From Carboxylicivirga linearis (GTDB taxonomy: Bacteria > Bacteroidota > Bacteroidia > Bacteroidales > Marinilabiliaceae), in the NCBI RefSeq assembly GCF_018271995.1, contig NZ_JAGUCO010000002.1, positions 62,001 to 126,000 on the forward strand: DNA of 64,000 bases. Reading direction: 5' to 3'. Below, one piece after another: positions 1-64,000 of this stretch; positions within the stretch are counted from its first letter, which is position 1; the number at the start of each line of letters is the position of its first letter. The translations under genes and the position numbers were made by a program. The notes under the pieces were generated by a model, which made no database searches, was not told the origin of the DNA, and worked only from the letters and a program-made list of their open reading frames with translations.

Positions 1-890
1 AAGATATCTTCGCCATCTCTACTGTTCCAGTTCTCGATATGAGAGGCTTGTTCTTCATCCGGATTTTCTTCATAACTAAATTTCGAATCCATACCATCAA
101 TACGTGCCCATACACCAAATCTATTGGTAAAATTGTATTGTGAGAAAATGGAATAGGCATTTCTGTCATGTCCCTCGAAATAAGCATAATTCTCTTGATG
201 AGTATATTCCAGTCCAAGAGTGAATTCATCCAAATCGAATCCTATAAAACCGGTTAAGGATGCCAGGTGGATATCCAGACTTGAATAATCAGAATACAAA
301 CGTCCAATAATTTTACGGTCAGCAAACCAACCTGTAACACCTAAACTTCCACGAAAAGCATCGTCTTGTTGTAGTTGCTTGTAACCCTCACCATTAAACA
401 GGGCTAAGTCAACTGAGAAATTATCGTTTCTGTATTGGCCTGAGGCACCCACATCAGCACTAAAGTCGAATTTTTGTCTGTCTAGCATCGATGGCAGGAT
501 ATAACGCTTTCCCCACAAACGCTCTTGTACTTTAAACTGATAGGTGTCGTGCAGACCAAATGCCGCAAACCAAGGACCTTTTTCGTAGTACAAGGCTGCT
601 GTTTTAAAGAAAACATATTGCGATAGTGCGTCTTCAATAACAAATTCACTACCACCTACGTCAATTCTAACATGTGCTCTGAATTCTTCGGTTATCTGAT
701 AGCGATAACCCATGTAAGCTCTTTTAAGCTCAAAAGCTTTTTCATTGCTGTCACCAATAACATCGGTACTGAAATCGGTAAAGATTCTTCCTTCAATTCG
801 GCCACTAGGCTTGAATTCTTCATTCTGCTGGGCAAACACACAGCTAACCCACATGACCATTGCAGCCATGATAAGCATTGATTTTTTCAT
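1..890 (-). CDS. Outer membrane porin, phosphate-selective OprO/OprP-like (3' end cut off)
   Basis: The frame starts at ATG 888-890 and runs off the left edge, so only about the first 296 residues are present. It opens with a clear signal peptide (MKKSMLIMAAMVMWVSCVFA then QQN) and continues with alternating aromatic and polar strands typical of a beta-barrel, including a start GRIEGRIFTDF and the ELKRAYMGYRY motif seen in phosphate-selective porins. A perfect AGGAGG lies 4 bases before the ATG, which is unusual in this phylum. It follows the PiT phosphate transporter on the same strand, 124 bases downstream, which suggests that phosphate crosses the outer membrane here. Substrate is inferred from family and neighbour; a generic porin is the alternative. 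Confidence 0.75.
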   Translation of the reverse strand, partial: MKKSMLIMAAMVMWVSCVFAQQNEEFKPSGRIEGRIFTDFSTDVIGDSNEKAFELKRAYMGYRYQITEEFRAHVRIDVGGSEFVIEDALSQYVFFKTAALYYEKGPWFAAFGLHDTYQFKVQERLWGKRYILPSMLDRQKFDFSADVGASGQYRNDNFSVDLALFNGEGYKQLQQDDAFRGSLGVTGWFADRKIIGRLYSDYSSLDIHLASLTGFIGFDLDEFTLGLEYTHQENYAYFEGHDRNAYSIFSQYNFTNRFGVWARIDGMDSKFSYEENPDEEQASHIENWNSRDGEDI

Positions 891-969
891 TTTTCCTCCT
901 GATAAATTGTGATTTAACTTATTAGCCCAATTCCCAAAAGACTGAATAAATTAACTGTTACGAGTAATA

Positions 970-1001
970 TCAGGATGAAGTTTGTGCGAACTTCATCCTG
1001 A
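970..1001. other. Perfect 13-bp hairpin between the PiT and porin genes
   Basis: TCAGGATGAAGTT at 970-982 pairs perfectly with AACTTCATCCTGA at 989-1001 around the six-base loop TGTGCG. There is no T-run on either side, so it is a poor intrinsic terminator. In an operon, such hairpins can protect the upstream message or mark a processing site. It could let the transporter and the porin be expressed at different levels. Confidence 0.7.
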
Positions 1002-1014
1002 AAAGATAGTGTTA

Positions 1015-3267
1015 TTAGTTTTTCTGAAAATCTACAAAATCGCGCTGAGCTTTTACCAGGTTGATCAAATGAAGCAACAGGGTTTGTGTCTCATGTAAGA
1101 TGTTAAGGTATAATAAACTGGTTTTTGTTCCAGCTTTTGCTCCTTTTATACGTTTTAATTGCGCTTTACGGTAATCACGGATAGAAGAAAGTACTGTTTC
1201 TTGTTTATCTGTTAATTTTGATAATTTTTCGTAATTACCCTTTTTTATCATTGAAATGCTGTCACTAATAAAATCCTGAACAGCCACATTTAAATTATTA
1301 AGGTCTTCAAATTGTTCTGGTTTGAATACATTGTGGTTATTATCCAAATGCATATAGCATGGTTCAGATATATATGACAAACAATGAGCTGTTTCTCGCA
1401 AATAATCAATTACTTGTACATAATAAAGGCTTGAGTCGATCGATTGCTCCTGAAGCTTCATTACGGTTGGATACACGTTGTCTTTTAGCTTCTTAGCTTT
1501 TTTGTTGATTCCTATAACCTCTTTATTTGTGTTCTTTAATTTCTTTCTACTTTCAGCTTCAAAGTCATGTATTGTTTTTGAATATAAATCAGAAATACTT
1601 TGTAAAGTTTTGGTAACACTGCTGGTACATTTAGCTAATACTTTTTCAGCTGGTATTTCCTCTTCAACTTCTTCAATTTCGTATTCAGACACTTCGGTTT
1701 CGGTAGTTGCTTTTTTAGGCATTAAATGAGTTCTGAATACCATAAACAGAGCAAATAGTATCAAAACTGCAATAATCCATAGTCCGGCTACCGAAATAAG
1801 CATTGCCATAACAAACGCTGCAGTAAAGGCTGAGAAGGCAGTAAAGAACCATCCACCAATTACTGAAAGAACTCCGGTGATACGGTAGACAGCACTTTCG
1901 CGGCCCCAGGCACGGTCTGCCAATGAACTACCCATAGCTACCATAAAAGTTACATAGGTAGTTGACAAAGGTAATTTCATATTGGTTGCCAGTGAAATAA
2001 GTATACTTGCTACCACCAGATTAACAGAAGCTCTTAGCATATCAAAAGCAGGAGCTTCTTTACCAAGTTTTTTACGTCTTTCTTCGTAGTTAGTAGAATC
2101 GAACTGCTTGTTAATTCTTGTGCTTAAACCTTTAGGTAATACATTTTCAATTGCCTTGGAAGTGTTGATTGAACTACGAACAATTGAACGAGCCAACATT
2201 GATGATCCAAAACGTTCGTCACCTTCTTGCTGGCGACTTAAGTCTAATGATGTTTTAACAACAGCTCTGGCTTTTTTAGAAGTCCACAGTGTTATAACCA
2301 TTATTATACCGGCAATCAAAAGCATATAAGTAGGGGTAGCTACTTTACCTGCTAAAGCTTCCATACTAACACTTCCGGGTTCCATACCTGCCTTTTGAAA
2401 TACATGGAACGATTCAAAACCTGCTAATGGTACACCAATAAAATTAACCAAGTCGTTACCGGCAAATGCCATTGCTAAAGCAAAAGTACCTGCTAATACA
2501 ATTACTTTAAGTATGTCTAACTTGAATATTAATTTCAGAATTTGAAGTAAAACGGTCCATCCCACAAAGCTGGCTGCAATAATGGTCATGCCATTTGCTT
2601 TAATCCAATCTTTAGAGGCGGCATCCATGAAAGAGGCACTTTTAGCACCTTTTACCAAAATAAAGTAGGTAATAGCTGTAATGGCAATACCTCCGTATAT
2701 TGCTCCGAAATAACTGATTCGCTTATCGTAATCAAACGAAAAAATCAAACGGGTGATATACTGCACAATTGCTCCAACCGAGAATGAGATCACCACCGAA
2801 AGCAATATTCCTGAGATAATTGCTAAGGCTTTGGCAGTATTAATGTACTGACTCACATTCATACTAGGATCATTGCTTACCTTAATTATAGATACTGCAA
2901 CTGCCGCACCCAAAATTTCGAATACAATAGATACTGTAGTGGAAGTGGGCATTCCAAAGGTGTTAAATAAATCGAGCAGAATAACATCAGTAATCATTAC
3001 TGCTAAAAAGATGATCATTATCTCATCAAAGAAGAAGAACTGGGGATTAAAGATCCCTTTTCGGGCTACCTCCATCATACCACTTGAGAAAGTGGCACCA
3101 AACAGAATACCTAACGCGGCGACCACCATAATAATAGTGTATGGGGCTGCTTTAGCACCAATAGCTGAATTTAGAAAATTAACAGCATCGTTGCTAACAC
3201 CAACGATTAAGTCAGATATGGCTAATGCAAATAATACAATAACCAGAATTAAATAGATATTTTCCAT
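1015..3267 (-). CDS. PiT-family inorganic phosphate transporter with C-terminal PhoU-like domain
   Basis: This 750-residue inner membrane protein belongs to the PiT (phosphate:cation symporter) family. The N-terminal GVSNDAVNFLNSAIGAKAAP and the second, internal AFAGNDLVNFIGVPLAG are the duplicated PiT signature. About 10-12 hydrophobic segments fill residues 1-520. Residues from about 530 to 750 are soluble, charged and helical (for example YYVQVIDYLRETAHCLSYI) and resemble PhoU/DUF47 domains, as in other long Bacteroidota PiT proteins. The longest frame begins at TTG 3270; I chose ATG 3267. A good -7 box lies at 3301-3308. The porin downstream is probably co-transcribed. The role is phosphate uptake; the tail may regulate it (inference). 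Confidence 0.88.
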   Translation of the reverse strand: MENIYLILVIVLFALAISDLIVGVSNDAVNFLNSAIGAKAAPYTIIMVVAALGILFGATFSSGMMEVARKGIFNPQFFFFDEIMIIFLAVMITDVILLDLFNTFGMPTSTTVSIVFEILGAAVAVSIIKVSNDPSMNVSQYINTAKALAIISGILLSVVISFSVGAIVQYITRLIFSFDYDKRISYFGAIYGGIAITAITYFILVKGAKSASFMDAASKDWIKANGMTIIAASFVGWTVLLQILKLIFKLDILKVIVLAGTFALAMAFAGNDLVNFIGVPLAGFESFHVFQKAGMEPGSVSMEALAGKVATPTYMLLIAGIIMVITLWTSKKARAVVKTSLDLSRQQEGDERFGSSMLARSIVRSSINTSKAIENVLPKGLSTRINKQFDSTNYEERRKKLGKEAPAFDMLRASVNLVVASILISLATNMKLPLSTTYVTFMVAMGSSLADRAWGRESAVYRITGVLSVIGGWFFTAFSAFTAAFVMAMLISVAGLWIIAVLILFALFMVFRTHLMPKKATTETEVSEYEIEEVEEEIPAEKVLAKCTSSVTKTLQSISDLYSKTIHDFEAESRKKLKNTNKEVIGINKKAKKLKDNVYPTVMKLQEQSIDSSLYYVQVIDYLRETAHCLSYISEPCYMHLDNNHNVFKPEQFEDLNNLNVAVQDFISDSISMIKKGNYEKLSKLTDKQETVLSSIRDYRKAQLKRIKGAKAGTKTSLLYLNILHETQTLLLHLINLVKAQRDFVDFQKN

Positions 3268-3300
3268 CAAATAATGTATTTAGAATTCTTTTTCGCGGGG

Positions 3301-3308
3301 CAAACATA
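3301..3308 (-). promoter_or_regulatory. Promoter -7 box for the phosphate transporter
   Basis: On the minus strand this reads TATGTTTG, a full match to the Bacteroidota -7 consensus TAnnTTTG. It lies 34 bases before the chosen ATG. No clear -33 TTTG is visible at the usual distance. Confidence 0.5.
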
Positions 3309-3471
3309 GTTAGTGTTGTTAATTCTAAGGTTGAATTAAAATTAAACGAATGTTAATTTTGTGTTAACTCGATGAATTTAGGCAATAAATATGGAGTAAA
3401 CAAGATCAGCTTAAATCAGAAATTACACATATTTAACCTAATACTGTTCTTAGATTCTTAAAAGGTTTTTA

Positions 3472-3479
3472 TACTTTTG
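3472..3479 (+). promoter_or_regulatory. Promoter -7 box for the LysE-family gene
   Basis: TACTTTTG followed by CC matches TAnnTTTG. It gives a leader of about 70 bases before the ATG at 3556. No -33 element is clear. Confidence 0.4.
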
Positions 3480-3555
3480 CCAGACTTTTTGCCGAACTTG
3501 CAGAGGGGATATCCTGCGGAAATTGATTAAATTAGGCATTAACAGATTGGAATAA

Positions 3556-4203
3556 ATGAGTTTAAAATATATAATAGATGGTATAATAATTGGAATTTCA
3601 GCATCGATACCTTTAGGGCCGATTGGAGTTTTAGTTATTCAACGTACACTTAATAAAGGAAGGTTGTCGGGTTTTTTCTCTGGGTTGGGAGCTGCTTTAT
3701 CCGATACTATCTATGCTATTATTGCTGGTTTTAGCCTGTCGTTTATTGTCGGTTTTATTGAAACACAGATGTTGTGGATTCAAATTATTGGTGCATTGGT
3801 ATTAATAGGTCTCGGTTTAAAAATCTTTTTTAATAATCCGGCAGTTCAGTTACGCAGACAAAAGAAACGTAGCTCTAGTTTGTTTCAGGATTTTGCCTCA
3901 ACATTTATATTAACCATAGCCAATCCTTTGGCTGTATTTTTGTTTTTGGCTTTTTTTGCAGGATTTCGGGTGGTAGAAGCCAAACAAGAATTGTTTGATA
4001 GGTTTCTATTGATTTTAGGGGTGTTTGTTGGAGCCAGCACTTGGTGGTTTAGTTTGAGTTCGTTAATAAACACACTACGTTCCAGAATTAATCTACGCAG
4101 GCTGTTTTGGTTGAATAAAATTGCCGGGAGCGTGATTATAATACTTGTTTGCGTGGCATTTATGGTGTGGGTGAGCAAAGAGTATATTTGGGTAAACCCT
4201 TAA
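3556..4203 (+). CDS. LysE-family translocator (amino acid exporter)
   Basis: A 215-residue membrane protein with about six hydrophobic segments. The N-terminal ISASIPLGPIGVLVIQRTL matches the LysE/RhtB signature (PxGP followed by a small-residue helix), and TIANPLAVFLFLAFFAGF is the second family motif (NP near the fourth helix). LysE proteins export amino acids or related small molecules from the cytoplasm; the substrate cannot be told. It is a single gene. Its stop codon overlaps the stop of the convergent thioesterase gene by 3 bases, so no spacer exists between them. Confidence 0.82.
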   Translation: MSLKYIIDGIIIGISASIPLGPIGVLVIQRTLNKGRLSGFFSGLGAALSDTIYAIIAGFSLSFIVGFIETQMLWIQIIGALVLIGLGLKIFFNNPAVQLRRQKKRSSSLFQDFASTFILTIANPLAVFLFLAFFAGFRVVEAKQELFDRFLLILGVFVGASTWWFSLSSLINTLRSRINLRRLFWLNKIAGSVIIILVCVAFMVWVSKEYIWVNP

Positions 4204-4604
4204 AAGAATTTCTCCATTAACGTTTTCAAAACAACCGGTATTCTTGTTGGTTTTCTTGTGTCAGCATTCATAAAAGCAAGCTGACAATATCCTTGGTTTA
4301 TTAATTCGCCGTGTTGATTGTGAATTGTGTGATCGAAACGGATTTTTGCTGTGGGCATTTCTTTAACTACTGAATGTATGGTAAGGGTATCTTCGAAGTG
4401 TGCTGGCTTAAAATATCTCGAATAAAGATCAACCAGCGGCATCATAATTCCTTGCTCCTCCAGGAGGCTGTATGACATGCCTAACTTTCTTAGCCAATCA
4501 GTACGACCAATTTCGTAGTAACTTGGATAATTAGCATTGTTTACAATACCCATTTGATCTGTTTCGCCATACCTAACTTGTATGATACTGGTACATTCTA
4601 TCAT
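4200..4604 (-). CDS. Acyl-CoA thioesterase, YbgC/FadM-type hotdog fold
   Basis: The 134-residue length and the motif RYGETDQMGIVNNANYPSYY fit the 4-hydroxybenzoyl-CoA thioesterase family: the Asp in ETDQMGIV is at the usual catalytic position, followed by the NxxYxxYxE-like helix. It hydrolyses acyl-CoA thioesters in the cytoplasm; chain preference is unknown. Its start overlaps the end of the SDR gene by four bases (ATGA), so the two are translationally coupled and likely act in the same lipid-related step. Confidence 0.87.
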   Translation of the reverse strand: MIECTSIIQVRYGETDQMGIVNNANYPSYYEIGRTDWLRKLGMSYSLLEEQGIMMPLVDLYSRYFKPAHFEDTLTIHSVVKEMPTAKIRFDHTIHNQHGELINQGYCQLAFMNADTRKPTRIPVVLKTLMEKFF

Positions 4605-5410
4605 TTAAAAGGAGAATTAGGTTCTTTTGCCATATGATAGAAGGTTAATTTTCGGAGTAGAGCAGGCGCAAATTTCTTCAGAAAAACAGTGAACTTCCCT
4701 TCAAGAAATGTTAATACCAAGGTAGATTTACGCTTGATTATAGCATTAGCCATATGAACCGCTACATCTTCAGCTTTCATCATCTTATCCTCTTTTCTTG
4801 GAGTATTTCCCTGACTGCTTCCATTTGCTGTTAAAGCAACTTTTCTAACATTGGATGCGGTAAAACCTGGAGCAGCTATCAAAACATGTAACCCGGCTTT
4901 TAAATTTTCTACCCGAAGAGCTTCTAAAAATCCATGAATAGCAAATTTGGATGAAGAATAGCCTGTACGGCCAGGTAAACCAACATAACCAGCAATGGAT
5001 GATACTCCTACAACCGATCCTTTTTGTTCTAATATATAAGGTAATGCATATTTGGTAGAATAAACTGTTCCCCAAAAATTAACATCCATTATTTGCTTTA
5101 TTACTTTTAAATCAACGTCTTTAAAAGTGGCGCGCATGGAGATGCCAGCATTATTAAAAAGGATATCAATCTTTCCAAAGTGTTTTATCGTTTCGTCAAC
5201 CATATTCTTACAATCCTCCTCAATACTAACATCCGTTTTAACGGTGATAACATCAGAACCTTTAGATTGTAATTCAGATTTGATCTCGTCTAATTTATCA
5301 GCACTGCGGGCTGCCAAAGTAAGTTTTGCTCCTCGTTTAGCAAATTCACGAGCACATGCTAAACCTATTCCGGAAGAAGCCCCTGTTATGATAATGACCT
5401 TATTCTGCAT
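4601..5410 (-). CDS. Short-chain dehydrogenase/reductase
   Basis: A 269-residue classical SDR. The Rossmann motif TGASSGIG is at residues 9-16, NNAG at about 88-91, and the catalytic Ser-Tyr-Lys is visible as VSSIAG followed by GYSSSKFAIHG. It resembles the DltE/YqjQ-like subgroup of SDR with a hydrophobic C-terminal third (TFLEGKFTVFLKKFAPALLRKL) that may touch the membrane. It reduces or oxidises an unknown carbonyl substrate with NAD(P)H. It is the first gene of a two-gene operon with the thioesterase. Confidence 0.88.
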   Translation of the reverse strand: MQNKVIIITGASSGIGLACAREFAKRGAKLTLAARSADKLDEIKSELQSKGSDVITVKTDVSIEEDCKNMVDETIKHFGKIDILFNNAGISMRATFKDVDLKVIKQIMDVNFWGTVYSTKYALPYILEQKGSVVGVSSIAGYVGLPGRTGYSSSKFAIHGFLEALRVENLKAGLHVLIAAPGFTASNVRKVALTANGSSQGNTPRKEDKMMKAEDVAVHMANAIIKRKSTLVLTFLEGKFTVFLKKFAPALLRKLTFYHMAKEPNSPFK

Positions 5411-5782
5411 TGTTAATTCTATTATAGGTTGTGAAATTAATCAAATGATACGGAAAAGCTGATTTCGTTTTCGGTTTTTTATGAAAAAATAGAGGATAGA
5501 CATTGTGCTCATACGTGTTTTGAGTTAGTGTTCTTTTAAGATTTAAGAGTTTGGTTGAATTATGTGTTAATATACAGATATTTAAATGGGTTTTGCGATT
5601 ATTAAATTATTTGAACATAAATGTAGAAAGTTTAAATATTGCTAATAATGAGACAAATGCGTAACTTATAAAACAGATACAAGTATATGTTTGGATTATC
5701 AAAGGGGGGCTGTTATATCGCATTCAAATCTGATAATTATACTTAATTACAAAAAGAATTACGTAATTTTTAATAGGGGAAA
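5411..5782. other. Divergent intergenic region, 372 bases
   Basis: AT-rich spacer between the SDR operon (minus) and the chemoreceptor (plus). Apart from the promoter box at 5686-5693 I see no gene, repeat or strong hairpin. No full TAnnTTTG is visible for the minus-strand operon. Confidence 0.6.
5686..5693 (+). promoter_or_regulatory. Promoter -7 box for the chemoreceptor
   Basis: TATGTTTG matches TAnnTTTG. The leader would be about 80 bases long. No clear -33 TTTG is visible. Confidence 0.4.
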
Positions 5783-7624
5783 ATGGAAAAAAGTATTCTT
5801 AAATCCAGGTTAGCACGTAGAATTTATCTATCAGTTACTATCTCAATTACAATTTCTGTATCCATATTAATTGTATTATCAACATACTTTAATTATACCG
5901 AGATAAAAGAAAATACAATTAACGAGTTAGCGTCAATTTCATATGAAAGGAGTAAACATTTCGATTCTAAGTTGGATGATTTAAAATTGTTAGCTCAGTC
6001 TATTTCAGATGATTTATATATTCATCAATATTTTAAAGAGCGCAGTACAGGAGAAGTTGATGAAAACAAACGTTTGATGATTAGTGATATGTTGCATCAT
6101 GAATTGCAGATGCAAAGTAAAATAATGGAAAACATCTTTTTTACATTTGATGGGATTGTAACTATCGATGGTTTGAAAGGAGCAACCGTTGGATATAATG
6201 CCAAGGAGGATGAAAATAATACATGGTATAAAGATACATATCAAAAACGACAGGCATCATTAGGAGATATAACTATGTCTCCAATCACCGGAGATCCAGT
6301 TGTTTTAGTTAGTAATCCGTTGGTAAATGAAAACGATGAACTATTATCGCTTTTTGCAATAGCAGTAAAACTAAATGGTTTTTCACTAGATATTTTAGAT
6401 AATATGAACAATAAAAGTTACCAAACTATTATTGTTGATCAAAAAGGTAATGTGATTGCATCACGTGATACCTCAATGATATTTAAACTTAATATAAATC
6501 TGAGTGAGGAGGAGGTTGGAAGTTTAACTGAAAAAATGAAAGTAAAAAATAGCGGAGATGCTTTTTTTAGTTTACAAGATGAAGAGTATATAGGCGTATT
6601 TAATAAAATGGAAAATAACTTATATGCTATAACCTATTCTCCAATTGAAGTTTACCAGAAACCCATTAGAATTAATATTATTGGATCAATTGTATCGTTG
6701 CTTATATTTATTCTGCTAGGTAGTACTTACGCCTATTTTCTATCCGCTCGTGTAACTCGTCCAATCTTAAAACTGAATGACCTTATCAATAGAATGTCAA
6801 AAGGAGACCTGTCTGGGAAGTCAGATGTTGATACTAAAGATGAGTTAGGTGATTTATCTAAAGCATATAATGTGATGGTAGATAAACTTACCGAGATTGT
6901 AGATGGTATTCAGAATAGTGCCGGACAAATTGAAAATGGTACTTCAGAAATAGCTAAGAGTTCTATGGGAATTTCTCAAGGTGCTACAGAACAAGCGTCA
7001 TCATTGGAAGAAATATCATCGGTTGTAGAAGAAATTACAGGCTCTATTGGGCAAAATACAGATAACTCGGTTAATACAGATAAAATATCGCGCAATGCAG
7101 CTATCGAAATGGCTGGAGTGAAAGAAGAATCAGCCAAGGCTGTGGAAGCTAATCAAGCCATTTCGGAAAAGATTAAAATTATATCAGACATTGCAGCACA
7201 AACTAATATATTGGCATTGAATGCTGCCGTTGAAGCTGCCAGGGCAGGAGAGCACGGAAAAGGATTTGCTGTGGTTGCTGTTGAAGTACGAAAATTGGCA
7301 GAACTAAGTAATGGAGCAGCCAAAGAAATTGTTGATCTCGCTAATCAAAGTTATCATTTGTCGCAAAGCTCATTAGACAGATTAACGGAATTAATGCCAC
7401 AGATTGAAAAAACATCTGATTTGGTTCAGGAAATTGCAGCTGCTAGCCAAGAGCAGAATAATGGTGTTAATCAAGTGAATGGTGCTATTCAGGAATTGAA
7501 TAATGTAACACAACAAAACTCAGTTGCATCAGAAGAGTTGGCATCATCGTCTGAAGAATTAGCTTCGCAAGCAGTTAGTTTAACCGAGGCGATAGCCTTT
7601 TTTCAAACAAAAGAAAATAAGTAG
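5783..7624 (+). CDS. Methyl-accepting chemotaxis protein
   Basis: A 613-residue transmembrane chemoreceptor. A first membrane helix lies at about residues 12-33, then a periplasmic sensor of about 260 residues (dCache-like, inferred from size and strand pattern), a second helix at about 293-318, a HAMP domain ([23 protein letters not shown]) and a signalling coiled coil. The conserved hairpin tip is intact: [18 protein letters not shown] and [15 protein letters not shown]. It should bind CheA/CheW and bias motility or another Che output. No other che gene is in the window. The ligand is unknown. It is monocistronic, with its own promoter box and a strong terminator. Confidence 0.93.
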
Positions 7625-7650
7625 TACAATTTATAATTACAATATTTTGA

Positions 7651-7679
7651 GGACTGTTCATCTGAGCAGTCCTTTTTTT
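7651..7679 (+). terminator. Intrinsic terminator after the chemoreceptor
   Basis: GGACTGTTC pairs with GAGCAGTCC (one G-T pair) around loop ATCT, followed by TTTTTTT. Confidence 0.85.
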
Positions 7680-7808
7680 GTGTTTAAATACGAGTATTTA
7701 TACCTGATTAACGATTCATCTTAACAAATCAACCGTTCGTCGTGCTTTTTTTCGATAGGCGCGTTGAGTGCTTCATCTTTGAGTCATCAAATTAAAAGAA
7801 GCACAAAG

Positions 7809-9944
7809 ATGAGGATTCAAATAGTATTAATAATTACAGTTTTATTGATATCGGGGCAATGGCTGTATGGTCAAACCAGTGTTTCAGGCAAGGTAACGTC
7901 TAATGTCGGTGAAGCATTGATTGGAGTAAATATTTCAATTGTGGGTACTTACAATGGGACCATAACTGATGAGAATGGGCTGTTTGATTTGGAAGTTGAT
8001 GATTTGAATGGAAAAGAGCTTGCGGCTAGCTATATTGGCTATAAAACACAGGTAATTGGTTTAGATGGTAAGCACAAGTATCTTTTAATAAAATTATCTG
8101 AAAGTGTTGCCAGCTTAAATGCAGTTACTATCACAGCAGGTTCTTTTGCGGCAGACGATAAGCAACGTGCATCGGTATTGGAGCCTTTGGATATTTATAC
8201 CACGGCAGGTTCATTAGGTGATATTAATGGAGCTTTAAAAACCTTACCAGGAACTCAATCTGCTTCTGACGACGGACGACTATTGGTAAGGGGAGGAGCT
8301 GCTTCAGAAACCAGTGTTTATGTTGATGGTTTATTAGCCGCCAAACCATTTACCTCCAAAGTGCCTGATTTGCCTTCGAGAGGCCGATTCTCACCTAGTT
8401 TATTCAGTGGAACGGTGTTTAGTACCGGAGGTTATAGTGCTGAATATGGTCAGGCCTTGTCTTCTGTTTTAGTTCTTGAGTCGAATGATGTAGCTGTTGA
8501 GGAAGTTACAGGTGTTTCTTTAATGACAGTTGGTGGTGATTTGTCAAAAACATGGTGTACAAAAAACAGATCTACTTCATTGAGTGTGGGTTATATGAAT
8601 CTGGCTCCGTATTATGCATTGGTTAATAATCGATTAGATTGGACGAAACCAGGAGAGTCGGAAAGCCTGAATTTTATGCATCGTAAGAAATTTGAGAACG
8701 GTGGTCTTTTAAATATATTTTCGAATGCCGAATATGGAAACAGAGCTTTTAATACTATTCTGAATGATGAAAAAGCCAGCATCGAAAATCAAAATGGAAA
8801 TATTTATTTGAATGTAAATTACTCATTGCCTTTAGGTGATAAAAGTTTGCTAAAGAGTGGTGTTGCAACAACCTATAATAACGATCGACAATTGGCTGGC
8901 ATTCATCGAACCCAAGAAAACGAGGTAAATGTTGAAGGTAGAGTGACTTTTGTAACACAACTAAGTGATGGAATTGAGCTGAAAACAGGTATATCTGATG
9001 CATTTACCAATTACGAAGATCATTACAATCAAATTCAAGGCGAAACAAACTGGAATGGTCGGTATAAAGATCATATTATTGGTGCTTTTGCTGAACCGGA
9101 AATAAAAATAACTTCCCGATTTGCCGTCCGACCTGGAGTGCGTTATGAATATTCCACTTATCTGGAAAAACAGAATTTATCACCACGTTTGGCAACAGCT
9201 TATCGATTGGGAAAAGAATCGCAATTATCGTTGGCTTATGGGCAGTATTTTCAAAATCCGGTTGCTGACTATTTGAAATTTGGGTCTGATTTTCAATACG
9301 AAAAAGCTTCGCATTACATTATGAGTTTTCAAACGGGAAGTTTAAGAGAACGTTTGTTGCGAATGGAAGCCTATTATAAAGATTACTATCATTTGGTGAC
9401 TTATACCAGAGGTTCTCATCCTTACGATGGTAGCTATAAAAACGATGGTTTCGGTTATGCTAAAGGTATTGATGTCTTCTTTCGCGATCGCAAAACCTTT
9501 ATTGGTACAGATTATTGGATATCCTATTCGTACATCGATACCAAACGATTATTTGAAGATTATCCGGTTGAAGCTACTCCTGATTTTGTTGCAAACCATA
9601 CTGTATCGGCTGTTGCTAAATATTTTATAGGAGCTATTCATACGCAGGTGGGTGCTGCCTGGACAACAGCATCAGGCAGACCTTATCATCAACCGGGAGA
9701 TACTGATTTTATGAGTCGTAAAGCAGCTATTTACAATAATCTGAATCTTAACCTTAGTTATCTAACACAGATTGCAGGATACTCAACTATTGTACATTTC
9801 TCAATATCAAATGTTTTGGGCAGTAAGCAATTGGTAGGTTATCAAACTATTGCCAATTATGATGGAGGACAGGATTATCTGATGCCTTTACTACCTGATA
9901 TCAAGCAGTTTGTGTTCCTGGGTGTGTTTATATCAATTAAGTAG
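7809..9944 (+). CDS. TonB-dependent receptor with N-terminal carboxypeptidase-like domain
   Basis: An outer membrane TonB-dependent transporter of 711 residues. Signal peptide (MRIQIVLIITVLLISGQWLYGQ), CarboxypepD_reg-like domain at about 25-105 (VSGKVTSNVGEALIGVNISI, then TDENGLFDLEV), plug domain at about 130-240 (LLVRGGAASETSVYVDGLL), then a 22-strand-type barrel ending in VFLGVFISIK. The longest frame starts at TTG 7764, but the signal peptide begins at ATG 7809, which I chose. It leads an apparent operon with a secreted helical protein and a LytS/LytTR system. It lacks a SusD partner, so siderophore, metal or vitamin uptake is more likely than glycan uptake (inference). Confidence 0.92.
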   Translation: MRIQIVLIITVLLISGQWLYGQTSVSGKVTSNVGEALIGVNISIVGTYNGTITDENGLFDLEVDDLNGKELAASYIGYKTQVIGLDGKHKYLLIKLSESVASLNAVTITAGSFAADDKQRASVLEPLDIYTTAGSLGDINGALKTLPGTQSASDDGRLLVRGGAASETSVYVDGLLAAKPFTSKVPDLPSRGRFSPSLFSGTVFSTGGYSAEYGQALSSVLVLESNDVAVEEVTGVSLMTVGGDLSKTWCTKNRSTSLSVGYMNLAPYYALVNNRLDWTKPGESESLNFMHRKKFENGGLLNIFSNAEYGNRAFNTILNDEKASIENQNGNIYLNVNYSLPLGDKSLLKSGVATTYNNDRQLAGIHRTQENEVNVEGRVTFVTQLSDGIELKTGISDAFTNYEDHYNQIQGETNWNGRYKDHIIGAFAEPEIKITSRFAVRPGVRYEYSTYLEKQNLSPRLATAYRLGKESQLSLAYGQYFQNPVADYLKFGSDFQYEKASHYIMSFQTGSLRERLLRMEAYYKDYYHLVTYTRGSHPYDGSYKNDGFGYAKGIDVFFRDRKTFIGTDYWISYSYIDTKRLFEDYPVEATPDFVANHTVSAVAKYFIGAIHTQVGAAWTTASGRPYHQPGDTDFMSRKAAIYNNLNLNLSYLTQIAGYSTIVHFSISNVLGSKQLVGYQTIANYDGGQDYLMPLLPDIKQFVFLGVFISIK

Positions 9945-10009
9945 AGAGTAGATATTAGTCAGTGGTCAGTAGATAAAAATGAATATTAATTACATTAAAA
10001 TTTATACAG

Positions 10010-10642
10010 ATGAAAACAATTGTATTATTAGCAGCCCTTTTTGTAAGCGTATTAACCATGGCAAATGACTATGAGGAAACGATGAAGATTAACGTAGCTA
10101 AACTCGAAAAGAGTACATCATTGAATGAAATGAATCAATTAGCAGCTTTGTTTATGCGAATTTCAGATGTTGAAAAAAATGAATGGCTGCCATCGTATTA
10201 TGCCAGTTATGCTTATGTTAGGACGACACATTTTATGCATGATGCAGATTCGATTGATACGGCTCTTGATCAAGCTCAGGTTCTTTTAGATGATTTATTA
10301 AAAGCTAAACCTGATGAATCTGAATTACATGTTTTACAGGCATTTATTTACCAATTGCGGATAACTGGCGCTATGAGTGGATATAAATATTCATCATTAT
10401 CGAATCAAAGCCTGGAGAAGGCAGAACAGTTAAATGCTGATAATCCTCGTATATATTATTGTAAAGGCAACAATGTTTATCATACTCCCGCAATGTTTGG
10501 CGGTGGAGCAGAAAAAGCACAAGCATTATTTGAAAAGGCAAAATTGTTGTTCGAAGCTCAATCGCAGAAAAATGAACTTTTACCTCATTGGGGAAGCTAT
10601 CATAATGAAGTGATGTTGCAAAAATGTCTGGCTGAAAAATAA
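10010..10642 (+). CDS. Secreted TPR-like protein of unknown function
   Basis: A 210-residue protein with a signal peptide (MKTIVLLAALFVSVLTMA) and an all-helical mature part. Segments such as SLEKAEQLNADNPRIYYCKGN and GGAEKAQALFEKAKLLFEAQ look like degenerate tetratricopeptide repeats. It is probably periplasmic or surface-exposed. It sits 65 bases after the TonB receptor and 29 bases before the sensor kinase, so it probably works with that receptor, perhaps as an accessory or sensing subunit. I do not recognise a characterised family. Confidence 0.72.
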   Translation: MKTIVLLAALFVSVLTMANDYEETMKINVAKLEKSTSLNEMNQLAALFMRISDVEKNEWLPSYYASYAYVRTTHFMHDADSIDTALDQAQVLLDDLLKAKPDESELHVLQAFIYQLRITGAMSGYKYSSLSNQSLEKAEQLNADNPRIYYCKGNNVYHTPAMFGGGAEKAQALFEKAKLLFEAQSQKNELLPHWGSYHNEVMLQKCLAEK

Positions 10643-10671
10643 TTTATATCTTCATCGCAAATACAAACCTA

Positions 10672-11745
10672 ATGTCGTACTATAAAAGAAATTCAAACAT
10701 AAATCGTAAAAAAATAATCCTGAGCCTGGTTAATGCAGGTATTATTTCCTTTTTTATCGGCTTTGTCTTTATGTTTATGGCGTGCCCATCGTGTTCAATT
10801 AAACTAACCAATGTTATTTATAATGGTGGATATAGCTTATTTCTGGGCTATGGCCTGTTTAGTTTTGGGTTTGTGTTTGGGTGGATCGAAAACCGATATG
10901 TATCATGGATAGCTAAACCTGTTAAGAGTCTTTTTATAGTTTTTCTGTTTTCGGCCTTTTATAGTAGTCTCATTATTTTTGGTGTCAATTACATTTGGCA
11001 TAGCCTCATTGGTAAAATGGATTTCATCTTATTTACCAATCAATTTGGCTATATTATGTGGATTGAATTCATCATCTTTTACTTTATCGCATTGTGGTTT
11101 TATGCCCGATCGTTCTTTTTCGAGTGGCGCGCCGAAGTTCAGAATAAAGAATTGATGAAGCGCGAAGCTTTGCAGCTACAGTACGAATCATTGAAAACAC
11201 AGGTGAATCCTCATTTTCTTTTTAATAGTTTAAATGCCTTATCGGCCTTGATTGATATGGACACAACTTCGGCTAAAAAGTTTACTACTGAATTATCTCG
11301 ATTTTATCGCGATATTTTGCAATTGAAGGATAAGGAGCTGATTTCTTTAAATGAAGAATTGGAAATTTTAAAACGATACTTGTATTTGCAGCAAATCCGT
11401 TTTGGCGAGAAATTTCGTTTTACCTTTGATGTGGATGCTTCATCTCATGCGATGGTGATACCTCTTTCGGTGCAAATGTTAATGGAAAATGTTTTCAAGC
11501 ACAACGTAATTTCGGGCGATCAGCTATTACAAATTAGTATTGAAACTAAGGATACAGATTTGATTGTAAGCAATACATACATCCCCAAGCAAACTAAGGA
11601 ATCTTCGACAGGATTGGGCTTGAGTAATTTATATGAGCGTATTTTGTATTTGACGGGTAAAAAAATGCTTTTTGGGATCGATCAAGATCAATACATAGTA
11701 AAACTGCCTTTAATTTATTTAGATGATGAAAATACTGTTGGTTGA
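10672..11745 (+). CDS. LytS-type sensor histidine kinase
   Basis: A 357-residue kinase with four hydrophobic segments in residues 14-150 and no extracellular domain of note. The His_kinase motif LKTQVNPHFLFNSLNAL (phospho-acceptor His about 181) defines the LytS/YehU group, followed by a HATPase domain with the N box MLMENVFKHNV and a glycine box STGLGLSNLYERI. It phosphorylates the LytTR regulator encoded by the next gene, which it overlaps by 23 bases. CPSCS at residues 38-42 may be a redox- or metal-responsive spot between the first two helices (inference). Confidence 0.9.
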   Translation: MSYYKRNSNINRKKIILSLVNAGIISFFIGFVFMFMACPSCSIKLTNVIYNGGYSLFLGYGLFSFGFVFGWIENRYVSWIAKPVKSLFIVFLFSAFYSSLIIFGVNYIWHSLIGKMDFILFTNQFGYIMWIEFIIFYFIALWFYARSFFFEWRAEVQNKELMKREALQLQYESLKTQVNPHFLFNSLNALSALIDMDTTSAKKFTTELSRFYRDILQLKDKELISLNEELEILKRYLYLQQIRFGEKFRFTFDVDASSHAMVIPLSVQMLMENVFKHNVISGDQLLQISIETKDTDLIVSNTYIPKQTKESSTGLGLSNLYERILYLTGKKMLFGIDQDQYIVKLPLIYLDDENTVG

Positions 11746-12487
11746 AGACGAGCATTTGGCAGTCAAACGATTAGAATCTTTACTGAAGAGCTTGCAGCCC
11801 AATTTTGAAATTGTTTCTGTTTGTGATTCAGTAAAACAAGCGGTAAAATGGTTGTTGTCTGGTAATAAGCCCGATCTTGCTTTTTTTGATATTCAATTGT
11901 CTGATGGATTAAGTTTTGAGATATTCAACCAGGCAGAAGTCACTTTTCCGGTGGTCTTTACCACTGCCTATGATCATTATGCTGTAAAGGCTTTTGAAGT
12001 AAATGGCTTGGATTATCTGTTAAAACCTATTGAAGAGGAGCATCTGCAAAGGGCATTGGATAAGTTTAAGAGCGGCCAGAATAAATTGAATGATGCTTTA
12101 AAGGTGGCCTTGATGAATGCCGCAGGACAGTTGAAAAGGAATGACTTTAAAACACGTTATCTGATTAAAGTGGGAGAGCATCTTAAGATGGTGGAAACAT
12201 CATCTATTTCTTTTGCTTACAGTATGGATAAAGCCAATTACATTCGCACTTTTGAAGGCCGAACCTATAATGTCGATCAAAGTCTGGAGCAAATGGAACT
12301 GCAACTCGATCCGGAAGTTTTCTTTCGAATCAGTCGCAAATTTTTGGTCAATATCAATGCCATAGCCGATATGTTGACTTATGGCAACAGCCGACTTAAG
12401 TTAAAACTATCAGGAATGGATAAGGATGATGAAATAATTGTGAGCCGCGATAAAGTGAAGATATTCAAGGAATGGCTGGAGAGATAA
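11723..12487 (+). CDS. LytTR-family response regulator
   Basis: A 254-residue regulator. The receiver domain spans residues 3-120 (LLVEDE acid pocket, phospho-acceptor Asp56 in FFDIQL, and DYLLKPI with the conserved Lys). The LytTR DNA-binding domain covers about 145-250 and contains the family pattern FFRISRKFLVNINAI. It takes phosphate from the LytS-type kinase and should bind direct repeats upstream of its targets, possibly the TonB receptor operon in which it sits. Two in-frame ATG codons (11723 and 11726) are equally possible starts. Confidence 0.92.
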   Translation: MMKILLVEDEHLAVKRLESLLKSLQPNFEIVSVCDSVKQAVKWLLSGNKPDLAFFDIQLSDGLSFEIFNQAEVTFPVVFTTAYDHYAVKAFEVNGLDYLLKPIEEEHLQRALDKFKSGQNKLNDALKVALMNAAGQLKRNDFKTRYLIKVGEHLKMVETSSISFAYSMDKANYIRTFEGRTYNVDQSLEQMELQLDPEVFFRISRKFLVNINAIADMLTYGNSRLKLKLSGMDKDDEIIVSRDKVKIFKEWLER

Positions 12488-12634
12488 TGGGGTAGTTCAC
12501 ATACTTTTAGTATTTTTTTAAGTATTTAATGAACTTTTTCTTCAAACAAACGTCTTTTTTAGGAGAATCATTATATGGTTCCGAAAAATCTGATTTTCTT
12601 TGTAAGCAATTTAATACGCAAAAATATCTTTAAA

Positions 12635-13174
12635 ATGGAAATAGGAAGAAATAAATTTGTGACACTTTCCTACGAATTACGCCTGAATGGCACTGATGGT
12701 GAAGTGGTTGAAAAAACTGAGGCGAATGCCCCATTGGAGTTTGTATTTGGTGCCGGCAAAATGTTGGAAATGTTCGAAAACAAATTAGAAGGTCTTGCCA
12801 AAGGTTCTGATTTTGATTTCGAGCTTAAAGCAGCAGAAGCTTACGGCGAAGTAAATCCAAATGCAGTTGTTGAAATTCCAAAGAATATATTTGAAGTTGA
12901 AGGTAAGATTGATGAAGATCTTCTTACTGTAGGTAACCAGGTTCCTATGCAGGATGCTCATGGTAACCGTTTAAACGGTATCGTTTTGGAAGTAACCGAC
13001 GATAAAGTTAAAATGGACTTTAACCACCCATTGGCTGGCGACAATCTTTTCTTTAAAGGACAAGTTATTGAAGTACGTGAAGCTACTGATGAAGAATTAG
13101 CTGTATCATGTGGTTCAGGTTGTGGTGATAGCTGTGGTGACGGTGGCTGCGGAAGCGGTTGTTCTTGTGGATAA
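12635..13174 (+). CDS. slyD: SlyD-like FKBP peptidyl-prolyl isomerase with cysteine-rich tail
   Basis: A 179-residue protein. The FKBP fold is split by an insert-in-flap domain as in SlyD (VTLSYELRLNGTDGEVVEKT at the start, PLEFVFGAGKMLEMFENKLEG, GEVNPNAVVEIPK, then NHPLAGDNLFFKGQVIEVR). It catalyses proline isomerisation and acts as a cytoplasmic chaperone. The last 23 residues are a glycine-rich stretch with six cysteines that replaces the His-rich metal-binding tail of E. coli SlyD, so metal (Ni, Zn or Cu) binding is likely. The longest frame begins at 12575; I prefer ATG 12635 because homologues begin at this point. A terminator follows. Confidence 0.88.
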   Translation: MEIGRNKFVTLSYELRLNGTDGEVVEKTEANAPLEFVFGAGKMLEMFENKLEGLAKGSDFDFELKAAEAYGEVNPNAVVEIPKNIFEVEGKIDEDLLTVGNQVPMQDAHGNRLNGIVLEVTDDKVKMDFNHPLAGDNLFFKGQVIEVREATDEELAVSCGSGCGDSCGDGGCGSGCSCG

Positions 13175-13192
13175 TCAAACCAAAGAAATTAT

Positions 13193-13221
13193 AAAAGGGA
13201 AGCTTCTGCTTCCCTTTTTTT
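13193..13221 (+). terminator. Intrinsic terminator after the SlyD-like gene
   Basis: AAAAGGGAAGC and GCTTCCCTTTTTTT form a hairpin with a seven G/C-rich-pair core, loop TTCT and a seven-base T-run. Confidence 0.88.
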
Positions 13222-13311
13222 ATACTAAAAAATTGATGGTAGTTGGCATACAGCTTCTAAAATATTATTTTTACGATCGGAATAATTTCAAATTGTTACA
13301 AATACAAACAT

Positions 13312-14388
13312 ATGGCTGGAAATTCATTTGGAACCTTATATAAATTAACTTCTTTTGGTGAATCGCACGGTAAAGCTGTTGGTGGTGTCATCGAGGGAGT
13401 GTTACCCGGAACTGTTATTGACGAAGAGTATGTTCAAAGCGAATTGGATCGTCGTCGTCCGGGGCAATCGGCTATTACTACGCCTCGAGACGAGAAAGAC
13501 CGTGTGGAGTTTCTATCGGGTATTTTTGAAGGTAAAGCAACCGGAACACCAATTGGTTTTGTGATTTGGAATAAAGATCAACGGTCGAAAGATTATGGTA
13601 ACATAAAGGAGGTTTATCGTCCTTCTCATGCCGATTATACCTATCAAAGCAAATATGGTATTCGCGATTATCGAGGTGGAGGTCGTTCTTCTGCACGCGA
13701 AACTATTGCTCGTGTGGTGGCAGGTTCTATTGCTAAACTTATGCTTAAGCAATGGGGTATTACCATTAATGCGTATACCTCTAAAGTTGGAAATTTAAAG
13801 TTAGAGAAGTCCTATAAAGAATTGGACTTAAATCAAACTGAAGAAAATATTGTTCGTTGCCCCGATCAGGAAATGGCGGCCAAAATGATTGAGTATATCG
13901 ATCAGGTTCGTCGTGATAAAGATTCTGTTGGAGGTGTAATTAGTTGTGTCGTTGGTCAGGTTCCTGTTGGATTGGGAGAACCTGTTTTTAGTAAACTTCA
14001 TGCTATGTTAGGTAGTGCCATGTTAAGCATCAATGCAGTTAAAGGATTTGAGTATGGATTGGGCTTTGATGCTACTCATTTGATGGGATCTCAACATAAT
14101 GATGAGTTTTATATGGATGGCGATAGGGTTCGTACGCGTACCAACCGTTCCGGAGGAATTCAGGGAGGTATCTCTAACGGCGAAGATATCTATTTTAATG
14201 TTGCTTTTAAGCCCATCGCAACTGTTTTAAAGGAACAAACTACAGTAAACAGAAGTGGTGAGGAAATTAAGTCGACTACCAAAGGTCGTCACGATCCATG
14301 TGTGTTACCACGGGCAGTGCCTATTGTTGAAGCTATGACGGCAATGGTTTTAATCGATGCTATTTTAATGAATAAGATGTATCAATAG
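13312..14388 (+). CDS. aroC: Chorismate synthase
   Basis: A 358-residue protein covering the whole AroC family. Signatures are [20 protein letters not shown] at the N-terminus, the second motif [18 protein letters not shown] and the third [17 protein letters not shown]. It converts 5-enolpyruvylshikimate-3-phosphate to chorismate in the cytoplasm with reduced FMN. It is the last common step of aromatic amino acid synthesis. It stands alone here; no other aro genes are nearby. Confidence 0.97.
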
Positions 14389-14504
14389 TAAAGGGAAAAT
14401 TTAAAAGGTTAAAGGCAAAAGTTTTGTAGGAATATTGTTTGTACAATTCAACGAATATTTGTTTTTGCCTCTTAACTAGATCATCTTATTAATTGTAAAT
14501 AATA

Positions 14505-14590
14505 GTCCCGGTAGGGACGACTGTGAAAGCATAGTACGTAAGTGCTATGTTTTTTGAATTTATGTTTATTTTAGGCCCGGAGGGCTGTCT
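14505..14590. repeat. Composite palindromic intergenic element
   Basis: Two alike mini-palindromes, GTCCCGGTAGGGAC (14505-14518) and GGCCCGGAGGGCT (14574-14586), flank the terminator-like hairpin at 14530-14549. The GC-rich arms stand out from the AT-rich spacer and look like a dispersed REP-type element of this genome. No second full copy is in the window. Confidence 0.45.
14530..14555 (+). terminator. Terminator-like hairpin downstream of aroC
   Basis: CATAGTAC and GTGCTATG pair over eight bases (one T-G pair) around loop GTAA, followed by TTTTTT. It lies about 140 bases after the aroC stop and inside the composite palindromic element. Confidence 0.6.
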
Positions 14591-14617
14591 GTGTTGTAAT
14601 AAAAGAAGAACAACTAA

Positions 14618-16042
14618 ATGAAGAATCTCGCACTGCACTGGAAAATAATTATCGGATTATTATTAGGAATTGTCTGGGCTGTTTTATCCGGCTTTTTTGG
14701 CTGGAGCGAGTTTACTATTAATTGGATAGCACCCTGGGGACGTATCTTCATTAGTTTACTAAAATTAATTGCTATTCCTTTGGTGTTGTTTTCTATCATT
14801 GGAGGTATTGTTGGCTTGGGTGATCCTAAACATTTGGGTAAGCTAGGACTTCGTACGTTATTACTTTATTTGGTAACCACCATTTTAGCGGTTTCAATTG
14901 GATTGATATTAGTGAATGCTGTTAAACCGGGTGTTTGGATGGATAAAAGTGTGCGAACCGAAAATCGTATTGCCTATGAATTATGGGCTCAGCAAGAAGG
15001 GCATCCTGCACATGATAATACTTGTTTACTATGCGACGATTCCAATCAATCATTAATTGATGAGGTTGCTAAGCGTCGAGGTTACGATCAGGATGAAAAT
15101 GTAGCCAAGCGATTAAAACAAGTCAGTGAGCAAAAGGAAAGCGGACCATTGCAATTTCTGGAAGATATGGTTCCCGAAAATGTGTTTTGGGCAATGAGTG
15201 ATAATGCACATATGCTAAAGATTATTTTCTTTGCCATTTTCTTTGGAATTTCTCTTCTTTTTGTTCCTGATAAACAATCAAAACCTGTTATTAATGTTAT
15301 CAATGGATTAACCGAAGTTTTTTTAAAAATGGTTGATCTGATAATGAAAGCAGCTCCTTTCTTTGTATTTGCCTTACTGGCTGGTTTGGTTTCCGAAATG
15401 GCTGGTGATGACCCGGCAAAAGTATTTGAGATGTTTAAAGGCTTAACATGGTACTCTTTAACTGTATTGGCGGGTTTATTATTAATGGCTTTTGTTATTT
15501 ATCCAACCATCATGAAATTCTTCGTTAAAAGGTTATCGTATAAGAGCTTTTTAAAAGGAATTAGTCCTGCTCAAATGTTGGCATTCTCAACCAGTTCAAG
15601 CGCTGCTACTTTGCCTGTTACCTTAGAATGTGTGGAGGAAAACTTAAAAGTTGATCCCAAAGTATCTAGTTTTGTTTTGCCCATAGGAGCAACCGTTAAT
15701 ATGGACGGAACGAGTATGTATCAGGCAATTGCTGTAGTTTTTCTGGCTCAATGGCATATGATTGATCTCGATCTTGGAGAACAATTAACAATTGTTCTTA
15801 CAGCGACCTTGGCAAGTATTGGTTCTGCAGCCATCCCAAGTGCAGGATTGGTTATGTTGATGATCGTATTAAGCTCTGTAGGATTGAATCCTGCTTGGAT
15901 TGGTATTATTCTTCCCGTTGATAGAATTCTGGATATGGTTCGTACAGTTGTGAATGTAACAGGTGATGCAACGGTTTCAACAGTTATTGGAGAGTTAAAT
16001 GGAAGTTCAAAAGAAACAACAGAAGATAAAAAAGCAGAGTAA
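14618..16042 (+). CDS. Dicarboxylate/amino acid:cation symporter (DAACS family)
   Basis: A 474-residue GltP/DctA-type transporter with about eight membrane helices. The re-entrant loop motif is clear as STSSSAATLPVTLECVEE, and the substrate-site helix reads PIGATVNMDGTSMYQAIAVV. It imports glutamate, aspartate or C4-dicarboxylates with Na+ or H+. An extra hydrophilic segment of about 60 residues (from about 105 to 170, with HDNTCLLCDDSN) separates helices 3 and 4, longer than in E. coli GltP. No operon partner is seen. Confidence 0.93.
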   Translation: MKNLALHWKIIIGLLLGIVWAVLSGFFGWSEFTINWIAPWGRIFISLLKLIAIPLVLFSIIGGIVGLGDPKHLGKLGLRTLLLYLVTTILAVSIGLILVNAVKPGVWMDKSVRTENRIAYELWAQQEGHPAHDNTCLLCDDSNQSLIDEVAKRRGYDQDENVAKRLKQVSEQKESGPLQFLEDMVPENVFWAMSDNAHMLKIIFFAIFFGISLLFVPDKQSKPVINVINGLTEVFLKMVDLIMKAAPFFVFALLAGLVSEMAGDDPAKVFEMFKGLTWYSLTVLAGLLLMAFVIYPTIMKFFVKRLSYKSFLKGISPAQMLAFSTSSSAATLPVTLECVEENLKVDPKVSSFVLPIGATVNMDGTSMYQAIAVVFLAQWHMIDLDLGEQLTIVLTATLASIGSAAIPSAGLVMLMIVLSSVGLNPAWIGIILPVDRILDMVRTVVNVTGDATVSTVIGELNGSSKETTEDKKAE

Positions 16043-16235
16043 CACTTAATTATTCAACAGTAGGTTGTAGTTTAATATGTAATTAAACGAAAGTGATATT
16101 GATTGTTCTTTCTTTATTTTTTACTTTCTTTATGTTGTAATTGGATGTTTTGACATTTGTTTATAGAGCTAACTATTTTTTTAATAGTGTATAGAGGAAA
16201 ACTCTCCTTCATTTCTACTTTTAAACTTTAAATCT

Positions 16236-17930
16236 ATGTATGTATTGCAAATGGTAAGGAAAATATTTGTGTCTTTCTTGTTTTGTTTCTTGATTATAAA
16301 CGTTTCAGGTGCTAATAAAAAGGCTTATCAGTTAAAATATTCATTTTATAATAATGATAAAAAGATCGATAATGCAGAAAGAATATTAACCTATTTAGAT
16401 GGTGTTACTTATCTTTCAAATGACTCTGATAAAGTTCGCAACTACATAGATTTTAATAATGATGCAATAGTCTCAATTTTGAATTACAACAATGAACTTT
16501 TCAAAGTAACTACTTCATTTGATTCTTTGCCTCAGCCTCAATTTAAAGAAACAAATGATGTAATTCTTGACTTCGACTGTAAATACGCTACTTTTTCTTC
16601 TTTTTCGAATACGATAGAAGTTTGGTACACAACCAAAGCTCAGGCAAAGGGATCTCCTTATAAATCTTTTTTGCCCGAAAAGGATGCCTTGGTACTAAAA
16701 GTTAGAATCAATAATAGTTACATGTATCAAATCGAATCCATCGATAAAGTAAAGCTATCCAAAATTCCAGATTATCCTGTAGCTGCAGCTATGGAAGTTA
16801 AACAATCGAGGATGGAAGAACTGATGATTCGATCGCGTTATATTACGATACCCGTTTTTGAAGATGAAATTATAAATTTTGAACCATCCAAACCAACCGC
16901 AAAAAGTCCCGAATTGGTAAAAGATAGTGTTTATCATTTCTCAAATGGAAGTGTTATTTTAAAACGAATTACATTACCAGAAGTATGGCATAAAGGTGCT
17001 AAAGTATTTGCTCAACTATCTTGTGCTTCAAACGGTGATGCTTACGATCGGGTAGGATCTGTATTTATGATAAAAGATAATTCAAAGGCACAATCAATGC
17101 TGGATGCATTTACCAAAGGGCTGGATGTTGTTCCATCTTTTACTGATAATGATGGGCAACAATACCAGGGAATGATTAGTGAGGCAAGTTATGAAACGCC
17201 TGTAGAGCTAATGCGATTTGCATCTTCGTTTGGTGTAGGGCATTTTAATATGCGACGCGAGATTAATAACTATCCATGGTTTGATAAGGCTATATACAAA
17301 GAAGAGATCAGTCAAGTTGTGCCTAAAAATCAAGATGAAATTACCTTAGGAGTTTTTGTTGGAAATTACGATAAAGGTGGGCATAAGATAAATCTGCAAT
17401 TAGATTTTTATCCGGATGAAGATGAATCAAAGTCAGAGAAACAAATTGTCAAACCACTATTTTATACCGTAAATGTCATGGAAATGTCAGGTCAGAATTA
17501 CGGACGTTTTTTTAATAATGATACTCTAACGGTTCACTTCGAATTGGATAATGATGTGGACCATACGCAGCTTATCTACACTTCAACTGGCCATGGTGGC
17601 TGGGGAGGAGGTGATGAGTTCAATCCCAAACTAAATCAAATTCTATTGGATGGAGAACTTGTTTATTCGGTTACTCCATGGCGTACCGATTGTGCTACGT
17701 ATCGTTTATATAATCCATCATCAGGCAATTTCTCTAACGGAATGTCATCAAGTGATTTGAGTCGTTCAAATTGGTGTCCGGCAAGTGTCACACTACCTTA
17801 TATTATTCCTTTAGAGAACCTGACAAAAGGAAAGCACGAGGTGAAAGTGATTATTGATCAAGGAGATCAGGAAGGTAATAGTTTTAGTCATTGGTGTGTT
17901 TCCGGAGTTTTAATAGGGGATGAGAGGTGA
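16236..17930 (+). CDS. Peptide-N-glycosidase F-like secreted amidase
   Basis: A 564-residue protein with a signal peptide (to about residue 26, VSGA). The last 330 residues resemble the two jelly-roll domains of PNGase F, the enzyme that cuts N-glycans from asparagine in glycoproteins. By eye, GDAYDRVGSVFMI (Asp271) matches the segment with catalytic Asp60 of the Elizabethkingia enzyme, and GHGGWGGGDEF (Glu461) matches the segment with Glu206. RSNWCPAS matches the C-terminal domain. The extra N-terminal 200 residues resemble the longer type II PNGases. It probably acts at the surface or outside the cell on host or algal glycoproteins. It stands alone. Function is inferred from motif order. 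Confidence 0.75.
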   Translation: MYVLQMVRKIFVSFLFCFLIINVSGANKKAYQLKYSFYNNDKKIDNAERILTYLDGVTYLSNDSDKVRNYIDFNNDAIVSILNYNNELFKVTTSFDSLPQPQFKETNDVILDFDCKYATFSSFSNTIEVWYTTKAQAKGSPYKSFLPEKDALVLKVRINNSYMYQIESIDKVKLSKIPDYPVAAAMEVKQSRMEELMIRSRYITIPVFEDEIINFEPSKPTAKSPELVKDSVYHFSNGSVILKRITLPEVWHKGAKVFAQLSCASNGDAYDRVGSVFMIKDNSKAQSMLDAFTKGLDVVPSFTDNDGQQYQGMISEASYETPVELMRFASSFGVGHFNMRREINNYPWFDKAIYKEEISQVVPKNQDEITLGVFVGNYDKGGHKINLQLDFYPDEDESKSEKQIVKPLFYTVNVMEMSGQNYGRFFNNDTLTVHFELDNDVDHTQLIYTSTGHGGWGGGDEFNPKLNQILLDGELVYSVTPWRTDCATYRLYNPSSGNFSNGMSSSDLSRSNWCPASVTLPYIIPLENLTKGKHEVKVIIDQGDQEGNSFSHWCVSGVLIGDER

Positions 17931-18173
17931 TTAAAATAAATTAGGTTTTCTTCCTTGTGTAACTAACTTATTTTTAAGAGAAACCTTATATTCTTTTATA
18001 TTGCTGATATTCTTTCTTATAGTTTTAGAATCATAAGCTGTTAGTCTGCCTTTTTGCTGCGTTTATCTCTGTAATTGTTTTGTTTATCAACCACAGAAAA
18101 TAAATATACAAAAAAGGTGTTACGATTAGCATGTGTTGGGTATTAACATATATAATCCAAGCATGCATGGTTT

Positions 18174-19550
18174 ATGAAAAAATGGATAATAAATAGATTA
18201 TCTCCAATAAATCATAATTTAAGTGAGGGAATCGAATATTGGAAAGAATACATCTTCCTCAGAGTGTTGTTTCTGTTTCTTATTCTCGGTAGTCTCGCAT
18301 ATATATTTGGAGTAACCTGGTGTATTCAGGCTAATTATTATTTGGTTGCATCTGTTGTATCTATTGCCTATAGTTCAATAGTTTTTGTAATCGTATTTAA
18401 TACAATTCCGCTTCAAATAAAGTACTATGTTGTAACCTATATGGCACTTTTTCTGGGTGTTTCATTATTAATATCATTGGGTACAGATGGGGCCGGTTTT
18501 ATCTATTTAATAGGTTATTCTATTTTGGCAGCTTTACTTTTCGGATTAAGAGGTGCTGTTCTTAGTGTAATAGTTAATTTACTTGTTATTGTTTTGATTG
18601 GTATTGGGTTGTGGTATGGTATTTTCAATAATTACCGAATTAGCCTAATTGAACCCGGGCATTGGTATGTGTTAAGTTTTAATATTCTACCAATGTCAGC
18701 TGTAGCATCAATTCCGTTGGCATTGGTGGTAAAGGGATTAAAACAGATTATAGATAGTTTAAAAGCTTTGCAAAGATCATTAGAAATTAACATTGAGCAG
18801 TTGCATAAAGCAAAAGAGAAAGCTGAGGAATCTGACCAGTTAAAATCAATGTTCCTGGCCAATATTAGTCATGAAGTACGCACTCCTTTAAATGCTGTAA
18901 TGGGATATACCGAATTGTTGATGCACAACATGGTAGAAGATGAAGATGAAAAAGAAAGGTATTATCAAATAGTGTTTCAAAATGGCCAGTATTTATTGGA
19001 AATGATGGATAACCTGGTGGATGCTTCTCTTATAGAAAGTCATCAACTTACTACTCATTCTAATTTCTTTCAGTTAAGTGATTTGATTTCAGAGTTAAAA
19101 CATCTTTATGAATCAAAAAAGAATAGTGAAACTGTTTCATTACGTTTTGTTGAGAATCTCTTTTCATGTGCTGAATTTGCATTAAATAGTGATCGTAAGC
19201 GGATAAAGCAAATTTTAATTAACCTCATAAATAACGCTTATAAGTTTACTTTTATTGGTTCAATTGAAGTGGGATATGAAGATGCCAATGATACATTATT
19301 GTTTTATGTGAAGGATACAGGTATTGGTATTTCTGAGGAAAATAGAAAGAATATTTTTCGACGCTTTGTTAAGGTAGATCAGTTGAAAGGAGGTTCTGGC
19401 CTGGGATTATCAATTAGTAAAAGCCTGGTAGAGTCACTCGGAGGTAAAATATGGTTTGATTCTCAAGAAGGAAAAGGAACAACCTTCTACTTTAGTTTGC
19501 CTAAAACAGAAGAGGAGAATTTGGGAAATTTCAATTCTTTGATAAAATAG
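18174..19550 (+). CDS. Membrane sensor histidine kinase (6-TM type)
   Basis: A 458-residue kinase. Residues 25-190 hold about six hydrophobic helices without a periplasmic domain. A short coiled coil (EINIEQLHKAKEKAEESDQ) leads into the HisKA box NISHEVRTPLNAVMGYTEL and a HATPase domain with NLINNAYKFT, DTGIGI and GGSGLGLSISKSL. No receiver or response regulator is fused or adjacent. The neighbouring gene on the other strand encodes a kinase of the same build, and the two stops are three bases apart. The signal and the partner regulator are unknown. Confidence 0.9.
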   Translation: MKKWIINRLSPINHNLSEGIEYWKEYIFLRVLFLFLILGSLAYIFGVTWCIQANYYLVASVVSIAYSSIVFVIVFNTIPLQIKYYVVTYMALFLGVSLLISLGTDGAGFIYLIGYSILAALLFGLRGAVLSVIVNLLVIVLIGIGLWYGIFNNYRISLIEPGHWYVLSFNILPMSAVASIPLALVVKGLKQIIDSLKALQRSLEINIEQLHKAKEKAEESDQLKSMFLANISHEVRTPLNAVMGYTELLMHNMVEDEDEKERYYQIVFQNGQYLLEMMDNLVDASLIESHQLTTHSNFFQLSDLISELKHLYESKKNSETVSLRFVENLFSCAEFALNSDRKRIKQILINLINNAYKFTFIGSIEVGYEDANDTLLFYVKDTGIGISEENRKNIFRRFVKVDQLKGGSGLGLSISKSLVESLGGKIWFDSQEGKGTTFYFSLPKTEEENLGNFNSLIK

Positions 19551-19553
19551 ATT

Positions 19554-20879
19554 TTATAACGCCATTGCTGAACTTAAAACTTGATTGTTATCTAATTGTT
19601 TAGCAATATTTAAATCAATAGAAAAATACACTGTTGTTCCCACATTAACAGCTGTTTTAATCCAAATTTTACCATTTAAAAGTTCAACCAAGGCTTTGGA
19701 TATAGTTAAACCTAATCCAGCACCGGAATATTCTCTTTTTAAACGTTCATCGCCCTGGCGAAAACGTTCAAATACAAAAGGTAGGATAGATGGATGAATT
19801 CCAATGCCGCTATCTTTTACAAAAAACTGTATCTTGGATCCGTTCTCATTAATTGTATAACCAATTGTAACAGCTCCTTTATCAGTGAATTTAATTGCGT
19901 TATTTACGAGGTTATTAAAGATTTGAAGAAGTATGTTGTCATCACTTATTATTAAAGAATTCTGTAGTAGTGAATTGTTTTTTACCTTAATATCCAGATC
20001 TTTCTGAATAGCTTTATTGGAGTGAGATATTCTCACATTCTCAAGAAATGAGTCTAAATTAATTGAATTTTCTTTTACTAAAACGGTTCTTGCATCCAGC
20101 TTCGATAGATCCAGTATATTGTCTAATATTCGTAGGAGCAAAGTTCCGTTTTGCTGAATAATATCGAGATATTGATTCTTTTCATCTTCATTAATTTCCT
20201 TATCACGTAATAACTCAGAAAAACCAAGAAGTACATTCATTGGTGTTCGTATTTCGTGACTCATATTAGCTAAAAAGGCTGATTTCACCTGTTCTGATTT
20301 TTCTGCTTTAATCTGTTCAGCTTTATAGTTTTTATTGGCGTAGTAAATTAATGGTATTTCACTTATTAAAAATATAATAGAGATATGGTAGATGTCGAGT
20401 AAGCGATGAAATTCACTTTTATAACCCAGAATAACATTGGGAAAATAATATTCAAAAATAAACAGAGCTGTGATGTTAATAGCAAAAATTATACTCGTTT
20501 TTAAAAAGCTTTTGGCAGGTATAATAAATAATCCCAAAGCAAATACGGCCTGAAAAATTAACAAGGTCGGTCCATTTGATCCTCCGTTTAAAAGCCAGAG
20601 TCCATTTAAGGTGAATAACATAAAAATGGTGAATGACTTTCTAACTATCAGGTATTTGTTTTTAAAGCGTGCCACCCAATATAACCAGGAAAAGAATAGG
20701 GTAATGGCAAAAGTAAATATAGTTAGACTCGTTTGTAAACCAATAATGAGATTAAAGAGTGTAGCAATAAACCCCAGTATTACACCTAAAGCAATAGTTT
20801 TAAGTGCAAAACGGTTTCGAAAATGCATTTCTGCAGGTATAACTGCCTGGTAAATTGATTGTAACTTACTATTCCACAT
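19554..20879 (-). CDS. Membrane sensor histidine kinase (6-TM type), tail-to-tail paralogue
   Basis: A 441-residue kinase with five to six hydrophobic segments in residues 25-185, a coiled-coil link, the HisKA box NMSHEIRTPMNVLLGFSELL, and HATPase motifs NLVNNAIKFT, DSGIGI and GAGLGLTISKAL. It has the same architecture as the convergent kinase gene and probably arose by inverted duplication or shared ancestry, although the membrane parts are poorly conserved by eye. No response regulator is adjacent, so it may feed an orphan or hybrid regulator elsewhere. Confidence 0.9.
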   Translation of the reverse strand: MWNSKLQSIYQAVIPAEMHFRNRFALKTIALGVILGFIATLFNLIIGLQTSLTIFTFAITLFFSWLYWVARFKNKYLIVRKSFTIFMLFTLNGLWLLNGGSNGPTLLIFQAVFALGLFIIPAKSFLKTSIIFAINITALFIFEYYFPNVILGYKSEFHRLLDIYHISIIFLISEIPLIYYANKNYKAEQIKAEKSEQVKSAFLANMSHEIRTPMNVLLGFSELLRDKEINEDEKNQYLDIIQQNGTLLLRILDNILDLSKLDARTVLVKENSINLDSFLENVRISHSNKAIQKDLDIKVKNNSLLQNSLIISDDNILLQIFNNLVNNAIKFTDKGAVTIGYTINENGSKIQFFVKDSGIGIHPSILPFVFERFRQGDERLKREYSGAGLGLTISKALVELLNGKIWIKTAVNVGTTVYFSIDLNIAKQLDNNQVLSSAMAL

Positions 20880-21152
20880 TCAATACAAATAATTGGGTGT
20901 TTTGATATTAATGCTTCGTTATTAAAATTAAGTAAATTAATATTGTATGTTAATATTGATTGACGAAGATGGAATAGATTGTTATGAATGTATGTTTTAA
21001 CTAGTTGAATGAATAGAGAATATTTGTATATGTAACTATACGGTTATGATAATGTCTTTATTTTTAACTGAATTATGGTTAAGAATTCTTAATTAATTTT
21101 GGGTTGTATCTCATTTTAAGTATTCAAGAGATGGATGAAGGTCATAGAGTGA

Positions 21153-22208
21153 TTAGTCATACCTTTTTTTCATATTTTTATTTTTCATGTCTTTAATCAG
21201 TTTAGCTAAGTTTTTACCTTTTTTCTTCTTCTCTTGCACTGTCTGTTGATAATGAATGGCTTCGTTTCTTAGCTTTAGATAACTGTTATATTCTTCAATA
21301 AGTAAACTACCATCTTCCAAGGCACTTAATATAGCACAACCCGGTTCGTTAGTATGAGTGCAATTTTTATATTTGCATTTTTCCGAAAGGTATTTAATAT
21401 CGCTAAAAGAAGTAGTAACAGAATCGGAATCGGAGAGAGCAAGTCCAAATTCTCTTACGCCTGGTGAATCAATTAATAAGCTTCCATTTGAAAGAACAAA
21501 CATTTCGCGATGCGTAGTAGTATGTCGCCCTTTACCAACACTTGTGCTAATGGTTTGAGTTTGTTGTATTTCTTTCTTCACCAACTGATTTAATAAAGTA
21601 CTCTTTCCTGCACCGGATGATCCAATCATTATATAGGTTTGTTGAGGAATAAGTTGCTTTTGAATTGTATCGATAGCGGTGTTGTTTAATGCACTAATTG
21701 CAATGATTGTAATATCCGGAAGTCTGTTTTGAACTTTCTCAACTTTACTTTGCCAATCTGGATCAAGGTCGATTTTATTCATTACAATTATGCATTTAAT
21801 TTTGGCATCTAATAGAGCAACGGTTATTCTTTCCAGTCGATTAATATTAAAATCTCTATCTAAACCTTGCACAATTAATGCAGTATCAATATTAGTGGCC
21901 AGTATTTGAACATCGCTTGTTCGTCCTGCTGTTTTTCTTAAAAGAGTTGTTTTTCTGGGCAGCACTTTTGTTATAATACAACTTTCGGCGTAATTAATTA
22001 TTTCTACCCAATCTCCTGTTTGAGGTAATTCAGATGGAGATAAGGAGTAGAGCATTTGCCCCGTTAGTTCTCCGGTTTTAAATCCACTTTCAGTAATTAT
22101 TTTATAATTGGTTTTGTTTACAGTGGTGACGCGACCTATATTTTCAGTAGAAACACTTACAAATATTTCTGAAAAAGTATTGTAACCGTATGTTTTTAAA
22201 TCACTCAT
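21153..22208 (-). CDS. rsgA: Ribosome small-subunit-dependent GTPase A (RsgA/YjeQ)
   Basis: A 351-residue circularly permuted GTPase. Order seen: OB-fold region (residues about 25-85), G4 motif MNKIDLD, G1 motif GSSGAGKSTLLNQL, switch segment GRHTTTHREM, G3 DSPGVREFGL, and a zinc finger with CKYKNCTHTNEPGC. RsgA matures the 30S subunit and releases RbfA. This form has a longer N-terminus than E. coli RsgA and a Lys-rich tail, so it may be the second, RsgA-like paralogue that many Bacteroidota carry. It is monocistronic. Confidence 0.92.
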   Translation of the reverse strand: MSDLKTYGYNTFSEIFVSVSTENIGRVTTVNKTNYKIITESGFKTGELTGQMLYSLSPSELPQTGDWVEIINYAESCIITKVLPRKTTLLRKTAGRTSDVQILATNIDTALIVQGLDRDFNINRLERITVALLDAKIKCIIVMNKIDLDPDWQSKVEKVQNRLPDITIIAISALNNTAIDTIQKQLIPQQTYIMIGSSGAGKSTLLNQLVKKEIQQTQTISTSVGKGRHTTTHREMFVLSNGSLLIDSPGVREFGLALSDSDSVTTSFSDIKYLSEKCKYKNCTHTNEPGCAILSALEDGSLLIEEYNSYLKLRNEAIHYQQTVQEKKKKGKNLAKLIKDMKNKNMKKRYD

Positions 22209-22275
22209 GATAGATATTAAAGGGTGGATATAAATATACCAAGAAATGGGGATTGTTTATCTATATTGAGTAGCC

Positions 22276-22366
22276 TATTTTCGTAACCTTATTACATGAT
22301 AAAAAATACTATTGGTTATTATTACAAAGCCTTATGAGTTCGCCATTAACTTATAAGGCTTTTTAT
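22276..22366 (+). ncRNA. Candidate small RNA or leader transcript ending in an orphan terminator
   Basis: A near-consensus box TATTTTCG (22276-22283) has a TTG 20 bases upstream (22253-22255). A strong terminator ends at about 22366. The implied transcript of about 75 bases would lie entirely between two divergent genes. It could be a small RNA or an attenuated leader for the nuclease gene. Support is only the two signals. Confidence 0.3.
22326..22366. terminator. Orphan bidirectional terminator
   Basis: AAAGCCTTAT (22326-22335) pairs with ATAAGGCTTT (22353-22362), extended by AGTT/AACT, and is flanked by an A-run-like left side and a T-rich right side (TTTTTATTT). No annotated gene is transcribed into it from either side. 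Confidence 0.75.
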
Positions 22367-22565
22367 TTATCAATGAAAATATTTTTCTATACTGATTGAT
22401 ATTAGACTAAATAGTCTAGAGGTTCTGATTTTCATATAATTTTACAAGTGTTTATAAATAGCCTAATGTTCGATGTTAAATTATTTTCAATCAATTGTTT
22501 ATTAAACATAAAGAGTGGGGTGAAGTTGTAAAACTGTTACTTTTGTTTCTCAGAATTGGGAAACT

Positions 22566-23573
22566 ATGAAAAGAATAATTTTAGGACTACTGTGTCTGGT
22601 AGGGGTGAATTCCTATGGCCAGATACCAGAGGGATATTATTCCTCAACAATTGGATTAGAAGGTATTGAACTGAAAGATGCCTTATATAACCTGATTAAA
22701 GGACACAAAGAGTATTATTACACCTCCAGCTCTACTGATACCTGGGATATTTTAAAAGAAGCTGATGCTGATGAAAGTAATCATGAAAATGTGATTTTGA
22801 TTTATTCAGGAGAGAGTGTAAATGGGGAACAGGAATACAACAGTGGAAATGGTTGGACCCGAGAGCATGTATGGGCTAAGTCGCGGGGCGATTTTGGAAC
22901 CGATAAAGGAGCCGGAACTGATTGTCATAACCTGAAAGCTTGCTCTGCTTCGGTAAATAGTACCAGAAGTAATCGTGCCTTTGGAGAAGGAGGTAGTGAA
23001 GTGTGGTATAACAATTATTTTACAGGATGTTACAAAGGGACGGATTATACTTTTGAGCCACGAGATGAAGTAAAAGGCGACGTTGCACGGATTATCTTTT
23101 ATATGGCAACGCGCTATAACGGTGATGATGGAGAACCTGATTTGGATTTGACTGAAATGGTGCTGCCTTCAACTGATAAGCAACCAATACATGGTATTCA
23201 ATCGGTTCTACTTAAGTGGCATAAGGAAGATCCGGTTGATGATTTTGAAGTTAACCGGAATAATGTTGTTTATACTTTTCAAGAAAATAGAAATCCATTT
23301 GTTGATCATCCGGAATTTGTTGATTTGATTTGGGGGAATGCAACTGCTGTTAACACCATTTCGAATGACGAATTAGATTGCCTTTACACTGGTGGTGTTA
23401 TGCATATAACATCATCAACCGTATTTTATAAAGTAGATGTTTATAATATTACCGGACAAAAGGTATTATCAAATAAAGCTAATGGAAGTAAAGCGATGGA
23501 TTTGCCGTTAAACAAACATGGTTTGTTTCTTATTGTAGTTGATGGTAAAAGAACCATTAAAGTAAGTTTGTAA
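22566..23573 (+). CDS. Secreted endonuclease I family nuclease with type IX secretion domain
   Basis: A 335-residue protein. Signal peptide (MKRIILGLLCLVGVNSYGQ), endonuclease I domain at about 45-255 with the metal-binding active-site segment YNSGNGWTREHVWAKS and GTDCHNLKACSASVNSTRSN, and a C-terminal region of about 60 residues (YKVDVYNITGQKVLS, then MDLPLNKHGLFLIVV and a basic end) that matches type A sorting domains of the type IX secretion system. It probably degrades extracellular DNA and RNA for nutrition or biofilm turnover. It is monocistronic. Confidence 0.92.
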   Translation: MKRIILGLLCLVGVNSYGQIPEGYYSSTIGLEGIELKDALYNLIKGHKEYYYTSSSTDTWDILKEADADESNHENVILIYSGESVNGEQEYNSGNGWTREHVWAKSRGDFGTDKGAGTDCHNLKACSASVNSTRSNRAFGEGGSEVWYNNYFTGCYKGTDYTFEPRDEVKGDVARIIFYMATRYNGDDGEPDLDLTEMVLPSTDKQPIHGIQSVLLKWHKEDPVDDFEVNRNNVVYTFQENRNPFVDHPEFVDLIWGNATAVNTISNDELDCLYTGGVMHITSSTVFYKVDVYNITGQKVLSNKANGSKAMDLPLNKHGLFLIVVDGKRTIKVSL

Positions 23574-23595
23574 TTTTTTTAACGAGTAAGCATAT

Positions 23596-23632
23596 AAAAA
23601 AATGGCCGGAGATGATTCACCGGCCATTTTTT
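23596..23632. terminator. Bidirectional terminator between the nuclease and dipeptidase genes
   Basis: AAAAAATGGCCGG pairs perfectly with CCGGCCATTTTTT around a ten-base loop. It serves both converging genes. Confidence 0.92.
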
Positions 23633-23652
23633 ATATTTTAACATTAGTAAGA

Positions 23653-25335
23653 TTATTCATCTTTAGGTAATTCACGCATTTTTAACTTGTTTCCTGCATC
23701 TTTCACCACATTTCGGTAATATTCTTCTGAATATCCCGGGAACTTTGCATGAGCCGGATTTCCATGTTCGTTACGCTTAAATTCTCCGTTTTCTTCTTCG
23801 TGGAGATTACCATCATTATATTTTACCATCAAAAATTCACCAAGCTGACGCCATCTTTCAGTTACTATTTCAGCCTGATTACAGCAAAAATCAGTTAAGA
23901 ACTGACGAGCTAATTCCGGGTTTTGATCATATAATGCTTTTGCTGATTGATCAATGGCCACCGTGTAAGTAGTTAAGTTATCTTCCAATTCTTTTTGCAC
24001 TTTTTTGATGTCTTCAATCATATAGCTATAACGACCATATGCCTGGTTGCTTACAAAAGTAAATACCCAAAAGGAAGAATCCCAGGTGAAGTTAAGTAAA
24101 TCACCGTTTCCTTGAGCTAAACAATACGGAACATCAACTATACCAGCATACATAGGCATATATACAGTTGAAGCGGCATCATCCACACCAAACCATAAAA
24201 TCCCACCGATGTGAGAGGGTAACCAATTGCGCATTTGAGCTACAAATGAAAAGCCGGTTTGCTGCGTGGCAATTGCACGTTCGTTGAAGTAAGTAGCATC
24301 ATCTACTTCCCATGTTAACGGACGAAAACGATAAGGGATATTGTAAGGACCTGCACCGGCATCTTTTGTCATATCCAGTGGTGTATCTTCATAATGGTCG
24401 CGCATAATATTCATCACATCACGATGTGAAATTTTGCGATTAGGTTTGATGAATAAAGGCATGCGATTAGTTGAATTACCTTGCGCATACTCCACATATT
24501 CTCCCATTTCAGCCGGATTCATAATATTAAATGCACTCCAAACACGCGCTTCGCAAAATCGTACAGCACCAAAATCAAGAGGAGCATAGGCATCAGCAAA
24601 ACTAAAATCCTTTTTCTTACCATCGAAATACCCTTTTTCTTTGGCAAAATCAATAACATCTTTGGAGTTAAAAACATTTGCAGTTGGATCATCAAATCTG
24701 TTTTCTTTTTGATAATCAAAAGTGGTAATTCTTGATTGATTTGCATGCGCCGAAACATAACCGTCAGGAATTTGAATGGCTACCCAATTGGCACCTTTAT
24801 AACCTTGGCCTTTACCAATTAACTCCATAATCCAAACTTCATCTTTATCGGCAATAGAGAATGACTCACCTGAGCTGTAATATCCATATTCTTCAACCAG
24901 ACTTGTCATTATTTGAATCGCTTCTCGTGCACTTTTAGAGCGTTGAAGAGCAATGTAAATTAAACTACCATAATCAATAAGTCCGTCAGGATTGTGTAAT
25001 TCAGAACGGCCTCCAAATGTTGTTTCGGCTATGGTAACCTGGTGTTCGTTCATATTGCCAATTACTGTATAAGTCTGTTTTGCCTGTGCTATTTCTCCCA
25101 GATATTTTCCTGTATCCCATTCATATACTTTTAACAATGAGCCAGTTTCGTAAGTTGCTGCAGGCCAATAGTACAACTCTCCATATAAATCATGCGAATC
25201 GGCTGCATATGATACCATTGTAGATCCGTCAACCGATGCATTTTTTGTAATCAGCACATTGGTGCAGGCATTTCCCGGTAACGAAATTATTAATGCTATT
25301 GCCAATGCACTTGCAAGGGCCGTTAGTTTTTTCAT
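23653..25335 (-). CDS. C69-family dipeptidase (secreted)
   Basis: A 560-residue Ntn-type peptidase. The signal peptide (MKKLTALASALAIALIISLP, then GNA) is followed at once by Cys of ACTNVLITKNAS, which should become the N-terminal nucleophile after cleavage. GSTMVSYAADSHD and the ETTFGGRSEL motif fit family C69 (PepD). Expected activity is broad dipeptide hydrolysis in the periplasm or outside. The longest frame begins at TTG 25362; ATG 25335 was chosen because the signal peptide starts there and the -7 box at 25370-25377 would put transcription start near 25363. Confidence 0.92.
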   Translation of the reverse strand: MKKLTALASALAIALIISLPGNACTNVLITKNASVDGSTMVSYAADSHDLYGELYYWPAATYETGSLLKVYEWDTGKYLGEIAQAKQTYTVIGNMNEHQVTIAETTFGGRSELHNPDGLIDYGSLIYIALQRSKSAREAIQIMTSLVEEYGYYSSGESFSIADKDEVWIMELIGKGQGYKGANWVAIQIPDGYVSAHANQSRITTFDYQKENRFDDPTANVFNSKDVIDFAKEKGYFDGKKKDFSFADAYAPLDFGAVRFCEARVWSAFNIMNPAEMGEYVEYAQGNSTNRMPLFIKPNRKISHRDVMNIMRDHYEDTPLDMTKDAGAGPYNIPYRFRPLTWEVDDATYFNERAIATQQTGFSFVAQMRNWLPSHIGGILWFGVDDAASTVYMPMYAGIVDVPYCLAQGNGDLLNFTWDSSFWVFTFVSNQAYGRYSYMIEDIKKVQKELEDNLTTYTVAIDQSAKALYDQNPELARQFLTDFCCNQAEIVTERWRQLGEFLMVKYNDGNLHEEENGEFKRNEHGNPAHAKFPGYSEEYYRNVVKDAGNKLKMRELPKDE

Positions 25336-25641
25336 ATTCAATTTTTTTTTTGATTGGTTCAATAGATGGCAAATATAAGAATTCTAAAATATCAGCCTAT
25401 TGTGCTATTCATTGTTAAGAAACTGTACTGCCTGTTTTGTCAGCCATAAATGAGTTTTAGCCGGTTTTATTAATATTAACTAATTCTTATCATTTTAAAC
25501 TTGCCACTTTCAAACTTATTTATTATTGTTGTAATACTTGATTAAGAAAGGGAAAGTACTCGTTTGAATACCAAATTTTCATAGATGGTTTTGATGCGGT
25601 ATTTTTTATCTGGTTAGGTAATCCAAATCGAGAAGAGGTAT
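25336..25641. other. Divergent intergenic region, 306 bases
   Basis: It holds the -7 box of the C69 gene (25370-25377). I see no convincing promoter for the PAS kinase gene, and no repeat or hairpin. Confidence 0.5.
25370..25377 (-). promoter_or_regulatory. Promoter -7 box for the C69 dipeptidase
   Basis: On the minus strand the box reads TATATTTG, a full TAnnTTTG match 35 bases before the ATG. No clear -33. Confidence 0.45.
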
Positions 25642-27453
25642 ATGGGGATAACGGGTGAGTTAAAGAATGCGTTGGACCAGTCTGCAAGAATTATTGTTCT
25701 TACTGATTATTATGGGACCATTTTGTATGTAAATAGAGCGTTTGAAAAGCGATATGGTTATACAAAGGAAGAAGCGCTTGGGAAAAACCCTAGGATATTT
25801 AACACAGGTTATCACGATAAACAATTCTATAAAGATTTATGGAATACAATACGAAATGGTGAGAGTTGGGAAGGTGTCTTTCGAAACAGAACCAAGCAAG
25901 GTGATTACATTTGGGAGAAGGCCAATATTAGTCCTGTTAAAAATGACGATGGAAAAATTACTTACTTCTTGGCTGTAAAAGAAGATGTAACAAATGAGAG
26001 GGCCATAGCCGATCAGCTTGAGAAAGATCATTATTTCCTTGAAGAGTTATTTTCAAACTCACCCATTGGAATTGCCATTGTAGAACCTATCTACTCATCA
26101 GCTAATACACTTGATGATTTTCTTATTATTAAAGCCAACCCTTCAGCCGGAAGAATAACTGATAAATTGGGCTTGGTTGGGTTAACTATCAAAGATTTTT
26201 TACCTGAAGAAGTGGTTACCCTCGATCGGTTAAAAATAATGACCGATCGTAAGTTTTCGTTCGAGACACATTTAAATGATATAGGTAAATATCTTCGATT
26301 CAGATCTTTTCCCTTTGGGAAAGATTACGTCTGTATTTTCTTCTATGATGTGAGTCACTATTTGTCTTCTATTAAGGCATTGGAAACCAGTGAAGAAAGG
26401 TATTTTAGAGTGGTTGAGGATTCGCCTGCATTAATTAGTAGGTTTGATGAAGAAGGTACTCTGCGGTATGTTAATAATCAATACTGCAAATTTTTTGATG
26501 CTGAACAAAGTGAATTGGTTGGAACCAGTTTTTTGAACCATATACCAGAAGAGGAAAGGGATAAAGTATGGAGTAGTATTAAAAAGCTTACACCGGAATA
26601 TCCTTTTAGTGAAATAGATTTACGAGTTGTGTTAAAAGATGGTTCAATCAGATGGATGCATCGATTAGATAGGGCCTTGTTGGATTCGAATAATAAAATA
26701 TTTGAGTTTCAATCGGTGTCGATGGATATAACCACTGTTAAGCAAACCGAAGATCATCTGAAGCGACTAAATAATACAAAAGACAAGCTTTTCTCGATTA
26801 TAGCGCATGATGTAAAAAATCCTTTTAATATCATCCTGGGTTTCTCTAATTTGCTGAAGAATAATATGGATCATTACAGCAAAGATCAGATAAAGGAGTA
26901 TGTTGAAAGAATACTATCTGCCAGCGAAAATGTTTATAAGTTGCTGGATGATTTGTTGGTATGGGCCAAGTCGCAGTTAGGTCATATGGTAGTAGCAAAG
27001 CAGCATTTGACTTTATCATCATTAATACACGAAGCGTTTGATAGTTTTGCTATTCAGGCAAATGAAAAAGGTGTGGAACTGGTAAATAATATTGGTAATG
27101 ATGTTATTATTGATGCTGACATGGAGATGATGCGTTTTGTGATTCGAAATCTGATTCATAATGGTATTAAATTTACGAATGCCGCAGGGCAAGTAAATTG
27201 TTCTTGTTTCTCTAATGGCAAATATGAGATTGTTTCAATAAGAGATACAGGGGTTGGAATTAATGCTAAAAAGTTAGATACGCTTTTTGATATTGGTGAA
27301 TTTATGGCCACATCAGGAACTGCTCAGGAAAAAGGAACCGGAATTGGTCTTAATTTATCGCGTGAATTAATTGAGAAAAATGGCGGTAAAATAGAGGTTG
27401 AGAGTGAGGTAGGAGTGGGAACGGTATTTAAAGTATACCTCCCCAAGTCATAA
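25642..27453 (+). CDS. Soluble PAS-domain sensor histidine kinase
   Basis: A 603-residue cytoplasmic kinase with no membrane helix. PAS 1 at about 8-115 (ITYFLAVKEDVTNE closes it), a PAS-like region at about 130-245, PAS 3 at about 255-370, then a HisKA box (FSIIAHDVKNPFNIILGFS) and HATPase motifs (NLIHNGIKFT, DTGVGI, GTGIGLNLSREL). It probably senses an internal signal such as redox state or a small ligand. The gene lies between two divergent or convergent C69 dipeptidase genes. No regulator gene is adjacent. Confidence 0.9.
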   Translation: MGITGELKNALDQSARIIVLTDYYGTILYVNRAFEKRYGYTKEEALGKNPRIFNTGYHDKQFYKDLWNTIRNGESWEGVFRNRTKQGDYIWEKANISPVKNDDGKITYFLAVKEDVTNERAIADQLEKDHYFLEELFSNSPIGIAIVEPIYSSANTLDDFLIIKANPSAGRITDKLGLVGLTIKDFLPEEVVTLDRLKIMTDRKFSFETHLNDIGKYLRFRSFPFGKDYVCIFFYDVSHYLSSIKALETSEERYFRVVEDSPALISRFDEEGTLRYVNNQYCKFFDAEQSELVGTSFLNHIPEEERDKVWSSIKKLTPEYPFSEIDLRVVLKDGSIRWMHRLDRALLDSNNKIFEFQSVSMDITTVKQTEDHLKRLNNTKDKLFSIIAHDVKNPFNIILGFSNLLKNNMDHYSKDQIKEYVERILSASENVYKLLDDLLVWAKSQLGHMVVAKQHLTLSSLIHEAFDSFAIQANEKGVELVNNIGNDVIIDADMEMMRFVIRNLIHNGIKFTNAAGQVNCSCFSNGKYEIVSIRDTGVGINAKKLDTLFDIGEFMATSGTAQEKGTGIGLNLSRELIEKNGGKIEVESEVGVGTVFKVYLPKS

Positions 27454-27487
27454 AAAAAACTGCGATTCAGATTAATCTAAACCGCAG
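27452..27487 (-). terminator. Terminator of the second C69 gene
   Basis: On the minus strand CTGCGGTTTAGATT pairs with AATCTGAATCGCAG (two G-T pairs), followed by TTTTTTTT. The T-run overlaps the stop codon of the convergent kinase gene. Confidence 0.85.
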
Positions 27488-27512
27488 CTTATTCTATATA
27501 GGTAATATCTAT

Positions 27513-29096
27513 TTAAAATTTCTCATCGTATTTAGTCCACAAATCATCGCCAATCTGCCAGGCTTTACTAACTACTTTATTTCCCCAATCAATTGTATAT
27601 CTGGTTAGATAAGCCTTGGTTTGTTTTGAGTTCATGCTCATGGCTTTTCGCTCTGTTTCGGTTTGTTTTGAAAAGATTTCTTTCTGCAACGGCAATAATA
27701 CTTTATCCACATCATGTCTGGCATCATTCCATCGTAAAGCAGCCAAAGTACTCATTCTATTAAATGCCCACCATGCTGAGTTGCGATTGAATCCGTTTCG
27801 ACCAGGTGTTTTGTATGATTCCGGTAAATCAGTTACACTACAGTAAATAGGAATGTATACCGATGTAGCAATATTATCTTGTGCAAACCAAACTATTCCT
27901 CCGATTTCATCTGGCAACCAATCACGACTTTGTGTAATTGTTCCGTACATGGTATACCATCTGGCTATAGTTCTTTCGCCTAGTTTGCCCCAGCCACCGC
28001 TGATATCATGTAAATCATATTTATCGTATGGCATAAATGGATTGGCATAAGGGTGTGGGATAGTATCACCATCTTCTGTTACCTTTTTTAGATGACCAAC
28101 CATGTCGTAGGGTGTGCCTTCGTAATAATCCTTAAACATCTCAACCATTTTCTCTAAGGAAATTTTGCTATCTGGCTTTACTGAAAAAGGAAAATCTCTG
28201 GCTTCAGGGTCAAGTTTTAAAGAAGGAGCAGCTAAACTTAACACTCTCCATTCGCGTCTGGTAGCGGCCATTGATTCTCTACCTTCGGGTGCGTATGCGT
28301 CAGCAAACCTGAATGGCTCATCGGGATTATACCAGGCACTATCACGAGCCATATCAAATATATTATCCGAATACATAAAATAATCGGTATTGGTAGTGTC
28401 AATCTCCTGAATACGTGCTGCATTGGCATTTACACTAATATGGTTATCAGGCACCCGCTGAGCAACCCAAATTGATCCCACATTATTTGTACCGGGACCA
28501 ACGATTTCCAGATGCCATACTTCTTTTTTATCAGCAATAGTAAGACATTCCCCATAATCGCTATAGCCATATTTTTTAGTTAGTTCACCTGACATTTTTA
28601 TGGCCTCGCGGGCGGTTGAGCATCTTTCCAGCATTAATTTTATAAGACGCTGACAGTCTATCAAGCCTTTATCAGATACTAAACTTTCCCTTCCCCCAAA
28701 GGTGGATTCTCCAATAGCTAATTGTTTGGTGTTCATACAGGGGTAGGCAGAGTTAATATAGCCATAGGTTTCTCTAACCTGAGGTATCTTTCCAACTTCT
28801 GTATGTTTATAAGCCGGCATTTTTCGTGAGTCATCATTCTCACGCTTATACATTGTTACTTTATCTCTTCTTCCGTGTCTCTCTTCCGGTACAATATTAA
28901 CCCACGACCGTGTTCTGTGGCTGTCATCGGTATGTGAAGTCATTACAGAGCCATCGTAAGTAGCATTTTTACCCACAGTAATGGTTGTGCAACCTTCCGG
29001 TACGCCTGCTTCCCAATCGCCTTTGATTTGTGATGAACAGGTTAACTGGTGAATAATAAACAATGATAGTAAGGCTATTTTAGCTTGCATATACAT
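27513..29096 (-). CDS. C69-family dipeptidase (secreted), second copy
   Basis: A 527-residue peptidase of family C69. After a short signal peptide (ending near LTCSSQ) and a linker comes EGCTTITVGKNATYDGSVM, with Cys as nucleophile in the position usual for the family. GESTFGGRESLVS is the second family motif. Unlike the first copy, about 15 residues separate the predicted signal cleavage from Cys, so a propeptide must be removed, or the signal is cleaved later. It is diverged from the copy at 23653, so this is not a recent duplication. A second in-frame ATG lies two codons on. Confidence 0.9.
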   Translation of the reverse strand: MYMQAKIALLSLFIIHQLTCSSQIKGDWEAGVPEGCTTITVGKNATYDGSVMTSHTDDSHRTRSWVNIVPEERHGRRDKVTMYKRENDDSRKMPAYKHTEVGKIPQVRETYGYINSAYPCMNTKQLAIGESTFGGRESLVSDKGLIDCQRLIKLMLERCSTAREAIKMSGELTKKYGYSDYGECLTIADKKEVWHLEIVGPGTNNVGSIWVAQRVPDNHISVNANAARIQEIDTTNTDYFMYSDNIFDMARDSAWYNPDEPFRFADAYAPEGRESMAATRREWRVLSLAAPSLKLDPEARDFPFSVKPDSKISLEKMVEMFKDYYEGTPYDMVGHLKKVTEDGDTIPHPYANPFMPYDKYDLHDISGGWGKLGERTIARWYTMYGTITQSRDWLPDEIGGIVWFAQDNIATSVYIPIYCSVTDLPESYKTPGRNGFNRNSAWWAFNRMSTLAALRWNDARHDVDKVLLPLQKEIFSKQTETERKAMSMNSKQTKAYLTRYTIDWGNKVVSKAWQIGDDLWTKYDEKF

Positions 29097-29130
29097 TTGT
29101 TTTATGAGTTTAAGATTTCAATCAAGAAAA

Positions 29131-29138
29131 CAAAAATA
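29131..29138 (-). promoter_or_regulatory. Promoter -7 box for the second C69 gene
   Basis: On the minus strand the box reads TATTTTTG (full TAnnTTTG), with a TTG-like -33 about 16 bases upstream. Confidence 0.4.
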
Positions 29139-29210
29139 AAAAATGTTCATGGTACAACATCTTTTTACGGCTTTTAAAATATAATATACCATCAAAACGT
29201 TTGGTTTTTA

Positions 29211-29218
29211 TAAATTTG
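29211..29218 (+). promoter_or_regulatory. Promoter -7 box for the AsmA gene
   Basis: TAAATTTG is a full match to TAnnTTTG. Its transcript would start near 29225, downstream of the ATG at 29220, which supports the later ATG at 29256 as the true start. Confidence 0.45.
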
Positions 29219-29255
29219 AATGATTGCAAACAGATATAAAATAATTATTTATAAT

Positions 29256-31763
29256 ATGAGTCGATTACTGAAAATTACATTTGGAATTATACTTGGGTTA
29301 TTCCTGTTGCTTTTAATACTACCTATGGTATTTAAAGGTAAAATAGAGGGATTTGTTAAAACAGAAATTAATAAACAGGTAAATGCCAAGGTTGATTATG
29401 AATCTTTATCGCTTTCTTTTTTGAAGGGGTTTCCAAATATGTATATTGGATTAAATGGATTGAAGGTGACAGGTATTCAACCTTTTGATAAAGATACTTT
29501 GTTGTCGTTTAAGGAACTGTCGGTGAAGGTGGATGTTTGGAGTGCTATTTCGGGTGAAGTGGAAGTGAAGTCAATTTTATTGGATCAGATGAAGGTGAAT
29601 GCAATTGTTTTAGCTGATTCAACTGCTAATTGGAATATTCTGAAAGAAAGTGATGGCGAAGTAGTGGAAGAAAAAGATGAGAATAGTGATGGTGGGAGCT
29701 TTAAAGTTTTATTAAACTCTTTTCAGGTAAAAGATGCATCTGTTCGTTTTGTCGATAATACAATGGGACTTGTCAGTGAGGTTGAAGGATTTGATATGAA
29801 TCTTTCTGGTGATATGTCTGATGTTGTTACCAATATTGATGTAGTGACAGAAATTGAAGGAGTTACGGTGAGCTATGATGGTATTAAATATTTAAATAGC
29901 ACCAAACTGGGATTGGATGGTACTATAAGTGCTGATTTAGAAAAGATGGTTTTTGCTCTTATGGAGAATGAGCTTAGGATAAATAAGATGGCACTTCAAT
30001 TGGATGGTTCAGTTGGTGTTTCGGAGAATATGTATAGTATCGATCTCTCTTTAGGTACAAAAAATACCGACTTTAAATCCCTATTAGCACTTGTTCCCGA
30101 GGTATATTTAAAGGATTTTGAAAATCTTAAAACTGATGGTGAATTAATTCTTAATGGAACGGTTAAAGGCGATTATATTGATGAGGATCATTTACCCTCT
30201 TTTAATTTAAACTTAGCTGTAAATAAAGGAATGATACAATATCCCGATCTTCCAAAGTCTATTGATAATATTAATGTAGCACTTAATGTAACGAACCCTG
30301 GTGGTGAAGCAGATAATACGGTAACTGATCTGGAGAAATTTCACTTTGAGTTGGGTGGTAATCCTTTTGACGCTTCTTTGTTAATTACAACTCCGGTGAG
30401 TAACTTAACTTTTAAAGGTTTGGTTAATGGTAAAATTGATCTGGCATCATTGGAAGATGCTATTCCTATGGATAGTGTTAGTATGAGTGGATTAATTGAA
30501 GCACATATGACATTAGACGGGAATAATGCTTTGATTGAGGAAGGACGATATGATGAAATTCAGTCAAACGGTAATTTATCTATGTCGGGCTTTAGTTATA
30601 GCGATAATGAATTACCTTATCAGGTTGAAATTAAAGAAGCATTAATGGAATTTACCCCAGAATATATGGAGTTGAAATCTTTTGATTCCAAAATTGGGCA
30701 AAGTGATTTTTCGTTAAAAGGTAAGTTAGAGAATTACTTGTCCTATGCTATGAGCGATGGTGTATTAAAAGGAAAGTTAGGGCATTCTTCCGGTTATATT
30801 AATACTAATGAGTTTTTGTATGAACCAGCAGAAGATAGTTTGGTGGCAGTAGAAGATACAAGTGGGTTGCAAATAATTGAAGTGCCTAAGAATCTTGATT
30901 TAATTCTAACTTCAAATATTAAGTTACTAAAGTATGATAAACTTGATGTTAGAAATGCTAAAGGTAAAATTGTGATTAAAGAAGGAGCAGTGGTATTGGA
31001 TGACTTGGACATGAATACGCTGGGTGGAAGTTTGAATGTGAATGGTCAATACAATACAGCTGATTTGAATCGTCCCTTTGTTGATTTTGCTTTTGTGGGT
31101 AGTAATATTGATATCAACAAAGCTGCTAATTCATTTAGTGTGGTTGATTCGATGATGCCTATTGCAAAAAATGCAGCCGGCATGGTTTCACCTAAATTTG
31201 AATATTACAGTGTTTTAGCACAGGATTTTATGCCTGTTATATCAAGTATTGATGGAGGAGGTAATATAAAATCGGAAGGAGTTCAGGTTTCCGGTTCAAA
31301 AATACAGAATGGGATTGCAGCTCTGGTTCGTGATGATAGGTATAAAGTAATGAAGGCGGAAGACTTCAATATTAAATTTAAAATAGACAAAGGAAATATT
31401 ATAGTTGAGCCTTTTACCACTAAAATTTATGGCAAGACCATTGAAGTGGAAGGTAAGCAAGGTGTTGATCAATCAATAGATTATAGAATAACCATGCCCG
31501 TGGCTCGAGCCGAAGTTGCTAATATGGCTGGATTAATGGGATTTAGTCTGCCTACTTCAGGCGAAGATCTCTTGGTTGATGTGATTGTTAAAGGAACGGT
31601 TAAAGATCCACAGCTTTCGTTAAACCTTGAAAAAGCTCAAAAGGAAGTTGGTAAGGAACTGGAGAAAGAAGCTGAAAAGGCAGTGAAAAAGCTATTAGAG
31701 GATCCGGATACTCAAAAGAAGGTTGAAGATATAACTAAGAAGTTAAAGAATATATTTAAGTAA
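29256..31763 (+). CDS. AsmA-family inner-membrane-anchored envelope protein
   Basis: An 835-residue protein with one N-terminal membrane helix (LLKITFGIILGLFLLLLILP) and a long, beta-rich periplasmic part with the AsmA pattern (GFVKTEINKQVNAKVDYESL at the start; repeated strands such as INKMALQLDGSVGV; near the end PFTTKIYGKTIEVEGKQGV). A charged Glu/Lys coiled tail closes it. AsmA-like proteins move phospholipid or affect outer membrane assembly. Its AsmA-C-terminal part follows the usual order. I chose ATG 29256 because of the membrane helix and the promoter box at 29211. Exact role unknown. Confidence 0.88.
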   Translation: MSRLLKITFGIILGLFLLLLILPMVFKGKIEGFVKTEINKQVNAKVDYESLSLSFLKGFPNMYIGLNGLKVTGIQPFDKDTLLSFKELSVKVDVWSAISGEVEVKSILLDQMKVNAIVLADSTANWNILKESDGEVVEEKDENSDGGSFKVLLNSFQVKDASVRFVDNTMGLVSEVEGFDMNLSGDMSDVVTNIDVVTEIEGVTVSYDGIKYLNSTKLGLDGTISADLEKMVFALMENELRINKMALQLDGSVGVSENMYSIDLSLGTKNTDFKSLLALVPEVYLKDFENLKTDGELILNGTVKGDYIDEDHLPSFNLNLAVNKGMIQYPDLPKSIDNINVALNVTNPGGEADNTVTDLEKFHFELGGNPFDASLLITTPVSNLTFKGLVNGKIDLASLEDAIPMDSVSMSGLIEAHMTLDGNNALIEEGRYDEIQSNGNLSMSGFSYSDNELPYQVEIKEALMEFTPEYMELKSFDSKIGQSDFSLKGKLENYLSYAMSDGVLKGKLGHSSGYINTNEFLYEPAEDSLVAVEDTSGLQIIEVPKNLDLILTSNIKLLKYDKLDVRNAKGKIVIKEGAVVLDDLDMNTLGGSLNVNGQYNTADLNRPFVDFAFVGSNIDINKAANSFSVVDSMMPIAKNAAGMVSPKFEYYSVLAQDFMPVISSIDGGGNIKSEGVQVSGSKIQNGIAALVRDDRYKVMKAEDFNIKFKIDKGNIIVEPFTTKIYGKTIEVEGKQGVDQSIDYRITMPVARAEVANMAGLMGFSLPTSGEDLLVDVIVKGTVKDPQLSLNLEKAQKEVGKELEKEAEKAVKKLLEDPDTQKKVEDITKKLKNIFK

Positions 31764-31780
31764 AGAAAATAACCATATAT

Positions 31781-31815
31781 CAAAAGGGCTGCAAATATGT
31801 GGCCCTTTTGTTTTT
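31781..31815 (+). terminator. Intrinsic terminator after the AsmA gene
   Basis: CAAAAGGGC (31781-31789) pairs with GCCCTTTTG (31802-31810), followed by TTTTT. Confidence 0.88.
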
Positions 31816-31890
31816 ATTAAGGGTAAAATCCGTAATTTTATAATTATTGAAAACAAGGTGTTTTAACTAATTCGTTTTATAATCGATTCT

Positions 31891-34080
31891 ATGAGAATAG
31901 TTATTGTAAGTCCTTCAAAAGAGGTGAATGAAGCTATTGCTAATCATACTTATTTAATGGCCGATGCTCTGCGCATGCAGGTTGGTAATGAAATTAAAGT
32001 AATTGAAATTCATAAATATAAATGCGATGATGGTAGAAATGAAGCTACCACATTTGAGCATTTCACTAGTTTAGCCCGTACTGTAAACGAATCGGCTGAT
32101 GTTTGTTTATTGCAGTATCATTCCAATGCTTATTATGGGTATGATTCTCGTTATATTCTGGGCTTCGTTAATAAGTTGAATATTCCTTTATTAACTTTTT
32201 GTCATTCAGTTATTAATGATCCATCTCATAACGAGCGATCAGTGGTGCTATCCTTGGCATCAAGGTCTTTAAAAGTTTTTGTTAAGAGTCAGTTATCCAT
32301 CGATTTTATGGAGCATTTTTACAAGGTAAATCCCGATCAATTAATTAGATTGGAATATGGAGTTCCGGCTATTTTTGATGATGAGAAATTATCAAAGTTT
32401 AATGATTTGAATATCAAAGGGAAGAAGGTTCTTCTTTCAACAGGATATTTAAAACCTGAAAATGGTTATGAAACAGTTATTAATGCTTTACCGGCCATTC
32501 TTAATCACTATCCAGATTTTGTATATGTAATTCAGGGTGTTACCAGTCATGTAGAAAAGGAAATACATGGAGAAGAGTATCGAAAATCGTTGCAGATGCA
32601 GGCTAAATCAAGGGGAGTTTTTGATAAAGTTATTTTCGATGATCGTTCCTTATCCGATGAAGAGCTCGTGCGGATGATTAAAGAAGCTGAAATATATGTA
32701 AATGCCGATATTAATGAGCAAAAACTTTCAAACGATGCTTTGTCATTAGCAGTTGGGGCTGGAAGTGTTATTTTATCAACTCCCACATGGTTTGCTAAAT
32801 CATTTCTGGAAGATGATAGGGGGCAGTTCTTTGCTTTTAAATCATCATCAGAGTTAGCGCAATTGGTAGTTAATACCATGCGTAGTAAATCTGAGAGGTC
32901 GACTTATAAAGAAATGACAGCTTTATTTGGTTCACAATTTTCATGGGAGAATGTTGGTACTCGACTTTTAAAAATTATTGAGACTTCGGTTAGTGGAGAG
33001 ACAACGGTTGATCCACCAAAGAAAAGAGTGATTTTACCTGAGTTATTACCAGAATGGACTCCTAATCATTTACTTAAGATGTATGATGGTACGGCATTGT
33101 TATCCAGTTGCTTTAATGATATTGTAGATTATAATAAAGGATATTCATTGCGAGAAAATGCTATGGGGGTTCAGGTGCTTGCTATGGCTACTGAAGGTGG
33201 TGTTGAAGACGAAATATTAAAAGGAAGTTTATCTTTTATTAAATATATGGAGAATGAGGACGGTAGCTGGAGTAAGGGAATGGAGTTTAATAGAGCAAAA
33301 AAAGAAGGTTTCTGTAAGTTTGGAGAAGCAAGAGCTGTATGGTCTTTAGGGAGTTTGTTCAAAAGGAGCAAGTCGGCAGAAATTAGAGATGTAGCTTATT
33401 CTCTTTTTAATAAATTGATAAATCAGAAAGATGAGCCTAAGGAAGTTCTTTCAAAAGCAGCCATGATTATTGGTATTTCCCATGTGTTAGAAGGTGGTTT
33501 TCCGGATGAAGAATTAATTGAAAAGGTGAAAAGGTATGCCAATTCTATTCTGAAGTTAATTCCTGATGAGATAGGTATAAAATGGCAGTGGTATGAAGAG
33601 AGGTTAAGTAATAAATATGGATTGGTGCCATTGGCATTAGCTTATGCTCACAATGTTACAGGTGATAACAGGTATTTATCAGCATCCCGAAGAACTTGCA
33701 GATTTATTGAGAGACTATTGTTTATTGATGGTGTTTTTAATCCTGCTATTCAAGGCTACAAAAAAGAGGATGTAAAGATTGTAAGAGGTAATAATGAGCA
33801 ATCTTCAGATGAAGCTTTTATGATGGTGGCATGTTATGCAAAGCTTTATCGGATTACACGAGAACCACTTTATTTAAGTCAGTTATCAAAAACGCATTTG
33901 TGGTATTTGGGAGAAAATAACTTAAGAAAGTCGGTGTATGATCAAAAAGAAGGAGGTTGTTATCAGGCTTTAGGTCAAAGAGGAGTTAACCCGCATAAAG
34001 GAACTGATAGTACATGTTCGTATTGGTTATCGCACTTTACTTTTATGGACGCTTTCTTCAGGGAATTGGAAGATAAATAA
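31891..34080 (+). CDS. GT4-type glycosyltransferase fused to a helical toroid-like domain
   Basis: A 729-residue cytoplasmic protein without signal peptide or membrane helix. Residues 1-370 look like a GT-B glycosyltransferase of family GT4: N-terminal Rossmann half with LLTFCHSVIND, then GKKVLLSTGYLKPENGYETV and the donor-site region DINEQKLSNDALSLAVGAGSV. Residues about 400-725 are all-helical with repeated aromatic-rich units (SLSFIKYMENEDGSWSKGME, GEARAVWSLGSLF, FIERLLFIDGVFN, DEAFMMVACYAKLYRI), like (alpha/alpha)6 barrel enzymes. The pairing suggests synthesis and trimming or phosphorolysis of one glycan. The acceptor is unknown, and no glycan operon surrounds it. Confidence 0.78.
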   Translation: MRIVIVSPSKEVNEAIANHTYLMADALRMQVGNEIKVIEIHKYKCDDGRNEATTFEHFTSLARTVNESADVCLLQYHSNAYYGYDSRYILGFVNKLNIPLLTFCHSVINDPSHNERSVVLSLASRSLKVFVKSQLSIDFMEHFYKVNPDQLIRLEYGVPAIFDDEKLSKFNDLNIKGKKVLLSTGYLKPENGYETVINALPAILNHYPDFVYVIQGVTSHVEKEIHGEEYRKSLQMQAKSRGVFDKVIFDDRSLSDEELVRMIKEAEIYVNADINEQKLSNDALSLAVGAGSVILSTPTWFAKSFLEDDRGQFFAFKSSSELAQLVVNTMRSKSERSTYKEMTALFGSQFSWENVGTRLLKIIETSVSGETTVDPPKKRVILPELLPEWTPNHLLKMYDGTALLSSCFNDIVDYNKGYSLRENAMGVQVLAMATEGGVEDEILKGSLSFIKYMENEDGSWSKGMEFNRAKKEGFCKFGEARAVWSLGSLFKRSKSAEIRDVAYSLFNKLINQKDEPKEVLSKAAMIIGISHVLEGGFPDEELIEKVKRYANSILKLIPDEIGIKWQWYEERLSNKYGLVPLALAYAHNVTGDNRYLSASRRTCRFIERLLFIDGVFNPAIQGYKKEDVKIVRGNNEQSSDEAFMMVACYAKLYRITREPLYLSQLSKTHLWYLGENNLRKSVYDQKEGGCYQALGQRGVNPHKGTDSTCSYWLSHFTFMDAFFRELEDK

Positions 34081-34102
34081 GGTTAATCAAGAGTACAGAC
34101 AT

Positions 34103-34136
34103 AAAAAAAAACCGGCCAATAGCCGGTTTTTATTTT
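34103..34136. terminator. Bidirectional terminator between the GT4 gene and rplS
   Basis: An A-run, ACCGGC (34111-34116), loop CAATA, GCCGGT (34122-34127) and a T-rich tail. It serves both converging genes. Confidence 0.9.
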
Positions 34137-34156
34137 CACCATTGTTATATAATGGC

Positions 34157-34504
34157 TTAGCTTCTTTTCTCTTTGATACGAGCTTTCTTACCGGTAAGAC
34201 CGCGTAAGTAAAATAATTTAGCTCTACGTACTTTACCCTGACGCAATAATTCAACTTTCTCAATGAATGGAGAGTTAAATGGAAAAATTCTTTCAACACC
34301 CACGTTGTTAGACATTTTTCTAACAGTAAATCTTCTGTTTTTACCTTCTCCTTTAATCTGAATTACAACGCCTTTGAAAATCTGGATACGTTCCTTGTTA
34401 CCTTCCTTAATCTTGTAAGATACCGCGATGTTATCACCAGGGCCGAAGTTTGGCATTTCAACGCCAGTTTCAAAAGCTGCTTCAGCTACTTTAATCAAAT
34501 CCAT
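34157..34504 (-). CDS. rplS: 50S ribosomal protein L19
   Basis: A 115-residue L19 of normal family length. The core is intact: [52 protein letters not shown] and the basic end [20 protein letters not shown]. It lies at the 30S/50S interface. The longest frame begins at GTG 34537, but the conserved start is ATG 34504. The upstream bases 34505-34596 hold a promoter box and a folded leader. It is unusual in standing alone; rimM, trmD and rpsP are not beside it. Confidence 0.97.
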
Positions 34505-34534
34505 TTTTCCGTTTTTTATAGGATGAAACTTTCC

Positions 34535-34578
34535 CACGCAATATTACATGACTCCCTCGTTCAGTAAGAGATTACGTG
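34535..34578 (-). ncRNA. Structured mRNA leader of rplS (candidate ribosomal protein leader)
   Basis: On the minus strand CACGTAAT (34571-34578) pairs with ATTGCGTG (34535-34542), eight pairs with one T-G, enclosing a 28-base region with a further CTC/GAG pairing. The fold lies between the promoter box and the start codon, 30 bases before the ATG. Autoregulation by L19 is inference. Confidence 0.45.
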
Positions 34579-34588
34579 AAATCGGCTG

Positions 34589-34596
34589 CAAAAATA
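34589..34596 (-). promoter_or_regulatory. Promoter -7 box of rplS
   Basis: On the minus strand the box reads TATTTTTG followed by CAGCC, a full TAnnTTTG match. The leader would be about 78 bases. Confidence 0.55.
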
Positions 34597-34637
34597 GTGT
34601 ATTATAATCAATTAATGAAACAATTGCAGGTAAAATT

Positions 34638-34910
34638 TCACTCATCTTCTTTAATATCTGACTCCGTTGTTCTTTTTCGATGAAAAAACTGTCCGATAAA
34701 ATTCTTTATAAAAGCCATAATTGGACTTAACCATTCAGAAACCAATAACGGAATCAGCTTAGCCGGGCTAAGTAACATGGTTAATTCTAAGTATTTTAGT
34801 TGCAGTTTTTTCTCACTGAACTTTACCTGATAGTAAAGTTTCATTTTTTCTGCTTCAAAATCTTCAAAAGATTCAATATGTCGGTATTTATTATTGGTAT
34901 TATTCGTCAT
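34638..34910 (-). CDS. Small conserved membrane-associated protein
   Basis: A 90-residue protein of unknown function: an N-terminal charged half (SFEDFEAEKMKLYYQVKFSEKK) with coiled character, one hydrophobic segment around LTMLLSPAKLIPLLVSEWL and an amphipathic IMAFIKNFIGQFF before a charged tail. It ends a three-gene set with a YtxH protein and a holin-superfamily protein and overlaps the latter by 11 bases. The longest frame starts at TTG 34916; I use ATG 34910. It probably belongs to the same envelope-stress module (inference). Confidence 0.72.
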   Translation of the reverse strand: MTNNTNNKYRHIESFEDFEAEKMKLYYQVKFSEKKLQLKYLELTMLLSPAKLIPLLVSEWLSPIMAFIKNFIGQFFHRKRTTESDIKEDE

Positions 34911-35265
34911 AATCAATGTAATTTGGAAAGAATAATTGAATTACTGATTGAATCACTGGTTTTTCAACCATTTTCTTTCGAACAGCCATAAAGACAAGTC
35001 CTATTACTAAATAGAAAGCAGCAACAATAACAAAACCTAATCCTTCGCTGTTAAGTAATTTATTGAGCCAAAAGGCTATAGCTAAAGAACCAAATAACAG
35101 AACAAAAAAGAAAAGGTAGAATAATACCATTTTGATTAATAAACCTGAAAAAAAGCGGGAAATGCTTTCGGCTGAATGAAGTTTTATCAGGTCGATTTGG
35201 GCTTTGACGTATTCCTCAAAATCGTCTTTTGCCTCTTTTATTTCATCGCTCAGTTGTTCTTTCAT
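34900..35265 (-). CDS. Holin-superfamily (Holin-X/DUF1469-type) membrane protein
   Basis: A 121-residue protein with an N-terminal amphipathic helix (KDDFEEYVKAQIDLIKLHSAE) and two long membrane helices (VLFYLFFFVLLFGSLAIAFW and FVIVAAFYLVIGLVFMAV), the pattern of the chromosomal 'phage holin family' proteins (YqjE-like). Despite the name there is no phage gene around it. In Bacteroidota it commonly follows a YtxH gene, as here. Role is unknown; envelope homeostasis is likely. Confidence 0.8.
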   Translation of the reverse strand: MKEQLSDEIKEAKDDFEEYVKAQIDLIKLHSAESISRFFSGLLIKMVLFYLFFFVLLFGSLAIAFWLNKLLNSEGLGFVIVAAFYLVIGLVFMAVRKKMVEKPVIQSVIQLFFPNYIDYDE

Positions 35266-35282
35266 AGATGTGTGTTGTAAGA

Positions 35283-35316
35283 AAGAACCCCGGAGTAATT
35301 CATATCCGGGATTCTT
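35283..35316 (-). other. 12-bp hairpin between the YtxH and holin-like genes
   Basis: On the minus strand AAGAATCCCGGA pairs with TCCGGGGTTCTT (one T-G), followed by TCTTACAACA rather than a clean T-run. It is either a weak terminator or an intercistronic hairpin that shields the YtxH message. Confidence 0.65.
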
Positions 35317-35354
35317 AGGTTAAAAGTGTACATAGTGATTTGACGGCTGAAAAT

Positions 35355-35642
35355 TTAATTTGCTCCATGAGTTGGTTCCAATGTATTTTTGTATTCCTTA
35401 ATTAAAGTTTCAATGCGGTTTTCAAGGTCATGCATTTTCTTTTTCATTTCATCCTTTAATTCACCGCCTTTTACTTTAATTTTGTTTCGTAGAGTTTCTA
35501 ACTCAGCTTCCATTTCTTTCAGTTTTGTTTTTAACTGATCGCGAGTTTCAGAACCCTTTTGTGGAGCATAAAGTAACGCAATTGAGGCACCTAAAGCCGC
35601 TCCTGTAAATAAGCCTCCTAGAAATAATCCTGTATTTTTCAT
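35355..35642 (-). CDS. YtxH-domain protein
   Basis: A 95-residue protein with a glycine-rich N-terminal membrane helix (TGLFLGGLFTGAALGASIALLYAPQKGSE, the first 20 or so residues being the family hallmark with LLYAP) followed by a long coiled coil to about residue 85. YtxH proteins are small, stress-induced membrane-anchored proteins of unclear function. It begins the three-gene set on this strand. Confidence 0.88.
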   Translation of the reverse strand: MKNTGLFLGGLFTGAALGASIALLYAPQKGSETRDQLKTKLKEMEAELETLRNKIKVKGGELKDEMKKKMHDLENRIETLIKEYKNTLEPTHGAN

Positions 35643-35800
35643 GGTGTTTAATATTTATGGATTAATAATGAATATAATATAATCATTCTTCCTGAGTATG
35701 TCAAACAAATTGATCCTTTAAAATAGCGCTTTAATGTAAAAATCAAACACGATAAATTGTACCTTTACGCACCATTAACCACTAAGTATCATTTAAAGTA

Positions 35801-38008
35801 ATGAAACCAACCAGTAATATCATCGAGAAGAGTGAGAGAGAGCAAATTCTGAATTTGTATAAAGAGTTGTTACGGGCAACTTCTTCGTTCAGGCATACGC
35901 AGGATGCACGTTTAATACGTAAAGCATTAAATGTCCTTGTGAATGAAGAAAAACAATTAAGTAGAAATAATGCAAATGAACTATATCTGATAGAATCACT
36001 TGAAGTTGCTCTTCTTCTTGCCAAAGAAATTGGTTTGGGGCGTACAGCCGTTATATGTGCTTTGTTATATCAACCAGTTCTGCAAAAAGAGATTACAGAA
36101 GAGGAGGTAAGGAGTAATTTTGATGAACAAGTGGCAACCATTACAACGGGTATGGTTAAGGTTGCAGAATTGTATGCTAAAAACACTTCTATTCAAAATG
36201 AGAACTTCCGGAAGCTGATGTTGACTTTTGCTCAAGATATCAGGGTGGTCTTAATTATTCTGGCCGATCGCTTACGGTTAATGCGAAACCTTAATTTATA
36301 TAGTCGCGAGGATCAGCAACGTATTAGTAGTGAAGTTGGGTATTTATATGCCCCAATGGCGCATCGTTTGGGCTTATATGCTGTTAAATCAGAGATGGAA
36401 GATTTAGTAATGAAGTTTACCAATCGTGAGATGTACAGCTTTATTGCTAAAAAACTAAATGAAACAAAACGAGATCGTGATCAATATATCTATTCATTTA
36501 TAAAACCTTTAAAAGAAGAATTATCAGATTTAGGGCTGAAGTTTGAAATAAAAGGCCGTACGAAAACCATTCATTCTATCTGGAATAAGATTAAGAACCA
36601 GGAAACAGAATTTGAGCAGGTATTTGATTTATTTGCTATTCGCGTAATTCTGGATAGTGAACCCAAGAATGAAAAAGCAGAATGCTGGCAGGTTTATTCG
36701 GTTGTTACAGATAAGTATCAACCTAACCCAAGTCGTTTACGCGATTGGATATCAGTTCCTAAGTCAAATGGTTACGAGTCGTTGCATACAACTGTGCTGG
36801 GACCTGAAAATAAATGGGTGGAAGTGCAGATCAGAACGGAGCGAATGAATGAGGTGGCTGAGAAAGGACTGGCTGCGCACTGGAAGTACAAAGGGGTTAA
36901 AGGAGAAAAGGGTATGGATGAGTGGTTGGCCAATGTTCGTGAAATATTGGAAAACCCGGAATTGAATGCCATTGATTTTATTGAAGATTTTAAACTCGAT
37001 TTATACGACGAAGAGGTATTTGTTTTTACTCCTAAAGGCGATTTACGTCGTTTGAAGAAAGGTGCAACTGTATTGGATTTTGCATTTGAGATTCACTCAG
37101 AAGTGGGTAAGAAATGTGTTGGGGGAAGAATTGGCAATAAAAATGTTCCTATTAAGCATGTTTTAAAGAATGGTGATCATGTTGAGATAATGACCAGCAG
37201 TACTCAGGAACCTAAAAAAGACTGGTTGAATATTGTGGTTACCTCTAAAGCAAAAAGCAAGCTGAAGCAGTCGCTGCGTGAGATGCAATATAAAGAGGCT
37301 GAGCTGGGCCGTGAAATGCTGATCCGCCGATTAAAGAACTGGAAGCATGAACTGACAGATCAGCTTTTGAATCAATTGGTGAAGTTCTTTGGCTTTAAAA
37401 CCAATCACGATTTTATGCGTGCTATAGCCATGGAAGAGTTGGATTTAGTTCGCATCAAAGAGTTTCTTGAAAAAGAGGATAAGAAGGAGCAGGAAGATGA
37501 TCGGGAACGAAGTGCAAAAAACTTTGTGGCTGAAGAAGAGGATTTGCCCGATGATGATGTGTTGATGATTGACCGTAACCTGACTAATGTAGATTATAAA
37601 TTGGCTAAATGCTGTAATCCTATATTTGGTGATGATATCTTTGGTTTCGTGGCCTCATCCGGAGGAATTCGAATTCATCGTCATACCTGCCCAAATGCCT
37701 ACGATATGAAAACCAAGTTTGGTTATCGGGTAGTAAGAGCAGAATGGACAAGCGCTGCAGATAGTGTTTATCAGGCAACACTTAAAATAATTGGAAATGA
37801 TGATATTGGTATTGTAACAAATATTTCTCAGGTTATATCAAAAGAGCCTAAGGTTAAAATTCGTTCATTAGCCATCGATTCTCATGAAGGTACTTTTGAG
37901 GGTACATTAACCATTTTTGTGGATAATATCGAAAGTCTTAATCTTCTAGTTAAGAAGGTGAAGAATGTAAAAGGGGTGCATTCTGTATCAAGGATTGGTG
38001 CTTCATAG
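35801..38008 (+). CDS. relA: Rel-type (p)ppGpp synthetase with lost hydrolase motif
   Basis: A 735-residue long RelA/SpoT homologue. The N-terminal HD domain is degenerate: the first histidine is Glu65 (LIESLEVA) and the HD pair is Tyr90-Gln91 (CALLYQPVLQ), so ppGpp hydrolysis should be absent. The synthetase domain is intact (GRTKTIHSIWNK, RLRDWISVPKSNGYESLHTT, EVQIRTERMNEVAEKGLAAHW), then a TGS domain (FTPKGDLRRLKKGATVLDFA), a zinc-finger-like part (LAKCCNPI) and an ACT domain at the end. It should make (p)ppGpp on starved ribosomes, with a separate SpoT expected elsewhere. It is probably monocistronic. Confidence 0.92.
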   Translation: MKPTSNIIEKSEREQILNLYKELLRATSSFRHTQDARLIRKALNVLVNEEKQLSRNNANELYLIESLEVALLLAKEIGLGRTAVICALLYQPVLQKEITEEEVRSNFDEQVATITTGMVKVAELYAKNTSIQNENFRKLMLTFAQDIRVVLIILADRLRLMRNLNLYSREDQQRISSEVGYLYAPMAHRLGLYAVKSEMEDLVMKFTNREMYSFIAKKLNETKRDRDQYIYSFIKPLKEELSDLGLKFEIKGRTKTIHSIWNKIKNQETEFEQVFDLFAIRVILDSEPKNEKAECWQVYSVVTDKYQPNPSRLRDWISVPKSNGYESLHTTVLGPENKWVEVQIRTERMNEVAEKGLAAHWKYKGVKGEKGMDEWLANVREILENPELNAIDFIEDFKLDLYDEEVFVFTPKGDLRRLKKGATVLDFAFEIHSEVGKKCVGGRIGNKNVPIKHVLKNGDHVEIMTSSTQEPKKDWLNIVVTSKAKSKLKQSLREMQYKEAELGREMLIRRLKNWKHELTDQLLNQLVKFFGFKTNHDFMRAIAMEELDLVRIKEFLEKEDKKEQEDDRERSAKNFVAEEEDLPDDDVLMIDRNLTNVDYKLAKCCNPIFGDDIFGFVASSGGIRIHRHTCPNAYDMKTKFGYRVVRAEWTSAADSVYQATLKIIGNDDIGIVTNISQVISKEPKVKIRSLAIDSHEGTFEGTLTIFVDNIESLNLLVKKVKNVKGVHSVSRIGAS

Positions 38009-38113
38009 TGTACAAGCTTGATTTTTTCCTTCTAAAGGCTTACCTTTTATACAAAGTCTCTCTTAAGAGATGAATTTTGAATGTTTAAGGTCTAACCTAT
38101 TAAATATGCCACA

Positions 38114-39220
38114 ATGGAAGGAAAAATCATCACATTAGCTGTACTGTCTTTCGAAAGGGCTCATATTCTTAAGTCGCTTCTTGAATCGGAAGATATTGAA
38201 TGCTTTCTTGAAAATGCAAACCTTATTCAGGGAGCCATTTCATCAGGTGTAAAAGTTAGAGTGCCTGAGGAGAGCCTTGAAGGAGCCTTGAAAGTATTGG
38301 AAAGTATGATGCAGGAAGAGTTTAAATTACCTGAACGCGAAAATGTTCCTCCACGTATCTTATTGCCGGTCGATTTTTCAGAATATTCAAAGAAGGCCGC
38401 TAAAATAGCTTTGGATTGGGCTGCTGTGCTGGGGGCTGAACTAACGATACTACATACTTATTTCAATCCAATATTAAGCACAATGCCTTTCTCCGATACT
38501 TTTGCCTATGAAATGAATCTGGAAGATTTAGCTTCTGATTTGGAAGATAAGGCTAGGGTTGGAATGAAAGAGATGCAGGAATGGTTAGATCAGGAAAATG
38601 AAAAGTTGGGTGATAAAAAACTAACCATTAAAACAGAGTTGGTTAAAGGTGTGGCTGAAGAAGAAATAATCAGCTACAGTAAGGTATATAAGCCATTGGT
38701 TATTGTAATGGGTACAAGAGGAAGAGATAAGAAAGTGGTGGATCTGATTGGTAGTGTTACGGCCGAAGTGGTGGAAAGAGCTAAAGTACCTGTTTTAGCA
38801 GTGCCCGAAAATTTTGAGTACAAAGGGATAGATCAGCTAAAGAATATTTTATATGCTACCGATTTTATGGATGGTGACTTCAAGGCAATTAAAATACTGG
38901 AAAAAATTGCAAAACCTTTGGAGATGAATGTTGTCTGTGGTCATGTTAGCTCAAAAGAAGATTTAAAATGGGACGATGTGAGGCTAAAAGGCTTAAAAGA
39001 GCATTTTAAAAAGATTTATGGCGAAAGCAAAGTAGATTGCGATTTAATTGAACATGAGGATTTATATATAGCTCTGGAAAGTTATGTGCAGGAAAAAAAT
39101 ATTGATGTCCTTTCATTTACAAGAAAAAGAAGAAGTCTGATAAGTAAATTATTCAATCCCAATATTGCCAAAAAAATGTTATTCCACTCTAATACATTGC
39201 TATTGGTTTTTAATGATTGA
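38114..39220 (+). CDS. DUF2007 - universal stress protein fusion with two UspA domains
   Basis: A 368-residue cytoplasmic protein. Residues 1-70 look like a DUF2007 (putative signal transducing) domain: LAVLSFERAHILKSLLESED and GVKVRVPEESLEGALKVL. Two UspA domains follow: the first at about 78-235 (RILLPVDFSEYSKKAAKIAL, with the ATP-binding GTRGRDKKVVDLIGSVTAEV), the second at about 245-368 (NILYATDFMDGDFKAIKIL), with a weaker nucleotide motif (TRKRRSLISKLFNPNIAKKM). The first domain likely binds ATP; the second may be regulatory. The role is stress response (inference). Confidence 0.85.
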   Translation: MEGKIITLAVLSFERAHILKSLLESEDIECFLENANLIQGAISSGVKVRVPEESLEGALKVLESMMQEEFKLPERENVPPRILLPVDFSEYSKKAAKIALDWAAVLGAELTILHTYFNPILSTMPFSDTFAYEMNLEDLASDLEDKARVGMKEMQEWLDQENEKLGDKKLTIKTELVKGVAEEEIISYSKVYKPLVIVMGTRGRDKKVVDLIGSVTAEVVERAKVPVLAVPENFEYKGIDQLKNILYATDFMDGDFKAIKILEKIAKPLEMNVVCGHVSSKEDLKWDDVRLKGLKEHFKKIYGESKVDCDLIEHEDLYIALESYVQEKNIDVLSFTRKRRSLISKLFNPNIAKKMLFHSNTLLLVFND

Positions 39221-39252
39221 TTTTATTATTTTTAGAGGCAAATTGATGCCGT

Positions 39253-40125
39253 ATGAAGAGTTTAAGAGCCGGCGCAAAAACCGGCTTTTTATTTATTCTT
39301 ATCATTTGGGGACTGCATACAGTTAAAGCACAATACAAAGTTGAAGGTCGAATCGTTGAGGTCGGTTCAGATTATGATGATGTATCTGTTGCAATAGAAT
39401 GTAATGGCTCTAAGAAAGAGTTGAAATTAACTCCCATTGGCAATTTTGAGACTTATTTAGAAGCCAATAAAACCTATCTGTTTAATTTTTCTAAACCTGG
39501 ATATGTTTCTAAGATCATAGAGTTTTCAACTATTATACCTGATGAAGTTCATTTCGAAACTATTCAGCCTTACTATCTCCCAGTTCGCCTCTTTAAAACA
39601 TTTGAAGGAGTAGATACTGTGTTTTTTAATCAACCGGTTGCTAAAATAAAGTTTGATAAAACATTGTCAGATTTTGCCGATGATCGTGATTACTCTCTGA
39701 AAGTGAAGTATCGTATTGATAAAATGCGTCAAAAGAAAAAAAAGCCGGAGAAAAAAACAGTGGTTCGCAAAGATAAAAGAGATTATCCAAAACAAGAAAT
39801 AGTGCTTGTTAAAAAAGAAGAGATAGTAAAGCAACCATCACAGACTATTGATAAGAAAGAAGAAAAGTCAACCATTGACTTACCGCCGTTAAAAGAGAGG
39901 TATCCACAAGGTAGAACCGATGAAATTTTTGAATTGGATGGTCGTACTGTTGAAAGAACTATCTTTATGACTGGAAATATTAGAAAAATATATTTAGCCG
40001 TTCATCACGACTGGGGAGGAGTATTCTACTTTATTGATCAGGCCGATTTAGGTTATCGGTGTATTTCTTTTGAGGCGTATGAAAATTTGTTAGCAACCCA
40101 AAGTTTAGATAAAAAGAATAAATGA
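39253..40125 (+). CDS. Exported protein of unknown function with embedded terminator in its start
   Basis: A 290-residue protein: signal peptide (KTGFLFILIIWGLHTVKA), a beta-sandwich-like domain (YKVEGRIVEVGSDYDDVSVA) resembling carboxypeptidase regulatory repeats, a Lys/Glu-rich middle (residues 165-215) and a C-terminal domain (GRTVERTIFMTGNIRKIYLA). I know no function. Codons 5-13 coincide with an intrinsic terminator hairpin (39264-39290), and no ATG lies downstream that would leave the signal peptide intact. The end overlaps the threonine aldolase start by four bases, so these two are coupled. Confidence 0.72.
   Translation: MKSLRAGAKTGFLFILIIWGLHTVKAQYKVEGRIVEVGSDYDDVSVAIECNGSKKELKLTPIGNFETYLEANKTYLFNFSKPGYVSKIIEFSTIIPDEVHFETIQPYYLPVRLFKTFEGVDTVFFNQPVAKIKFDKTLSDFADDRDYSLKVKYRIDKMRQKKKKPEKKTVVRKDKRDYPKQEIVLVKKEEIVKQPSQTIDKKEEKSTIDLPPLKERYPQGRTDEIFELDGRTVERTIFMTGNIRKIYLAVHHDWGGVFYFIDQADLGYRCISFEAYENLLATQSLDKKNK
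39264..39290 (+). terminator. Terminator hairpin inside the 5' coding part of the 39253 gene
   Basis: AGCCGG (39267-39272) pairs with CCGGCT (39281-39286), extended by AAG/TTT, loop CGCAAAAA, followed by TTTTATTT. It is 44 bases after the stop of the universal stress protein gene, for which it is well placed as terminator. Confidence 0.7.
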
Positions 40126-41153
40126 AACACATTAGAGGATTTGCCAGTGACAACAATGCAAGTGTTCATCCAAAAATAATGGAGGCTTTGTTAAAGGCCA
40201 ACGAAGGACATGCAATTGGTTATGGAGGTGATATAATAACAGAAAGAACACAACTATTATTTAAAAAGGTTTTCGGTGATGAGGTGGAAACCTTTTTTGT
40301 GTATAACGGAACAGGGGCTAATGTAATATCCATTCAGGCATTAACAAACTCGTTTAATGCCGTGGTGTGTGCCTGCACGGCTCATATTAATGTGGATGAA
40401 TGTGGAGCTCCGGAGAAATTATCGGGTTGTAAATTGCTGCCTATTGAAACTAATAACGGAAAAGTTACGGTTGAGCAAATTAAACAATACATGCATGGTT
40501 TCGGGTTTGAACATCATGCACAACCAAAGTTAATTTCAATAACACAGGCTACTGAATTAGGCACTGTTTATACTATTGATGAGGTAAAAGAAATAGCTGA
40601 TTATGTGCATGGCCTGGGACTGTATTTGCATATGGATGGAGCCCGTTTAGCAAATGCAGCGGCTGCCCTTAATTGCTCTATGGCTGATATTACATTCAAA
40701 GCAGGAGTGGATGTGCTTTCTTTTGGCGGAACTAAAAACGGTTTGATGTTTGGCGAAGCGGTAGTTTTTGCCAATGCTAAACTGGCCGAAAACGTTAAAT
40801 ACATTCGTAAACAAAGTACACAGCTGCATTCGAAGATGCGATATACTGCTGCTCAGTTCGAAGCTTTATTAACCGATGATTTGTGGCGGGAGAATGCATT
40901 GCATTCCAATAAAATGGCAAAAAAGCTGGAAGAAGGCATAAAACAACTCAAAAATGTTCAGCTGACTCAGCCTGTCGATTCAAATGGAATCTTTGCCATT
41001 GTACCCAACGATTCGATTGAAAAGCTGCAGCAGGAATATTTCTTTTATGTGTGGGACGAAAATCGCTCGGAAGTACGCTGGATGACTTCGTTTGATACGC
41101 AGGAAGAAGATATTGAAGGGTTTTTAGAAGTGTTGAAGAGAGAAGTGGGTTAG
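40122..41153 (+). CDS. ltaE: Low-specificity threonine aldolase
   Basis: A 343-residue PLP enzyme of fold type I. The PLP lysine is Lys205 in SFGGTKNGLMFGEA, Asp172 of HMDGARLANA contacts the pyridine ring, and the N-terminal SDNNASVHPKIMEALLKAN is the family start. It cleaves threonine (and allo-threonine) to glycine and acetaldehyde in the cytoplasm. Its ATG overlaps the stop of the preceding exported protein gene, although the two have no evident common role. It is followed by palindromic element copy A. Confidence 0.93.
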   Translation: MKHIRGFASDNNASVHPKIMEALLKANEGHAIGYGGDIITERTQLLFKKVFGDEVETFFVYNGTGANVISIQALTNSFNAVVCACTAHINVDECGAPEKLSGCKLLPIETNNGKVTVEQIKQYMHGFGFEHHAQPKLISITQATELGTVYTIDEVKEIADYVHGLGLYLHMDGARLANAAAALNCSMADITFKAGVDVLSFGGTKNGLMFGEAVVFANAKLAENVKYIRKQSTQLHSKMRYTAAQFEALLTDDLWRENALHSNKMAKKLEEGIKQLKNVQLTQPVDSNGIFAIVPNDSIEKLQQEYFFYVWDENRSEVRWMTSFDTQEEDIEGFLEVLKREVG

Positions 41154-41199
41154 AAAAAGCTACTGGCTTCTGGCTGTTAGCCTTTAAAAAATGCAATAA

Positions 41200-41248
41200 G
41201 GAATGGTTCTCTATCGCTATTATGCAAATAAAGAATCGTTCCTTTTTT
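41200..41248 (+). repeat. Palindromic element copy A (also a terminator)
   Basis: GGAATGGTTCT (41200-41210) pairs with AGAATCGTTCC (41232-41242) with two G-T pairs, followed by TTTTTT. Loop and right arm resemble copy C closely (both read TGCAAATAAAGAA then CGTTCCTT with one changed base). Outer inverted arms AAAAAGCTA (41154-41162) and TAGCTTTTT (41261-41269) enclose it. Confidence 0.8.
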
Positions 41249-41322
41249 GTTAATAGCTATTAGCTTTTTCCTAGCCAAATTGTCATTAAAACATCCCATT
41301 TCTTGCCATTCTGGCTTATCTT

Positions 41323-41330
41323 TATGTTTG
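41323..41330 (+). promoter_or_regulatory. Promoter -7 box for the rhomboid gene
   Basis: TATGTTTG matches TAnnTTTG, with TTG 17 bases upstream (41303-41305). A transcript from here starts near 41337, which fits the ATG at 41381 rather than earlier starts. Confidence 0.4.
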
Positions 41331-41380
41331 GTTTAATAATTGATCAGTTACGGAAAGCTATTCATACTAAAATCAAACAT

Positions 41381-42043
41381 ATGACCAAACCATCAGATAT
41401 AGAACTGAAGAAACTAAAGACGGCTTTGGTTATTCCACTATTCTTTCTGATCATCACCTTTAGCTTAAAACTGATTGAAACTCTCGAAGGCTTTAGCTTT
41501 GTGGAGTGGGGCGTAAGGCCACTTTCTCTCGAAGGTTTACCTGGTATATTATTGGCTCCGTTGATTCATTCCGATTGGGATCACTTTTTTGCCAATGCAG
41601 TTCCGCTGTTTGTTTTGGGGGTGTCACTGTTTTATTTCTATCGTGGAATTTCTGTTAAGGTGTTTATTTATATCTATCTGATGACGGGCTTATGGGTATG
41701 GATGGGAGCGCGCGATGCATGGCACATTGGCGCCAGCGGAGTGATTTACGGTTTGGCAGCTTTTCTATTTGCCAGTGGCTTTTTACGACGTTACATTCCT
41801 TTAATGGCTATTTCGTTGATGGTTGTGTTTTTGTATGGCAGCATGATATGGGGTATCTTTCCATTACAAATGAATGTACCTTACTCGTGGGAGTCGCACT
41901 TATGGGGATCGGTTGCTGGAGCGGCTTTAGCAGTTATTTATCGTAAGCAGGGACCGCAGCGAGTTATTAAAGAATGGCCCGAAGAGGAATATGAATATCC
42001 GTTTTGGGAAGTGGAAGAGAAAAATAAGGAATTGGATTCATGA
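41381..42043 (+). CDS. Rhomboid family intramembrane serine protease
   Basis: A 220-residue membrane protein with six to seven hydrophobic helices. The catalytic serine is in GASGVIYGLAAFL, and the catalytic histidine in SHLWGSVAGAALAV. The upstream pocket HSDWDHFFANAVPLFVLG is the usual first loop (HxxxxHxxxN). It cuts membrane proteins inside the bilayer; the substrate is unknown. The longest frame begins at TTG 41303; ATG 41381 leaves the first helix complete and fits the promoter box. Short palindromic elements lie on both sides of the gene. Confidence 0.9.
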   Translation: MTKPSDIELKKLKTALVIPLFFLIITFSLKLIETLEGFSFVEWGVRPLSLEGLPGILLAPLIHSDWDHFFANAVPLFVLGVSLFYFYRGISVKVFIYIYLMTGLWVWMGARDAWHIGASGVIYGLAAFLFASGFLRRYIPLMAISLMVVFLYGSMIWGIFPLQMNVPYSWESHLWGSVAGAALAVIYRKQGPQRVIKEWPEEEYEYPFWEVEEKNKELDS

Positions 42044-42055
42044 TAAGGTTGACTG

Positions 42056-42098
42056 GGAACGGTTATTTATTTACGAGATGTAAATAAACAACCGTTCC
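42056..42098. repeat. Palindromic element copy B
   Basis: GGAACGGTT (42056-42064) pairs with AACCGTTCC (42090-42098); the inside also pairs (TTTATTTAC with GTAAATAAA), which makes a nearly complete 19-pair stem. It shares its outer nine bases with copy C exactly. Confidence 0.8.
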
Positions 42099-42213
42099 TT
42101 AGTAACTCTGAATGGAGATCATCGGATGAAATAATTATTTAATAGATAAGGCACCTTATAATTTGCTTCAATCAAAATCTTTTTTGCATCTTTACACGGC
42201 TTTTAAAAACGGA

Positions 42214-42660
42214 ATGATAAACCGATCAAACATAGAAATAAATTATCTGAGGCTGCTAAGCGTTACCATGATGCTTACAGCTGCATACGTGACCGATGCC
42301 GAAGGGCAGGAGAGTCGCACGCAGGCATTTTATGATGTTCGGGAAATCATACTAGATCAGATTCATCAGATCAATCCATCTTCGGTTGAAGAAGGTATTG
42401 AGTGGGAGATGGCTTTGGAGGTTACTTCTAATCTGAATCAAACATCCGTTTTATATCAATTGCCCGAGGTACAAAACTTCATCCTTGAGGTATTATCAGT
42501 AAAGAAAAAATTACCGACAAATCAATTGATTACAGCTTCTGTTTGTTATGCACAGCAGCAAGTTTGTTATCAACCAATTGAATTTAAAGATGTAAATCAT
42601 CATTCTCAACTTTTGGTATACGATGCAATTCGTCCTGTACGTGCAGGCCCTGGTGCATAA
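42214..42660 (+). CDS. SecM-like secretion monitor / arrest peptide upstream of secA (candidate)
   Basis: A 148-residue exported protein directly upstream of secA. A signal peptide is visible: residues 1-13 with a basic end, hydrophobic LLSVTMMLTAAYV, and a likely cut after Gly31 (DAEG before QES). The mature part has no recognised domain. The last residues are AIRPVRAGPGA: Arg143-Ala144-Gly145-Pro146, two residues before the end. E. coli SecM stalls its ribosome at the same R-A-G-P (Arg163-Pro166), also near its C-terminus and upstream of secA, and secretion of the nascent chain relieves the arrest. The other SecM positions (Phe150, Trp155) are not conserved; hydrophobic LLVY sits there instead. 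The longest frame starts at TTG 42163; I chose ATG 42214. Seen: position, signal, motif. Inferred: stalling and control of secA. Confidence 0.72.
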   Translation: MINRSNIEINYLRLLSVTMMLTAAYVTDAEGQESRTQAFYDVREIILDQIHQINPSSVEEGIEWEMALEVTSNLNQTSVLYQLPEVQNFILEVLSVKKKLPTNQLITASVCYAQQQVCYQPIEFKDVNHHSQLLVYDAIRPVRAGPGA

Positions 42661-42663
42661 CTT

Positions 42664-42742
42664 CCTTTGTGCTCAAGCTATGTTTGAGCGCCATATGATT
42701 CATTATTTTATTTCAAAAAACAATTAAATACTATACAAATGG
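42664..42742 (+). promoter_or_regulatory. Candidate translation-control fold at the secA start
   Basis: GTGCTCAA (42669-42676) pairs with TTGAGCGC (42684-42691) as a clear hairpin. In addition CCTTTGT (42664-42670) could pair with ACAAATGG (42735-42742), which contains the secA ATG, with one bulged base. A ribosome halted at Gly145 would reach to about 42662, next to this helix. This echoes the E. coli secM-secA logic. The second helix is weak and is an inference. Confidence 0.35.
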
Positions 42743-45700
42743 CAATAGCTAAGTTTCTGTCTAAGATTATGGGTAATAAGTCAGACAGAGATATGAAAGA
42801 AGTGGCACCGATTGTGAAGCAAATCAAAGAGGTGTATCCACAAATTGAGAAGTTAACTCATGATGAGTTACGTCAGAAATCACAAGAACTGAAAGCTCAG
42901 ATTCAAGGCGCTATCAAAGCTGATGAAGATAAAATAGCTGATTACAAGAAACAGATTGAAGAAGGAAAGATTGCTGTTTCGGAGCGCGAAAAAATATATA
43001 ACGAAATTGATAAGATAGAGAAGGATATCTTAGTGAAGTTGGAAGATGCCTTAAAAGAAGCCTTGCCAACCGCCTTTTCTATTGTAAAAGATACAGCTCG
43101 TCGTTTAAAAGAAAACGAGACCATTGAAGTAACAGCCAACGATTTCGACCGCGATTTGGCTGCCAGTAAAGATTTTGTTGAGATTAACGGCGATAAAGCT
43201 ACTTATTTTAACTCATGGCTGGCAGGAGGTAACGAAATCACCTGGGACATGGTGCACTACGATGTGCAGCTAATTGGTGGTGTGGTATTGCATAACGGTA
43301 AAATTGCTGAGATGGCAACGGGTGAAGGTAAAACATTGGTGGCTACGTTGCCTGTGTTCCTGAATGCATTAGCAGGCCGTGGTGTACATGTGGTAACCGT
43401 TAACGACTACCTGGCAAAACGTGACTCGGAGTGGATGGGTCCTATCTATCAATTCCACGGTTTATCGGTTGATTGCATCGATAAGCACCGTCCGAATTCA
43501 TCAGAGCGTCGTGCAGCTTACAAGGCAGATATCACCTTTGGTACCAACAACGAGTTTGGTTTCGATTATTTGCGCGATAACATGGCAATCTCGCCTGATG
43601 ATTTGGTACAGCGCGTGCATCATTATGCCATTGTCGATGAGGTTGACTCGGTACTGATTGATGATGCCCGTACTCCGCTGATTATCTCAGGTCCTGTGCC
43701 TAAGGGTGATGATCAGTTGTTTGGAGAGTTAAAACCAAGAATTGAGCAGGTTGTAGATGCTCAAAAGAAACTGGTTACGCATGTTTTAGCTGAGGCTAAG
43801 CAAAAACTGAAATCATCAGACAAAAAAGAGGTTGAAGAAGGCTCGTTACTATTATTACGTGCTTTCAAAGGATTGCCTAAGAATAAGGCTATAATCAAGT
43901 TTTTGAGTGAGCAGGGTATCAAGGCTGGTATGCTGAAAACCGAAAATTACTATATGCAGGAGAACAATAAAAACATGCATATAGTAACCGATCCTTTATT
44001 TTTTGTTATTGATGAGAAAAACAATTCGATAGAGCTTACGGAAAAAGGTCTGGATATGATTACCGGTTCATCCGAAGATCCTGAATTCTTTGTATTGCCG
44101 GATGTAGGTTCAGATATTGCAGCGTTAGAAAAATCAGATCTTCCTGAGGAAGAAAAAACGACTAAAAAGGATGAGATTCTTCAGAACTTCTCCATTAAGT
44201 CGGAACGTGTTCATACCATCAACCAGTTGTTAAAAGCCTATACTTTATTCGAAAAAGATGTAGAGTATGTTGTGATGGACAGCAAGGTAAAAATTGTGGA
44301 TGAGCAAACAGGTCGTATTATGGAAGGTCGTCGTTACTCTGATGGCTTACACCAGGCTATCGAAGCTAAAGAGCGTGTAACGGTTGAGGCGGCAACACAA
44401 ACCTATGCAACCATCACTTTACAGAACTACTTCCGTATGTATCACAAGCTGTCGGGTATGACAGGTACTGCAGAAACGGAAGCAGGCGAGCTTTGGGACA
44501 TCTACGAATTGGATGTGGTGGTAATTCCTACCAATCGTCCTATTCAACGTGATGACCGTGAAGATATTGTTTACAAAACAAAACGTGAAAAATACAATGC
44601 CGTAATTGAAGAAGTTGTTAAGTTAGTTAACGACGGACGTCCGGTATTGGTGGGTACCACATCGGTTGAGATTTCGGAGTTGTTAAGCCGTGCCTTAAAG
44701 ATGCGTGGTATTAAGCACAATGTACTGAATGCGAAAATGCACCAGCGTGAGGCTGAAATCGTGGCTGATGCAGGTCAGGCAGGTATTGTAACCATTGCCA
44801 CCAACATGGCCGGTCGTGGTACCGATATCAAATTAACCAAAGAAGTAAAAGATGCAGGCGGTTTGGCCATTGTGGGTACCGAGCGTCACGAATCTCGTCG
44901 TGTCGATCGTCAGTTGCGTGGTCGTGCCGGTCGTCAGGGAGATCCGGGTTCTTCACAATTCTTTGTTTCGTTGGAAGATGATTTGATGCGTTTATTCGGA
45001 TCAGACCGAATTGTAAAATATATGGACCGTCTTGGTTTGGAAGATGGCGAGATGATTCAGCATAGCATGATCACCAAATCAATCGAGCGTGCTCAGAAGA
45101 AAGTGGAAGAAAACAACTTTGGTATTCGTAAGCGATTATTGGAGTATGATGATGTGATGAACTCGCAACGTGAAGTTATCTACACTAAACGTAAACACGC
45201 TTTATATGGTGAGCGTATACAGGTTGATATTTCAAATATGATGTTAGATACTTGTGCTGATATCGTTGCAGAATATCACGAGAACGGTGATTACGAAGGA
45301 ATGAAGATGGAAATGCTTCGTGTATTCTCTGCTCAGCCACCATTTTCAGAAGAAGACTTCCTGAAAGGAAAAACAGATGATTTGTCGGATGAACTTTTTA
45401 ATAAGATGTGGGATGCTTACATGCGTAAGAGCGAAATGATTGCCAAGCAGGCTCATCCAGTAATCAAAGATGTTTACGAGACAAAATCAGAAATGTATAA
45501 AAACATTGTGGTGCCAATCAGTGATGGACAAAAAGTTTATCAGATTACCACAAATCTGAAAAAGGCTTACGAAACAGAATCAAAAGAACTGGTTCGCTCA
45601 TTCGAAAAAGCATCTATGTTGGTAACTATCGATGATGCCTGGAAAGAGCATTTACGTGAGTTGGATGATTTGCGCACGGCTGTACAAAACGCCAGCTACG

Positions 45701-46050
45701 AGCAAAAAGATCCGTTATTGATTTATAAGTTCGAATCGTTTAACCTGTTTAAGGCAATGATTGGGCGTAATAATAAATCGGTTGTTTCGTTATTGGCTAA
45801 AGGACATATTCCTATTCAGAATGCCGATGGTGTTCACGAAGCGCAGGAGCGCAAGCGTCAGGATTATAGTAAAATGCAAACTCGTAAAGACGAATTCTCA
45901 CGCGGAGGCGGAGGAAACGGTCAGGGAGCACCTAAGAAACCTGAGAAGATTGAACCTGTTAGAGTTGAGAAGAAGGTGGGACGTAATGAGCCTTGCCCAT
46001 GCGGAAGTGGTAAGAAATACAAACAGTGTCACGGTAAAAACGAAGCGTAA
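42739..46050 (+). CDS. secA: Preprotein translocase ATPase SecA
   Basis: A 1103-residue motor protein that drives export through SecYEG. Walker A is [11 protein letters not shown], the DEAD-type box [19 protein letters not shown], then GTAETE and the final helicase motif [18 protein letters not shown]. An inserted segment of about 60 residues after residue 330 (rich in Lys/Glu) gives the long form typical of Bacteroidota. The zinc-binding C-terminus ends in [16 protein letters not shown], which binds SecB or ribosomes. The gene follows the candidate secretion monitor by 78 bases and precedes lgt. Confidence 0.98.
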
Positions 46051-46076
46051 AATTAGTATCAGGATAAAAGACATAT

Positions 46077-46138
46077 GTATCAAGATCTCACAAAGATGGT
46101 CTTGATACTAAAATCTTTATACTTGATACTAAAATCTT
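46077..46138 (+). repeat. Inverted and tandem repeats between secA and lgt
   Basis: GTATCAAGA (46077-46085) and TCTTGATAC (46100-46108) form a nine-pair hairpin. CTTGATACTAAAATCTT occurs twice in tandem (46101-46117 and 46122-46138, period 21). A third TGATACTAAA spans the lgt start codon (46151-46160). The spacing resembles binding-site iterons. Confidence 0.65.
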
Positions 46139-46150
46139 GAAAATATAAAT

Positions 46151-46969
46151 ATGATACTAAACTATATTCATTGGAACGTTGATCCTGAGATTTTCAGCTT
46201 GGGTTTTTTACATGTGCGATATTACGGTTTGTGTTTTGCCATTGCATTTATGTTGGGCTATTACATACTGGAAAAGATGTTTAAGTCGGAGAATATCAAT
46301 GAAGACTGGTTAGAGAAGCTTTTTATGTATGTGGTAATTGCTACCATTGTAGGTGCACGACTGGGACATGTTTTTTTCTACGGTTGGGATTACTATTCGC
46401 AGAATTTAGGCGATATTATCAAAATCTGGGAAGGAGGTTTAGCCAGCCATGGTGGAGCCATAGGTATTTTGGTTGCTTTGTATTTTTATTCAAAGAAAGT
46501 TACCAAGAAAAGCATGATCTGGACGTTGGATCGTTTGGTTATACCAGTTGCACTGGCAGCCATGTTTATTCGCCTGGGTAACCTGATGAACTCTGAGATC
46601 TATGGTCATGCAACGGATGTTCCGTGGGCCTTTCAGTTTATAACCAATATGCATGCATGGACAAATGGAGCGGAACCAATTTATTCTGCGCCATCACATC
46701 CTACGCAGATTTATGAGGCACTTTGCTATCTGGCCACCTTTGTAATTGTATTCTTTACCTATTGGAAAACAAAAGCAAAAGAAAAGCAAGGCTTGATTTT
46801 CGGTATCTTTTTGATAGGCATCTTTGCATCACGTTTCTTTATTGAGTTTGTAAAGAACAATCAAGAAGAATTTGAACAAGATATGGCCTTAAATATGGGG
46901 CAGTGGTTAAGTATTCCGTTTGTATTAGCGGGAGTTTACTTTATCTATAATGCAGTAAAGAAAAAATAA
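46151..46969 (+). CDS. lgt: Prolipoprotein diacylglyceryl transferase
   Basis: A 272-residue inner membrane enzyme with about seven helices. His100 in LASHGGAIGILVAL and Arg141 in FIRLGNLMNSEIYG correspond to the essential E. coli His103 and Arg143. It moves diacylglycerol from phosphatidylglycerol to the lipobox cysteine, the first step of lipoprotein maturation. The window encodes several lipoproteins it would serve. The gene probably depends on its own promoter or on read-through from secA; the repeats at 46077-46138 sit in the spacer. Confidence 0.96.
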   Translation: MILNYIHWNVDPEIFSLGFLHVRYYGLCFAIAFMLGYYILEKMFKSENINEDWLEKLFMYVVIATIVGARLGHVFFYGWDYYSQNLGDIIKIWEGGLASHGGAIGILVALYFYSKKVTKKSMIWTLDRLVIPVALAAMFIRLGNLMNSEIYGHATDVPWAFQFITNMHAWTNGAEPIYSAPSHPTQIYEALCYLATFVIVFFTYWKTKAKEKQGLIFGIFLIGIFASRFFIEFVKNNQEEFEQDMALNMGQWLSIPFVLAGVYFIYNAVKKK

Positions 46970-46996
46970 ACTAAGATATATTGTTTTTACTTTAGG

Positions 46997-47025
46997 GCCG
47001 GGGTTGTAATGACTTCGGCTTTTTT
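46997..47025 (+). terminator. Terminator after lgt
   Basis: GCCGGGGTT and GACTTCGGC pair with several G-T pairs around GTAAT, then TTTTTT. It closely resembles the terminator at 48359. Confidence 0.75.
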
Positions 47026-47084
47026 ATGTTTTCGATGAGTTGCAATAATGTTAATTGTAATTCACTAATTATTAATCTTACCTA

Positions 47085-48329
47085 ATGAAAAGAAATGTTG
47101 TTCTACCATTATTATGGTTCTTTATTTGTTTGAGCTCTGTTGCTCAAAATGATTGGAAAAAAGGATTTGTTCTCCTATCCGAAACAGATACACTTAATGG
47201 TTTTCTTGAAAACTGGAATAGTAAGTTAGATACGCGGAAGTGCTATTTTAGGAGTGATGAAAATTCAGAAGCTCAACAATTTCATCCCGATGAAATTTAT
47301 GGGTATCGTTATCAAAATGGCAAATACTATGTTTCAAAACAAATAGAAGCTATTAATCCGGATAAACCAGTATTTGTTGAATATCTTACTGAAAGTAAGG
47401 TGAGTTTGTATTATTATAAAGATCATTTAAACAGATATTTTATCGAAAAAGAGGGTGTTTTTTATGAGTTGAAAAATACTACCAGAACATATAGGGATTC
47501 ATTTGATGTAACTTATCAGGTTGATGCGAAAGAATATATTGGAATATTACGGTATTTATTTAGAGATGCCAATATGGAATCGGAAATAAATAATACCCGA
47601 TTAACCTCTAAATCGCTAACCAATTTGGTTAAACAATACCATGATATAGCTTGTAACGATGAAGTTTGTATTATCTACAAAAAGGCTCCTAATAAAGCAA
47701 AAGTAAGATGGGCTGCTATGGTTGGTGGCGAAATAAATAAACTTGATTTTGGAGGATATACCAAAACCGATAATCAACTTAGTTATAGTGCCGGAATCAA
47801 ATTAATAATTGAAAATGTATTTGCCACTACCGATAACTTCTTTCTGGAAGCAGACTTACAATATCAAAAACTATCATCTTACAATATAAGCAAAGCAACA
47901 GATAGGAATATTCAACTTCATTATCATGATGTTTTTTATATGCTAAGCGACCAAAATTCAATTATTAATAATCAGGTAAAAGAGTTGAATGTAGATATGG
48001 GTGCTCATATGCTTAAATTACCATTGCTGGCCAACTATTATTTATCAAAAGGAGCGGTTAAACCCTATATCAGCGCTGGATTATCAATGGTGTATGTTGT
48101 TTCTCAAAACAAAGATTTTAAACTAAATGAGTTTTATCAAGCGTTTGATCAATCTATTCCTTCTTTTCAGTTAGGCCCTATTGTAAAAATTGGATGTTCT
48201 ATTCCAATTAGTAATAAATACTTGATTCTTGAGATGCAATATGAACAAACAAAATCAAGCAATATTAATGAGGTATTAAGGTTTGGTAGAGATGGTTTCG
48301 CTTTAAATGTAGCCTATACTTTTAATTGA
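47085..48329 (+). CDS. Outer-membrane beta-barrel protein of unknown function
   Basis: A 414-residue exported protein with a signal peptide (NVVLPLLWFFICLSSVAQ). Residues 20-190 start with DWKKGFVLLSETDTLNGFLE and resemble the N-terminal part of many Bacteroidota OMPs; residues 205-414 show alternating strands (SYSAGIKLIIENV, KLPLLANYYLSKGAVKPYIS) and end in an aromatic residue-rich strand (FALNVAYTFN) as in PorT-family barrels. Function is not known. It is monocistronic with a terminator. Confidence 0.75.
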   Translation: MKRNVVLPLLWFFICLSSVAQNDWKKGFVLLSETDTLNGFLENWNSKLDTRKCYFRSDENSEAQQFHPDEIYGYRYQNGKYYVSKQIEAINPDKPVFVEYLTESKVSLYYYKDHLNRYFIEKEGVFYELKNTTRTYRDSFDVTYQVDAKEYIGILRYLFRDANMESEINNTRLTSKSLTNLVKQYHDIACNDEVCIIYKKAPNKAKVRWAAMVGGEINKLDFGGYTKTDNQLSYSAGIKLIIENVFATTDNFFLEADLQYQKLSSYNISKATDRNIQLHYHDVFYMLSDQNSIINNQVKELNVDMGAHMLKLPLLANYYLSKGAVKPYISAGLSMVYVVSQNKDFKLNEFYQAFDQSIPSFQLGPIVKIGCSIPISNKYLILEMQYEQTKSSNINEVLRFGRDGFALNVAYTFN

Positions 48330-48358
48330 ATTTTAGATTAAGATCTTCATATTCTTTT

Positions 48359-48390
48359 GGTCGGAGTTATAATGACTTCGGCCATTTTTT
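48359..48390 (+). terminator. Terminator after the 47085 OMP gene
   Basis: GGTCGGAGT pairs with GACTTCGGCC around TATAAT, followed by ATTTTTT. It shares TAATGACTTCGGC with the terminator at 46997. Confidence 0.75.
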
Positions 48391-48493
48391 GTATTTTAGC
48401 ATCTCAAGTCAATCAAAACACAGCTTCCTACTCCGCATCGTTGAAAGATCCTTAATCGGAACCTTAAGTATTACATATATAAAATAGTTTAAA

Positions 48494-50056
48494 ATGAAGA
48501 AAACAGGGATTGGTTTATTCCTTGTGGCATTATTGGCAAGCTGTGGTGTTTCCAATAAAGCCGACAAGAAATTACCGCGCGTAGCTATTGCCGGATTGGC
48601 AATTGAATCAAGTACCTTTTCACCGGCACAGTCCGATGTAAAAGCTTTTAGAACGCGACGAGGCGAAGATATTTATTCGTATTATCCGTTTATGGATGCA
48701 GATTCGGCAACACGTAAACGAGCTGAGTATTTTCCAACATTGCGCGGGCATGCTATTCCGGGTGGTATTGTTACGCGCGAAACGTATGATACATTGGTAA
48801 ACGAAACACTAACGCTTCTTAAGCAGAATCTTCCTTATGATGGACTTTTCTTTGATATACATGGAGCCATGAGTGTGGTTGGTCTGGATGATCCGGAAGG
48901 TGATTTTATTGAAAAAGTCCGAGAAGTGGTAGGATACGATTGTATTATTTCTACTTCGATGGATTTACATGGAAATGTATCTTGGCGATTAGCAGAAAAT
49001 ACCGATTTAATGACGTGTTATCGTATGGCGCCCCACGAAGATGCATTGGAATCGAAGAAAAGAGCCTTGGTACATCTATTGGATCGTTTGGAAAGTGGAA
49101 AAGGTAAGCCGGCTTACAAAGCATGGATACCTGTACCCATCTTATTACCTGGAGAGAAAACAAGTACACGAATTGAACCAGGTAAAAGTTTGTATGCTAA
49201 AGTTCCATCTATTGCTGATCAGGATTGTGTTATTGACGCTGCTATCTGGGTAGGATATGCCTGGGCTGATGAGCCTCGGAATCGTGCTTATGTGATGGTT
49301 ACGGGCGATGATAAGCAAAAAGTAAGCGAGGGAGCTGAGTTTTTAGCCAAAGCATTTTGGGATGTGCGTGATCAGTTTGAGTTTGTGGCACCTGTTGCAA
49401 CTTTAGAAGAAAGTTTGGATATGGCTGTAAAAAGTCAAAAGAAACCGTTCGTCATAAGTGATACTGGTGATAATCCAACAGCCGGTGGAGCAGGGGATGT
49501 AACCTGGACATTAACGGAAATATTAAAACGGCCCGAATTTAAAAAAGCAAATGGACCTCACTTGATTTATGCTTCCATTCCCGGACCTGACTTTGTTGCT
49601 AAAGCGCTTAAAATTGGAGAAGGTGGAAAGATTGATGCTGTAGCCGGAGCTAAAGTGGATAGTCGTTATGCACCGCCGGTGCGATTAAAAGGAACCATTA
49701 AAAAGATTGTTGAAGGCGATAAAAATGCCGATGTAGAAGTGGTTGTTCGTGTAGGTAGTGTTGATGTTATTGTAACAGGTCGACGTAAACCCTATCATTA
49801 CGAAAAAGACTTTACTAACCTGGGATTGTATCCACGCGAAGCAGATATTGTGGTTGTTAAAATTGGGTATTTAGTGCCGGAATTATACAATATGCGTGGC
49901 GATTGGATTATGGCCTTAACACCCGGTGGTGTGGATCAGGATCTAGAACGTTTGGGGCACAAGCGTATTCATCGTCCAATGTATCCGTTGGATAAAGATA
50001 TGGATGATCCGGATTTAAGTGCACAGCTAGTGCCTGTTTCGGGTTCTGAGAAATAA
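48494..50056 (+). CDS. M81-family metallopeptidase-like lipoprotein (MlrC/microcystinase C type)
   Basis: A 520-residue lipoprotein. The lipobox is LLAS-Cys17. The N-terminal MlrC domain (residues 30-310) has GLAIESSTFSPAQ, FDIHGAMSV and STSMDLHGNV, whose histidines and acidic residues likely bind zinc; the C-terminal domain includes ISDTGDNPTAGGAGDVTW and VVKIGYLVPELYN. MlrC in sphingomonads opens the linear microcystin peptide, but most family members have unknown substrates and are usually cytoplasmic, so a lipoprotein form is notable. A palindromic element follows. Confidence 0.88.
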   Translation: MKKTGIGLFLVALLASCGVSNKADKKLPRVAIAGLAIESSTFSPAQSDVKAFRTRRGEDIYSYYPFMDADSATRKRAEYFPTLRGHAIPGGIVTRETYDTLVNETLTLLKQNLPYDGLFFDIHGAMSVVGLDDPEGDFIEKVREVVGYDCIISTSMDLHGNVSWRLAENTDLMTCYRMAPHEDALESKKRALVHLLDRLESGKGKPAYKAWIPVPILLPGEKTSTRIEPGKSLYAKVPSIADQDCVIDAAIWVGYAWADEPRNRAYVMVTGDDKQKVSEGAEFLAKAFWDVRDQFEFVAPVATLEESLDMAVKSQKKPFVISDTGDNPTAGGAGDVTWTLTEILKRPEFKKANGPHLIYASIPGPDFVAKALKIGEGGKIDAVAGAKVDSRYAPPVRLKGTIKKIVEGDKNADVEVVVRVGSVDVIVTGRRKPYHYEKDFTNLGLYPREADIVVVKIGYLVPELYNMRGDWIMALTPGGVDQDLERLGHKRIHRPMYPLDKDMDDPDLSAQLVPVSGSEK

Positions 50057-50070
50057 AATATTCATGGTAG

Positions 50071-50113
50071 GGAACGGTTCTGTATTGGTATCTTGCAAAT
50101 AAAGAACCGTTCC
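50071..50113. repeat. Palindromic element copy C
   Basis: GGAACGGTTCT (50071-50081) pairs perfectly with AGAACCGTTCC (50103-50113). The loop part TTGCAAATAA and right arm resemble copy A. It lies between the M81 gene and the MFS gene. Confidence 0.85.
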
Positions 50114-50194
50114 TTAATACTGCCTAATATTAAACTTCTTTCTTTAATCGTTGTTGGGTTAAAAATATCTATTTTTGCACCCTCAAAATTACAC

Positions 50195-51481
50195 ATGCAA
50201 TCACTTAGGCAATTAAATCAAACAGAACGAAAGGCTTTTAAATACCATATTTTCTACAGTATAATGGAAGGTGTGGCGAATGGAGCATTGGTGCTTAACG
50301 AGTTTATCTTTATTAAGTCATTACAAGGTTCAAACGTTCAGCTTGCCTTTCTGTTTCAATTTAGCATGGTAGTGTTTTTGTTTGCCATGTTGGCCAACGA
50401 GGTGATGCGCCGTTACTCGAATCGGAAAAAATTCTTGCGTATTTCGGGTATCATAACACGTTTACCTTTGGTTGGATTTGCTTTGTTTCCGAATGTAACT
50501 GGCGAAGGGCTGGCACCAGTTTATCATTACCTGTTTTTAGGGGTGTTTTTGTTGTTTTATACATCAAAAATTACCGTTATCCCATCTATCAATCAATATT
50601 TAAAGGGTAATTATCAACACGATAATTTTGGGAAATTGTTTGGGTATGCCACAACGGTTAATAAAATAGCTATCATGATATCTACTTTTATTACCGGATT
50701 ACTACTTGATATCGATCCTAACTCATATAAATGGTTTTATCCCTTGGTGGGAATATTTGGTGTTATTTCCGTTTTTCAGCTCACCAAAATGGATTTTATT
50801 CAGAAGTTTGAAGCCCCAACCAAACCTCTATGGTCGGCGGTAGGTGATTCTTTTATCAGAATCTGGAGGATATTAAAGCTCAACAAGCCTTTTCGTCATA
50901 TGGAATATGGATTTCTGATGTATGGCTTTGCCTGGATGAGCACACATGCGGTAATCACCATTTTTTATAAGGATGCACTCGATTTGAATTACTCATCGGT
51001 GGCTTTTTACAACAATGCATTTAATCTGATAGCCATTATGTTTTTGCCATTGTTTGGAAAGTTGATAGGTTCGCGCGATCCCCGTCGTTTTGCAATTATC
51101 ACATTTGGTGCTTTAATGTTGTTTATCTTTTTTACTGGTCTTACAGAGCATGTTCAGGTACATACTGAGATACTGGGAGTGAAAATCTATTATGTACTTC
51201 TGTTAGCTGTTTTCTTCAATGGTATATTTATGGGAAGTATGCCCATACTTTGGGGTATAGGCAGTAGTTATTTTTGTCAACCTGATGAAGCTGCCGATTA
51301 TCAATCGGTGCACTTATTTTTAACCGGATTGAGAGCTGCAGCAGCTCCTATTATCGGAATCCAACTCTACGAATGGTTTGGATTTGGCACAGCGTTTGCT
51401 TTCGGAGTCGTGTTCCTGATGGTGGCAATAGTGTTTATGATTTATTCTGAACGTTTTTTTCCAAGAAAGCAGGAGCAATAA
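50195..51481 (+). CDS. MFS transporter
   Basis: A 428-residue membrane protein with about 12 hydrophobic segments. The start at ATG 50195 (MQSLRQLNQTERKAFKYHIF) is preferred, because the longer frame begins at TTG 50093 inside palindromic element C. The build (a short cytoplasmic start, a central loop after helix 6 with FEAPTKPLWSAVGDSFIRIW, and NNAFNLIAIMFLPLFGKLIG) fits the major facilitator superfamily, close to the sugar/nucleoside-like branch. The substrate is unknown. It is followed at 62 bases by a lipoprotein gene and may form a unit with it. Confidence 0.85.
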   Translation: MQSLRQLNQTERKAFKYHIFYSIMEGVANGALVLNEFIFIKSLQGSNVQLAFLFQFSMVVFLFAMLANEVMRRYSNRKKFLRISGIITRLPLVGFALFPNVTGEGLAPVYHYLFLGVFLLFYTSKITVIPSINQYLKGNYQHDNFGKLFGYATTVNKIAIMISTFITGLLLDIDPNSYKWFYPLVGIFGVISVFQLTKMDFIQKFEAPTKPLWSAVGDSFIRIWRILKLNKPFRHMEYGFLMYGFAWMSTHAVITIFYKDALDLNYSSVAFYNNAFNLIAIMFLPLFGKLIGSRDPRRFAIITFGALMLFIFFTGLTEHVQVHTEILGVKIYYVLLLAVFFNGIFMGSMPILWGIGSSYFCQPDEAADYQSVHLFLTGLRAAAAPIIGIQLYEWFGFGTAFAFGVVFLMVAIVFMIYSERFFPRKQEQ

Positions 51482-51543
51482 AATTTAACGGGGGAGTTTA
51501 ATATTTCATCCCTTTGCTTTAACTTGAGGATAAAACGTTAAAA

Positions 51544-52677
51544 ATGAAGAAAGTTCTGTTAGTGGGTCTAATAGCCAGTGCTATCTTATCCAGTTGCTCG
51601 CTGGTAAAGTTCAATATGGAAAATGCTGCTACTCCCTTAGAAGCTGAGGATTTAAATGCCCGTATGGCTGTACGGTCATTCTACAAAGACTTTTCGGGTA
51701 AGGTTATTCAAATAGCTGATTCTATTTATCAGTCAACCGACGATTTGAATTTGAAAACCAAAACAATCTATTGGAAGAGCGGATCAACATCTGCCTGTTC
51801 GCGTGCTGCCTATCAAACAGATGTGGAAGTTGCGCTGGTTGAAACCTGGCTTGTGGCGCGTCAAATGAATCATTTCTTCGAGAATGAAGGAAAAGACTAT
51901 TTTGATAAATATACCTATATGGCATCAGAGATAAGTGAAGAGCTGGTGTGGAAGATTGAGAAGTTAGCGCAAGGAACCCGCGAGAAAGAAAACTTTAATC
52001 AGCTTAAAGACTTTGTAGAGAATTACGAATTTTATCCTATTACCGAAAAGTGGAATTTTGAACGCCATGATGTACGTCCTGATTTAATTGCTCATCTGGA
52101 TGTTCCGGATTCACTCTACACAAAAACGGTTGGTACAAGTGCAGAAGTAATGAATGATCTTACTGATCGTTTGGGAATATATAATGAGCAAATCTCGTCG
52201 CAGTTAGAATGGCAAAAACAACTTTTGCTTACCACTATGGAAGATTCGGCATTAATAACACCTTATGTGGCTCGTATTGATAGCATGGCCGCTACCATGC
52301 GCAGTTTAGCTGTAATAATGAAAGAATCGCCCGAAATGCTTAGTATGATAGCTGTTCGCTTAAGGGAAGAATTGGAGCCGATGGCCAATGACTTTACTTA
52401 TGGTATGCAAAATAGCATTGTTCAGTTGTCTAAGGAGCGTGATGAATTGCAAAGGTACCTGGCTGAACAGCGTGTTTTATTAAAGGCAGATTTAGAAGAG
52501 TCAGGACAGGTTCTCATCAAAGAAACAACAGACAACTTAATCAGACTGATAAAAAGTATTTCGTGGGTAATTATAATTCTAGTGGTTGTATTAACTGCTA
52601 TTTTCTTTGGTTTGCCTTTTGCTTTAGGATTTCTGCTGGGCAAATGGCGTGTTCAGAAGAAACTCTCAAAAGACTAA
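51544..52677 (+). CDS. Lipoprotein with coiled coil and C-terminal membrane helix
   Basis: A 377-residue protein of unknown function. The lipobox is LSS-Cys18, so it should be lipidated, yet a strong C-terminal helix (SWVIIILVVVLTAIFFGLPFALGFLLG) ends in a basic tail, so it is held at both ends. Residues 50-330 are helical with a coiled coil from about 255 to 335 (LRSLAVIMKESPEMLSMIAV, DELQRYLAEQRVLLKADLEE). It could link two membranes or dock a partner (inference). It resembles proteins loosely annotated as chemotaxis proteins in related genomes, but no MCP hairpin is present. Confidence 0.7.
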   Translation: MKKVLLVGLIASAILSSCSLVKFNMENAATPLEAEDLNARMAVRSFYKDFSGKVIQIADSIYQSTDDLNLKTKTIYWKSGSTSACSRAAYQTDVEVALVETWLVARQMNHFFENEGKDYFDKYTYMASEISEELVWKIEKLAQGTREKENFNQLKDFVENYEFYPITEKWNFERHDVRPDLIAHLDVPDSLYTKTVGTSAEVMNDLTDRLGIYNEQISSQLEWQKQLLLTTMEDSALITPYVARIDSMAATMRSLAVIMKESPEMLSMIAVRLREELEPMANDFTYGMQNSIVQLSKERDELQRYLAEQRVLLKADLEESGQVLIKETTDNLIRLIKSISWVIIILVVVLTAIFFGLPFALGFLLGKWRVQKKLSKD

Positions 52678-53046
52678 ATAAAAAACCGCCAGAATGGGGA
52701 TCTGGCGGCATCTTTCCAAACGGGTTAATCACAATTTTAACCTGATTAAGAATTGTGAATTAGGGAGTTGTTTAACTAATGAATCATAAGCTTAAACTAC
52801 CATAAAGAAAAAGAGATTTCTTTAATTTTATATTAGTATAAATACCTACATAGGATTTGATTCTCTTGTTAATCGGTGGAAAAAATTACTCAATTGTTAA
52901 TTCTTCTCGCTCAGTATTCTACTATTTTGTATTGTAAGTGGTTATTTACTATTTGGTAGTGGTCAGGTAACTAGTTGTTTAGGGAGTAGGTTGATGAATT
53001 GGCATATTTTCTGTTGACGTCAAAATGAATTATTTACCAGACAAGG
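52678..53046. other. Non-coding region of 369 bases with two hairpins
   Basis: It holds the hairpin at 52684-52708 and a second stem at 52728-52757 (TCACAATTTTAA with TTAAGAATTGTGA, one bulge). The remaining 290 bases are AT-rich and hold no open frame or full promoter box that I can identify. Confidence 0.6.
52684..52708. terminator. Hairpin after the 51544 lipoprotein gene
   Basis: CCGCCAGA (52685-52692) pairs perfectly with TCTGGCGG (52700-52707). The left side is A-rich and the right side has only a weak T-tail, so it reads better as a terminator for the minus strand, yet no minus-strand gene runs into it. Confidence 0.6.
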
Positions 53047-53265
53047 ATGAGAGGAAAAATTTTCAATGAAGAATTGATCTTTTTAAAAGAGAAAGAATTG
53101 GCCGATAAGCACTTTTTTATCTTTCAGAACAGAAATGGAGAATTAAGAGCTGTTGAAAAGGATAAGTTTACAATTTCGGAATTAAACCCAGGAGCTACTG
53201 TTACTGCAGTCATTCATCATAAAGGATGCGCAGGGAGAGAGATACAAGAATTTATTAAAAATTAA
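53047..53265 (+). CDS. Small conserved hypothetical protein
   Basis: A 72-residue protein (MRGKIFNEELIFLKEKELAD at the start; ATVTAVIHHKGCAGREIQEF near the end). No signal peptide or membrane helix. Strand-rich with a single Cys in HHKGCAG, which could be a metal or redox site. I do not recognise a family. It has a long untranslated region on its left and a strong terminator directly on its stop, so it looks like a real, separately transcribed gene. Confidence 0.6.
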   Translation: MRGKIFNEELIFLKEKELADKHFFIFQNRNGELRAVEKDKFTISELNPGATVTAVIHHKGCAGREIQEFIKN

Positions 53266-53299
53266 AAAGCAACTTGCATTAAAGTTACAAGTTGCTTTT
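53265..53299. terminator. Bidirectional terminator
   Basis: AAAAGCAACTTG (53265-53276) pairs perfectly with CAAGTTGCTTTT (53288-53299). It serves the small gene at 53047 and the convergent gene at 53327. Confidence 0.9.
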
Positions 53300-53326
53300 C
53301 GTATGGTTAGTTTTTAGGGATAATGG

Positions 53327-53776
53327 CTAATTAATCAGAAATACCGTCCTTCGCTGCGAGTTAGGCATCCCTATAATATTGTTGATGTAATCTTCTTTCT
53401 CAGTCATCTCGCCACTTCGTTGTATAAAACCCTTTCCTTTAGGCATACAATAATTCCACGATCCAGATTGAATGCAATCATTCCATCCATCAACCAATAC
53501 AACTGTATGGCGTTCTACTGAAATAATGCAGTAATTATAATTCTTAGCCAAATCAAAAACAGATGTTGCATTTTCTTTATTCAGAATGAACATAGTGTCT
53601 GCCTGATGTGCGGCTAACTGATTGATATTAGCAATGGGGCGGTCTGCGTTGAGTTTTGCATTGCTAAGATCTAGTACATTGCTGAATAAGCTACTAACCC
53701 TTTCGGCATTGGTTTGAGCATGCAAATTGATGAAGCTTACGAAGCTCATCAGAAAAACAAATTTTAGAAGTTTCAT
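53327..53776 (-). CDS. Small exported protein of unknown function
   Basis: A 149-residue protein with a signal peptide (MKLLKFVFLMSFVSFINLHA then QTN). The mature part contains three to four cysteines (NYCIISVERHTVVLVDG, CIQSGSWNYCMPKG) which may form disulphides in the periplasm or outside. No domain is recognised. It stands alone, with a bidirectional terminator at its end and a divergent spacer towards the lactonase gene. Confidence 0.65.
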   Translation of the reverse strand: MKLLKFVFLMSFVSFINLHAQTNAERVSSLFSNVLDLSNAKLNADRPIANINQLAAHQADTMFILNKENATSVFDLAKNYNYCIISVERHTVVLVDGWNDCIQSGSWNYCMPKGKGFIQRSGEMTEKEDYINNIIGMPNSQRRTVFLIN

Positions 53777-53924
53777 TAGTTGTTTTATATGTTTGTTTTC
53801 TTTCCTGAAGTGAATACGCTCATATTCTTAAAAAGTTCTAAATATCTTTTATTAACTGTGGCTGTTCGAACAATTTCTTATCTTGCTAATTCATAATAAG
53901 AGATAAACCCAAATAAAAATAATA

Positions 53925-55010
53925 ATGAAGAATTTATTGTTTGTTGCCATCGTTGCAGTGGCTGTAATTACTTCTTGTAAACAACCTGCAAAACAAAATG
54001 ATACACAAGGGAATGTGTTTTTCCTTGGTACATATACAGAAGGAAATAGTGAAGGCATATATAAATATAGCCTTGATGATGATGGGAATATTCATCCTTT
54101 GGGGTTAAAAGCGAAGGCAGATAATCCATCCTTTATAGCATTAAGTAAAGATAAAAAGGCTTTGATTGCTGTAAATGAAGTGAACAGGGATAGTACAGGT
54201 ACCGTTAAGTCATTTAAAGTGGAAGGCGATACTTTAACCTTATTATCAACTGCTTCAAGCGGTGGTGCACACCCTTGCCATGTTAGTGTAAGTGATGATG
54301 GACAAATTGTAGTTGCCAACTACACCGGAGGAAATATTGGTTGGCTATCTGTTACAAGTAATGGTTTGCTATCTAACTTACTATCGGTCACTCAGCATGA
54401 AGGTTCTGGTCCTACCGATCGTCAATTGGCTCCGCATGCTCATTCTGCCTGGTTTGTGGGAGATGATATTATTAGTTGTGATTTGGGAACGGATGAGTTA
54501 TGGATATACGATAAATTGTTTAATCTGAAGCAAAAGGTTAAAATGGCAGCCGGTTCTGGTCCTCGTCATTTATGTGTTCATCCTAATGGGCAATGGATAT
54601 ATGTTGTTAATGAGCTGAATAATACAGTTACGAGAGTTTCGAACCAAACTGAGGGATGGAAAGCGCAAGAAAGCATATCAACTCTTCCTGATAATTTTGA
54701 AGGTTTTAGTTTTTGTGCTGATATCCATATTTCCAATGATGGTAAATATGTTTATGCTTCAAATCGTGGACATAACAGTATTGCTGTTTTTTCGGTTGAC
54801 GAGGAGGGAGTTCTTTCTCTAATAGCTAATGAATCAGTAAGAGGTGATCATCCTCGCAACTTTGCATTATCGCCTGATGATAAGTTTCTATTAGTAGCTA
54901 ATAAGGATACCGAAAATATTGTGGTTTTTAAGCGTGATGACGCAACCGGATTGCTTTCATATACCAGTGAAATAAAAGCTTTTTCCCCGGTATGTATCTT
55001 GTTTGAGTAA
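53925..55010 (+). CDS. Lactonase-family lipoprotein (6-phosphogluconolactonase type beta-propeller)
   Basis: A 361-residue protein. The lipobox is ITS-Cys18. The rest is a seven-bladed beta-propeller of the Lactonase family (YbhE/Pgl type): FFLGTYTEGNSEGIYKY in blade 1, GAHPCHVSVSDDGQIVVANY, GSGPRHLCVHPNGQWIYVVN and DHPRNFALSPDDKFLLVAN are the repeated blade motifs. Cytosolic family members hydrolyse 6-phosphogluconolactone; the lipid anchor indicates an envelope location and another lactone or a sugar-derived substrate. Confidence 0.88.
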   Translation: MKNLLFVAIVAVAVITSCKQPAKQNDTQGNVFFLGTYTEGNSEGIYKYSLDDDGNIHPLGLKAKADNPSFIALSKDKKALIAVNEVNRDSTGTVKSFKVEGDTLTLLSTASSGGAHPCHVSVSDDGQIVVANYTGGNIGWLSVTSNGLLSNLLSVTQHEGSGPTDRQLAPHAHSAWFVGDDIISCDLGTDELWIYDKLFNLKQKVKMAAGSGPRHLCVHPNGQWIYVVNELNNTVTRVSNQTEGWKAQESISTLPDNFEGFSFCADIHISNDGKYVYASNRGHNSIAVFSVDEEGVLSLIANESVRGDHPRNFALSPDDKFLLVANKDTENIVVFKRDDATGLLSYTSEIKAFSPVCILFE

Positions 55011-55019
55011 AAAATAAAA

Positions 55020-55065
55020 GGATCGTAGCTTAAGATTTGTGTGATGCTTTATTAAGCTGCGATCC
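55020..55065. terminator. Hairpin between the lactonase and hydrolase genes
   Basis: GGATCGTAGCTTAA pairs with TTAAGCTGCGATCC (one T-G). The T-rich side (TTTTATTTTTTA) is on the minus strand, so it terminates the alpha/beta hydrolase transcript and may also block the convergent gene. Confidence 0.85.
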
Positions 55066-55075
55066 TACAAAAAGA

Positions 55076-56068
55076 TTAATATTTCTTACCCGGTTTGTCT
55101 TTGACAAATTCCCATATTATTGGATTTATATCTTCATGAAACATCCAATGAATAACATGTCCACCATCAGGGTAGAAATAGGTTTCATTGTTAGGAAATA
55201 TATAATCAATAAAATCAATGTTTACAGCAGGGTTGGAATAGAAACAAAGAATCGGATAGTCAAACTCAACAAGTTCATTGGCATCTTCAGCACTACTATA
55301 GTATTGAGTGTTAGCTAAAACATCAGAAGGGAAAGTAATAAAATATTGTGCCCAATCTTTTAGTTCATCAGCTAAATCGCCTATTAAAGATGGAGGGACT
55401 AGAACGTTAAGAAGACCTGTTTTGAAAGTTTCATCCCATGTAAGTTGAAATAGGTAAGTTTCCTCTCTTTGGGTTTGTAGAGCTTCTCTTTCAGCTGGAT
55501 CTGTAGGCCAGGGAGAATAGGTTCCGTCAATAATAACCAGTTTGGTCATCATATCCGGATGAAGCCTTTCAAATAGAGGCAGTACAATAGCTCCCATACT
55601 AAAGCCAACGCCAACAAATTCATGGATACCTTCTTTTTTTAGAACTGTTTGAATGGCATCAACCATTAGTTGCATAGTATACTCCATGCCATCTTCAATT
55701 GGATTTAACGGTGTGTTGGGTGTAGGAGCATCGCTTAATCCTGTTCCTGGTAAATCAATGTAAATGCATCGGGCTTTTTCTCTGAAATAATCATACTGCA
55801 TTGAATATACAGTTTCAGGATTTGTCCATCCGGGTATAAAAACGATATCAATAGGACCTTTGCCGATAATGCGGTAATGAACTTTTAGTTCGTTCTTTTT
55901 CATAGTAACATACCGATCCTGATCAAGCCCTCTGACTCTTTTGTTAACTTCTACACGGTTGTTTATTAAGGATGCTTCGTCTGGTGTAATAACACCTTCA
56001 TGTTGATTGCATCCCAAAACAATTGCCATGCATGTAAATAGCAATAATAGTTTGTTTGATTTTTTCAT
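55076..56068 (-). CDS. Alpha/beta-hydrolase lipoprotein
   Basis: A 330-residue protein with a lipobox ending in Cys20 (AIVLGC). The hydrolase core shows the oxyanion strand IDIVFIPGWTNPE, the nucleophile elbow GVGFSMGAIV (Ser) and a late His-containing strand (PDGGHVIHWMF). It should hydrolyse an ester, lactone or similar bond at the envelope. The longest frame starts at TTG 56089; I use ATG 56068, where the signal sequence begins. A promoter box at 56300-56307 would give a leader of about 225 bases. Confidence 0.87.
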   Translation of the reverse strand: MKKSNKLLLLFTCMAIVLGCNQHEGVITPDEASLINNRVEVNKRVRGLDQDRYVTMKKNELKVHYRIIGKGPIDIVFIPGWTNPETVYSMQYDYFREKARCIYIDLPGTGLSDAPTPNTPLNPIEDGMEYTMQLMVDAIQTVLKKEGIHEFVGVGFSMGAIVLPLFERLHPDMMTKLVIIDGTYSPWPTDPAEREALQTQREETYLFQLTWDETFKTGLLNVLVPPSLIGDLADELKDWAQYFITFPSDVLANTQYYSSAEDANELVEFDYPILCFYSNPAVNIDFIDYIFPNNETYFYPDGGHVIHWMFHEDINPIIWEFVKDKPGKKY

Positions 56069-56299
56069 CGTCTTGGTTGTTTTAAGCAAAGTAAATTAGA
56101 AATGCCTCTGTAGTCGTTGGATTAGTGTTTAATATTAAAGGATTAGTTTTTAAGGGTTTCGAAAGCAATTCAACGTACTGAAATAGTAGGGTGTAATTGG
56201 TTATGATTTGGTTTTAGTGATTGATATTAAATTAGATATACTTTAAGTAGGGGTGTTGGTTCCTTGATTGTTAATTATCAGTTTTCAAATAGATGGATA

Positions 56300-56331
56300 C
56301 AAAGGTAGGAGTGCTACACTGGCTTGTCAAT
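56300..56331 (-). promoter_or_regulatory. Promoter of the alpha/beta-hydrolase gene
   Basis: On the minus strand, ATTG at 56328-56331 is followed after 20 bases by TACCTTTG (56300-56307), a full -7 match. Confidence 0.5.
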
Positions 56332-56484
56332 GTATTGGTAAGTGGATTTATAGAGCTGTTCATACTCTTTGTTTATTTCTAGGTATTTATCAGGATTGTA
56401 TATTGATTTTTAAGATGGATATTTAGGATGCGATACTTTTGAAGGTGAGTAATTGCTCCCAAACTGTGATCAAGAGATGTTTCT

Positions 56485-56514
56485 TTTGCCTTTTAACTTT
56501 CTAAACTATCTTTG
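56485..56514 (+). promoter_or_regulatory. Consensus promoter of the M48 peptidase gene
   Basis: TTTG (56485-56488), 18 bases, then TATCTTTG (56507-56514): the best Bacteroidota-type promoter in the window. The transcript would start about 14 bases before the ATG at 56534. Confidence 0.75.
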
Positions 56515-56533
56515 CAGGCTTAAAACAAGTAAG

Positions 56534-57769
56534 ATGACAGCAGAAACAATGTATTATACTATAATAGCCATTTTGGTGGCTCAGTTTGTATTTGATCAAT
56601 GGATGGAATGGCTGAATAAAACGCGTTGGCAAGCCGAAATTCCAGTTGAATTAGAAGGGATATACGAAGCTGATAAGTATTGTAAACAACACGAATACAG
56701 AAAAGCTAATTATGGATTTGGAGTACTAAGCGAGGTGTTTAGTTTTGTTGTAATGATTGGTTTTCTGATGGCTGGCGGATTTGCATTGGTAAATGGTTGG
56801 GTAATGCAATGGAGTGAAAACAGTATAGTTCAATCGCTTTTGTTTTTTGCAGTTATTGGATTAGGTTCAAGTATTATTGGTATTCCTTTTAGTATTTACG
56901 GTACTTTTGTTATTGAAGAGAAATTTGGTTTTAATAAAACTACTCCTAAAACCTTTGTGTTGGATATTATTAAATCAACCCTTGTTTCTGCTTTAATTGG
57001 AGGCCCGTTGTTAGCACTAATTATGTGGATCTATTCAGTAGCCGGATCTTATTTTTGGCTGTATGCCTGGATGGTGTCAAGTGCTTTTATGATATTTATG
57101 ACCATGTTTTATACCTCATTGATATTACCTTTATTTAATAAACAAACCCCTCTTGAAGGTGGTGAATTAAGAGATGCTCTTGAAGCGTTCTCTATAAAAG
57201 CAGGTTTTAAGTTGGATAATATTTTTGTGATGGATGGCTCAAAACGCAGTACTAAGGCAAATGCCTTTTTCAGTGGCTTGGGAGCCAAAAAACGAATTGT
57301 ACTTTACGATACTTTAATCAATGATCTTAAGACTGATGAAATTGTGGCAGTTCTGGCGCATGAGGTTGGTCATTATAAGCTTAAACACACATTGTGGGGT
57401 ACATTAACCGGTGTATTTCAAACGGGTGTTATTCTGTTTATTTTTGGTTTGGTGGTTGGTTCCCCTTTGTTATCGCAAGCCTTAGGTGTGGAAGAGCCAA
57501 ATTTTCATATCGGTATGCTGGCATTTGGATTATTGTATTCACCCATTTCTTTTGTTACCAGTATAGTTATGTCTGTTGTTTCGCGCAAAAATGAATATGC
57601 TGCCGATGCATATGCGGCAGGCTTTAATTTGGGTGAGCATCTGATTAGTGGATTAAAAACCATATCCGTAAATGCTTTGAGTAATCTAACACCACATCCT
57701 TTGTATGTGTTTTTTCATTATTCACATCCACCTTTATTGGAACGTATTAAAGCAATTCGTAATAAGTAA
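56534..57769 (+). CDS. M48 zinc metalloprotease, Ste24/CAAX-prenyl protease type
   Basis: A 411-residue membrane protease with about six hydrophobic segments. The zinc motif is AVLAHEVGHYKLKH (HExxH), the third ligand is in NEYAADAYAAGF, and SKRSTKANAFFSGLG is the Ste24 signature upstream of the active site. In bacteria this family takes part in membrane protein quality control. The longest frame starts at TTG 56453, but the consensus promoter at 56485-56514 places the start at ATG 56534. cinA follows on the same strand after 36 bases. Confidence 0.93.
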   Translation: MTAETMYYTIIAILVAQFVFDQWMEWLNKTRWQAEIPVELEGIYEADKYCKQHEYRKANYGFGVLSEVFSFVVMIGFLMAGGFALVNGWVMQWSENSIVQSLLFFAVIGLGSSIIGIPFSIYGTFVIEEKFGFNKTTPKTFVLDIIKSTLVSALIGGPLLALIMWIYSVAGSYFWLYAWMVSSAFMIFMTMFYTSLILPLFNKQTPLEGGELRDALEAFSIKAGFKLDNIFVMDGSKRSTKANAFFSGLGAKKRIVLYDTLINDLKTDEIVAVLAHEVGHYKLKHTLWGTLTGVFQTGVILFIFGLVVGSPLLSQALGVEEPNFHIGMLAFGLLYSPISFVTSIVMSVVSRKNEYAADAYAAGFNLGEHLISGLKTISVNALSNLTPHPLYVFFHYSHPPLLERIKAIRNK

Positions 57770-57805
57770 TCTAACTGTTAATCTCTAAAGCTAATTTCTA
57801 AAATA

Positions 57806-59053
57806 ATGAATCTTGAAATAATCACCATAGGAAATGAACTGTTGATAGGACAGGTAGTTGATACCAATTCAGCCTGGATGGGACAGCAATTGAATAAAGA
57901 AGGATTTGATATTGTTAGGATAACTTCCGTTCAGGATACGGTTGATGCCATTAAGGCAAGTCTTGATGAAGCCCTGAGTAGAGTTGATATCGTATTGATG
58001 ACAGGAGGTTTGGGGCCTACAAAAGATGATATTACAAAACAAACTCTGGCTGATTATTTCGATTCAAAACTGGTTTTTAATCAGGATGTTTATGATAATG
58101 TGTGTACCCTATTGAAGGGACGCGTTAAAAATATTAATGAGTTGAATAGAGGGCAGGCATTAGTGCCTGATAAATGTACTGTCATCAATAATCCTGTGGG
58201 AACAGCACCTGTTATGTGGTTCGAAAAGGATGGGAAAGTAGTTGTTTCAATGCCGGGTGTTCCGGGTGAGATGAAGCACGCTGTAAACAACGAGATTATT
58301 CCTCGATTGAAAGAAAGGTACGAAACTCAACATATCATTCATAAAACAGTTTTGATATTTAATATTCCGGAGGCCGTTTTAGCAGAACAATTAAGTAGTT
58401 GGGAAGAAACGATTCCAGGATATATTTCATTGGCTTATTTGCCATCTCCGGGTAAAATTCGCTTGCGATTAACGGCTAAAACACTTGATGATAGTAAGGC
58501 TCATAAAGATATTGAGAACTTGGTTAAGTCGTTGTACCCAATTGTTGGAGATAATATTTTCGCAGAAGAAGATAAGCCTGTTCATCAGCTATTAGGAGAG
58601 ATGCTTAAGAAAGAAGGCAAGACCATTGCTACTGCCGAGAGTTGCACCGGTGGTTACATTGGGCATTTATTAACAAGTATTCCGGGTAGCTCTGTTTATT
58701 TCAGAGGAGGTATCATAGCTTATGAAAATGAGATTAAAGAAAGGCTATTAGGTGTTTGTAAAAACGATTTGTTGAAATATGGTGCAGTTAGTCAACCTGT
58801 GGTAGAGCAAATGGCATTGGGTGCTAAAAAGGTATTAGGTACAGATTACTCCATTGCAACTTCGGGAATTGCCGGTCCTGATGGAGGATCTGAGGAAAAG
58901 CCTGTTGGAACCGTATGGATTGCAATTGCAGGCGATTTTGGTGTTATCAGCCAAAAATATCAATTTGGAAAAATGAGAGAAAGAAATATTCACCGGTCAG
59001 CTGATACAGGAATGGTAATGCTATTTCAGCAATTAACTAATTCATTGAGATAA
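57806..59053 (+). CDS. cinA: CinA (nicotinamide-nucleotide amidohydrolase / COG1058 fusion)
   Basis: A 415-residue protein. The N-terminal domain (1-170) has the MoCF-like TIGNELLIGQVVDTNSAWMG and TGGLGPTKDDITK; the C-terminal PncC domain (about 255-415) has TAESCTGGYIGHLLTSIPGS and ATSGIAGPDGGSEEKPVGT. The PncC half deamidates NMN to nicotinate mononucleotide in NAD recycling; the N-terminal half is an ADP-ribose pyrophosphatase in studied members. It lies 36 bases after the M48 gene and likely shares its transcript. Confidence 0.96.
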   Translation: MNLEIITIGNELLIGQVVDTNSAWMGQQLNKEGFDIVRITSVQDTVDAIKASLDEALSRVDIVLMTGGLGPTKDDITKQTLADYFDSKLVFNQDVYDNVCTLLKGRVKNINELNRGQALVPDKCTVINNPVGTAPVMWFEKDGKVVVSMPGVPGEMKHAVNNEIIPRLKERYETQHIIHKTVLIFNIPEAVLAEQLSSWEETIPGYISLAYLPSPGKIRLRLTAKTLDDSKAHKDIENLVKSLYPIVGDNIFAEEDKPVHQLLGEMLKKEGKTIATAESCTGGYIGHLLTSIPGSSVYFRGGIIAYENEIKERLLGVCKNDLLKYGAVSQPVVEQMALGAKKVLGTDYSIATSGIAGPDGGSEEKPVGTVWIAIAGDFGVISQKYQFGKMRERNIHRSADTGMVMLFQQLTNSLR

Positions 59054-59167
59054 GATAAACAGGTAGTTATTTATTGTTATCTTTATCTAAAGTTTAAGAT
59101 GTGGCTTGTTTTAGAAAGAATAAAAAGCATTAAAAAATTAAAAAACAGAATATTTATAGTCGTAGTA

Positions 59168-59199
59168 TTTGTGAAATTGCAGAAAAATGACTTATTTTG
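59168..59199 (+). promoter_or_regulatory. Promoter of the rpmB-rpmG-DUF4295 operon
   Basis: TTTG (59168-59171), 21 bases, then TATTTTG (59193-59199), one base short of the full consensus. The leader would be about 35 bases. Confidence 0.5.
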
Positions 59200-59240
59200 C
59201 GCTCTGTTTGAAAAATGTATCCGAAAAAAACTGTTGAGAG

Positions 59241-59483
59241 ATGTCAAGAGTATGTCAAATAACTGGTAAATCATTCATGGTGGGAAATAATGTTTCTCAC
59301 TCGAAAAGAAGAACCAAGAGAAGATTCGATATTAATCTTTTCAAGAAAAAGTTTTATTTACCTGAGGAAGATCGTTGGGTAAACTTAAGAGTATCTGCAG
59401 CTGGATTGCGCATGATCAACAAAGTTGGTGTAAGTGCAGCATTGAAAGGTGCTAAAGAAAAAGGATTTATTACAAACTATTAA
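59241..59483 (+). CDS. rpmB: 50S ribosomal protein L28
   Basis: An 80-residue L28 of normal length. [20 protein letters not shown] and [20 protein letters not shown] are the family start, and [18 protein letters not shown] the conserved core. It is the first gene of a three-gene ribosomal operon with rpmG (15 bases on). Confidence 0.97.
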
Positions 59484-59498
59484 TAAAGGGAGTAAGAA

Positions 59499-59687
59499 AT
59501 GGCTAAAAAAGCAAAAGGTAATCGCGTACAGGTGATTCTTGAGTGCACTGAGCACAAAGAGAGCGGACAACCAGGAACTAGTCGCTATATTACCGTAAAA
59601 AACAGAAAAAATACTCCTGATCGTATGGAGTTGAAGAAATATAATCCAATTTTGAAGCGTGTAACTTTACATCGCGAAATCAAATAA
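59499..59687 (+). CDS. rpmG: 50S ribosomal protein L33
   Basis: A 62-residue L33. [19 protein letters not shown] and the C-terminal [20 protein letters not shown] match the family. Only one of the four zinc cysteines of the C+ form is present (Cys in LECTE), so this is a zinc-free C- form, which matters for zinc-starvation swapping of ribosomal proteins. Confidence 0.96.
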
Positions 59688-59699
59688 AACTGATAAACA

Positions 59700-59852
59700 A
59701 TGGCAAAGAAATCAGTTGCATCGTTGCAAAAAGGTGAAGGTAAAGGTCACACAAAAGTGATCAAAATGGTAAAATCTGAAAAAACAGGATCTTATTCGTT
59801 CCGTGAAGAGATTGTACCTAATGAAAAGACAAAAGAGTTTTTCAATAAATAA
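59700..59852 (+). CDS. DUF4295 family ribosome-associated small protein
   Basis: A 50-residue basic protein (MAKKSVASLQKGEGKGHTKV; end IVPNEKTKEFFNK), too short for many gene finders. The DUF4295 family is found in Bacteroidota right after rpmG, and this copy begins 12 bases after rpmG. Lys-rich composition fits binding to ribosomal RNA. It is the last gene before a terminator. Confidence 0.9.
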   Translation: MAKKSVASLQKGEGKGHTKVIKMVKSEKTGSYSFREEIVPNEKTKEFFNK

Positions 59853-59873
59853 GGTTGGATAACCGTATAACTT

Positions 59874-59903
59874 AAAAGCTTCCTTTTACGAGGGAGCTTT
59901 TTT
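59874..59903 (+). terminator. Terminator of the rpmB operon
   Basis: AAAGCTTCC pairs with GGGAGCTTT (one T-G) around TTTTACGA, followed by a T-run. Confidence 0.85.
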
Positions 59904-59961
59904 GTGTTTATCCGTATAAGTTCAGTTAGCAATTACTATCTTAGCAGCAAATATTTGATTT

Positions 59962-60912
59962 ATGGGTATTTTTGGAAGTTTTACCAAGGCTAAAAAGGAA
60001 AGTCTTGACAAAGGTTTGGCAAAGACCAAGGAGAGTGTTCTGAAAAAACTAACCCGTGCTGTGGTTGGTAAAACCAGGGTTGATGATGATGTACTTGATG
60101 AATTGGAAGAAGTACTTATTACATCTGATGTTGGGGTGGATACTACTCTTAAAATTATTGAAAGAATAGAGGCTCGTGTATCGAAAGATAAATTCTTAGG
60201 TACGGATGAGTTGAATGATATTCTGCGAGAAGAAATTGCTGAGCTTTTGGCTGAAAATTCTTCTGATAAACCCATTGATTTTGAACTGCCGAAATCCGAT
60301 GATCCATACGTCATAATGGTTGTTGGGGTTAATGGTGTGGGAAAAACCACTACCATTGGAAAATTAGCCAGTAAATTTAAAGCTGCCGGTAAAAAAGTGG
60401 TTTTAGGTGCTGCGGATACCTTTCGTGCTGCTGCTATCGATCAGTTAGTGGTTTGGGCCGAACGAGTTGATGTACCTATTGTTAAACAAAACATGGGTTC
60501 TGATCCTGCTTCTGTGGCCTTTGATACTTTATCGTCAGCTAAAAATCAGGGTGCCGATGTGGTAATTATTGATACAGCTGGTAGATTACACAATAAGATC
60601 AACTTAATGAATGAGTTGAGTAAAGTAAAACGAGTAATGCAAAAGATTGTGCCTGGTGCACCAAATGAAGTATTATTGGTGTTGGATGGTTCAACCGGGC
60701 AGAATGCATTTGAGCAAGCTAAACAATTTACTAAAGCTACCGAAGTATCATCATTGGCTATTACAAAATTGGACGGTACTGCTAAAGGTGGAGTTGTAAT
60801 TGGTGTATCTGATCAATTCAGTATTCCTGTAAAATACATTGGTATTGGTGAAGGAATTGATGATTTGCAGGTGTTTGACCGTAATGAATTTGTAGATTCT
60901 TTATTCAGATAA
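59962..60912 (+). CDS. ftsY: Signal recognition particle receptor FtsY
   Basis: A 316-residue SRP GTPase with a short N domain (no acidic A domain). Motifs in order: VGVNGVGKTTTIGKLA (G1, residues 121-136), DTFRAAAIDQL (G2), DTAGRLHNKINLM (G3), TKLDGTAKGG (G4) and KYIGIGEGIDDLQVF at the end. It receives ribosome-SRP complexes at the membrane. It is monocistronic; rimO follows after 67 bases with a terminator between. Confidence 0.97.
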   Translation: MGIFGSFTKAKKESLDKGLAKTKESVLKKLTRAVVGKTRVDDDVLDELEEVLITSDVGVDTTLKIIERIEARVSKDKFLGTDELNDILREEIAELLAENSSDKPIDFELPKSDDPYVIMVVGVNGVGKTTTIGKLASKFKAAGKKVVLGAADTFRAAAIDQLVVWAERVDVPIVKQNMGSDPASVAFDTLSSAKNQGADVVIIDTAGRLHNKINLMNELSKVKRVMQKIVPGAPNEVLLVLDGSTGQNAFEQAKQFTKATEVSSLAITKLDGTAKGGVVIGVSDQFSIPVKYIGIGEGIDDLQVFDRNEFVDSLFR

Positions 60913-60920
60913 TATTAGAT

Positions 60921-60946
60921 AGGGCTGCTTAAGTAGTCCTTTTTTA
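60921..60946 (+). terminator. Terminator after ftsY
   Basis: AGGGCTGCTT pairs with AAGTAGTCCT over most of its length (three G-T pairs, CTTAAG forming the tip), followed by TTTTTT. Confidence 0.7.
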
Positions 60947-60979
60947 TGATTGTATTTAAATAATTAAGTACTTAATAAG

Positions 60980-62287
60980 ATGGCGAAAGCTAAGAAAGTG
61001 GATGTGGTGACCATGGGTTGTTCCAAAAACCTGGTCGATAGTGAGTTTTTAATTCGTCAGTTTAAAGCCAATAATATACAGGTGGCCCACGATCCGGAAG
61101 TACCCGATAGTGAAGTGGCCATTGTAAATACATGTGGTTTTATTGGTGATGCCAAAGAAGAATCGGTTGATACTATACTTGAATTTGTTGAAGCCAAAAA
61201 ACGTGGCGATATCAAACAACTATATGTGATGGGATGTTTGTCGGAACGTTATCCTGGGCAGTTGAAGAAAGAATTACCCGAAGTAGATAAGTTCTTTGGT
61301 AAATTTAATTGGAAAGAAATTATTACTGAGGTAGGAGCCAGTTATCGTCGCGACTTGATGAATGAACGCTCTTTAACCACTCCGAATCATTATGCCTATT
61401 TAAAAATATCCGAAGGGTGTAATCGTACTTGTAGCTATTGTGCTATTCCATTGATTACTGGTAAGCATCAAAGCCGTAAAATGGAAGATTTGCTTGATGA
61501 AGCTAAACGACTGGCTGATGGAGGAGTAAAGGAGTTGCAGGTAATTGCGCAGGATTTATCATTCTACGGATATGATTTATATAAAGAATACCGTTTGCCA
61601 AAGTTGGTTGATGAATTAGCCAAAATTAATGGCATAGAATGGATTCGCTTGCATTATGCTTATCCAGCAGGTTTTCCTTTGGATGTGCTAAAGGTGATGC
61701 ATGATAATCCAAAGGTGTGTAATTACATTGATATTGCATTGCAACACATTTCTGACAATATGTTGGAAAAGATGCGCAGAAATGTACGTAAGAGTCAGAC
61801 TTATAAACTGATTGAAGAAATGCGTAAGCAAGTGCCTGATATTCATCTTCGAACTACTTTTATTACAGGTCACCCGGGCGAGACGGAACAGGATTTCAGG
61901 GAAATGGAAGAATTTGTGAAAGATGTTCGTTTCGAGCGTTTGGGAGTCTTCCCATATTCGCATGAAGAGGATACTTATGCTGCTAAAAAATATCAGGATG
62001 ATATTCCGGAGGAAGTAAAACAAGAGCGTGCTGATCGTATTATGGAAATTCAAAACGGTATTGCAGCTGAGTTAAACCGTGATAAGATTGGCAAGGATCT
62101 GAAAGTAATTGTTGATCGTGAAGAAGGTGATTACTTTATCGGACGCACCGAATATGATTCTCCGGAAGTAGATCAGGAAGTATTACTTCATAAGGAAGAG
62201 AACGAAGAGCTGACTATTGGCGATTTCTATCAGGTTGAAATTACAGATGCAGAAGATTACGATCTCTTTGGAATAGCTAAAATATAG
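60980..62287 (+). CDS. rimO: Ribosomal protein S12 methylthiotransferase RimO
   Basis: A 435-residue radical SAM enzyme. The N-terminal UPF0004 domain has its three cluster cysteines (Cys14 in TMGCSKNLVDSE, Cys52 in NTCGFIGDA and Cys86 in VMGCLSERYPG). The radical SAM site is SEGCNRTCSYCAIP (Cys147, Cys151, Cys154), followed by the C-terminal TRAM domain. TMGCSKNLVDSE identifies RimO rather than MiaB. It adds a methylthio group to the conserved Asp of ribosomal protein S12. Confidence 0.96.
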   Translation: MAKAKKVDVVTMGCSKNLVDSEFLIRQFKANNIQVAHDPEVPDSEVAIVNTCGFIGDAKEESVDTILEFVEAKKRGDIKQLYVMGCLSERYPGQLKKELPEVDKFFGKFNWKEIITEVGASYRRDLMNERSLTTPNHYAYLKISEGCNRTCSYCAIPLITGKHQSRKMEDLLDEAKRLADGGVKELQVIAQDLSFYGYDLYKEYRLPKLVDELAKINGIEWIRLHYAYPAGFPLDVLKVMHDNPKVCNYIDIALQHISDNMLEKMRRNVRKSQTYKLIEEMRKQVPDIHLRTTFITGHPGETEQDFREMEEFVKDVRFERLGVFPYSHEEDTYAAKKYQDDIPEEVKQERADRIMEIQNGIAAELNRDKIGKDLKVIVDREEGDYFIGRTEYDSPEVDQEVLLHKEENEELTIGDFYQVEITDAEDYDLFGIAKI

Positions 62288-62312
62288 TAGAAGTTAGTTT
62301 AAGCTTTATATG

Positions 62313-62346
62313 GGGATATTTGCTTTCTAGCTTATATCCCTTTTTT
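62313..62346 (+). terminator. Terminator after rimO
   Basis: GGGATAT pairs with ATATCCC around a 14-base loop, followed by TTTTTT. Confidence 0.8.
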
Positions 62347-62416
62347 ATTTGTTTTGAAAAGTAGAGTTCATTAGTGCAGGATATAGTTGAATTCAATCAT
62401 CAGAAAGATATTTTAC

Positions 62417-62424
62417 TATTTTTG
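62417..62424 (+). promoter_or_regulatory. Promoter -7 box before the cobalamin riboswitch
   Basis: TATTTTTG followed by CAATG is a full TAnnTTTG match, seven bases before the riboswitch P1 stem region. No -33 at the normal distance. Confidence 0.5.
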
Positions 62425-62426
62425 CA

Positions 62427-62620
62427 ATGTTATGGTGAAGTTTTCCTTATCAGGAAAAATCTTAAAATGGGAATCCGGTGATTCTGTATAGAAAATTCCG
62501 GAGCTGTACCCGCAGCTGTAAGTCCATAAAATTATTATTGTAATACTCATGCCACTGTCTGGATATAACAGATGGGAAGGTAACAATAATTGGACGAGCC
62601 AGAAGACCTGCCAATAACAT
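62427..62620 (+). ncRNA. Cobalamin riboswitch
   Basis: The core of the B12 aptamer is present in order: GGGAATCCGGTGATTC, then GAGCTGTACCCGCAGCTGTA, then GCCACTG and GATGGGAAGGT, and the B12 box GAGCCAGAAGACCTGCC. A P1 helix closes it (ATGTTAT at 62427-62433 with ATAACAT at 62614-62620). It precedes a cobalamin biosynthesis gene, so it should switch off that gene when adenosylcobalamin is abundant. An open frame on the other strand across this RNA is spurious. Confidence 0.95.
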
Positions 62621-62641
62621 TTATGCTTTCGGGATACGAGC

Positions 62642-62670
62642 AAAATGATAATAATAGCACATCATTTTTT
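62642..62670 (+). terminator. Riboswitch expression platform terminator
   Basis: AAAATGAT (62642-62649) pairs with ATCATTTT (62661-62668), followed by TT. Placed 22 bases after the aptamer and 88 bases before the gene, it is the probable ligand-controlled terminator. The stem is AT-rich and weak. Confidence 0.5.
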
Positions 62671-62758
62671 CTTAAAATATACAATGGTTGCTAGCTTTTG
62701 TATTGATCTCATTAGTATTGTATTAAAATTCAAATGATTTTTATAACAGGCTTAAGGT

Positions 62759-64000
62759 ATGTATGGATTTGTAATAGCTGGTACAAATAGTGGTTGTGGA
62801 AAAACAACAATTTCAATTGGTTTAATGGCCCTGATGAAAAGCTTGGGTAAAGGTATTGCACCTTTTAAAACAGGACCTGATTATATCGACCCAATTTTTC
62901 ATAGTAATGTATTGGGTACATCATCGTATAATCTCGATAGCTATTTACTTTCTGAGTCTGCCATTAACTATTTATTTCAAAAACATTGCTTTGAGAAGGA
63001 TGTAGCTATTGTTGAAGGAGTGATGGGGATGTACGATGGTATGGGCGTTAATGCAATTGGTAGTACCCACCAACTAAGTGTAATTCTTAACTTACCGGTT
63101 GTGTTGGTTATAAACTGTAAAGGATTATACCAGTCGGTGGCAGCCATTGTCAAGGGGTTTACAACTCTGCAACCCAATGCACGAGTTAAAGGAGTAATAT
63201 TTAATCATTGTTCCGGCAAGGATTACTATCAGTTTCTTAAAGAGATTGTGGAGCGGGAGTGCAATGTTAAATGTGTTGGATATCTTCCGGCAAATAAAGA
63301 TTTTGAATTGGAAAGTCGTCATTTAGGATTGGTGCAGGCCGAAGAAGTAGATCACCTTTCTGATAAAATTGAAAAACTAACCAACACCTTAAAAGAAACC
63401 ATTGATGTGGATGGTTTAATGGAAATATCAAAGATTGAAGATGGTGCGCCTTCAACATATAAATTCCCTGTTATTAATCTTGACGGATTGGTTATTGGTG
63501 TGGCCAGTGATAAAGCATTTCGTTTTTATTATCAGGATAATATAGAGCTTTTGAAAGAGTTGGGAGCAAAGCTTCATTATTTTAGCCCATTAAAAGATGA
63601 AAGTATACCTGATGAATGTAATTGCCTTTATATTGGAGGCGGATATCCTGAGGTATTTGCAAAGGAGCTTTCTGAAAATAAAGTGTTACTGGAAGATATT
63701 AAAGTGAAGATTGATAAGGGAATGCCAGCCTATGCCGAATGTGGAGGGTTGATGTATCTGACCGATAAAATAATGGGTGTTGATGATGTTATATTTCCCA
63801 TGGTTGGGGTATTTAATTCTTCTGTTCAGATGACAAAAAAACTGCAGCGTTTTGGATATGCAGAGTTATCTTATTCAGGAGAGATCACTCCATGTCATGA
63901 GTTTCATCATTCAAAAATAATCGAAGACGAAAGTTCGAATAATTATGAGTTAAACTATCAATTAAAAAAGCCTGATCGAGACTTAGAATGGAAGTGTGGT
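62759..64000 (+). CDS. cbiA: Cobyrinate a,c-diamide synthase (3' end cut off)
   Basis: A frame of 414 codons open to the window end. The N-terminal P-loop is AGTNSGCGKTTIS, followed by KTGPDYIDPIFH and VEGVMGMYDGMG. The C-terminal glutamine amidotransferase part shows GGGYPEVFAKEL and AECGGLMYLTDK with the Cys nucleophile, and HEFHHS with the expected His. It amidates the a and c carboxylates of cobyrinate with Gln and ATP in cobalamin synthesis. It probably lacks only the last 20-50 residues. ATG 62759 follows the riboswitch. Confidence 0.95.
   Translation, partial: MYGFVIAGTNSGCGKTTISIGLMALMKSLGKGIAPFKTGPDYIDPIFHSNVLGTSSYNLDSYLLSESAINYLFQKHCFEKDVAIVEGVMGMYDGMGVNAIGSTHQLSVILNLPVVLVINCKGLYQSVAAIVKGFTTLQPNARVKGVIFNHCSGKDYYQFLKEIVERECNVKCVGYLPANKDFELESRHLGLVQAEEVDHLSDKIEKLTNTLKETIDVDGLMEISKIEDGAPSTYKFPVINLDGLVIGVASDKAFRFYYQDNIELLKELGAKLHYFSPLKDESIPDECNCLYIGGGYPEVFAKELSENKVLLEDIKVKIDKGMPAYAECGGLMYLTDKIMGVDDVIFPMVGVFNSSVQMTKKLQRFGYAELSYSGEITPCHEFHHSKIIEDESSNNYELNYQLKKPDRDLEWKCG

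Follow-up and report, generated by a model that had tools for sequence, protein, structure and literature searches.

The window analysed here is a stretch of 64,000 nucleotides from Carboxylicivirga linearis. At positions 42214-42660 of its plus strand lies a 148-residue open reading frame, referred to below as the uORF, whose translation ends in ...YDAIRPVRAGPGA*. The stop codon of the uORF is separated by 78 nt from secA, which encodes a protein of 1103 aa with Pfam matches to SecA_DEAD (8e-114), P-loop_SecA, SecA_SW, SecA_PP_bind and SEC-C. A gene for a rhomboid-domain protein (41303-42043) is located upstream of the uORF on the same strand. An earlier note on this DNA had described a 148-residue protein without known domain that is encoded before secA and ends in RPVRAGPGA. 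The translation and the Pfam assignment of SecA confirm this arrangement, and searches of Pfam and NCBIfam with the uORF protein gave no match up to E = 1. A predicted model displays no confident fold (mean pLDDT 53.2), and no match was obtained when plasmids were searched for homologues of the uORF. The features considered in the following are:

42174..42195, plus strand: conserved DNA block AAAATCTTTTTTGCATCTTTAC just 5' of the start codon, a possible promoter element (genus comparison)
42214..42660, plus strand: uORF, 148 aa, putative RAGP-type arrest peptide/secretion monitor (homologues before secA in 14/14 genus genomes)
42256..42291, plus strand: putative signal sequence, its hydrophobic core at residues 15-26 with the sequence LSVTMMLTAAYV (Kyte-Doolittle)
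42337..42414, plus strand: conserved post-signal segment, residues 42-67, VREIILDQI...IEWEMA, role unassigned (genus alignment)
42640..42651, plus strand: RAGP motif, Arg143-Pro146 (invariant in 14/14 genus sequences)
42669..42691, plus strand: short predicted RNA hairpin in the gap between uORF and secA (plain fold)
42739..46050, plus strand: secA, the presumed regulated gene (Pfam matches)

For the uORF, an alternative TTG start at 42163 is possible, which would yield a protein of 165 aa. However, the relatives begin where 42214 lies or right next to it, and between 42163 and 42214 no single reading frame is kept. Ahead of the uORF start, a DNA block with the sequence AAAATCTTTT..GCATCTTTAC (42174-42195) was noticed. 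CATCTTTA is found near the uORF start in 13 of the 14 genus loci (L011 is without it), again with no single reading frame kept. The block is possibly a promoter, and it is situated too near the start codon to leave a long leader.

Within the genus, 14 genomes were searched, i.e. the window genome and 13 others, and in each of them a homologue of the uORF is followed by secA. All 14 homologues carry an invariant RAGP, while the region between residue ~70 and the motif (~70-135) aligns poorly. The three closest sequences differ from each other with dN values of 0.14-0.18 and dS values of 0.61-1.35. The resulting dN/dS of ~0.13-0.23 is well below 1. Among the same three sequences the four RAGP codons differ and the encoded residues are identical. 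In the window protein, two residues follow Pro146.

The comparison was extended to the 71 genomes of the GTDB family, of which 67 yielded a SecA, and 66 upstream regions were examined (G443 was left out, as its secA lies at a contig end). At 49 of these 66 loci, which represent 15 of 20 genera, secA is preceded by an ORF ending in RAGP plus 2-10 residues, and the gap between the two genes amounts to 75-417 nt (median 111). Similarity to the window protein can be detected (phmmer, E <= 0.001) for only 15 of the 49 ORFs, namely the 14 of the genus and L058. The uORF, its position, the conservation of the RAGP peptide across the family and the fact that the remainder diverges are direct observations. 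Such a pattern is what characterizes arrest peptides: four residues at the end are kept, as is a signal, and the rest drifts past recognition. The earlier note had regarded a conserved RAGP in combination with a diverging middle as support for its proposal, and precisely this is seen in 14/14 genus homologues and at 49/66 family loci.

Could the motif reflect conserved DNA or chance? At the 49 loci, six codons are used for Arg and four each for Ala, Gly and Pro, amounting to 37 distinct 12-mers. Because RAGP was the criterion by which these loci had been chosen, the codon usage can tell no more than that the conservation is one of the peptide and not of the DNA. None of the 363 further ORFs (>=60 aa) at these family secA loci ends in RAGP, and only one of the 112 window ORFs of at least 60 aa contains RAGP, namely the uORF itself.

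The 17 family loci without RAGP comprise one with KAGP and 16 that lack such an ORF; among the latter are all four g11 loci and 8 of the 13 that belong to genus g6. The KAGP locus (L083 in genome G028) has a 151-aa ORF before secA that ends in NKAGPLYA, with Lys replacing Arg. In SecM and ApdP, the Arg of the motif is reported to be irreplaceable (PMC12992588). At L059, L062, L067 and L068 (genera g11 and g12), where no RAGP ORF is present, secA is instead preceded by an ORF of 337-342 aa whose end is similar (VWFRS...GFRCA).

Outside the family the motif was not encountered. A survey of the GTDB order Bacteroidales, to which the Marinilabiliaceae belong, found SecA in 214 of 218 genomes. Among the matches listed, 85 loci from beyond the family were examined, one or two per family, and at none of them does a RAGP ORF precede secA (0/85). 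When 393 genomes drawn from the order were searched by profile, the matches below E 0.01 were confined to the window genome and to two weak ones, L042 and L043. L042 contains internal stops, and L043 lies inside a frame of 1181 aa.

The uORF protein is probably exported. Where the earlier note had placed a signal peptide, an N-terminal hydrophobic stretch is present, but a weak one: the best 12-residue window, LSVTMMLTAAYV, has a mean Kyte-Doolittle value of 1.66, the lowest of the 49 family ORFs. In the alignment of the 14 genus sequences, the N-terminal columns Y11, V17 and T18 are invariant, and across the family the N-termini look alike by eye (e.g. LLSVTMMLTAA, LLGVTLTVYVA and VLGITLLVTMS). 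From the hydrophobic core to the Gly of the motif, 118 residues are counted in the window protein and 104-187 (median 119) in the 49 family ORFs. The published screen for RQH peptides demanded that the signal and the arrest site be >30 residues apart (PMC10987492), which all these distances exceed.

Downstream of the signal, R43-L47, Q49, W64 and A67 are invariant in the alignment of the 14 genus sequences. This segment (residues 42-67, REIIL...Q...W..A) is kept genus-wide and is unexplained if the protein is an arrest peptide. REIIL, Q49, W64 and A67 would be superfluous for a bare arrest peptide, and their conservation would suit a small secreted protein with a periplasmic or surface function of its own, which needs the RAGP end for that function and is only incidentally adjacent to secA. 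We consider such a protein improbable, because for most genera no similarity can be detected in the region that separates RAGP from the signal (15/49 match the window protein), because what is kept is a RAGP close to the C-terminus and the location ahead of secA, and because neither a domain match nor a confident fold was obtained.

With E. coli SecM, the uORF protein shares the RAGP near its end, a putative signal sequence and the adjoining secA gene. However, from the SecM motif FxxxxWIxxxxGIRAGP only RAGP is present in the window protein, which has His130 at R-13, Val135 at R-8 and Val at R-1. The earlier claim that contacts of the Phe150/Trp155 type are missing is therefore correct. It applies to most of the family as well, since F occupies R-13 in 3/49 and W occupies R-8 in 1/49 ORFs; the residues upstream of RAGP also differ between the family genera. 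The identical RAGP, the same place before secA and a similar length (148 vs. 170 codons; 170 according to PMC7897499) would be in line with genuine homology to SecM, the gene having come from Gammaproteobacteria. Such an acquisition is hardly credible: at the spacing known from SecM, Phe and Trp are absent from the window protein and rare in the family, and the family N-termini resemble each other. SecM homology was rejected on the missing Phe/Trp when the motif spacings were compared. The earlier note had wavered between an independent and a very diverged secretion monitor; an arrest peptide for the monitoring of Sec export, with an origin apart from SecM, is strongly supported by the conservation within the genus (14/14) and the family (49/66), in combination with the lack of a domain match or a confident fold. 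As the family presents the same RAGP in ~49 different natural contexts, it may help to ask which tunnel contacts a stall needs.

Export sensors of this kind, encoded before secA, have been described previously. In 2024, Fujiwara et al. (PMC10987492) published RAPP/RAGP-like uORFs ahead of secA in other bacteria, among them Bacteroidales, and reported for two Bacteroidales groups, uA_RQH_Bacteroidales_1 and uA_RQH_Bacteroidales_2, that they stall ribosomes of B. subtilis in vitro. By its sequence features, the uORF fits the RQH class of these authors: its product is shorter than 300 aa, it is located directly upstream of secA on the same strand, and its RAPP-like C-terminal motif is conserved, as the class demands, in three or more uORFs from the same order (RAGP at 49/66 family loci). 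It has in common with both groups that a secA uORF without functional annotation encodes an N-terminal signal (putative in the window protein), a spacer of >30 residues and a C-terminal RAPP-like motif. uA_RQH_Bacteroidales_2 is of the RAPG type (R102, P104) and matches L124 (see below), in contrast to the RAGP of the window family. Since RAGP was among the search motifs of the RQH screen (PMC10987492), for which public genomes from this group existed, the window family is likely to be already among the candidates in the 2024 supplement. In the literature other than the 2024 supplements, no pairing of Carboxylicivirga or Marinilabilia with arrest peptides was found among the matches listed. 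The present analysis adds family-wide comparative evidence for a RAGP-type export sensor in Bacteroidota.

Two further known systems can be compared. B. subtilis YwcI is also a small protein with RAGP close to its C-terminus, and stalling at Gly90 of this motif was reported (PMC10987492). The gene for YwcI precedes sacT, not a sec gene, whereas the window uORF precedes secA. uA_NSP-stop from Sphingobacteriaceae (PMC10987492) is likewise encoded by a secA uORF in Bacteroidota, but there the final Pro is directly followed by the stop codon, while the family uORFs have 2-10 residues after Pro. Membership in uA_NSP-stop was rejected on the two residues after Pro146.

We regard it as highly probable that the uORF encodes a RAGP-type ribosome-arrest peptide that monitors Sec export for secA. 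While a ribosome translates the uORF, the putative N-terminal signal would precede the stall site by ~118 residues and thus be outside the ribosome, so that it could engage the Sec machinery. Under working export, a pull on the nascent chain would release the ribosome at once. When export is slow, the ribosome would stay and secA, 78 nt further on the same strand, would be expressed more. The stall, the release by pulling and the response of secA are modelled on SecM and the RAPP/RQH peptides. For SecM and RAPP peptides, cryo-EM studies describe a shared mechanism, with its chemistry and with the way in which pulling brings about release (PMC10951299, PMC10951233). In toeprints of SecM, RQH peptides and YwcI, the third residue of the motif was located in the P site (PMC10987492). 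By this analogy, the Gly145 codon (42646-42648) is predicted in the P site and the codon of the incoming Pro146 (42649-42651) in the A site. The 3' edge of the stalled ribosome would then be about at the uORF stop codon.

Several points count against an arrest peptide, i.e. the 17/66 family loci without the motif, its absence from the 85 loci outside the family (0/85), the weak hydrophobic stretch, the unexplained conservation of residues 42-67 and the inefficiency of most RAPP-like motifs in published tests. Most RAPP-like motifs that were taken from E. coli and B. subtilis proteins and assayed were reported not to stall efficiently (PMC10987492), and when RAGP was placed into ApdP, translation with the E. 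coli PURE system mostly ran through to the full-length product (PMC10987492, PMC12992588).

The start of secA is A/T-rich. In the phylum Bacteroidota, Shine-Dalgarno-led initiation is uncommon, which raises the question of how a stall could control secA here. Ensemble folding was performed for 48 of the 49 family loci (one was dropped due to a gap of >260 nt). The accessibility predicted for the secA start, compared with and without a stalled ribosome, is the same (0.527 vs. 0.531; mean change 0.005). In the same folding, E. coli secM-secA gave a change of -0.086, so that the known switch was not recovered. As this control failed, the folding test of secA-start masking is void and counts neither way.

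A short hairpin is predicted by plain folding in the intergenic region (42669-42691). Such a hairpin looked recurrent in the genus and was rejected as a specific feature, since control gaps fold as strongly: the intergenic z-scores average -2.60 in the genus (n=14) vs. -2.90 for 15 other same-strand gaps of the window. When the strongest hairpin was sought at each locus, 2 of the 46 loci listed were without any; the window locus, where the plain fold shows one, is one of these two. A variant of the arrest mechanism would be that the stall acts via RNA stability, transcription attenuation or Rho exclusion instead of unmasking the secA start. The A/T-rich secA start and the practically identical accessibilities predicted with and without a stalled ribosome at the 48 loci would agree with it. 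We nevertheless judge this variant rather unlikely, as the computation that missed the E. coli secM-secA switch leaves room for unmasking and the intergenic hairpin is no stronger than those of control gaps.

Different ORFs are found before secA elsewhere in the Bacteroidales. L124 and L132, which belong to one family, have ORFs of 106 and 111 aa that end in KIRAPGE and KIRAPEHA, respectively. These ends resemble the RIRAPN end of PafA-like proteins. The ORFs fit uA_RQH_Bacteroidales_2, with R102 and P104 in agreement (PMC10987492). In other families, PafA-like proteins of ~525 aa with an N-terminal hydrophobic stretch are encoded directly before secA (e.g. L122 and L204; loci drawn from L113-L198 and L199-L227). 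This is the case at 21 of 85 order loci, and all 21 proteins end in [R/Y]IR[S/P/A]P[N/S/T]. In a second, independent sample of 60 order genomes, the pattern was present, among the 30 loci listed, in 9/9 secA-linked and in 0/21 unlinked PafA-like proteins. One unlinked protein, L246, has IRKPD and thus an Arg there. In a comparison of 24 linked with 21 unlinked PafA-like proteins, two Arg residues are specific for the linked ones (22/24 and 24/24), but so are six other positions, and the Arg pattern may therefore be the mark of a clade. The secA-linked PafA-like proteins are possibly large secretion monitors, or they have a clade-specific C-terminus.

Tentatively, and with less than even confidence, we propose that the slot before secA in Bacteroidales has been refilled repeatedly by unrelated exported proteins that might share only a RAPP-like end: a short RAGP protein in the window family, a short RAPG protein in another family and a PafA-like monitor of ~525 aa in many others, with an output independent of Shine-Dalgarno unmasking. 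If this is true, the PafA-like protein would be a monitor of the size of a whole enzyme. It would be longer than anything that two published screens for arrest peptides could find, as these kept only proteins of <300 aa (PMC10987492, PMC12992588). According to the alignment, the linked PafA-like proteins seem to be devoid of the PafA metal-site residues. Since the unlinked L247, encoded in the window genome, is also without the patterns sought, a loss of catalysis does not set the linked proteins apart. At the C-terminal site that corresponds to the linked pattern, the solved PafA has KIQFPSG.
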